Positions 1 through 33,021 of a DNA stretch of 33,021 bases are shown piece after piece. This stretch comes from Owenweeksia sp. (GTDB lineage: Bacteria > Bacteroidota > Bacteroidia > Flavobacteriales > Schleiferiaceae): assembly GCA_028285465.1 (NCBI GenBank), contig JANQPD010000001.1, positions 1 to 33,021 of the forward strand. The letters are read 5' to 3'. Positions within the stretch are counted from its first letter, which is position 1. Each line of letters starts with the position of its first letter. The notes under the pieces were generated by a model. It was not told the origin of the DNA. It was given only the letters and a program-made list of their open reading frames with translations, and ran no database searches. The position numbers were made by a program, and so were the translations under genes.

Positions 1-231
1 CTTGGTACTACCTAGCTCATCTCGACTTCGCTCGATGAGACATAGTTTTTTTGAAGTAATCTCTGTTTTTAAAAGTGAAGTTTGTCCGAGCGTAGTCGAA
101 GAGAGTCCAACTGCTTGCGCAGTGCTTGGTACTACCTAACTCATCTCGACTTCGCTCAATGAAGCATCGGGTTAGTGAAATAATCTCAGTTTTTGGAAAG
201 TAAGGTCTGTCCGAGCGCAGTCGAGGACAGG
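1..231. repeat. Two diverged tandem copies of a ~124-bp REP-like repeat
   Basis: Copy 1 starts at 1 and copy 2 at 125. Both open with CTTGGTACTACCTA and stay alignable to the end of the stretch. Each copy holds an inverted pair of a 13-mer: TCGACTTCGCTCG at 22-34 against CGAGCGTAGTCGA at 87-99, and 146-158 against 212-224. Local hairpins also occur, for example CTCAT/ATGAG at 16-39 and CTGTCC/GGACAG at 207-230. The last hairpin ends one base before the cysS stop codon, so the repeat may supply the 3' end of that transcript. No ORF here looks coding. The array may extend left of the window. Motifs of the TCGACT(T/A)CGCTCG type are frequent intergenic repeats in Flavobacteriia (recalled, not searched). 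Confidence 0.8.
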
Positions 232-1713
232 CTAGTTTATGCTATAAGTAGTCCCGTCTTTTCCATCTTTCAGTTGAATACCTAAAGCATCCAGTTCATC
301 ACGGATTTTGTCAGAAAGGGCCCAGTTCTTGTCATCCCGGGCTGCTTTTCGCAGTTTGATCAACAATTCCATAACCCCATCTAGCTTATTGTGTTGTCCT
401 TCCTGTTCGTTTGCCTCTTCCAGGCCTAGAACATCAAAAATAAAGGCGTGCATAGATGTCTGTAAGCTATCCAGATCCACATCGCTTAACCCGCTGGCGT
501 TGGGGTCTGCCGCATTCACAAAACGCACGGCCTCAAACAGGTGGGCAATGAGTATCGGGGTGTTGAAGTCATCGTTCATAGCAGCATAGCATGCCTGTTT
601 CCATTGGGTTACGTTGAAATCAGAAGTCCCACCACTCCGGAGCTGTTGTAGTTTCTGCCAGCCTTCCATTAAGCGGTTGAATCCTTTTTCTGCGGCCAGT
701 AATGCCTCATTACTGAAATCAAACTGGCTGGCATAATGGGCCTGCATCATAAAAAAGCGCACTACGCTGGGTGCAAAGCCTTTGGTGAGTTTATCGGTAT
801 TTCCAGTAAAAAGCTCTCCCGGGTTGAGCGTATTTCCCGTGCTTTTGCTCATGCGCTGCCCGTTAAGGGTGAGCATATTGCCATGCATCCAGTATCGTAC
901 AGCTTCGTCTCCGTTTGCCGCTTTGTTCTGTGCAATCTCACATTCGTGATGCGGGAACTTCAGGTCCATTCCTCCGCCATGGATGTCGAATTGCTCTCCC
1001 AGGTATTTGGTACTCATTACGGAGCACTCCAGGTGCCAGCCGGGGAAACCTTCACCCCAAGGGCTGTTCCAGCGCATGATGTGTGCGGGAGAGGCCTTTT
1101 TCCAAATGGCAAAATCCAACGGATTGCGTTTTTCACTTTGCCCGTCCAGTTCCCGCGTACCACTTTGCAGTTCTTCAATTTTCCGGCCGGAAAGTTTGCC
1201 GTAATGGTTATCTGTATTGTATTGCTCTACATCAAAGTATACGGAGCCGTTCACCTCATAGGCCATGCCGGCCTCCATAATTTTCTTTACGGTTTCTATT
1301 TGTTCTATGATGTGCCCCGTGGCGGTAGGTTCGATACTCGGTGGAATGGCATTGAACTTTCCCATTACTTCCCGGAACCCGAGCGTATAACGTTGCACGA
1401 TTTCCATAGGCTCCAACTCCTCCAGGCGGGCTTTCTTGCCGATCTTATCTTCGCCCTCATCCGCATCATTTTCCAGATGGCCCGCATCGGTAATGTTGCG
1501 CACATAACGCACTTTATAACCCAGGTGCGTCAGGTAGCGGTATACCATATCGAAAGAAATAAACGTACGGCAATTTCCCAGGTGTACATCACTGTATACA
1601 GTAGGTCCACATACATACATCCCTACCAAGGGCGCATTCAACGCTTCGAATTTTTCTTTTTTGCGCGTAAGTGAATTGTAGAGATAGAGCTCGTTTTCTT
1701 CGTAAAGGGCCAT
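232..1713 (-). CDS. cysS: Cysteinyl-tRNA synthetase
   Basis: This cytoplasmic class I aminoacyl-tRNA synthetase charges tRNA-Cys with cysteine using ATP. The 493-residue product has the HIGH signature as HLGN at 44-47 and the KMSKS loop as RMSKS at 287-291. The zinc site that selects cysteine is complete: C35, C230, H255 and E259. The C-terminal third (about 330-490) is the helical tRNA-binding part. The length is typical of the bacterial family (about 460-500). The ATG lies 5 bp after the folE stop codon, so the two genes are almost certainly one transcript driven from the promoter at 2473-2501. The stop codon is TAG and is followed directly by the 1-231 repeat. No conventional T-tract terminator is visible. 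Confidence 0.97.
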
Positions 1714-1718
1714 GAGGT

Positions 1719-2411
1719 TTAAGCGTCAAAGGTGGTTTTCATATTGATGTAGTCCAGGAAGTCGCGTTTTACACTGTCTTTTTTAAAGCTGCCGCCAAAT
1801 TCAGCTGTTACCGTGCTGCTTTCTATATCCCGTATGCCCCGAGAGTTTACGCATAGGTGCTTGGCGTCAATTACGCAGGCTACATCTTTGGTGCCCAGTG
1901 CTTTTTGCATAGCTTGTACGATCTGTTTGGTCATGCGCTCCTGTACCTGGGGTCTTTTGGCAAAGTAATCCACAATGCGGTTCATTTTGCTTAACCCGAT
2001 TACGCGCCCGTTGGAGATGTATGCCACGTGTGCCCTGCCCACAATAGGTAAAAAGTGATGCTCACAAGTAGAATATACTACTATGTTTTTCTCTACCAGC
2101 ATTTCGCCATACTGGTATTTGTTTTCAAAGGTGCTGGCCTTGGGCTCTTTGGCCGGGTCGAGCCCTCCGAATATTTCCTGGACAAACATTTTGGCCACCC
2201 TGCGTGGAGTACCTTTGAGGCTGTCATCGGTAAGGTCGAGCCCCAGGGTGTCCATTATTTTTTCAAAATGGTATTCTATCGCTTCTACCTTCGCTTCTTC
2301 AGACATGTCAAAAGCATCAGCCCGTAAAGGGGTTTCTGCATTACTGGTAAGGTGGTCATCCCCTATTTCTTCAATAGCTTTCATAAAAGCGTTTTTGTGC
2401 TCTGCGTTCAT
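1719..2411 (-). CDS. folE: GTP cyclohydrolase I
   Basis: This enzyme converts GTP to 7,8-dihydroneopterin triphosphate, the first step of folate/pterin synthesis, as a cytoplasmic homodecamer. The 230-residue protein carries the active-site signature around CEHHFLP. The expected zinc ligands are C116, H119 and C187 (in HLCVNSRG). The first ~40 residues are a variable extension, as is usual. It is the first gene of a two-gene operon with cysS. The ATG at 2411 fits the TTG-N18-TACCTTTG promoter 62 bp upstream. An 8-bp perfect hairpin sits at the extreme 5' end of the predicted leader (2444-2464). Confidence 0.97.
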
Positions 2412-2443
2412 AAATGCAATAGACAGATTTAGCGTGTATAAAA

Positions 2444-2464
2444 TACCGGCAATCCCTGCCGGTA
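2444..2464 (-). promoter_or_regulatory. 5'-leader hairpin of the folE-cysS mRNA
   Basis: TACCGGCA (2444-2451) and TGCCGGTA (2457-2464) are perfect 8-bp complements around a 5-nt loop. The predicted transcription start is near 2467-2468, so the stem lies at the very 5' end of the transcript, about 33 nt from the start codon. The minus strand continues with ATTTTAT, which is weak for a terminator. A role in mRNA stability or attenuation is inference. I recognise no known riboswitch. Confidence 0.5.
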
Positions 2465-2472
2465 AAGGGCGT

Positions 2473-2501
2473 CAAAGGTACAGAATTAAGCCTTTTGTCA
2501 A
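2473..2501 (-). promoter_or_regulatory. Promoter of folE-cysS (Bacteroidota type)
   Basis: On the minus strand, TTG (2499-2501), an 18-bp spacer and TACCTTTG (2473-2480) match the -33 TTG / -7 TAnnTTTG consensus of the Bacteroidota primary sigma factor. The predicted start is about 2467. The 157-bp gap 2412-2568 contains nothing else except the leader hairpin. No clear terminator for the upstream gene at 2569-5790 is visible in it. Confidence 0.8.
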
Positions 2502-2568
2502 GTAAGGCCTAGACAAATACACATCACTAATTCCTATTATGATTTTGCGCTTCGACCGAGGTGCTCCT

Positions 2569-5500
2569 TTACTCGGGAAGTTGGTCTTCCGGGTAGGGCG
2601 CCCCTGCCGCTATCAAAGCCAGGGCAATGTCTTTTGCCTGTGTTTGAATAAGGCCTAATTTATCCAACAAGCCAGGGAGCTCTTCCTGCACTATGGCCAG
2701 GTTTTTTTGCTGCTCCCCGGTAGGGGCGGACGTAGAATAATAAGAGTTCCACACGGCACGCCCCATACGCCCCATTAAAGAGGGAGGGGTGTCAAACTGG
2801 CGTTTGCGCAAACTTTCATCCCCGTTAAGTTCTACTTCTATATCATATAGGTCATACTCGAGTTTCCGCAGCTTTTCCAGGCTTTCCAGGGGCGCTCCAG
2901 GAGTGTTACGTGCGGCTGCCTTTAATGTCACCAATTGTTTCTCGAGCTTGCTCTTATAGCGGTTTGCCGCATAAAGCTTACGCCTGCTTGCTTCCAGCTC
3001 CTTTTGAAAAGCAAATACGGCTGCCCGGTCTTCCGCAGGAAGCGTGGTGTTATTCAAAGCTGTGAGTTGGAAATGCTGACTTAACTCAAGGGGGGTCAGC
3101 ACACCATCAATACTCTTATACATACTCAGGCTGTATGTGCCCGGTAAGGCCAGGTTTGCTCCACTGGCCTTCGTAAGGGGTGCTCCCTCCTCATTTACAT
3201 AACTGCTCGTACTCAGGCGGCCATTCCAGGTAACTTTTTGCAAGCCGTTGAAAAGTGAAGAAGTGAACCGGCTTATTTCTTCTCCTGTTTCGTTTGAGAT
3301 AACAAAAAGCGCATAATTCTTTTCCTCCCGGTCTTCGGCTCTAAGCTCCTCTGCCGAGGGATAGCGTATGTTTTCCCCCTTTTTTTCCTTTTCTTTTTCT
3401 GCTTCCTGCCGGGTACTTTTTAAGCTTTTGGGCATGTCTTTTAGATGGTAATAAATGTGTACACCTGTTTCGGGGTTCTCGGTGAAATAATAACTGGCGC
3501 CATGAAACCCGGCTTTTCCATAGCCGTTGGGGGAGGCTTCCAGGTAGAGAGGGGCGTCTTCAATTTCAAAAAGGTGATTGCCCGATAGTTTGTCTTCCTT
3601 CATTTCACGCAAGGGTGCATAATTGTCTAATATGTAAAACCCTCTGCCCATGGTGGCGATAACCAGGTCATTCTCTCGCTCCTGGATGGCCATGTCGCGT
3701 ACATTTATCGTGGGTAAACCTTCGTTTAAGGCTTTCCAGTAGCTTCCTCCGTCAAAGCTCACAAAAACACCGAACTCCGTACCTGCGAAGAGCAGATGCT
3801 TATCTACATGGTCCTGAGCCAGACAGTATGTTGAGCCTTTTTTGGGAAGGTTGCCGCTGATGTTGGACCAACTGGCTCCCCGGTCGGTACTCTTTAAGAG
3901 GTAGGGGCTAAAGTCCCCGTTTTTATGGTTGTTGAATACGGCATATACTACATCAGCCTCATGCTTGTCGGCAATCAACATATTAACATAGGTGTTTTGC
4001 GGGATGCCTGGGAAACTGCTGTACCTGGTCCAGCTTTCCCCCCCGTTTTCGCTTACATGGATGAGTCCGTCATCGGTGCCGGCATATAGAAGCCCCTCTT
4101 GTAAGGGGGATTCATCCAGAGCTACAATGTTGCCATAATTGGTGGTCGACTTATCGTAGGCAATGGCATCTACACTCCATACTTTCCCCATTACAGGCAG
4201 CGTATGGCGGTCTATTTGCTGGCTGAGGTCGGGACTGATTACCTCCCAGTTGTTGCCCCGGTCGTTGCTCCGGAACACTTTGTTGGCGGCAAAATAAAGG
4301 CGCTTGTGGTTATGCGGACTGATCAGAAGCGGGGCATCCCAATTGTAGCGATAGGCAGGTTCGCCTTTGCCCGGGCTGGGTTTTATGCCTACACTTTCGC
4401 CACTGGCTTTGTCAAAACGCACCAAACCTCCGTATTGCGACTGGGCGTATATAATATTTGGATTCGTGGGGTCAATGGCGCTTTCAAAGCCATCCCCGGT
4501 ATTGGTAATGATCCAATCGCTATTGGCAATCCCCCGATCATTGATGGTTTGCGAAGGCCCGCCCAGGCTGAAGTTATCCTGCGTGCCCCCGTAAACGTTG
4601 TAGAAGGGCCGTGCATTGTCTGTAGTTACTTTATAGAACTGGGTTACGGGTAAGTTGGGCTTAAAATGCCAATGTTCGGCTGCGTCAAAGGTTTCGTACA
4701 GGCCTCCGTCACAACCGGCAATCATATGCCTGGGATCAGTAGGATTTATCCAGAGGCAATGATTGTCTACGTGCTTGGCTTTTTCGGGTACTTTGCGCCA
4801 GCTTCTCCCCGCGTCATTGCTAATGTGCATCCAGGTGTCCATACTGTAAAGCGTACCAACCTGAGTAGGGTGCGGAACCAGCTCTACGTAATAATTTCCG
4901 CTGGTGCTGTAGTCATCCATAAACGCAAAGGAGGCCCCCCGGTCAGTAGAGCGGTATACCCCGCTTTCTTCTACCATGGCATATACCACATCCGGGTTTA
5001 CGGGAGAAATTGCCAGGGCAATGCGGCCTTTATCGCCTCCGGGTAGTCCGTTTTCCAGCTTCTTCCAGTTCTTGCCTCCGTTTACACTCTTGTACAAGGC
5101 TGTTTCCGGCCCACCGGAAATATACGTCCATACATGCCGCCTCCGCTGATGTGCGGTAGCATATAAAACCTCGGGGTCCCTGGGGTCCATATGGATTTCG
5201 TTAAACCCGGTATTTTCTGAAACGGCTAAGACCTTATTCCAGCTTTCTCCTCCGTTCTCGGTTTTATAGATGCCTCTATCTCCTCCGGCACTCCAGAGGG
5301 GGCCGTAAGCGGCTACGTATACTATCTCGGGCTTTTCCGGGTGGATGGCGATCATGCCGATATGTTCGGAGTTCTTCAATCCCATATTTTCCCAGCTTTT
5401 TCCTCCGTCCAGGCTTTTGTACACGCCGTCTCCGTAGGCCACACTGCGCTGGTTGTTGTTTTCACCGGTGCCTACCCAGATGAGGTGGGGGTTGCTCGGC

Positions 5501-5790
5501 GCAATCCTTACACAACCAATGGAAAAGGAACCTTGTTTATCAAAAACAGGCTCGAAGGTCACACCTTTATTCGTGGTTTTCCAAACACCTCCCGCAGCGG
5601 CGGCGATGTAGTACTCAGAAAAATTTTCCGGGTTTACGGCAATATCGGCTATACGTCCGCTGGTTAAAGCAGGACCTATGCCACGCCATTTAAAAGCGGA
5701 GAGAGACAGGTCTTTAATAAATTCGGGTTGAGCAGAAAGGATGAACGTGAGCCCGGTCAAAAGGGCCAGGATTCCAAATTTTAGCTTCAT
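2569..5790 (-). CDS. Secreted VPS10/sortilin-like Asp-box (BNR) propeller protein
   Basis: This is a 1073-residue exported protein, often annotated in Bacteroidota as glycosyl hydrolase, sialidase-like or VPS10-domain protein. Residues 1-20 are a signal peptide (hydrophobic core, then SAQ). Residues ~30-730 carry at least nine Asp-box motifs of the form S-x-D-x-G-x-x-W/F, for example SLDGGKSW, TENGGESW, STDRGASW and SFDGGSYW. This pattern indicates one or two beta-propellers. Residues ~780-920 look like a beta-rich module and ~925-1005 are charged and helical, probably coiled coil. There is no T9SS C-terminal sorting domain. Asp boxes are structural and do not prove hydrolase activity, and I see no sialidase arginine triad. 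The gene stands alone. Function is unknown; extracellular binding or degradation is inferred. Confidence 0.85.
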   Translation of the reverse strand: MKLKFGILALLTGLTFILSAQPEFIKDLSLSAFKWRGIGPALTSGRIADIAVNPENFSEYYIAAAAGGVWKTTNKGVTFEPVFDKQGSFSIGCVRIAPSNPHLIWVGTGENNNQRSVAYGDGVYKSLDGGKSWENMGLKNSEHIGMIAIHPEKPEIVYVAAYGPLWSAGGDRGIYKTENGGESWNKVLAVSENTGFNEIHMDPRDPEVLYATAHQRRRHVWTYISGGPETALYKSVNGGKNWKKLENGLPGGDKGRIALAISPVNPDVVYAMVEESGVYRSTDRGASFAFMDDYSTSGNYYVELVPHPTQVGTLYSMDTWMHISNDAGRSWRKVPEKAKHVDNHCLWINPTDPRHMIAGCDGGLYETFDAAEHWHFKPNLPVTQFYKVTTDNARPFYNVYGGTQDNFSLGGPSQTINDRGIANSDWIITNTGDGFESAIDPTNPNIIYAQSQYGGLVRFDKASGESVGIKPSPGKGEPAYRYNWDAPLLISPHNHKRLYFAANKVFRSNDRGNNWEVISPDLSQQIDRHTLPVMGKVWSVDAIAYDKSTTNYGNIVALDESPLQEGLLYAGTDDGLIHVSENGGESWTRYSSFPGIPQNTYVNMLIADKHEADVVYAVFNNHKNGDFSPYLLKSTDRGASWSNISGNLPKKGSTYCLAQDHVDKHLLFAGTEFGVFVSFDGGSYWKALNEGLPTINVRDMAIQERENDLVIATMGRGFYILDNYAPLREMKEDKLSGNHLFEIEDAPLYLEASPNGYGKAGFHGASYYFTENPETGVHIYYHLKDMPKSLKSTRQEAEKEKEKKGENIRYPSAEELRAEDREEKNYALFVISNETGEEISRFTSSLFNGLQKVTWNGRLSTSSYVNEEGAPLTKASGANLALPGTYSLSMYKSIDGVLTPLELSQHFQLTALNNTTLPAEDRAAVFAFQKELEASRRKLYAANRYKSKLEKQLVTLKAAARNTPGAPLESLEKLRKLEYDLYDIEVELNGDESLRKRQFDTPPSLMGRMGRAVWNSYYSTSAPTGEQQKNLAIVQEELPGLLDKLGLIQTQAKDIALALIAAGAPYPEDQLPE

Positions 5791-5833
5791 GCACTTGGAT
5801 TTTTAAGAAGTAATGCGCTAAAGTAAGGGAAAG

Positions 5834-5859
5834 CAAAAAAAGACCCGCGTTTGCGGGTC
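5834..5859 (-). terminator. Rho-independent terminator of the FadL-like gene
   Basis: On the minus strand, GACCCGC (stem 5853-5859), an AAAC loop and GCGGGTC (stem 5842-5848) are followed by a T run (complement of A 5835-5841). It lies ~35 bp after the stop at 5895, in the 104-bp gap before the next minus-strand gene. Confidence 0.9.
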
Positions 5860-5894
5860 ATCTTAAATGAAGTGTGTTTATATGGGAAACTTCG

Positions 5895-7331
5895 TTAAAA
5901 CATCAGGCCAAAACTTAGTATCAGGTTGTTCCCGGCAGTTAGGGCATCGAGGGCATTTGCATCTGTACTATAGGTGGGGAGGTTACGGTCTAGTACACTG
6001 CGCACATAAGCCAGGTCGATGGTGTAGTACTTATTGCGCAACCCAATGCCCCCGGTATAGGCATTCATGCTTTGCTGGTAAAAGGAGTCTTCCACAAAAG
6101 GATTGGAACTGTTCATATACCCGCCTCTCAAAAACAAGCGGTCAAATCGTATTTCCAGGCCCGCTCTTAAGGTATTAATGCGCTGCAACTGGTTGTTGAT
6201 CTGCTCCTGGTCAAAGGCATAATCCAGGCCGGCCAAACTGCTGTTTTGTATGCCTGACGTTTCATAATCAAGGCTAAACAGCCCCCTCTTGCCCAACACA
6301 AAGGCAGCCCCGGTACGGAATACTCCCGGTATAGTAAGGCTTCCGGTATTGTCGCTTACTACCGTCCAGTTTTCGCTGGTACCGTCATTGAAATTGGTAA
6401 TGGAGGTTACATCAAATTGACTGTTGAAGCGATAAATGGTTGGCGTTTGATAGCTGGCGGCAAGTCGAAGCCATTGGCTGGGCCTTAGAATGAAACCAAA
6501 GTTTGCATTAAAGCCGGTGGCCGAGAAGGTTTCGAAGCGCTCCATCTGATGATTATTTAATAAAGTGGGATTATCTGCAAAACCAACCTCGCTGAATATA
6601 GAGCTTTTGGTGGTGCGTATGCTTGGAATATTTAAGGAAACCCCCCATTGTATAAAATTGTCGTAATCTCCCCCGAAACTGAGGGCAAATTCATTAATGC
6701 GGCCACTTTTGCTGATCACATATTCCTGCTCTATGGAACCATCATTAACGAAATATTGCCGGTCAATGACTTGGCTGACGCTATCGGAGTAATCGGTTAA
6801 AAAGGCACCGAAAGCAGCGTACTCTTCAAACAAACCTTCTTGCAAGAGTTGATCTGGTGTTTTTCCAAAAGAGTTTGAAGCCAAAAAATCAGCAAAAGAT
6901 TCACCTTGTGTGTTCGTAGTACGTGCACTCAGCTCTTCGTAAAAATCCGCCTTTTTTGTATAGCTTAAGCCAAAAGCAAAAGTGGATTTAGACCGGCTCC
7001 TGCGCGGGAGTTTTTTAACCAGGCCGATGTTTTCAAATAAGAAGTCATACGCATTGTCATCAATGGTATTGTTGCCATAGCGGGCAGCTGTATTGGCATT
7101 CTGGAAGCCCAGGCTAAGGCCAAAATGATCCCTCCTGAAAACGCCTATGCTGGCGGGGTTATAGTGAATGGCAGCCATGTCGTTCCCCAACGCGGTGAAA
7201 GCTCCACCCAAGGCACTGTAGCGGGCGCTCCCGTGTATTTGGGGACCAGTCATGTCGATGATGTGGTCTACGGTTTGTGCTTGCACCCACGGAGCAAGAC
7301 ACATAAGCGCTATAAGTACTTTCGATTTCAT
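5895..7331 (-). CDS. OmpP1/FadL/TodX-family outer-membrane protein
   Basis: This is a predicted outer-membrane beta-barrel of the long-chain fatty acid / hydrocarbon transporter family. The chosen start gives about 478 residues beginning MKSKVLIALM, with a cleavable signal peptide ending in VQAQ. The mature N-terminus has the family's typical 'GSARYSALGGAFTALGNDMAAIHYNPASIG' type segment, of which GGAFTALGNDMAAIHYNPA is the diagnostic part. Alternating amphipathic strands follow to a terminal ILSFGLMF, with aromatic F at the end as in barrels. An alternative ATG at 7352 overlaps the upstream stop codon (ATGA) and would add seven residues. The start at 7331 has an A-rich leader and a cleaner signal peptide. 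It is co-transcribed with the lipoprotein upstream; substrate unknown. Confidence 0.88.
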   Translation of the reverse strand: MKSKVLIALMCLAPWVQAQTVDHIIDMTGPQIHGSARYSALGGAFTALGNDMAAIHYNPASIGVFRRDHFGLSLGFQNANTAARYGNNTIDDNAYDFLFENIGLVKKLPRRSRSKSTFAFGLSYTKKADFYEELSARTTNTQGESFADFLASNSFGKTPDQLLQEGLFEEYAAFGAFLTDYSDSVSQVIDRQYFVNDGSIEQEYVISKSGRINEFALSFGGDYDNFIQWGVSLNIPSIRTTKSSIFSEVGFADNPTLLNNHQMERFETFSATGFNANFGFILRPSQWLRLAASYQTPTIYRFNSQFDVTSITNFNDGTSENWTVVSDNTGSLTIPGVFRTGAAFVLGKRGLFSLDYETSGIQNSSLAGLDYAFDQEQINNQLQRINTLRAGLEIRFDRLFLRGGYMNSSNPFVEDSFYQQSMNAYTGGIGLRNKYYTIDLAYVRSVLDRNLPTYSTDANALDALTAGNNLILSFGLMF

Positions 7332-7348
7332 GTTTTTGTGTTTTAGGA

Positions 7349-8869
7349 TCATCTTCTTCCCCTGCTGCCTCCGCTGGAGCGGCTTACACCACCCGAGCGG
7401 CTTCCTCCGGAACTCCTGCTTGGGCTATAACTCCTGCTGCTACCCGAAGAGCGGGAAGGGCTATAGCTTCTGCTGCTTCCCGAACTCCTGCTCGGTGTGT
7501 AGCTACGCCCGCTTGAAGAAGACCGGCTGGGGCTAGCGCTGCGGTTGGGCGTAGTGCTTCTACGAGGAGGTGAATAGGTCCTGTTCCCTGAAGGACTCGT
7601 AGCCCTTGAGTTATTCCCGCTGGATTGACGGGGAGCCTGGTACGTACGCTGACGGGTGCCGCCTGAGCTATTGCTTCCGGCAGATCTGCTGGGCGTTGTT
7701 GCCCGTTGATTGGAAGTGCCTGCATTTCTTTGGGTGTTGCCCGTATTGCTGCGGTTTGGTGCATAGCTTCTTGACCGTTCGTTTGCACTTGAACGACTCT
7801 TATCGTAGGCCTGCGTGCGGCTTCTGAAGTCAGTCCCCGAAGTATTGTTACTGCGGCTGCGGTTATATGCCTCTTGTGCCCTGGGGTTTACCCGGCTTTG
7901 GGTTTCCTGGCTGCGGTTGCGTACATACTCATAGGTACTGTTCCGGGTGTTTCGGTTTGTGGCCAGACCACGGGTGGGGCTGCTGCTCTCGCGACCACGC
8001 AGGTCCGTAGAGCGGTTGTTTACGGCAAGGGCATTGTCGCTGAACCTGCTGCTTCGGGTCTGGCCGTTGCGGCTTGCGTTTACACCCCGTCCTACAGTGG
8101 TTGTATTTCCACCTCTCGGATTTATGGCTACATTGCTTCTGCGCCTTCCGGAGGTACCGCCACGTACATCGCTGCGTCCACGGCTACCGATATTTCTTAC
8201 GTAGGTGATGTTGCGGTTCCTGTATATATTGTTGTCATAAAATCCATTGGCGGGATGCCAGAATCCGGGACCGCCCCATCCCCATCCAGGGCCTCCCCAA
8301 CCCCATCCGGGACCACCCCATCCCCAGGGCTGGTTCCACCCCCAGCCCCAGTTGTTCCATCCCCAAGGTCTGTTCCAACCCCATCCCCAGTTGTTCCACC
8401 CCCAGGGTTGATAAAAGAAGGGATCATAGAAACCCATACCTACTCCGAAACCGGGACCCCAGCCCAAACCGCCTCCAAAGCCTACACCTACACCCCAGCC
8501 ACCCCAGTTGTTGAAACCAAAGCCAGCGTTCCAGCCAGGGTTTCCAAAGGCGGGGCTGTTGTAATTGTTGATGATTACATCTCCCTGGGTAGAAGTAGTA
8601 GGAGGCACGTAAATGTTCTCATTATCAGGGTTTCCGGTATTGCCATATTCATCCAGGTAGACCGTAGAGCCATTTTGCTGAAAGCTTCGATTTTCCTGGC
8701 TGGGTGCTTGTTCCTTTTCTTTTATGTCGTTTAAACTAAAATCGGGCTCACCGTAAGAAGGATCGTAATAAATGCCGTCATCGTAATAATTGTCGGCTAC
8801 GGTTGTGGTACTGCTGCATGAAGCGAGGGTCATGCTCATTGCTACTAAGGGGATCCATATTCTTTTCAT
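7349..8869 (-). CDS. Gly/Trp-rich, Ser/Arg-tailed lipoprotein
   Basis: The 506-residue product starts MKRIWIPLVA and has a lipoprotein signal ending TLASC, with the acylated Cys at residue 18. After an acidic/Asn-rich spacer, residues ~113-204 are a Gly-Trp-Asn low-complexity block with 13-residue and 7-residue tandem repeats. The rest is Ser/Arg/Asn/Thr-rich and highly basic. It ends in three 12-residue RSYSPSRSSGSS-type repeats and an RGRR terminus. An upstream start at 8920 lies before the predicted transcription start and would bury the signal peptide, so I reject it. The order proS / low-complexity protein / FadL-type porin is, as I recall, common in Flavobacteriia, where such proteins are sometimes misnamed vitellogenin. 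Anchoring in the outer membrane is inferred; function is unknown. Confidence 0.8.
   Translation of the reverse strand: MKRIWIPLVAMSMTLASCSSTTTVADNYYDDGIYYDPSYGEPDFSLNDIKEKEQAPSQENRSFQQNGSTVYLDEYGNTGNPDNENIYVPPTTSTQGDVIINNYNSPAFGNPGWNAGFGFNNWGGWGVGVGFGGGLGWGPGFGVGMGFYDPFFYQPWGWNNWGWGWNRPWGWNNWGWGWNQPWGWGGPGWGWGGPGWGWGGPGFWHPANGFYDNNIYRNRNITYVRNIGSRGRSDVRGGTSGRRRSNVAINPRGGNTTTVGRGVNASRNGQTRSSRFSDNALAVNNRSTDLRGRESSSPTRGLATNRNTRNSTYEYVRNRSQETQSRVNPRAQEAYNRSRSNNTSGTDFRSRTQAYDKSRSSANERSRSYAPNRSNTGNTQRNAGTSNQRATTPSRSAGSNSSGGTRQRTYQAPRQSSGNNSRATSPSGNRTYSPPRRSTTPNRSASPSRSSSSGRSYTPSRSSGSSRSYSPSRSSGSSRSYSPSRSSGGSRSGGVSRSSGGSRGRR
7400..7507 (-). repeat. Three 36-bp tandem repeats coding RSYSPSRSSGSS units
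   Basis: Three 12-residue units occupy residues 455-490 of the lipoprotein: RSYTPSRSSGSS, RSYSPSRSSGSS and RSYSPSRSSGGS. They are 36-bp in-frame minisatellite copies near the C-terminus. Copy number may vary between strains. Confidence 0.85.
8267..8407 (-). repeat. In-frame Gly-Trp tandem repeats of the lipoprotein
   Basis: Two 13-residue units (PWGWNNWGWGWNR/Q, 8330-8407) are followed by shorter 7-residue PWGWGG / GWGWGGP units (8267-8329). The DNA is strongly C-rich on the plus strand (CCCCA-type words), which creates long but meaningless open frames on the plus strand. Confidence 0.8.
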
Positions 8870-8881
8870 AACTATTGCCAT

Positions 8882-8911
8882 TTGAGGTGAGACGTAAATA
8901 TTATAGCTTTG
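8882..8911 (+). promoter_or_regulatory. Promoter of proS (Bacteroidota type)
   Basis: TTG (8882-8884), a 19-bp spacer and TAGCTTTG (8904-8911) are a perfect consensus match. Transcription should start near 8916, giving a ~37-nt leader to the ATG at 8953. This rules out the longer reading frame from 8875 as the protein start. Confidence 0.85.
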
Positions 8912-8919
8912 TTCGCTCA

Positions 8920-8949
8920 TTAAATTACAAATTCTATACCAAGTATCAA
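8920..8949 (-). promoter_or_regulatory. Candidate divergent promoter of the lipoprotein-FadL operon
   Basis: On the minus strand, TTG (8947-8949), a 19-bp spacer and TAATTTAA (8920-8927) give exact spacing but a -7 box with two mismatches at its 3' end. It overlaps the proS leader. A start near 8914 would leave a ~44-nt leader to the ATG at 8869. Confidence 0.35.
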
Positions 8950-8952
8950 ATA

Positions 8953-10428
8953 ATGGCGAAAAACCTTACAAAGCGCAGTGAAGATTACTCGAAATGGTAC
9001 AACGAGTTGGTGGTGCAGGCCGATTTGGCTGAAAACAGCGCTGTGCGCGGGTCTATGGTAATAAAACCCTATGGGTACGCCATTTGGGAGAAAATGCAGG
9101 CACAACTGGATAAGATGTTCAAAGCTACGGGGCATGAGAATGCGTATTTTCCGCTTTTTATCCCGAAATCTTACTTCAGTAAAGAAGCTTCCCACGTAGA
9201 TGGGTTCGCCAAAGAGTGTGCGGTGGTAACCCACTACCGGCTTAAAAATGCCGATGACGGAAGTGGGGTAGTGGTAGATGAAAATGCACGGTTGGAAGAA
9301 GAACTGATCGTACGCCCTACCTCGGAAACCATTATCTGGGACACGTATAAAAAATGGATCCAAAGCTACCGTGATCTACCTATTCTGGTAAACCAGTGGG
9401 CCAATGTGGTACGCTGGGAAATGCGTACGCGCCTTTTTTTACGCACGGCTGAGTTCCTTTGGCAGGAAGGCCATACGGCACATGCTACCGAGCAGGAGGC
9501 CATTGAAGAGGCCCGGCAGATGCTGGACGTGTATACCGAGTTTGCCGAAGGTTTTATGGCCATACCCGTAGTAAAGGGGTATAAAACGGAAAGCGAGCGT
9601 TTTGCCGGTGCGTTGGATACATACTGTATTGAAGCGCTGATGCAAGACGGAAAAGCGCTACAGGCCGGTACGTCACATTTTCTGGGGCAGAATTTCGCCA
9701 GGGCCTTTGATGTAAAATATACCAGCAAAGAAGGAAAAGAAGAGTATGTATGGGCGACCAGTTGGGGCGTAAGTACCCGCTTAATGGGCGCACTGATCAT
9801 GACCCACTCTGACGATAATGGCCTGGTACTGCCCCCAAATTTAGCTCCTTTTCAGGTAGTGATCGTGCCTATATACCGAGGAGAAGAGCAACTGTCGGAA
9901 ATATCGGTAAAAGCAAATGAGATAAAGAAAGTATTAGAGGAGCAAGGTATTTCGGTCAAGTATGACAAGCGCGATACACATAAGCCCGGCTGGAAATTTA
10001 ACGAGTACGAATTGAAAGGCGTGCCTCTACGTATTGCTATTGGACCGAGGGACCTGGATAACGGTACGGTAGAACTGGCCAGGCGGGATACCCTTACGAA
10101 AGAAATAACCGGCATCGAAGGCCTTGCCGGAAAAGTGCAGCAGCTCTTGAGCGAGATACAAGCGAATCTTTACAAGAAAGCTTTGTCTTTTACGGAAGAA
10201 AACACACACAAGGTAGATGACTGGGAAGCGTTTACAGATACCATAGAAAACAAAGGGGGCTTTGTAAGCGCGCATTGGGACGGCACTAGCGAAACAGAAG
10301 AAAAAATTAAAGAACTTACCAAGGCTACCATTCGTTGCATTCCTATGGATGCTGAAGAAGAGCAGGGTAGCTGCGTATTCAGTGGGAAGCCTTCAAGTCG
10401 CAGGGTACTTTTTGCCAAGGCATATTAA
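8953..10428 (+). CDS. proS: Prolyl-tRNA synthetase, archaeal/eukaryotic type
   Basis: This class II synthetase charges tRNA-Pro. The start is the ATG of [17 protein letters not shown], giving 491 residues. Motif 1 lies around [14 protein letters not shown]. Motif 2 and the active site lie in RPTSETIIW followed by [19 protein letters not shown]. Motif 3 lies around [12 protein letters not shown]. An anticodon-binding domain occupies ~290-390, followed by the C-terminal zinc-binding-like domain seen in the short (type 3) enzymes. It lacks the large editing insertion of the E. coli-type enzyme, and both length and form are as expected for Bacteroidota. It has its own promoter (8882-8911) and is followed after 17 bp by the gene at 10446, probably co-transcribed. 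Confidence 0.97.
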
Positions 10429-10445
10429 AATCTAAATAAACCATT

Positions 10446-11150
10446 ATGGAGCCAGAAGCCTGCAATCCGCAGATCATGGGCCTTTTGAATGAGAAGGCGA
10501 GTACTAAACAAAAGGTTTTCCGGCAAACCAAAATGCATTTTGAGCAGCTGAAAGAGATAGTTGCTCAATTGGCCGGGGAGCTTAGCGGAGAGTACTGTAA
10601 GGTAGACGAAAGCGTGCACATTTCGTTCAAAGACAAGAACCCTTTTGAAGCGGAGATCACCTTTAGTGGGGATGTGCTCCTATTTAATATGCATACCAAT
10701 GTATTTGTTTTTCCACGAAACCATTCGGTATGGAAAACGGGCTACATCAAAGAGGATAAGAAGAGAGCGTATTTCGGTGTGATAAACATCTACAATTTTT
10801 TGGCCGACAGTTTCAGGTACAACAGGCCCGATGACATAGGCCTTTTGCTGGGCAGGATCTTCGTAAATCACGAAGGGCATTTTTTTGTGGAAGGAAAGCG
10901 CCAGTTAGGTTTTCTGTACAACAATGTAGCGCTGGATGTTTTAACTCCCGACTGCCTTAAAAGAATTGCAGAGACTGCCGTGATCTACGGCCTTGAGTTT
11001 GACCTGATAACCCCAAAATTTGAAGATGTAATGGTGGTGAGTGTGAAGCAATTGGAAAACAAACGCAATGAACTTCAGTTGAAAACAGGAAAGCAGTTGG
11101 GCTATCGTTTTTCCGCGCAACTGAAAAAAGACGGGGATTTGAAAAAATAA
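10446..11150 (+). CDS. Conserved hypothetical protein downstream of proS
   Basis: I do not recognise a named family. The 234-residue product has no signal peptide or membrane segment, so it is probably cytoplasmic. Residues 1-50 are charged and helical. Residues ~55-165 look mixed beta (ITFSGDVLLFNMHTNVFVF, then YFGVINIYNFLADSFRY), and a Lys-rich C-terminus ends DGDLKK. The ATG lies 17 bp after the proS stop, so it is probably read through from the proS promoter. Its TAA stop touches the TTG box of the tRNA-Glu promoter (11152). It may be a Bacteroidota-specific protein; no function is proposed. Confidence 0.8.
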   Translation: MEPEACNPQIMGLLNEKASTKQKVFRQTKMHFEQLKEIVAQLAGELSGEYCKVDESVHISFKDKNPFEAEITFSGDVLLFNMHTNVFVFPRNHSVWKTGYIKEDKKRAYFGVINIYNFLADSFRYNRPDDIGLLLGRIFVNHEGHFFVEGKRQLGFLYNNVALDVLTPDCLKRIAETAVIYGLEFDLITPKFEDVMVVSVKQLENKRNELQLKTGKQLGYRFSAQLKKDGDLKK

Positions 11151-11151
11151 T

Positions 11152-11181
11152 TTGCAGGTATTGAAAATGTATCTACATTTG
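11152..11181 (+). promoter_or_regulatory. Promoter of tRNA-Glu-rpsT (Bacteroidota type)
   Basis: TTG (11152-11154), a 19-bp spacer and TACATTTG (11174-11181) are a perfect consensus match. It begins one base after the stop codon of the gene at 10446-11150. Transcription would start near 11186, ~25 nt before the tRNA. Confidence 0.88.
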
Positions 11182-11193
11182 CAGTCCCAAAAA

Positions 11194-11207
11194 AACGGGT
11201 AACCGTT
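11194..11207 (+). other. Small hairpin with GUAA tetraloop in the tRNA-Glu 5' leader
   Basis: AACGG (11194-11198) pairs with CCGTT (11203-11207) around GTAA, a GNRA-type tetraloop. The stem ends three bases before the mature tRNA 5' end, so it lies in the leader removed by RNase P. A role in processing is inference. Confidence 0.4.
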
Positions 11208-11210
11208 GAG

Positions 11211-11282
11211 GGCCCATTCGTCTATCGGCTAGGACGCCAGATTTTCATTCTGGAAAGAGGGGTTCGATTCCCCTATGGGCTG
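11211..11282 (+). tRNA. tRNA-Glu (anticodon UUC)
   Basis: A full cloverleaf can be drawn. The acceptor stem is 11211-11217 with 11275-11281 (the first pair is a G-U wobble) and the discriminator is G11282. The D arm starts at GTC 11220. The anticodon stem CCAGA/TCTGG (11237-11241 / 11249-11253) encloses the loop with anticodon TTC at 11244-11246. The T stem AGGGG/CCCCT (11258-11262 / 11270-11274) carries the TTCGATT loop. The 3' CCA is not encoded (CAA follows the discriminator). It is transcribed from 11152-11181 together with rpsT, 23 nt downstream. Confidence 0.97.
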
Positions 11283-11305
11283 CAACTATTATAAGAAAGA
11301 GTATT

Positions 11306-11557
11306 ATGGCAAATCATAAATCTGCTTTAAAGAGAGTAAGAGCAAACGAAAAGAAACGCGATTTAAACCGTTACCAGCACAAAACTACCCGTAACGCCAT
11401 TCGCGCTTTCCGTGCTAATGAGAACAAAGAAGAAGCGGCTGCTAAGCTTCCTTCGATAGTTTCCATGATCGACCGTTTGGCTAAGAAAAACATCATTCAC
11501 AAAAACAAGGCAGCCAACTTAAAAAGCCGTTTAACCAGGCACCTGGCTACACTATAA
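11306..11557 (+). CDS. rpsT: 30S ribosomal protein S20
   Basis: The product is a small, very basic helical protein that binds 16S rRNA early in assembly of the 30S subunit. It has 83 residues, starts MANHKSALKRVRANEKKR and ends in the typical SRLTRHLATL helix, at the normal family length. No promoter is visible in the 23-nt gap after tRNA-Glu, so rpsT appears to be expressed from the tRNA promoter and released by tRNA 3'-end processing. The transcript ends at the hairpin 11581-11610. Confidence 0.97.
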   Translation: MANHKSALKRVRANEKKRDLNRYQHKTTRNAIRAFRANENKEEAAAKLPSIVSMIDRLAKKNIIHKNKAANLKSRLTRHLATL

Positions 11558-11580
11558 ACGTTTTTAGTTAATCAATATGA

Positions 11581-11610
11581 AAAACCCCTTGCGCAAGTGA
11601 GGGGTTTTTT
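11581..11610. terminator. Bidirectional terminator between rpsT and the convergent epimerase
   Basis: AAAACCCC (11581-11588) pairs with GGGGTTTT (11601-11608) around a 12-nt loop that itself contains the self-complementary TTGCGCAA. A T run follows on the plus strand, and an A run on the left gives the T run for the minus strand. The minus-strand stop codon (11609-11611) touches the stem, so termination of that gene begins immediately after translation ends. Confidence 0.85.
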
Positions 11611-12511
11611 ATTGTAATAGATCCTGCAGGGCGGCTTCTAATGTTGAAAAGCGGTAGTTGAAACCCAATGTCTGTAAGCGGGTATTCTCAACCTTGTTGC
11701 TCGACAGTGCCGTTTCTGCCATTTCGCCTAAAAGTAGTTTCAACGCAAAAGCGGGAATATTGGGGAGGAACAAAGGTTTGTTCAAAACGTGGGCGCAAGC
11801 CTTAGTGAGTGTTTCATTGGTGATGTTATATGGCCCCACGGCATTTATGGGGCCGGTGGCAGCGGGGTTTTCCATGGCTTCTATAAATACCCGTGCTACG
11901 TCTTCCAGGTGTATCCAGGGCATCCATTGCGTGCCCCTGGCCAAAGGAGCACCCAGGCCGTAGCGTATCGGTTTGGCAATCTGGGGTAAAGCACCTCCGG
12001 CATCACTCAGTACAATGCCTACCCGGCATAAGGCCGTGCGGATATTAAGGGCTTTAAATTGTTCCGCTTCCCTTTCCCAAGCCACGCATACTTCAGATAA
12101 AAAATCATTACCTGGCTTGGATGTTTCCGTATAATTAGCGGTGTAACTATGGGGGTAGTAGCCCACGGCAGAAGCACTTACAAATGCCTTTAACGGAACC
12201 ATATGCTTTTGTACGGCCTGGAAGAGTAGGCGGGTACCATCTACCCTGCTGCGCAGGATCTCGCTTTTGTAGGTGGGCGTCCAACGGTTATCTATAGGAG
12301 CACCGGCCAGATTGATGAGGTAATCCGGTTGCCACATAAATGCCTGCTCGTCATAGGTAGCTTTATCTACGTCCCAGGCATAGGCCGCTATGTTTTTCAT
12401 GCTGCTCGTTCCCCTACGGCTAAGGTGGGCTACCTGATAACCTTTTGATAACAATTGCCTGCTGATCTCCTTACCAATAAGGCCCGATCCTCCACTGATC
12501 AATACTTTCAT
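11609..12511 (-). CDS. TIGR01777-family NAD(P)-binding epimerase (YfcH-like)
   Basis: This is an extended short-chain dehydrogenase-like protein of 300 residues with a Rossmann dinucleotide site GGSGLIG near residues 7-13. LINLAGAPIDNRW (~65-77) and SASAVGYYPHS (~142-152) are typical of the YfcH / TIGR01777 family. A short C-terminal domain (DUF1731-like, ~250-298) is present. The biochemical substrate of this family is not established. The gene is cytoplasmic and monocistronic. It is convergent with rpsT and divergent from the hypothetical gene at 12635. Confidence 0.92.
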   Translation of the reverse strand: MKVLISGGSGLIGKEISRQLLSKGYQVAHLSRRGTSSMKNIAAYAWDVDKATYDEQAFMWQPDYLINLAGAPIDNRWTPTYKSEILRSRVDGTRLLFQAVQKHMVPLKAFVSASAVGYYPHSYTANYTETSKPGNDFLSEVCVAWEREAEQFKALNIRTALCRVGIVLSDAGGALPQIAKPIRYGLGAPLARGTQWMPWIHLEDVARVFIEAMENPAATGPINAVGPYNITNETLTKACAHVLNKPLFLPNIPAFALKLLLGEMAETALSSNKVENTRLQTLGFNYRFSTLEAALQDLLQ

Positions 12512-12634
12512 ACTGGACTATTAAAACATATGGGCCTTACTTTGTTTAACAGGTCAGCATATTTTTAAATGCCAGTGGGCATACAAATTGAAAAATGGGT
12601 ATTGCTATATTGCCTCTTTACTCAAGTAAGAGAA

Positions 12635-13201
12635 ATGCATCAAATAGAACCGCATTATTTATGGCGAAGCCTTTACATTGCTCGCGAAGATCCGCACTCT
12701 CCGTTCTATGGCTATGAAAACAGTGAGGTGTATTTTACCGACAAGATCTACGACCACCTGATCCACCCCCAATGGGATAACTTTGGGGTGGAAACTCTAT
12801 TTATGAAACAACTGTATGCGGATTATACAGAAGGTTATTGTATCCTGGAGTTTTTTGGTGAGTGGAACGATGTATTGCATAACGACATCATGACGTTGAA
12901 ACGCGATGTGCTGGAACCCATTTTATGCGAGGGGATAGATAAATTTATACTCATAGGGGAAGGGGTGCTCAACTTTCATGCAGACATTACCGATTACTAC
13001 GAAGAGTGGTTTGAAGAGATCGGGGAAGGGTGGATTGCAGGCATCAACTTCCGGCCGCATGTGCTGGATGAATTACAACAGTACCACCTGGACTATTACA
13101 TCAATATAGGAGGAGCGCTCGATGCATTTGAATGGAGGCGCTGGTCGCCCGTAAAAGTATATCAGGAGGTATCGCAAACGTTGGTAAAACGCCTGCATTA
13201 A
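12635..13201 (+). CDS. Conserved Bacteroidota hypothetical protein
   Basis: The chosen start, MHQIEPHYLWRSLYIAREDP, gives 188 residues. The upstream ATG at 12569 adds 22 hydrophobic residues unlike homologs I recall, which begin at this point with a similar WRxLYIAxEDxxSPFYG segment. The protein is acidic and rich in Trp and Tyr, with blocks IHPQWDNFGVETLFMKQLYADY, EFFGEWNDVLHNDIMTLKRD (~72-91) and KFILIGEGVLNFHAD. There is no signal peptide or membrane segment. I know no function for this family. It stands between divergent and convergent neighbours, with a 13-bp gap to the peroxidase stop and no visible terminator. Confidence 0.82.
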   Translation: MHQIEPHYLWRSLYIAREDPHSPFYGYENSEVYFTDKIYDHLIHPQWDNFGVETLFMKQLYADYTEGYCILEFFGEWNDVLHNDIMTLKRDVLEPILCEGIDKFILIGEGVLNFHADITDYYEEWFEEIGEGWIAGINFRPHVLDELQQYHLDYYINIGGALDAFEWRRWSPVKVYQEVSQTLVKRLH

Positions 13202-13214
13202 GCATATGGCTCCG

Positions 13215-14402
13215 TTATTCAGGAAAAGGGTTGCCCCATTTTTGTGCACGGTATACTTCACTCCCGCTCAACGTTTTTATAAAGGCTACGAGGCTGTTTA
13301 TTTCATCCGTAGTCAGGTTTAGTTGCTGAAGGTTTCCCTGGGGCCTTAAGCGCGGGTCCAGGTTCGCATTGTTTGCCGGTATGCTGTTGTAGTGCCGGAT
13401 AGCTGCCTCCAGGGTGGCAAACCGGCAGTTGTGCATAAGCGGACCGTTTAAGGTGCCATCTGTTCTGGTTACGTCTCGTAGAGAAGGAGAGCGGGTGTTA
13501 GTCAGGTCCGAGACCATATCATTGCCTGCCGTGGCCGTTACGCCATTATTGCGGGAGTTCGGATCAATATCAAATTCGGGCGGGCGATGACATCCGGCAC
13601 ATCCTGCTCCACCGTCTACCCGCACCCCGTTATTAAACTGTGCCGGTGCTAGAAAGAGCCGTTTTCCCTGATTTTCTTCAGCCGTGAAATTTGTAAACGG
13701 GGCGCCAAGATTGCCGCTTGCCATGAGGCCTTCATCAAATTTACTGTCAAAGGATTGAATGCTGCGTATGAACTGGGCCAGGGCTCTTTGCATTCGATCT
13801 TCGGTGATCTCTGCGTCTCCAAAAACAAAGGCAAAGAGTTCGTTATAGTATGCGATCCCCTCCAGTTTTACGATCAGATCACTGATGCCCGGATCACCGG
13901 ACTGCCCGCTGTAACCCATTTCTGCATGGTCCTGGATGGGTTGCGTAGTTTGTTCCTCCAGGGTATTGGCGCGCTCATCCCAAAAGAAGCGCACTTCGTC
14001 TGCAAAGCGGGTATTGATCAGGCGCATGCTATGGCGGCCTGTATTCCCGTTTACCCCCTGGCTCAAAGGCATTACATCGGAAAAGGCATTGCTCTGTTGG
14101 TGGCAACTGGCACAGGAAACAGTGTTGTTTACGGAAAGGTTTTTATCGTAAAAAAGCACCCGCCCTAAAGTGGCTCCCTTGTCGGTAACCGGGTTTCCAT
14201 CTGTGTTGTCCTTGTTTATATAGTCCGGTACATTTTGATGGGCGTAGTTTTCGAGTGCATCGGGGTCAATCGCTCCTGAAAAAGTCGCTTCTATAGCCGG
14301 ATAGGTATCGGCAGGAAGGTTTTTTTCACGGGTTTCTTTATTGCAGGATACAATTGCAACTACAGTCAATACAAGTGCGGAGATAAAGAGATGCTTTTTC
14401 AT
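13215..14402 (-). CDS. Di-haem cytochrome c peroxidase (MauG/CCP family), lipoprotein
   Basis: This family reduces hydrogen peroxide in the periplasm with electrons from c-type cytochromes, or performs MauG-like oxidations. The start MKKHLFISAL gives 395 residues. The signal is of lipoprotein type, with Cys20 in AIVSC. Haem sites are CASCH (97-101) and CAGCH (268-272), and the spacing matches the two-domain CCP fold. GPLMHN near 323 may supply the distal methionine. The +18-bp upstream ATG is possible but weakens the signal peptide. No partner cytochrome gene is next to it. The exact substrate is uncertain, because Bacteroidota have several CCP-like paralogs, some beside iron-uptake or surface-protein genes. 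Confidence 0.92.
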   Translation of the reverse strand: MKKHLFISALVLTVVAIVSCNKETREKNLPADTYPAIEATFSGAIDPDALENYAHQNVPDYINKDNTDGNPVTDKGATLGRVLFYDKNLSVNNTVSCASCHQQSNAFSDVMPLSQGVNGNTGRHSMRLINTRFADEVRFFWDERANTLEEQTTQPIQDHAEMGYSGQSGDPGISDLIVKLEGIAYYNELFAFVFGDAEITEDRMQRALAQFIRSIQSFDSKFDEGLMASGNLGAPFTNFTAEENQGKRLFLAPAQFNNGVRVDGGAGCAGCHRPPEFDIDPNSRNNGVTATAGNDMVSDLTNTRSPSLRDVTRTDGTLNGPLMHNCRFATLEAAIRHYNSIPANNANLDPRLRPQGNLQQLNLTTDEINSLVAFIKTLSGSEVYRAQKWGNPFPE

Positions 14403-14460
14403 GGCGATGGAGTTTGGCATACTTCATTTGATGGATGAAAAGGCCAAAGGTTTAAGTGTG

Positions 14461-14476
14461 TAGATTTGATAATCTA
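14461..14476. promoter_or_regulatory. Palindrome overlapping a -7-like box, candidate operator
   Basis: TAGATT-TGAT-AATCTA is a perfect 6-bp inverted repeat. Its left half, TAGATTTG (14461-14468), matches TAnnTTTG, but no TTG lies at the right distance upstream. The 235-bp divergent region 14403-14637 is otherwise AT-rich and without recognisable elements. It may serve the reductase-regulator pair, the peroxidase, or neither. Confidence 0.3.
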
Positions 14477-14637
14477 TAACCCATTTATTTTAAGGTGTTT
14501 AAATTAAAAAATCTTTTAAAAAATGATAAGATATACCCTTTATGCGGCGGTCTTACAAAGGACTTATTTACCATTTGTTAAGCGTTTATCCCTTTTCAAA
14601 GCGGAAATTTGCTATACGGAACAAATAGAAAAACTAA

Positions 14638-15669
14638 ATGTCATCCAAAACCAAAGTATTGCTTACCGGTGTAACGGGTTTTTTGGGCTCGCACACCACT
14701 ATTCAACTGCTAGAGAAGGGGTATGAAGTGACCGGAACCCTACGGGATATGAAGCGTGCCGAAGCCATCCGAAAAATGGTAGCGGCACATACGGATCATG
14801 CCGGTAACCTTCATTTTGAGGAGGCTGACCTGACCGATAGAACGGTTTGGGAGAAGCTCACCAAGGATGTGCAATACGTTCAACACATTGCCTCTCCGTT
14901 TCCGAGGACGTTGCCAAAAAAAGAAGAAGAACTGGTAAGGCCCGCGGTTGATGGGACTTTACATGTTTTGAAAGCCGCAGTGAAGAATGGAGTGAAAAGA
15001 GTTGTGTTGACCTCTTCTTCAGGAGCCATTATGTACGGCAAGAAAAAGGAAGAGCGGCACAAGACCTTTGATGAAAAGGATTGGACGGATACGGGAAATG
15101 TAAAAGACAGCACACCTTATTTTAGAAGCAAAACCCTGGCCGAAAAAGCGGCTTGGGATTTTATCGAGGGGCAGGATCCGGAAACTGAGCTGAGCACGGT
15201 TTGCCCGGGTGCCATATTAGGGCCGGTTTTGGAAAATGACTTCGGTACCTCCGCCAATATTGTGATCAAAATTATGGACGGCAGTACCCCGGCTGTTCCA
15301 AACATTGGTTTTGATATGGTGGATGTCCGTTCCGTGGCAGCGCTTCTCATAAAAGTTATGGAATCTCCCAAAGCGGCTAACCAGCGTTATGTGGGCTCGG
15401 CAGGCTTTATGCGCTTCAAAGAAGTGGCGCAAATCCTTAAACAGGCGTACCCGGAAAGAAAGATCCCCACTACTTCTTTGCCGAACTTTGCCGTACGTTT
15501 GTTTTCCAGGCTCGATCCTTCTCTAAAACCGATATTGATAGACCTGGGTACAGCCCGCAAGCTAAGCAACGCCAAGGCACGGAAGGAGCTGAACTGGGAG
15601 CCTCTGCCGAATAAAGAAGCCATACTTTCCTGTGCGCAAAGTGTACTAGACCTGGGTTTGGTAAAGTAA
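14638..15669 (+). CDS. NAD(P)-dependent reductase/epimerase, dihydroflavonol-4-reductase-like
   Basis: This 343-residue extended SDR is a cytoplasmic oxidoreductase. The nucleotide site GVTGFLGSH is at 11-19, a serine-rich active-site strand TSSSGA at 125-130, and the catalytic Y161-x3-K165 in PYFRSK. Upstream CCPGAILGP-like architecture (VCPGAILGP ~ 190) is typical of the DFR/cinnamoyl-CoA/aldehyde reductase group. The physiological substrate cannot be read from sequence; small aldehydes or ketones are usual. It is 6 bp upstream of the Crp/Fnr-like gene, so the two form an operon. The regulator may control the reductase. Confidence 0.9.
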   Translation: MSSKTKVLLTGVTGFLGSHTTIQLLEKGYEVTGTLRDMKRAEAIRKMVAAHTDHAGNLHFEEADLTDRTVWEKLTKDVQYVQHIASPFPRTLPKKEEELVRPAVDGTLHVLKAAVKNGVKRVVLTSSSGAIMYGKKKEERHKTFDEKDWTDTGNVKDSTPYFRSKTLAEKAAWDFIEGQDPETELSTVCPGAILGPVLENDFGTSANIVIKIMDGSTPAVPNIGFDMVDVRSVAALLIKVMESPKAANQRYVGSAGFMRFKEVAQILKQAYPERKIPTTSLPNFAVRLFSRLDPSLKPILIDLGTARKLSNAKARKELNWEPLPNKEAILSCAQSVLDLGLVK

Positions 15670-15675
15670 AAAGAA

Positions 15676-16251
15676 ATGGAAAAACTATACACGGCATTAA
15701 GTTTTGGTGGCATTCTGCCGGATGAGCGTATCCGGTATATTCTCTCTCACTTTGAACAAATGGAGCTCCGGGAAGGAGATCACTTGCTTGGGTTGGGAGA
15801 GGTATGCCATAGCATTGGTTTCGTGCAAAAAGGGGTAGTGCGGTGCTTTGCGTTAGATAAAGAGGGAGTCGAAGTGACCAAATACTTTGTTCGCCCAAAC
15901 CAGTTTGTAGTGGACCTGGAAAGCTATTACGATCTGAAACCTGCAGAAACTGCCTTACAAGCTGCTGTGCCTACACAACTATGGGTGATCAAAAGAAATG
16001 CGTGGACAGCGCTCAACGAAGAGATTCCCAAACTGTACATACTTACCAAAAGCCTTACCGAAGCCACTTTGCTGAATAAGATAAAGGACAACGATTTTTT
16101 GAATTTCGGTACGGCAAGTGATAAATACAGGGAATTTATGAAGCGTTATCCCGATCTGGTGCTCCAGGTTCCGCAACAGCACATTGCCTCTTACCTGAAG
16201 ATCACGCCTCAATCACTGAGCCGCATCAAGAAGAAAATGCACCTGGGTTAA
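15676..16251 (+). CDS. Crp/Fnr-family transcriptional regulator
   Basis: The 191-residue protein has an N-terminal cyclic-nucleotide-binding-like beta-roll (~20-110: LREGDHLLGLGEVCHSIGFV, then KGVVRCFAL). A dimer helix lies at ~115-140, and a C-terminal helix-turn-helix at ~165-188 (VPQQHIASYLKITPQSLSRI). The cAMP-contact signature RxGE...RS is absent, so cAMP binding is doubtful. There is no Fnr-type N-terminal cysteine cluster. This short form is common in Bacteroidota. The gene is 6 bp behind the reductase and 10 bp from convergent menB. Local or autogenous regulation is inferred. Confidence 0.9.
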   Translation: MEKLYTALSFGGILPDERIRYILSHFEQMELREGDHLLGLGEVCHSIGFVQKGVVRCFALDKEGVEVTKYFVRPNQFVVDLESYYDLKPAETALQAAVPTQLWVIKRNAWTALNEEIPKLYILTKSLTEATLLNKIKDNDFLNFGTASDKYREFMKRYPDLVLQVPQQHIASYLKITPQSLSRIKKKMHLG

Positions 16252-16261
16252 ATGATAAAGG

Positions 16262-17107
16262 TTAAGGGATCCACTTGATGTCTTTAAAATCAGGCTTGCG
16301 TTTTTCTAAAAAGGCATTGCGTCCTTCTTTGGCTTCTTCAGTCATATAAGCAAGTCGTGTAGCCTCTCCCGCAAATACCTGCTGGCCTACCATACCATCG
16401 TCTGTAAGGTTAAACGCAAACTTCAGCATTTTAATGGAAGTGGGTGACTTAGCCAGGATCTCCTGTGCCCACTGGTAAGCTGTAGCTTCTAATGCTTCAT
16501 GCGGAATGGCGGCATTTACCATACCCATATCAGCCGCTTCCTGAGCAGAATAATTTCTTCCGAGAAAGAATATTTCACGTGCTTTTTTCTGCCCTACCAT
16601 TTTGGCGAGGTAAGCGCTTCCGTAACCTCCGTCAAAGCTGGTGACGTCTGCATCGGTTTGTTTAAAGATGGCATGCTCTTTACTGGCCAGGGTAAGGTCG
16701 CAAACAGTGTGTAAGCTATGCCCGCCTCCAACGGCCCAGCCGGGTACCACGGCAATCACCACTTTGGGCATAAAACGAATGAGGCGCTGTACTTCGAGTA
16801 TATTGAGGCGCGGCATGCCGCTTTCATCTACGTAGCCCTGATGCCCGCGTGCATTTTGATCTCCTCCGCTGCAAAAGGAGTATACCCCGTCTTTTGGAGA
16901 AGGTCCCTCTGCGCTAAGCAAGACCACACCGATGGAGGTATCCTCTCGTGCATCTAAAAGAGCTTCATAAAGTTCGCCCACGGTTTTGGGCCGGAAGGCA
17001 TTGCGTACTTCGGGCCGGTTGAAGGCGATGCGTGCCACACCATTGCCGGATTTTTTATAGGTGATATCCGTATATTCTTTTACGGTTTGCCAATTGGGAC
17101 TATTCAT
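16262..17107 (-). CDS. menB: 1,4-Dihydroxy-2-naphthoyl-CoA synthase
   Basis: MenB closes the second ring in menaquinone synthesis by converting o-succinylbenzoyl-CoA to 1,4-dihydroxy-2-naphthoyl-CoA. It is a crotonase-fold cytoplasmic enzyme. The 281-residue protein contains FNRPEVRNAFRPKTV, the oxyanion-hole segment FCSGGDQNARG, AVVPGWAVGGGHSLH and the catalytic-region DADVTSFDGGYGS, all characteristic of MenB. The length is typical. No other men genes are in the window. Menaquinone would be the respiratory quinone of this organism. No convincing promoter is seen in the 117-bp gap upstream, which holds the aconitase terminator. Confidence 0.97.
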   Translation of the reverse strand: MNSPNWQTVKEYTDITYKKSGNGVARIAFNRPEVRNAFRPKTVGELYEALLDAREDTSIGVVLLSAEGPSPKDGVYSFCSGGDQNARGHQGYVDESGMPRLNILEVQRLIRFMPKVVIAVVPGWAVGGGHSLHTVCDLTLASKEHAIFKQTDADVTSFDGGYGSAYLAKMVGQKKAREIFFLGRNYSAQEAADMGMVNAAIPHEALEATAYQWAQEILAKSPTSIKMLKFAFNLTDDGMVGQQVFAGEATRLAYMTEEAKEGRNAFLEKRKPDFKDIKWIP

Positions 17108-17157
17108 GCTAAAGTGTTTTAATCATTGTAGTGGTTGTACGTGCCCGTTCTCCTGTA

Positions 17158-17193
17158 AAACAAAAACTCCCGCCAAAAATAGTTCAGCGGGAG
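17158..17193 (-). terminator. Rho-independent terminator of aconitase
   Basis: On the minus strand, CTCCCGC (17187-17193) and GCGGGAG (17167-17173) form a 7-bp stem around a 13-nt loop. A T-rich tail follows (complement of 17158-17166, TAAAACAAAAA region). It lies ~30 bp after the stop at 17225. Confidence 0.85.
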
Positions 17194-17224
17194 CCTTTGT
17201 TTTCATGCACTTCAAAAATGAGGC

Positions 17225-19495
17225 CTAACGCTTTTTGTTTTCTTCTTTTATCTTGTTTAAAGCACTCCCGGCCCTAAACCAATCGATCTGGTTTTCATTG
17301 TAGGTATGGTTGCACTTTATGGTGTCGCTGCTGCCATCCGCATGGGTAAACTCCAGGTGAATAGGCGTATCCGGTGCAAACGCATCCAAATCAAGGGTTT
17401 CGATGGTATCGTCTTCCTGCACCAGGTTATAGTCGTTCTCATTGGCAAAGGTTAAACCTAACATACCCTGTTTTTTGAGGTTGGTCTCGTGGATACGTGC
17501 AAAGGATTTAACCAGTACGATGCGCATGCCCAGGTGGCGAGGCTGCATAGCGGCATGCTCCCGGGAAGAGCCTTCTCCATAATTGTGATCGCCCACGACT
17601 ACCGTTTGGATACCTTCTTTCTTATATGCACGCTGCACATCCGGTACGGCGCCATATGTGCCTGTCAGTTGATTTTTTACAGAGTCCGTTTTGTCATTGA
17701 ATGCATTTACGGCACCGGTTAACGTATTGTTGCTGATGTTGTCCAGATGCCCCCTGTAGCGCAACCATGGTCCGGCCATAGAGATGTGATCGGTTGTACA
17801 TTTTCCCTTGGCTTTTATGATCAGCTTCATGTCTTTGAAATTGTTGCCGTCCCACCCACTAAAGGGTTCCAGCAACTGTAATCGCTCACTGTCTTTGGCC
17901 ACCTTCACTTCTACCTGGCTGCCGTCTTTTGCGGGGGCATGAAAACCGTTGTCTTCAACGGCAAAACCTGCCGGAGGCATTTCAATGCCCATAGGTTCAG
18001 CTAGTTTCACTTGCTCTCCGTATTCGTTAACCAGGGTATCTGTAAGGGGGTTAAAGCTAAGGTCACCGGCAATAGCCATAGCGGTAACCAACTCTGGGCT
18101 GGCTACGAAACTGTGGGTATTCGGGTTGCCATCGTTGCGCTTGGCAAAATTCCTGTTAAAGGAGGTGATGATGGAGTTTTTCTTATCCGGGTCATTTGTA
18201 TGCCTTGCCCACTGGCCGATACAGGGACCGCAGGCATTGGCCAGTACAACCCCGCCCATGGCGGTGAATTTGTCTAGCAGCCCATCGCGTTCAGCGGTAT
18301 AGCGTACTTGTTCAGACCCCGGTGTTACGGTAAACTCAGATTTTGCTTTCAGATTTTTATCTATAGCCTGCTGGGCTATGGAACCGGCTCGCGTAAGGTC
18401 CTCATAAGAAGAGTTGGTGCAACTTCCTATAAGGCCTACTTCCAATTCTACGGGCCAGCCATTTTCTTTTACTGCCTTGGCGAACTCGGAAATAGGGGTA
18501 GCCCTGTCCGGGGTGTATGGCCCGTTTATATGAGGCTCTAATGTGCTCAGGTCAATTTCAATAACCTGGTCAAAGTATTTTTCCGGGTGCTCGTATACTT
18601 CAGCGTCTCCGGTGAGGTGTTCAGCAATTTCATCGGCGAGGTCGGCCACTTCAGCGCGATCCGTGCCCCGAAGGTATTCCGCCATTTTCTGGTCGTAACC
18701 AAAAGTAGAGGTAGTGGCTCCGATCTCAGCGCCCATGTTGCAAATAGTTCCTTTACCGGTACAGCTCAACGACTCAGCTCCGGGCCCGAAATATTCAACA
18801 ATGGCCCCGGTGCCTCCTTTTACTGTAAGGATACCCGCCACTTTGAGGATAATGTCTTTAGAAGCAGTCCAACCGCTTAATTTCCCGGTCAGTTTTACCC
18901 CGATCAATTTGGGGAACTTCAGTTCCCAGGGCATGCCGGCCATTACATCCACGGCATCGGCACCCCCTACACCTATGGCTACCATGCCCAGGCCCCCGGC
19001 ATTAACCGTATGAGAGTCCGTACCGATCATCATACCCCCCGGGAAGGCATAGTTTTCAAGCACTACCTGGTGGATGATCCCTGCACCTGGCTCCCAAAAA
19101 CCAATGCCGTATTTGTTTGAAACGGATTGAAGAAAGTCAAACACTTCCGAGCTTTTTTTCTTGGCTGTTTCAAGGTCTTTTTTAGCGCCTACTTCTGCCT
19201 GGATCAGGTGATCACAGTGCACGGTAGAAGGTACAGCAGCCTCTTTACGCCCGCTCTGCATAAATTGAAGCAAGGCCATTTGAGCGGTAGCATCCTGCAT
19301 GGCTACCCGGTCCGGGGCAAAGTCTACGTAGCTCTTACCCCGAGTGTATTCTTTTTTCGGTATCCCTTCCCAAAGGTGCGCGTATAAAATCTTTTCAGCA
19401 AGGGTCAGCGACTTCCCTGTAAGCTTACGGGCCGCGGCCACCCGTTCGGGGAATTTAGCGTATACCTGCTTGATCATGTCTATATCAAAAATCAT
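17225..19495 (-). CDS. acn: Aconitate hydratase, mitochondrial-type
   Basis: This TCA-cycle enzyme interconverts citrate and isocitrate through a [4Fe-4S] cluster. It is 756 residues long, the size of mitochondrial-type aconitase and shorter than AcnA/AcnB. Cluster ligands are C359 (GSCTNS), C422 and C425 (ACGPC). [15 protein letters not shown] (156-170) is the conserved substrate-site segment, and the swivel domain begins after ~560 with [17 protein letters not shown] carries the catalytic-serine region. The gene is monocistronic: a terminator lies downstream, and 276 bp upstream contains inverted repeats but no perfect promoter. Gene name used generically, because the family has several symbols. 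Confidence 0.97.
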
Positions 19496-19591
19496 AAATA
19501 TTTGGTTTTAAGGATGTTATTAAATAAGAGCAATGCGAAAATACTAAAAGCAATGTCTACTGAAAAGCATAATATACTTTGCATTATAATC

Positions 19592-19675
19592 GATAGGTTT
19601 TCTAAATAGGTAGAGATTCGCTAAAAAATACGGTATTTTTTAGTAAGGTGATCAATAAAATGATAAAAACCTATC
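19592..19675. repeat. Nested inverted repeats upstream of aconitase
   Basis: The inner repeat is a perfect 11-bp pair, CTAAAAAATAC (19621-19631) and GTATTTTTTAG (19633-19643), with a single base between. The outer repeat is a 10-bp pair, GATAGGTTTT (19592-19601) and AAAACCTATC (19666-19675), centred within 1.5 bp of the inner one. The rest of the 276-bp gap (19496-19771) is AT-rich and has no credible gene. A weak 6-bp pair CAACTT/AAGTTG is at 19706-19726. It may be a terminator-like element after the aspartoacylase gene or a regulator target for acn. Confidence 0.6.
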
Positions 19676-19771
19676 AAAGTGATAATTTTACACCTTTAAT
19701 ATTCTCAACTTGGCTTTCTGAAGTTGTAACCGTCAACCGCAGGCCAGGTTCACTAATCCATAGAACACATC

Positions 19772-20710
19772 TTATTTATTCTGGGTACCTATGTGGAAGA
19801 GGGCATCTCCTTTGTGTATTAAAGGAAAATTATTATGCCCGATGATATAGCCGTCATAAGGGCTCTTTACTTTTACGGAATAGTCATTGGTGGGGCTGGA
19901 GATGTATCCAATGGTTTGGCCTGTCTTTACCTTTTTGCCGCTTTCTTTTTTGTGCCGGAATAAACCGGATACTTCAGCCCGTACCCAGTGTGAATCCTGG
20001 AAAAATTTAGAAGGCTGCGGTTTGGGAGCACGGGCAAGCATACCGTAATGATGCAGTACCCTCTTAATGCCATCCAGGCCTTCATCTACTGTTTTAGGGT
20101 CAATACGCAAAGTTTCTCCTCCTTCAAAAACAACCACACTTTTCCCAAGTTTATTGGCCGTTTCTCTGAAAGAGCCTTCTATAACCCTGCTGTTTAAGGC
20201 GAAGGGTGCACAAAAAGCGCTGGAAACTTCCCGCGCTACTCCATCGGCTGTTTCGTAACGCAATTGAGGAAAGTTAGTGCGGCTTGCCCCACCCGTATGA
20301 AAATCAATACCAAAGTCTATGTGGGGGAGGATCTTGGTGGTAAGTACGTGTGCAACCATACTGGCCAGGGAACCGTCTTCTTTACCGGGAAAACTACGGT
20401 TTACGTCTTTGCCATCAGGTACATAGCGGGCAAAGTTTATAAATCCATATACGTTTATGATAGGCATGGCGATAATGCTTCCTTTCAGCAGCTTGTTTTC
20501 CGGGTTACTGCTAAGGAAACGCCTTATTATCTCAATGCCGTTCACTTCGTCACCGTGCATGCCCCCACTAAGTAATACTACCGGACCTTCTTGCTTACTC
20601 CGGATTACGTGAACAGGAAGGTCTATAGGCGTGCCGGAAGGCAAACGCGCTACGTTGATCTCCAGCAAAGCTTTCTGGCCCGCGGCTATATCAGTGCCGT
20701 CAATATGCAT
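19772..20710 (-). CDS. Succinylglutamate desuccinylase/aspartoacylase-family zinc hydrolase
   Basis: This M14-like metal-dependent amidohydrolase has 312 residues. Predicted zinc ligands are H52 and E55 (MHGDE) and H138 (DFHTGG). Substrate-side residues lie in PDGKDVNRSFPG (~98-109). Residues ~225-312 form a beta-rich, lipoyl-like C-terminal domain (GYISSPTNDYSVKVKSPYDG). The family removes acyl groups from amino acids. In many Flavobacteriia a relative sits beside rimK, but no rimK is here, so the substrate remains open. The ATG overlaps the purB stop codon by one base (TGATG), implying translational coupling. Confidence 0.9.
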   Translation of the reverse strand: MHIDGTDIAAGQKALLEINVARLPSGTPIDLPVHVIRSKQEGPVVLLSGGMHGDEVNGIEIIRRFLSSNPENKLLKGSIIAMPIINVYGFINFARYVPDGKDVNRSFPGKEDGSLASMVAHVLTTKILPHIDFGIDFHTGGASRTNFPQLRYETADGVAREVSSAFCAPFALNSRVIEGSFRETANKLGKSVVVFEGGETLRIDPKTVDEGLDGIKRVLHHYGMLARAPKPQPSKFFQDSHWVRAEVSGLFRHKKESGKKVKTGQTIGYISSPTNDYSVKVKSPYDGYIIGHNNFPLIHKGDALFHIGTQNK

Positions 20711-22050
20711 CAGAGCCCAGTGTAGGTTTGGGGGGTAATTTTCTTTAATTCATCTTTAACGGCATCACTTACTTCCAGTGTGTCAATGAAAGCGTGGATG
20801 CTTTCCCGGGTAACCTGTTGGTTTGTGCGGGTAAGTTGCTTTAAAGTTTCGTAAGGGTCAGGATAATGCTCCCTGCGCAAAATATTTTGAATGCCTTCAG
20901 CCACTACGGCCCAGTTGGCCTCCAGGTCTTCCTCAATTTTATCGGGATTGAGCAGTAGCTTATCCAAACCTTTTATAGTGGAATTTAGGGCAATAAGGGT
21001 ATGTCCCAGCGGTACCCCGATGTTGCGTAAAACGGTGCTGTCTGTGAGGTCGCGTTGTAAACGCGATATAGGCAATTTAGCGGCCAGGTGCTCAAACAGG
21101 GCATTGGCAATACCCAGGTTGCCTTCGCTGTTTTCAAAGTCAATAGGGTTGACTTTATGTGGCATGGCAGAGGAACCGATCTCTCCGGCTTTTATCTTTT
21201 GCTTAAAGTAGTCCATGGAAATGTAGGTCCACAAATCGCGATCCAGGTCCAGCACTATATTATTGATGCGTTTAAAACAATCAAATAAGGCGGCCATATT
21301 GTCGTAATGCTCAATTTGCGTTGTGGGCCAGGATTGATGCAAACCCAAAGTACCATTCACAAAATCCTCGGAGAAGGCCCGCCAGTCTATACCGGGGTAA
21401 GTTAGCTTATGGGCATTAAAATTGCCGGTTGCTCCTCCGAACTTAGCTGAAAAGGGGATATGGCGCATCTGCCTTAACTGTTGGTCCAGGCGTTCGGCAT
21501 ACACCATAATTTCCTTGCCCAGCCGGGTAGGGGAGGCAGGCTGGCCATGTGTGCGCGCCAACATAGGAATGTCTTCCCATTGTTCTGCAAGGTTGTTGAG
21601 CGTAATAACCAGCTCTCCCAATTCAGGCACATATTCATTTTCCACGTACTCTTTCAGGGAGAGAGGTATGGCCGTATTGTTAATATCCTGGGAGGTAAGT
21701 CCAAAATGTACAAACTCCCGAAATTTTCCGAGGCCCAGTTCATCCAGATGCTCCTTGATAAAGTATTCCACGGCCTTTACATCGTGATTGGTAGTGCGCT
21801 CAATTTCCTTGATGCGCTGGGCGTCTTTCATCGAAAAGTCGAGGTATACGTCACGCAATTCAATGTACTTCGAGCGGTCAAAACCCTTAAGTTGAGGTAG
21901 AGGGAGTTCACAAAGTGCGATGTAGTATTCAATTTCTACCCGCACGCGGTATTGTATTAAGGCAAATTCGGAAAAATAATTCCCCAGGGCCTCAGTTTGT
22001 TTGCGGTAACGGCCATCTACTGGCGAGATGGCTAAAAGCTGGTTTTCCAT
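20710..22050 (-). CDS. purB: Adenylosuccinate lyase
   Basis: PurB acts twice in purine synthesis, splitting fumarate from SAICAR and from adenylosuccinate. The 446-residue protein opens with LLAISPVDGRYRKQTEALGNY-type sequence and carries the fumarase/aspartase-superfamily signature GSSAMPHKVNPIDFENSEGN. The catalytic histidine lies in ARTHGQPASPT. The length is typical of the E. coli-like subgroup. A -7 box lies just upstream (22070-22077). It is followed by the coupled aspartoacylase gene, so the two are one operon. Confidence 0.97.
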   Translation of the reverse strand: MENQLLAISPVDGRYRKQTEALGNYFSEFALIQYRVRVEIEYYIALCELPLPQLKGFDRSKYIELRDVYLDFSMKDAQRIKEIERTTNHDVKAVEYFIKEHLDELGLGKFREFVHFGLTSQDINNTAIPLSLKEYVENEYVPELGELVITLNNLAEQWEDIPMLARTHGQPASPTRLGKEIMVYAERLDQQLRQMRHIPFSAKFGGATGNFNAHKLTYPGIDWRAFSEDFVNGTLGLHQSWPTTQIEHYDNMAALFDCFKRINNIVLDLDRDLWTYISMDYFKQKIKAGEIGSSAMPHKVNPIDFENSEGNLGIANALFEHLAAKLPISRLQRDLTDSTVLRNIGVPLGHTLIALNSTIKGLDKLLLNPDKIEEDLEANWAVVAEGIQNILRREHYPDPYETLKQLTRTNQQVTRESIHAFIDTLEVSDAVKDELKKITPQTYTGL

Positions 22051-22069
22051 GCGGTGTTTTGCTAAGGCG

Positions 22070-22077
22070 CAAAAGTA
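22070..22077 (-). promoter_or_regulatory. Candidate -7 box of purB
   Basis: TACTTTTG on the minus strand matches TAnnTTTG and would start transcription ~13 nt before the purB ATG. No TTG lies 18-20 bp upstream, so only half of the promoter is seen. Confidence 0.4.
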
Positions 22078-22156
22078 GGCATTGTTTCAAGATTGAGTGT
22101 AGGGCAGATAGGATTTGGTGAAGTTTCAGTGCCGCTAAGGATGGTACCTCGTTTTG

Positions 22157-22648
22157 TTACTTCATCTTTTCAAAGCTTCGCTTAATTCCGGGGCTAAGGC
22201 TTTCGGTATACTGGTCCTGTGTCAGGAACTTGAGTTCATTCTGTAATTCAGGATATTTCTTGGCGATCTGTGCCATCATTTTGAAAGCGGTAACCCGCAC
22301 GGAGGAACTTTTGCTTATGGTTTCCCAAAGGCCTAAACAAAAGTCAAAGAGCTTGCTTTCCTGCTCCTCTGTGAAAGACATGCCTTCGATCAGTTTCAGT
22401 AACTCCCGCTGATGGCCCTCTTCCCGGTGAGGGAGCACGGAAAGGATAAGATCTGTTTTCTCCTGTATACGTGCATCCTGCCCACGCATGGCATGCCGGA
22501 GCAACCAGGTAGCCCGCCAGGCCTGGGGCTTCAGGTCCGTTGTGGCCAGCGCCAGGGCTTCCCCAAAAAGGGAGGCCTCTTTTTGAAAACGCTCAACGAG
22601 CTCTGTTTTGCTCAAGCGTTTTCCCAAGGTTTCTGTAAGTGAAGGCAT
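22157..22648 (-). CDS. Helical (HEAT-like) conserved protein beside purB
   Basis: The 163-residue protein is predicted to be all-helical, without signal peptide or membrane segments. Helix pairs such as QAWRATWLLRHAMRG (~42-56) and SSVRVTAFKMMAQIAKKYPEL (~114-134) resemble HEAT-type repeats. Flavobacterial purB genes, as I recall, often have a neighbour with this architecture (an AAWxL helix and an alpha-repeat tail), sometimes mislabelled adenylosuccinate lyase by association. It lies 106 bp upstream of purB. The gap contains the purB -7 box, so the two may be separately transcribed. Function unknown. Confidence 0.8.
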   Translation of the reverse strand: MPSLTETLGKRLSKTELVERFQKEASLFGEALALATTDLKPQAWRATWLLRHAMRGQDARIQEKTDLILSVLPHREEGHQRELLKLIEGMSFTEEQESKLFDFCLGLWETISKSSSVRVTAFKMMAQIAKKYPELQNELKFLTQDQYTESLSPGIKRSFEKMK

Positions 22649-22674
22649 AAAACAAATCTTTACTGAACCTGCAC

Positions 22675-22696
22675 GGGGTATGCAGAAACATACCCC
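22675..22696. other. Stem-loop between the rlmI-like gene and the HEAT-like gene
   Basis: GGGGTATG (22675-22682) and CATACCCC (22689-22696) form a perfect 8-bp stem with a 6-nt loop, 12 bp past the rlmI-like stop. No T run follows on the minus strand, so it is not a standard terminator. GTATG at 22702-22706 could pair alternatively with CATAC at 22689-22693. Confidence 0.55.
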
Positions 22697-22708
22697 TAAA
22701 AGTATGGG

Positions 22709-23875
22709 TTAATGATCGATCTTTAGAATGGCCCCTTTTAAATATTCTCCTTCAGGAAAATACATATCCACGGGGTGATCAGCCGGTTGCACGAGTTTTT
22801 CTACAAGGCGAACCGATCGCTTGCTCTCTATGGCGGCGGCCCGTAAAGTGTCGGTGAAGAGCTGCGGGGATATGTGTTGTGAACAGCTAAAGCTAAGGAT
22901 CAATCCACCGGGTTTTATCTTTTTCATAGCCAGTAGGTTAAGGCGTTTGTAGGCCTGCACTGCTTTATGCGCGGTACGTTTGCTCTTGCTAAAAGCCGGG
23001 GGGTCAAGCACGATGATGTCGTATGTCTCGCCTTTTTCTTTCAGGTATTCAAAAACATCGGCAGCAATGCCTATATGCCTTGCCGCAAACCCGTTAAGCG
23101 CTGCATTCCGGTTGGCCAGTTCAATGGCTGCTTCCGACAGGTCTACCGAAACAACCTTTTGCGCTCCAGCGGCCAGCGCATAAAGGGAAAAGCCCCCGGT
23201 GTAGGAAAAAGTATTGAGCACACTTTTACCTTGCGCCAGGGTGCCCAGGCGCTTCCGGTTTTCACGTTGATCGATGAAAAAACCGGTTTTTTGCCCCTTC
23301 TCCCAGTCGATCAAGAACCGCAGGCCGTTTTCTCTTACTTCTCCCTCGCGGTTTCCAGTGTCGACCAGGTAACGCGGTGCCAGGCCGGTTTTCTCAGCAG
23401 GCTTGCTGTATACCTGCTTTATCAGGCCGCTTGCTATAAGGGTTTCGGCTAACATATCCTGGAAGGGTAGCCAGGCACGTTGATGCATTTGCATTACGGC
23501 AGTGTCTGCATAACGGTCAACAATAAGGCCCGGCAGCCCGTCTCCTTCGCCAAAAATCAGCCTGCAGCAATTGCTTTCTCCATTTTTGAAAAAGCCGAGT
23601 TGATCCCTGTAGACCAAAGCATTTTCCACCTTTGTGCGTAAAAAAGAGCTTACTTCTTCAACTTCCCGGAAAGAAAAGAGCATTACGGCAATACTTCCGG
23701 TACGGTAAAAGCCCATGCCTCGGCAGTGCCCGGTAAAATCTTCCACGCGTACCACTTCTCCTTCCTCCAACGTTTCCGGGAGTGATGCAAAAGCACCGGA
23801 AAACACCCAAGGGTGTTTGCGTTCGAGGGCTTTTTCTTTTCCCTTTTTCAGCAGGAGCGTTTTATAGTTGGTCAT
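22709..23875 (-). CDS. Class I SAM-dependent rRNA methyltransferase, RlmI-like
   Basis: This enzyme probably methylates a cytosine of 23S rRNA at C5 (RlmI acts on C1962 in E. coli). The start MTNYKTLLLKKGKEK gives 388 residues. An N-terminal PUA domain (~1-75, with HPWVFSGA) binds RNA. SAM motifs are VLNTFSYTGGFSLYA (~219-235) and VSVD (~242-245). DPPAF (291-295) and the catalytic-type cysteine C331 in SFSCSQH match the family. The start overlaps the end of the upstream HsdR_N-like gene by 14 bp, so the two are coupled. An alternative ATG at 23890 adds five residues. It could also belong to the wider RlmI/YwbD group with another target. Confidence 0.92.
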   Translation of the reverse strand: MTNYKTLLLKKGKEKALERKHPWVFSGAFASLPETLEEGEVVRVEDFTGHCRGMGFYRTGSIAVMLFSFREVEEVSSFLRTKVENALVYRDQLGFFKNGESNCCRLIFGEGDGLPGLIVDRYADTAVMQMHQRAWLPFQDMLAETLIASGLIKQVYSKPAEKTGLAPRYLVDTGNREGEVRENGLRFLIDWEKGQKTGFFIDQRENRKRLGTLAQGKSVLNTFSYTGGFSLYALAAGAQKVVSVDLSEAAIELANRNAALNGFAARHIGIAADVFEYLKEKGETYDIIVLDPPAFSKSKRTAHKAVQAYKRLNLLAMKKIKPGGLILSFSCSQHISPQLFTDTLRAAAIESKRSVRLVEKLVQPADHPVDMYFPEGEYLKGAILKIDH

Positions 23876-24317
23876 AAGTCGGGATTTCATCGATGAAAGA
23901 ATAGGCGTTTTTGCCAGGGATGATGCGTGCGCAAATATGTGTCAGGCCGTTGCTCAATAAGATATAAGCAGCCTTATAGTGCAGGTTGTACCGCGAGGCC
24001 TGGTCCAGCGTAGCCTGTGAGACGGTTACCTGGGGCGCTTTACATTCTACCAATAGGGCCGGCCGGCTGTCTTTGTAAATGAGTACATCGGTGCGCTTTT
24101 GCAAGCGATTGTGTCGAAAACCTCCTTCCAGGGCAAAACTACCTTGAGGGTAGCCCAGGTTGATCAGGTAATGTACAATGTGCTGGCGCACCCATTCTTC
24201 AGGGGTAAGCAGGAGGTATTTTTTGCGCAAGGCATCCCATACATAAGGTTGGTTGTTCTTCTTAGCCAGCTTAAGAGGGGGCTCCGGTAATGTCAGTGGA
24301 ATTAAGTGCGACAACAT
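23862..24317 (-). CDS. Orphan type I restriction HsdR_N-like (PD-(D/E)xK) protein
   Basis: The 151-residue protein looks like the isolated N-terminal nuclease domain of HsdR. After a short lead, WVRQHIVHYLINLGYPQ (~42-58) is the helix found in this group. The nuclease core has E64, D77 (KRTDVLIY) and E91-x-K93 (LLVECKAP), a complete PD-(D/E)xK signature, followed by QASRYNLHYKAAYILLSNG. It lacks helicase, specificity or methylase partners, so it is not a classical restriction system. It overlaps the rlmI-like gene and is divergent from holA, an arrangement I recall being common in Bacteroidota. A DNA or RNA repair role is possible but unproven. Confidence 0.9.
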   Translation of the reverse strand: MLSHLIPLTLPEPPLKLAKKNNQPYVWDALRKKYLLLTPEEWVRQHIVHYLINLGYPQGSFALEGGFRHNRLQKRTDVLIYKDSRPALLVECKAPQVTVSQATLDQASRYNLHYKAAYILLSNGLTHICARIIPGKNAYSFIDEIPTYDQL

Positions 24318-24324
24318 GATGACG

Positions 24325-24354
24325 CAAATGTATTAAGGCTGCTTTTGGTTTCAT
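24325..24354 (-). promoter_or_regulatory. Candidate promoter of the HsdR_N-like gene
   Basis: On the minus strand, TACATTTG (24325-24332) is a perfect -7 box. At the exact 19-bp spacing the -33 triplet is ATG rather than TTG (24352-24354). The predicted start is only a few bases before the ATG at 24317, so the mRNA may be nearly leaderless. Confidence 0.5.
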
Positions 24355-24388
24355 CAGCTTTTTGTTGTTTTGCAGTGCTTATACTTTT

Positions 24389-25390
24389 ATGACGTATCCC
24401 GGTATCCTTAACGATCTTAAGCAAGGGCGCTTTGCCCCTTTGTACTTCCTGTATGGAGAGGAAGCTTTTTATATAGATTCCCTGGTGAAGTATATCGAGC
24501 AGCACGCGCTCCCCGAAGAAGCAAAGAGCTTTAACCAAGCGGTCTTATACGGAGGTGAAACCGATATGCTCAGTATAATCGGAGAAGCAAAGCGCTACCC
24601 CATGATGGCCGATAGAGTAGTGGTCATAGTAAAGGAGGCACAGCATTTACGCCATTGGGACCCATTGGAAAACTATGCCTTAAACCCGCAATCTACCACG
24701 GTATTGGTGTTTGCCTATAAGTATAAAAAGCCGGATAAGCGCAAAAAAGTATTTAAGGTGCTAAGCAACGCTTCCGTATTTTTTGAGTCTGTGAAGGTGC
24801 GGGACTGGCAGATTGCAGATTGGATAAGCAATCACATGCAGGGAAAGGGATATTCGGCTACCCCGAAAGCGGTGCAGCTTTTGGCAGAAAGCCTGGGTAC
24901 AGACCTGGGCCGTATCGATAGTGAGTTGTCAAAACTACAATTGGTAGTGCAGCAGGGAGGCATGGTAGACGAACATATCATAGAAGAGCATATAGGCATT
25001 AGTAAAGACTACAACAATTTTGAGTTGACCAACGCCCTTGCACATAAAGATTTTGAGAAGGCAATGCGCATACAGTTGTATTTTGCGTCCAACCCTAGAG
25101 AGCACCCCTTGGTACTTACGCTGGGTCTGCTGTATAATTTCTTCAGTCGCTTATTAATAGCGGCACAGGCCACGGACAAAAGTGAAAGAGGATTGGTTAA
25201 AGCGTTGCGCATACCTCCCTACGGGCTTAAAGAATACCAGGCGGCTTTGCGCCATTATAACATCAAGAGCCTGGCGCGTGTTATTGGGTATTTGCGGGAG
25301 TGCGACATGAGATCCAAGGGTGTGGGCAATGCGCATGTTTCCGATGCGGAACTCTTAAGAGAGCTGCTCTTTAAAATAGTTTACCAGTAA
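24389..25390 (+). CDS. holA: DNA polymerase III subunit delta
   Basis: Delta opens the beta sliding clamp as part of the clamp-loader complex. The start MTYPGILNDLKQGRFAPLYF gives 333 residues. The conserved FLYGEEAFYIDSLVKYIEQ (~20-38) is the family's N-terminal block. SLGTDLGRIDSELSKLQL (~171-188) marks the domain before the C-terminal collar helices. The TTG start at 24362 would add nine poor residues and is rejected. It is divergent from the HsdR_N-like gene with a 71-bp gap. The TonB receptor follows after 56 bp on the same strand. Confidence 0.95.
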   Translation: MTYPGILNDLKQGRFAPLYFLYGEEAFYIDSLVKYIEQHALPEEAKSFNQAVLYGGETDMLSIIGEAKRYPMMADRVVVIVKEAQHLRHWDPLENYALNPQSTTVLVFAYKYKKPDKRKKVFKVLSNASVFFESVKVRDWQIADWISNHMQGKGYSATPKAVQLLAESLGTDLGRIDSELSKLQLVVQQGGMVDEHIIEEHIGISKDYNNFELTNALAHKDFEKAMRIQLYFASNPREHPLVLTLGLLYNFFSRLLIAAQATDKSERGLVKALRIPPYGLKEYQAALRHYNIKSLARVIGYLRECDMRSKGVGNAHVSDAELLRELLFKIVYQ

Positions 25391-25446
25391 AGCTTAAAAA
25401 ACGATATTTGACCTCTTTGAAAAAATACATCCCCTATTATTCTTTT

Positions 25447-27777
25447 ATGATGCAGAAGAAAACCTTCTTATTCCTGATTGTCTTGTTATGCTTCTCCAGT
25501 TATTCTTATGCCCAGGAGGCAGTAGGTAAGGTGCGTGGGTTTGTCCTAGATAAAGCTACCGAAGAACCGATCGCCTTCTCAAATATTGTAGTAAACGGCA
25601 CCCGGATTGGCGCTGTAGCCAATGAGGATGGGTATTTTGTACTGAACGATGTTCCCGTTGGGGAACGTACTATATCGGTAAGTTTTCTGGGATATAACAC
25701 GTTAGAAGAAAAAGTAAACATAAAGGAAGACCAGGTAAGGAGCGTTACGTTTTACCTGATGCAGCAGGCAGAACTCCTGGAAGATGTAGTGGTAAATGCA
25801 GAACGGCAGGCGCGGGAATCAAAGGTGCTTACCAGTGTAGTTTCTTTAAACCCTAAGGAAATACAACAATTCAGTGTGGGGGGCGATGCGGATATTGTGA
25901 AAGCCATTCAGGTTTTACCCGGGGTTGTAACTACCGGTGACCAGGGCGGGCAATTGTACATCCGGGGCGGAGCACCCATCCAAAACCTGGTGCTTCTCGA
26001 TGGAATGATCATTTACAATCCTTTTCATAGTATTGGCTTTTTCTCGGTGTTTGATGCAGACATCATTCGTTCTGCCGATGTCTATAGTGGCGGGTTTAGT
26101 GCCGATTACGGGAGCCGCAACAGTGCGGTAATGGATATTCAAACCCGTGACGGGAACCGGAAAAAATTCAGTGGAAAGATCTCTACCAGCACCTATAGCG
26201 CCAAAGCCTTGCTTGAAACACCCATTGGAAAGAAAAATGAAAACGGCCTTTCCAATGGCGCTTTCTTACTGTCGGCCAAAACCTCTTACTTAGATCAAAC
26301 GAGCAGTATTTTTTACCCCTACGTAGAAACCGAATATGATGGGCTGCCTTTTAGCTTTACAGACGTCTATGCCAAGCTTTCTTCGCAATCTGACAACGGC
26401 AGCCGCCTGGGTATTTTCGGGTTCTCTTTCCAGGATGCAGTGCGTTTTGGGGGCAACAACAGCATTAGTTGGGACAGCTACGGCGCAGGTGCGGATTTTA
26501 CAGCCATTCCTCCAAATAGTGCAGTCTTACTTGAAGGCGATATATCCTATAGCCAGTATGAGATCACTTCTGTAGAAAACGGAGGTACGCCAAGGAACTC
26601 TTCCATAACCAGTTTCAACGGGGGGCTTGACTTCACATATTTCCTGCGCAAAGGACATGAATTTAAGTATGGACTGGAAGCGATCGGGTATGCTACTTTT
26701 TTTGACCCTGGTGTAGGGAGCAATAACTTGTTTGAAGAAAACACTACGGAACTGGGGGGCTTTGGGAAGTACAAATACGCTACCAATCGCCTTATCCTGG
26801 AACCAAGTCTGCGCCTGCACTACTACAGCAGCTTAAGTGAACTCTCCATAGAACCTCGTATTGGGTTAAAATACAACATCACCAGTTGGATGCGTTTTAA
26901 AGGCTCTGCGGGCATGTACAGCCAAAACCTGGTGGCCGCCAATTCCGACCGGGACGTGGTGAACTTGTTTTACGGCTTTTTAAGTGGCCCTGATGAAGTT
27001 TCGAATGATTTCAGGGGAACTACGATTACGAGTAATTTACAGAAGGCGAATCACTACGTAGTGGGTTTTGAATTCGAGGTAAACAAATACCTGACCGTTA
27101 ACCTGGAGGGTTACCTAAAGGATTTCAACCAGCTTACGAATGCCAATCGCAATAAGTTGTACAACGATGTACAGGACGCGCCCAGTGGTACGGACCCTAT
27201 CCTGTATGCCGACTTTATTATAGAAAAAGGAAGCGCGCGGGGGATTGATCTTTTGATGCAATATCGCAGGGACCGTTTGAACCTTTGGTTTGTGTATTCT
27301 CTTAGTAAGGTTACCCGTGACGATGGCCTGGTGGTATACGCCCCGCATTTTGACCGCAGGCACAACCTAAACTTTGTGGGTAGCTATTCTTTCGGGAAAG
27401 ACCAAAGCTGGGAAATAAGTACCCGCTATAACTTTGGCTCCGGCTTTCCGTTTACGCCCACCCAGCTTTTTTACAGCCAACAACTCTTTTTGGATGAAAA
27501 TGGCAACCCAAACCTGAATTATGACTATACCCAGGAAAATGGTGCGCTGGGGATAGAATATGGAGAACTGAACAGCAACCGGCTGCCGAATTATCATCGC
27601 TTTGACGTAAGCCTTACCAGAGTATGGGAGATAGGAGAGTTTCAGGCTTTAGAAGTATCTGCAGGAGCTACCAATATCTTTAACTATCAAAACATTTTCT
27701 ACTACGACCGCATTGACAACAAGCGCGTTGATCAATTGCCCATTATGCCCACTGTGAGCTTTGCTTATAGTTTTTAA
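25447..27777 (+). CDS. TonB-dependent receptor with carboxypeptidase-regulatory-like domain
   Basis: This outer-membrane active transporter has ~776 residues. The start MMQKKTFLFLIVLL gives a signal peptide ending SYAQ; the upstream TTG at 25408 is rejected. Residues ~30-112 form a CarboxypepD_reg-like fold (VRGFVLDKATEEPIAFSNIV, DGYFVLNDVPVGERTISVS). The plug domain spans ~115-230 (VVVNAERQ, IQVLPGVVTTGDQGGQLYIRGG, NLVLLDGMIIYNP). The barrel follows, ending SFAYSF with a terminal phenylalanine. It is not of SusC type and no SusD partner is near, so a siderophore or other small ligand is more likely than a glycan. The specificity cannot be read. Confidence 0.94.
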   Translation: MMQKKTFLFLIVLLCFSSYSYAQEAVGKVRGFVLDKATEEPIAFSNIVVNGTRIGAVANEDGYFVLNDVPVGERTISVSFLGYNTLEEKVNIKEDQVRSVTFYLMQQAELLEDVVVNAERQARESKVLTSVVSLNPKEIQQFSVGGDADIVKAIQVLPGVVTTGDQGGQLYIRGGAPIQNLVLLDGMIIYNPFHSIGFFSVFDADIIRSADVYSGGFSADYGSRNSAVMDIQTRDGNRKKFSGKISTSTYSAKALLETPIGKKNENGLSNGAFLLSAKTSYLDQTSSIFYPYVETEYDGLPFSFTDVYAKLSSQSDNGSRLGIFGFSFQDAVRFGGNNSISWDSYGAGADFTAIPPNSAVLLEGDISYSQYEITSVENGGTPRNSSITSFNGGLDFTYFLRKGHEFKYGLEAIGYATFFDPGVGSNNLFEENTTELGGFGKYKYATNRLILEPSLRLHYYSSLSELSIEPRIGLKYNITSWMRFKGSAGMYSQNLVAANSDRDVVNLFYGFLSGPDEVSNDFRGTTITSNLQKANHYVVGFEFEVNKYLTVNLEGYLKDFNQLTNANRNKLYNDVQDAPSGTDPILYADFIIEKGSARGIDLLMQYRRDRLNLWFVYSLSKVTRDDGLVVYAPHFDRRHNLNFVGSYSFGKDQSWEISTRYNFGSGFPFTPTQLFYSQQLFLDENGNPNLNYDYTQENGALGIEYGELNSNRLPNYHRFDVSLTRVWEIGEFQALEVSAGATNIFNYQNIFYYDRIDNKRVDQLPIMPTVSFAYSF

Positions 27778-27850
27778 GCAGCGTCAAAAAAACAAGACAC
27801 GCTCAATGCTTTAAGCGCCTGGGTTAAGAAGCTGCAAAATGCTGTGTTGC

Positions 27851-28570
27851 CTATGAAAAAAGGTTGTAGCGCAGAATGCAATAGATCGCACGAAAACCAT
27901 CTTTCCAGTTGATTTTCTTTCCCTCATCAAAAGTGCGGCCGTAATAGCTAATGCCTACTTCGTATATACGTACGTTGGGAATACGGGCAATTTTGGCGGT
28001 TACTTCCGGTTCAAACCCAAATCGCTTTTCCTTGAGGTTCAAGCTTTGAATGTATTGCGTTTTAAAGAGCTTATAGCAGGTTTCCATATCCGTAAGGTTC
28101 AGGTTGGTAAACATATTGCTTAAGAAAGTCAGGAATTTATTCCCTATAGAATGCCAGAAGAACAATATGCGATGGGGGTTCCCACCCATAAAACGTGATC
28201 CGTAAACCACATCCGCGCTACCGTTTAAAATGGGTTTTAGCAAAACGTTGAATTCTTCGGGGTCGTATTCCAGGTCAGCGTCCTGTATAACGGTGTATTC
28301 TCCCGTAGCTTTACTGATACCCGTGTGCAAGGCAGCCCCCTTCCCTTTGTTTACTTCATGTTTGTAATAGGCAATGTTCAATTCGGGATTTGCGGCCTGG
28401 TAGTCTAAAATAGCCTGTTCCGTATTATCGGTAGAGCAATCGTTTACTAAAATCAGCTCTTTGAGGATACCGTTTTTTAGTTCTACGGCCTTTACACGGT
28501 CCAGGATAAGGTGTATAGTAGCACCCTCATTGTAGGCGGGAATTACAATACTAAGCTTGTTAAATGTCAT
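27851..28570 (-). CDS. Glycosyltransferase family 2, polyprenyl-phosphate sugar synthase-like
   Basis: The likely role is transfer of a hexose from a nucleotide sugar to polyprenyl phosphate, at the inner face of the cytoplasmic membrane, as by Dpm1. The start MTFNKLSIVI gives 239 residues; a TTG at 28594 is rejected. The GT-A core has IVIPAYNEG (8-16), VNDCSTDNT (42-50), NKGKGAALHTGI (74-85) and the metal-binding D97-A-D99 in IQDADLEYDPEEF. RFGFEPEVTAKIA (~177-189) is typical of the Dpm1-like group. No membrane segment is present. It is 29 bp behind the GT39-type gene and in the same operon, consistent with a donor-maker and donor-user pair. Confidence 0.93.
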   Translation of the reverse strand: MTFNKLSIVIPAYNEGATIHLILDRVKAVELKNGILKELILVNDCSTDNTEQAILDYQAANPELNIAYYKHEVNKGKGAALHTGISKATGEYTVIQDADLEYDPEEFNVLLKPILNGSADVVYGSRFMGGNPHRILFFWHSIGNKFLTFLSNMFTNLNLTDMETCYKLFKTQYIQSLNLKEKRFGFEPEVTAKIARIPNVRIYEVGISYYGRTFDEGKKINWKDGFRAIYCILRYNLFS

Positions 28571-28599
28571 TTGCTGATCTAAAAAGGGTGGCAAATATA

Positions 28600-30399
28600 C
28601 TACTCCGCCAGCGTAGTGTCGGGGGCGTTAACGATTTCTATTATGCGGTCCTGGCTGTAGCGGGCTATTACTTCATTCCCATCCGGATAGGTCATTGTGC
28701 CAATCCCTTCTCTCAGGTTGTTTTTCCAGGTTCCCTCAAATACTTGTCCGTTTTTGTATGTAAACGTACCTTTTCCTTCCTTCACACTCATTTGATTCTC
28801 TCCTTGCTGGCGCCACTCTCCTATGTAGCCTACATCTTTGTCGTAAGTAAGCAAGTATGTTTCGGGGTTTTGATACGCCAACAGCTTTTTAAAACGATAA
28901 GGATTGGTTTGGATTACCGGCACTAAATAACGCCCCGTACTGCTGAAACCCAGGGCATCTACCACCACATGTGTAACTTCTTTTTTGTTGAGGTCCTGAA
29001 TAAAGGCGTTGTAATCCATGGTGCTTTGGTAGCGAACGGTTTTCCTGCTGGCAAACAAGTAGAAGAGAGACGGTTTCCGGCAGCATATCACAGCATTAGG
29101 GGCAGTATTGTTTTTTACCCAATCGGCCATGTCGAAATAATTCTGAAAGCGCGAGTCATAGCGCTTGCCTGCGCTGGCATTCAATGCCTTGAGCTGAGGC
29201 ATGAAAAGCAAAACGGAAGCCAGTAAAATCAGGGGGTTGACCTGCAGGTCTAAGGCTATTTTTTTGCTTAGGAAATTCAGGATCTCGTAAATGCCATAAA
29301 AGAAAAAGAAAGTGAAAAAAGGCAAGAGGGGCAAAACGAAGCGTATGCCAAACCACACTTCCGGCCACAGCAAGAGTATGCCAAAGGTGCCAATAAAATA
29401 CCAGATAAAGAGGCTGCGGTAACGAGGTAGCTTGATGAGGCCAAACACGATGAGGGCTAAAAAAGAAAGGCCAAGCAGAATACCCGATACCTCTATGTCT
29501 GCCCTATAGTCTACCTGGATCGAAGGAAACATGCCATTGGGTATTTCTTTGCTTATATAGCGTCCCAGGTTTTCAAAGAAGCGCCCAAAGAAATCGCTTA
29601 CATCCATCATACCTTCCTCAGGCCGGTAGGGGTTCTTCATAAAAAGCTGTTGAATATACCCGTTTCCGCCCAGGTTGCGTCCCCGTAAAAACCAGGGAAG
29701 GCAGAGCAGGATAAAGCCACCCAGGTATGCCCCTAAATAGGCAAACTGCCTGCGCAGCAGGAGGTAAAGTACAATGCCCCCGATCAGCGCCAAACCTGCG
29801 GTACGTATATGGAAGGCATATGCGCTCAAAGCAATGACCACATAAAGCTGCGGCTGTTGGAACGGCTTGTCCTGGTTAATGGTCTGTATAAAGAAATAGA
29901 TAATGAGCAAGGAGAAAAACAGAAAAGGTATTTCGCTCATCATAATGGTGCTGTAAGACAGTAAATGCATATTGAAAAGCATCAACACTGCACCAAGAAA
30001 AGCGAGGCGGGAATTCTTTAAAATATCTTTGAGGATGTAAAACATGACCAGGCTTGAACCCAAAAGGAAAAGGCCGTTCATACTTTTCAGAAAACCGATG
30101 TCTTCTGAAAAAACCCACATAAAAAAGGACAAAATAGAAGGATAACCAGGGGGGAAGTGGTTGTGAGGGGGATTGCCCGGCATATGGATGTTTGAATAGC
30201 CTTGCCCGCTGGCGATGCTTTTGCCCAGGATGTAATAGCCTGCATTGTCGCCCCCTAAATTTATTTTCGCATCATATATATAGCTATAAATAAAGGCAAA
30301 ACTCAATACAATAAGAAAAGGGTAAAGCAGGTTTTTTAAAGAAAATGTTGAAGAGGTCTTTAAAGCTTTACCGGTTGGTTTAACTGCTTTTCGGGACAT
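28600..30399 (-). CDS. GT39/ArnT-like membrane glycosyltransferase with C-terminal MORN repeats
   Basis: This multi-pass enzyme of the GT-C fold uses polyprenyl-phosphate sugar to glycosylate protein or lipid on the periplasmic side. The start MSRKAVKPTG gives 599 residues; the GTG at 30420 is inside the promoter. The first membrane helix is ~25-42. The following periplasmic loop has the family's catalytic-type Asp (GGDNAGYYILGKSIASGQGY, ~49-68) and HFPPGYP (~79-85). About ten further hydrophobic helices run to ~405, then a soluble domain. Residues ~524-585 form two to three MORN-type repeats (YIGEW, GKGTFTYKNGQVFEGTWKNN, GIGTMTYPDG). The MORN tail is unusual for this family. The gene has its own promoter. 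Confidence 0.88.
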   Translation of the reverse strand: MSRKAVKPTGKALKTSSTFSLKNLLYPFLIVLSFAFIYSYIYDAKINLGGDNAGYYILGKSIASGQGYSNIHMPGNPPHNHFPPGYPSILSFFMWVFSEDIGFLKSMNGLFLLGSSLVMFYILKDILKNSRLAFLGAVLMLFNMHLLSYSTIMMSEIPFLFFSLLIIYFFIQTINQDKPFQQPQLYVVIALSAYAFHIRTAGLALIGGIVLYLLLRRQFAYLGAYLGGFILLCLPWFLRGRNLGGNGYIQQLFMKNPYRPEEGMMDVSDFFGRFFENLGRYISKEIPNGMFPSIQVDYRADIEVSGILLGLSFLALIVFGLIKLPRYRSLFIWYFIGTFGILLLWPEVWFGIRFVLPLLPFFTFFFFYGIYEILNFLSKKIALDLQVNPLILLASVLLFMPQLKALNASAGKRYDSRFQNYFDMADWVKNNTAPNAVICCRKPSLFYLFASRKTVRYQSTMDYNAFIQDLNKKEVTHVVVDALGFSSTGRYLVPVIQTNPYRFKKLLAYQNPETYLLTYDKDVGYIGEWRQQGENQMSVKEGKGTFTYKNGQVFEGTWKNNLREGIGTMTYPDGNEVIARYSQDRIIEIVNAPDTTLAE

Positions 30400-30419
30400 A
30401 AGGGAGTGTGTGTAAACCA

Positions 30420-30449
30420 CAAACTTAGGTGTTTATGCCATGATCTCAA
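30420..30449 (-). promoter_or_regulatory. Promoter of the GT39-GT2 operon (Bacteroidota type)
   Basis: On the minus strand, TTG (30447-30449), a 19-bp spacer and TAAGTTTG (30420-30427) match the consensus perfectly. Transcription would start near 30415, ~16 nt before the ATG at 30399. The box abuts the terminator of the upstream gene. Confidence 0.85.
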
Positions 30450-30483
30450 AAAAATAAAGCCCGCATAAAGCGGGCTTTATTTT
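30448..30483 (-). terminator. Rho-independent terminator of the T9SS mini-protein gene
   Basis: AAAATAAAGCCCGC (30451-30464) and GCGGGCTTTATTTT (30470-30483) are a perfect 14-bp stem around ATAAA. On the minus strand it runs into a T run (complement of A 30448-30454). It lies 18 bp after the stop at 30502 and isolates this gene from the GT39 operon. Confidence 0.92.
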
Positions 30484-30501
30484 ACGGTTAATGTGTTCTT
30501 G

Positions 30502-30918
30502 TTATTGGATGGATAGCCTTAAGCTTCGTTCTCCTAGTTTTACTATATAGTAACCTTTGGGCAGAGCGCTCAGGTCAAAATCCATTTCCTGGATGCCGCT
30601 TCTTTTGGGTAGTGTATACCTGCGCATCAAATTCCCTATCAGGTTGTATACCAGTAAATCACCCTGCTCGGATTGGGCTATATACTTGAGCGTTACTTTA
30701 CCGCGGGAAGGATTAGGGTAAAGTGAAAAAACGTTCAGCTTAACAGCTTCCTGATCAGAAAGTGTTGTTGGTGGTTCCCACTCTGGAGGCGGATTGCCCA
30801 CATCCGGATCTACAACAGTAGGTTGACTCTGGGTATTGCCCTGGCTTTGCGCCTGCGCAGCAATACCAAGCAAGAGCATGAGAACAAGAAAGGGGAGTGT
30901 CTTGATAAGATTTTTCAT
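30502..30918 (-). CDS. Small T9SS-sorted protein: signal peptide plus sorting domain only
   Basis: The 138-residue protein has a signal peptide (1-23, ending AQAQ), then a ~38-residue Pro/Gln/Asp-rich linker (24-61, with PPPEWEPP). A full type A T9SS C-terminal domain occupies ~62-138. The sorting-domain hallmarks are SLYPNPSRGKVTLKY (65-79), LLVYNLIGNLMRRYTL (88-103), DLSALPKGYYIVKL (115-128) and a basic end LRLSIQ. No catalytic or adhesin domain precedes it, whereas T9SS cargo is normally several hundred residues. It is monocistronic with a strong terminator, and divergent from the sensor kinase gene. It could be a minimal surface/secreted peptide or a remnant; I see no frameshift. Confidence 0.9.
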   Translation of the reverse strand: MKNLIKTLPFLVLMLLLGIAAQAQSQGNTQSQPTVVDPDVGNPPPEWEPPTTLSDQEAVKLNVFSLYPNPSRGKVTLKYIAQSEQGDLLVYNLIGNLMRRYTLPKRSGIQEMDFDLSALPKGYYIVKLGERSLRLSIQ

Positions 30919-31042
30919 AGTGTTTTAGTTTTTATGTTTTCGTCTCGTAAAGCTACCTATTAGACACATCTTATACTGTTAAGGGTTGCCTGAATGATGT
31001 TAAAATCTTGTTAAGGACACATAAATCCGGCTTTTGCACGTT

Positions 31043-31050
31043 TACTTTTG
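31043..31050 (+). promoter_or_regulatory. Candidate -7 box of the sensor kinase gene
   Basis: TACTTTTG matches TAnnTTTG 11 bp before the ATG at 31062. No TTG is found at the proper distance. The region 30919-31061 between the two divergent genes has no other clear element; TAGCTTTA on the minus strand (within 30950-30960) is a weak -7 candidate for the T9SS gene. Confidence 0.35.
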
Positions 31051-31061
31051 TGCCAGCCGTT

Positions 31062-32609
31062 ATGAAATTAAAGGTATTAAAAAGTAAAAAAAGGCTTTCC
31101 TGGCTCATTGTTTTTATGAGCCTTTCTCTCCTGGGGGTCAGTGGCATTCAGTCGTACTGGATTGTGAATTCTTATGCCATCAAACAAGAAAAATTTGACC
31201 AGGAAGTAGCAGAAGCTTTACAAGATGTTTCCAACCGCTTGGAAACAATGGAAAGCATGAATATGATCATGAATTCCTTTAACCTGGAGCCTCTCTTTTT
31301 CAGGAATAGAAAGCTTGATCCCCCCGGTTCCCTTGCGGATTCTTCCATACGCCTTAACGGACAGTATTCATATAAGCGGAATTTAAGCCTTTCCTTTCAG
31401 GTAAATGACGATACTATTTTTGACCTGGACAGCAGGGGAAATTTACATGCCGCGGTATTAGACGATACCAACGCATTGCCCGGGGAAGGCATAAGCTATT
31501 TCAACCTCAGGCAAAAAGCCCGGCAAATGGATTCCGTATTCCGCCAGATGATCCTCTTTAATCTGACGCGGGGCTATGGCATTCAACAACGCTTGCTTAG
31601 TGAACATTTGGACAGTCTCCTTGCCTTTGAATTAAAAGCCAGGGGGATTCATTTAGACTATGCTTATGTGGTGAAGAATGATGAAGCGGCTATTACCTTT
31701 CAAAATAAGGAGGAATTATTAGATGAAAGAAAAGCCTATAAAACAGCTCTTTTTTCCAGTGATGTATTAGCCCCCAGCCTGCTGATGGTGAGTTTCCCGC
31801 AAAAAGCAAATTACCTGCTCAGCAGCATGTGGCTCACTTTGCTCTTTAGCGCCCTGTTCATTGTGGCTATGATCATCACTTTTTATAAAACGCTCACATA
31901 CTCTTTGCAGCAAAAGCGGATTAATGATATTAAAACGGACTTCATCAATAATATGACCCATGAGTTTAAAACCCCGATTGCGACCATAAACCTGGCAATC
32001 GATGCCTTGAATAACCCTAAAGTCATAAACTCGCCAGAGCGTATCCGGCAGTACAGTGAAGTGATCAAACAGGAGAACAGCCGGATGAACATACAGGTAG
32101 AAAGTGTATTGCGCACTGCTTTAATGGATAAAAAAGAACTTGAACTGAGCTTTGAACCAACGGTCCTTTCTACTCTATTGGATGAATGCATAGAACATGT
32201 ACGCCTGAGTTTGGAGAGTAAAGGCGGGCAGATACAAAAGTTTTATAACGATGGAGGGGTAGAGTTGCATATAGACGCGAACCACATCGGAAATACAATC
32301 ATTAACCTACTGGATAACGCCATTAAGTACTCTATAAACGCACCTCAGATACGGGTTGCAACAGAGCTTACCGGGAGTCACCTCATCATCATTGTAAGCG
32401 ATAAGGGGATGGGCATGACAAAAGAGGAACAGAAGCACATTTTCGAAAGTTTTTACCGCATAAGCGGGGGGAACGTGCACAACATAAAAGGGCATGGTCT
32501 TGGTTTAAGCTATGCATATGGCATAGTGGAAGCCCATGGTGGGAGGATTACTGTTGAGAGCGAAAGAGGTGAGGGCAGTAAATTCTACGTCTACTTGCCT
32601 AGAACCTGA
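31062..32609 (+). CDS. Two-component sensor histidine kinase, RprX-like
   Basis: This inner-membrane sensor phosphorylates the response regulator encoded just downstream. The start MKLKVLKSKK gives 515 residues; an upstream TTG is rejected. TM1 is ~12-34 and TM2 ~254-276. The periplasmic domain (~35-253) begins with IKQEKFDQEVAEALQDVSNR, the pattern I associate with RprX-type sensors of Bacteroides and Porphyromonas. HisKA has H300 in MTHEFKTPIATINLA. The ATPase domain has the N box NLLDNAIKYS, the DKGMGM motif and GHGLGLSYAYGIVEAHGG. There is no HAMP, PAS or receiver domain. The signal is unknown; envelope stress is plausible. The stop is 12 bp from the regulator start. Confidence 0.95.
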   Translation: MKLKVLKSKKRLSWLIVFMSLSLLGVSGIQSYWIVNSYAIKQEKFDQEVAEALQDVSNRLETMESMNMIMNSFNLEPLFFRNRKLDPPGSLADSSIRLNGQYSYKRNLSLSFQVNDDTIFDLDSRGNLHAAVLDDTNALPGEGISYFNLRQKARQMDSVFRQMILFNLTRGYGIQQRLLSEHLDSLLAFELKARGIHLDYAYVVKNDEAAITFQNKEELLDERKAYKTALFSSDVLAPSLLMVSFPQKANYLLSSMWLTLLFSALFIVAMIITFYKTLTYSLQQKRINDIKTDFINNMTHEFKTPIATINLAIDALNNPKVINSPERIRQYSEVIKQENSRMNIQVESVLRTALMDKKELELSFEPTVLSTLLDECIEHVRLSLESKGGQIQKFYNDGGVELHIDANHIGNTIINLLDNAIKYSINAPQIRVATELTGSHLIIIVSDKGMGMTKEEQKHIFESFYRISGGNVHNIKGHGLGLSYAYGIVEAHGGRITVESERGEGSKFYVYLPRT

Positions 32610-32621
32610 ACGCTATAGAAT

Positions 32622-33021
32622 ATGGAACAACACAAGATATTACTGGTTGAGGACGATGCAAACTTTGGTGCAGTGCTGCGGGATTACCTCGAGCTACATG
32701 ATTTTGAGGTTATATTGGAAAAAGACGGCATATTAGGTATGCTGGCGTTTAAAAAACACGAGCCGGCTGTCTGTATCCTCGATGTGATGATGCCTAATAA
32801 AGATGGGTTTACGCTGGCTAAAGAAATTCGTGACCTCGACAAAGAAGTGCCGCTTATATTCCTGACGGCTAAAACACTTAAGCAGGATATTCTCAATGGT
32901 TACCAGATCGGGGCGGATGATTATTTAACCAAGCCTTTTGATTCTGAGGTATTGCTCTATAAGATCAAGGCGCTCCTGCAGCGCAGCCAGGTCCCCCCGG
33001 AGGCCGAAGAAACGGTGGTTC
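32622..33021 (+). CDS. Response regulator (partial, cut by window end)
   Basis: The frame starts MEQHKILLVEDD and is open to the last base (133 residues seen). The receiver domain is complete: acidic pocket D11-D12, phosphoacceptor D54 (CILDVMMPNKDGF), T82 (FLTAKT) and K104 (YLTKPF). A linker begins at ~120 (LLQRSQVPPEAEE), as in OmpR-family regulators, so a winged-helix DNA-binding domain is expected beyond the edge. A PglZ-type (PorX) output cannot be excluded from this piece. It is 12 bp behind the RprX-like kinase in one operon, so it is most likely an RprY-like regulator. Confidence 0.93.
   Translation, partial: MEQHKILLVEDDANFGAVLRDYLELHDFEVILEKDGILGMLAFKKHEPAVCILDVMMPNKDGFTLAKEIRDLDKEVPLIFLTAKTLKQDILNGYQIGADDYLTKPFDSEVLLYKIKALLQRSQVPPEAEETVV

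Follow-up and report, generated by a model that had tools for sequence, protein, structure and literature searches.

The cpxP gene of E. coli is divergent to its own two-component system, and its product is an exported accessory protein of that system, alongside an HtrA/DegP-type protease. CpxP is described as being controlled by Cpx, inhibiting CpxA and working with DegP (PMC4160245). A second system involves the T9SS C-terminal sorting domain (CTD). PorA (PGN_0123) of Porphyromonas gingivalis, a small CTD protein (246 aa, FimH-like N-terminal domain), is tied to a two-component sensor; it is placed upstream of the PorY kinase, its partner system is PorXY-SigP rather than RprXY, and its homologs are reported, as far as that account goes, only in Porphyromonas (PMC7712824). 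The same account presents Fjoh_0547 of Flavobacterium johnsoniae as a CTD protein of 112 aa, reported to appear in the medium when sprA or porV is mutated, and states that neither PorA nor Fjoh_0547 needs the T9SS channel to reach the outside. The rprX/rprY pair is given as the sole two-component regulator reported essential in B. fragilis (PMC4072883); RprY of P. gingivalis is stated to bind its own promoter (PMC3646045), and rprX to have been lost from that species (PMC6032018). RprXY-like systems were present across many Bacteroidota genomes in our comparison set.

In the window (the whole stretch of 33,021 nucleotides that was analyzed), a short CTD gene lies back to back with, and divergent to, a kinase gene that directly precedes a regulator gene. 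The features of the locus are as follows.

30502..30918, minus strand: CTD-only T9SS gene (short gene), ATG-start ORF of 138 aa; PF18962 and TIGR04183 above cut-off, 15 intact orthologs
30850..30918, minus strand: predicted signal peptide, residues 1-23 (...AQA/QS), by eye from the translation
30733..30849, minus strand: Pro-rich linker of 39 residues (24-62), modelled with low confidence
30769-30795, minus strand: PPP motif in the linker, residues 42-50; across 15 orthologs P45 and P49 hardly vary
30502..30732, minus strand: sorting domain (CTD), residues 63-138 plus stop codon, from profiles, model strands and structure alignments
30919..31061, no strand: promoter gap common to the short gene and the kinase, compared across relatives
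30999..31014, plus strand: direct-repeat box GTTAAAATCTTGTTAA (GTTAAAn5GTTAA), putative RprY site, kept upstream of rprX in relatives
31062..32609, plus strand: RprX-like sensor histidine kinase, 515 aa, by HisKA and HATPase_c (Pfam) and orthologs
32622..33021, plus strand: RprY-like response regulator, truncated where the window ends, by Response_reg (Pfam) and NF051850

The first-pass annotation had described the 138-residue product as a signal peptide, a Pro-rich linker of ~38 residues and a complete sorting domain. This description held, with an exact ORF, a signal peptide read by eye and a linker of 39 residues. A type A sorting domain was matched at residues 66-130 by PF18962 (39.3 bits vs. 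a cut-off of 27, Pfam) and at residues 66-129 by TIGR04183 (32.9 bits vs. a cut-off of 23, NCBIfam). PF18962 was the sole Pfam family on the short protein at E<=1, and no Pfam match was found between the signal and the CTD. Both profile alignments end short of the last profile positions; in the AlphaFold model, built from 15 orthologs, seven strands span residues 64-137, so that the modelled sorting domain is complete through to the C-terminus although the profile matches stop early. Mean pLDDT was 70.3 and pTM 0.50, with 10-residue block means of 70-95 from residue 61 onward and low confidence in the signal and linker. Structure alignments of the model gave Z 9.3 with 8qb1 (rmsd 2.1 over 71), Z 9.2 with 8glk_D (rmsd 2.5 over 71) and Z 8.7 with PorU 6za2 (rmsd 2.3 over 79), with solved T9SS sorting domains tied with unrelated Ig-like folds. 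Foldseek alone found no match < 1e-3 for this model or for the RprX sensor model.

A 14-bp terminator and a divergent sensor kinase had also been claimed, and both were recovered. The terminator-like hairpin (30451..30483, minus strand) has a 14-bp stem, a 5-nt loop and a U-rich end and lies 18 nt past the short-gene stop; its folding energy was -21.2 kcal/mol (z -5.66), with 0/200 shuffles as good, and a simple terminator scanner at its thresholds found none. SprA, of the T9SS translocon, is present in the same genome as two contig pieces, both above cut-off. Judged from its sequence, the short protein is a minimal T9SS type A substrate with predicted export.

The kinase and regulator look like RprX and RprY. 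The best NCBIfam match of the regulator, whose gene is cut by the window end, was NF051850 (RprY), with 158.4 bits vs. the 370-bit cut-off for the full protein; nothing in the PDB was matched by the RprX sensor model. The layout is CpxP-like in that the short gene is divergent to rprXY, with a conserved box, a putative RprY site, in the common gap. No CpxP-type sequence or helical fold was found in the short protein (Pfam; beta-sandwich model): CpxP is described as a helical periplasmic protein (PMC4160245), whereas the short protein is modelled as a beta-sandwich with a secretion tag. Membership of the PorA group was rejected, since the ~39 residues from signal to CTD leave no room for the ~135-residue FimH-like domain. 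Among the matches listed from the open-licence literature, titles and abstract starts contained nothing on a link between the short gene and rprX.

Orthologs were sought from the kinase, hence independently of the short gene. The kinase was matched at E<=1e-40 in 60/88 family genomes, and the loci were read for 30 of them. The kinase was >=46% identical over the aligned part in 17 genomes, and in 14 of these the short gene was intact, adjacent and divergent (G000, G003, G004, G005, G014, G015, G016, G017, G018, G019, G020, G022, G025, G026). One copy was broken by an in-frame stop inside the CTD (G002, locus L050), and in two genomes (G027 and G028) the gene was absent, rprX and the box were kept, and a glycosyltransferase gene adjoined the kinase instead. 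A more distant kinase (40%, G023) is also accompanied by a short gene, whose linker is without the PPP motif. Co-occurrence with the kinase, which the first-pass annotation had proposed as a check, is supported for part of the family. Among the 12 other family loci, three had full-size T9SS cargo in this slot and seven were without a recognised CTD gene; in G032 a similar protein begins and runs off the end of the locus, and G034 was without upstream sequence.

The first-pass annotation had proposed a search for homologs of the same architecture. The 15 intact short copies are 127-150 aa long (some start codons are ambiguous), have predicted signal peptides, matched PF18962 at E<=0.01 (15/15), and vary in their linkers except at the PPP motif. 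The dN/dS of the short gene was 0.07 in the only unsaturated pair (G014/G015, dS 0.37) and 0.09-0.19 in five more-diverged pairs (dS 1.4-2.9), with a seventh pair not computable. By these sequence comparisons the short gene is a real, conserved gene under purifying selection; a chance ORF or a remnant was rejected on synteny, profile scores and dN/dS. The proposal that it is a real expressed gene is supported by the syntenic orthologs, the low dN/dS, the terminator-like hairpin and a conserved operator-like repeat.

The shared gap holds, besides the box, an additional GTTAA at 30978. The relaxed pattern GTTAAn6GTTAA was found upstream of the kinase in 15/15 short-gene loci scored (a 16th, L043, was left out of scoring and has the repeat by eye), 6/9 family loci without the short gene, and 64/79 named Bacteroidota and 35/78 order/phylum loci, two sets that overlap in lineage and are not independent. 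For each set, mononucleotide shuffles predict 0.0-0.2 and the reversed pattern gave 0, 0, 0 and 1. Genome-wide, the strict box was found four times in the own genome vs. four for the reversed control, and 35 vs. 32 times in six relatives (39 vs. 36 in the seven genomes), so a case for a regulon from box counts alone was rejected.

All four sites of the own genome lie in promoter-like gaps, at rprX/short gene, an HtrA-type protease, ftsX and moxR (Pfam assigned HtrA and MoxR; ftsX, and the gene identities in the six relatives, were judged by eye). In 7/7 family genomes the box stands ahead of rprX/short gene, of htrA and of moxR, which accounts for 21/39 sites; two others are at ftsX, two before PDZ-CTD genes, and 14 remain. 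Its orientation is constant in 7/7 genomes, on the strand of htrA and rprX and opposite to the short gene and moxR. The distance from the box is 76-85 bp to the short-gene start, 81-83 bp to the htrA start in 6/7 genomes (103 bp in G003) and about 81-106 bp to the moxR starts, which are approximate. We infer that the box is a candidate RprY-binding site. The short gene, in its CpxP-like position, probably belongs to an RprY envelope-stress regulon, because the same three promoters carry the oriented box in 7/7 genomes.

G022 (L238:1586-2869, plus strand) and G003 (L265:1583-2944, plus strand) each encode a protein that combines two PDZ domains with a T9SS CTD, with PF18962 scores of 50.0 and 43.1 bits, respectively, both behind a GTTAAAn5GTTAA box. 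Because the same box precedes the gene, this may be a second T9SS-tagged protein in the RprY regulon. The own genome has no PDZ-CTD homolog at E<=1e-10.

Outside the family the slot divergent to rprX varies. A same-direction coaE lies upstream of rprX in 46/79 named and 26/78 order/phylum loci (L121, of 80 named loci, and L203 and L217 of the order/phylum set were left out of the neighbor counts). In order-mates coaE and rprXY are laid out as in the named Flavobacteriaceae loci, and most Flavobacteriaceae-type loci have no such divergent gene. The nearest upstream ORF is divergent and >=100 aa in 22/79 named and 39/78 order/phylum loci. At least 11 of these 61 divergent neighbors have a type A CTD above the curated cut-off, by Pfam in L082, L091 (620-nt gap), L112, L114, L124, L139, L168, L193 and L222, and by TIGR04183 in L207 and L090, the latter scored through its identical copy L270, which is family genome G036 again; the number is a lower bound, as the scan took in only ORFs flagged by our own profile or by eye.

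Tagged slot proteins of 289-414 aa occur in other families, and slot cargo elsewhere includes acidic T9SS proteins. The sister genus g14, of the same family, has FG-GAP proteins of 915 aa (G033) and 910 aa (G036) and a 610-aa M36-type protein (G035, L268) in the slot; the three CTDs score above the TIGR04183 cut-off and reach 26.9, 17.5 and 25.8 of 27 bits with PF18962. The longer rprX-divergent CTD proteins (such as L124, L112, L168 and L269) share the slot with the short gene and differ from it in their passengers of roughly 200-800 aa. As read from these loci, the T9SS tag is a recurrent occupant of the slot, and the passenger changes, down to none.

Some loci, notably in family f30, have a secreted-looking slot protein without a recognised CTD. 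Five of these proteins (L176, L184, L192, L195 and L206, mostly f30) share the pattern LKGKxEKLTIKxDGKDVVFEG; L176, the sole one scanned, had no Pfam match. SprA was present in 27/27 genomes checked, including 18 from the group without a recognised slot CTD, and the presence of a slot CTD does not track SprA.

With profile A2 the slot gene ranked first in 3/9 genomes (G664, G594, G666), second in G665 and 15th of 29 in G667; in 4/9 (G496, G625, G516, G415) it did not appear among the matches listed. The comparison is suggestive only of homology between the short gene and the longer slot genes. NF038113 (M36-type cargo) gave a weak tail match, and descent from M36-type cargo is possible. The first-pass annotation had held that full-length cargo at this locus in relatives would mark the gene as a truncated remnant. 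Such cargo does occur (610-915 aa in the sister genus, 289-414 aa in other families), and, because of it, the short gene may have descended from longer cargo; it is not a decaying remnant, because there are 15 intact short orthologs under purifying selection.

Of the three roles suggested in the first-pass annotation (an exported peptide, a competitor for the sorting machinery, a reporter of T9SS state), none is set above the others by these results. Reasoning by analogy, we tentatively favor, at somewhat less than an even chance, a minimal T9SS substrate that works in the RprXY circuit as an accessory or feedback protein of RprX, CpxP-like in position and PorA-like in kind. RprY would control the short gene via the box, as part of an envelope-stress regulon, and the short protein would enter the periplasm and would normally leave via the T9SS or sit at the outer membrane. 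Its periplasmic level would depend on the state of the envelope and of the T9SS, and would adjust RprX through the periplasmic domain of RprX. The short gene may in this way help the cell monitor its envelope.

This RprX-accessory reading is supported because (i) the gene is divergent and adjacent in 14/17 close-kinase genomes and in G023; (ii) its dN/dS is low; (iii) 7/7 genomes have the oriented box ahead of rprX/short gene, htrA and moxR; (iv) the slot repeatedly holds T9SS-tagged proteins elsewhere; (v) SprA is present in the own genome; and (vi) PorA and CpxP, as described, are precedents (PMC7712824; PMC4160245). Against it, box counts are not above the reversed control (39 vs. 36), G027 and G028 keep rprX and the box although they lack the gene, most Flavobacteriaceae-type loci are without such a gene, at least 18 SprA genomes have no recognised slot CTD, a PDB search with the RprX sensor model gave no match, and PorA and Fjoh_0547 are reported to get out independently of the T9SS channel.

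A further step would be that RprXY watches T9SS export through a dummy substrate, made in step with RprY activity and removed from the periplasm only if the T9SS or the outer membrane is functional. Its retention would set RprX output in an export-coupled loop like FlgM/CpxP, and in several Bacteroidota lineages the slot would keep the tag through changes of passenger because the tag carries the information. We consider this step doubtful: many SprA genomes have no tag in the slot, and a CTD on its own does not necessarily reflect T9SS state, because PorA and Fjoh_0547 are reported to exit without the T9SS channel (PMC7712824).

Alternatively, the Pro-rich peptide would itself be the cargo, the sortase removing the CTD and the stress-induced tail being released or placed on surface polysaccharide, with no feedback on RprX. 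The complete CTD is in keeping with this, as is the linker, variable apart from the surroundings of the PPP motif. However, the tail has only ~39 residues, the PPP motif is missing from G023, and the CTD is better conserved than the linker (dN/dS by part in five relatives of one genus: signal 0.19, linker 0.33, CTD 0.11); we regard a surface tail as unlikely, if conceivable.

That the short gene is a mere sharer of the promoter gap, or an RprY target with an unrelated surface role and no signaling link, is rather unlikely. The slot does hold very different passengers (FG-GAP, M36 or none at all), and G027 and G028 manage without the gene, but the divergent pairing is kept in 15 genomes with a common, oriented box.

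A recognition domain with a short tail, behind an RprY-type box, could also flood the CTD-binding step of the T9SS under envelope stress and slow other cargo. Very high expression would be needed, since 76 own-genome frames match the short protein at E<=1 (median 570 codons; the short gene, with 140 codons stop-to-stop, is the smallest), and this reading is improbable. Finally, a non-functional leftover of longer cargo, suggested by the full-size slot proteins of G033, G036 and G035 and by the in-frame stop in G002, is very hard to credit: the 15 copies of 127-150 aa are intact and have predicted signal peptides, dN/dS is low and the box is conserved.

A conserved T9SS-tagged partner gene with a common box, together with the box at htrA and moxR, makes the question of what RprX senses directly testable.

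Bare sorting domains recur as conserved genes. With our own profile, CTD-only proteins of 122-127 aa were found at two other conserved loci in five genomes (neighbors by eye).

L228:3438-3809, L229:3387-3761 and L230:3228-3608 (G666, G664 and G594): between asnS- and nnrD-like genes
L226:3348-3713 and L227:3297-3680 (G667 and G665): beside a reductase and a type III PKS-like gene

Pfam was positive for 2/2 of these five that were scanned. Like the short protein, they carry a CTD behind a signal peptide (by eye) but no passenger; unlike it, they have no adjoining kinase and shorter linkers. Fjoh_0547 is likewise described as very small with a T9SS CTD (PMC7712824). Single bare-tag T9SS proteins such as Fjoh_0547 are thus known already, and recurrence is seen here at the rprX slot and two other loci. 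CTD-only T9SS proteins are a recurrent class, not annotation debris, because Fjoh_0547 joins the rprX-adjacent and the two other loci.

Two genes on the other side of the short gene were also noted. A dolichyl-phosphate-mannose-synthase-like glycosyltransferase gene (by eye; 27851-28594, minus strand) is in the same place in relatives (such as L037, L038 and L045), where it adjoins the short gene or, in G027 and G028, which lack the short gene, rprX. The gene at 28600-30399 (minus strand) encodes a PMT-type (glycosyltransferase 39-like) membrane protein with C-terminal MORN repeats (PF02493 39.8 bits, PF02366 28.7 bits), a combination that is unusual. G024 (L272) has a similar protein whose end seems, by eye, MORN-like.
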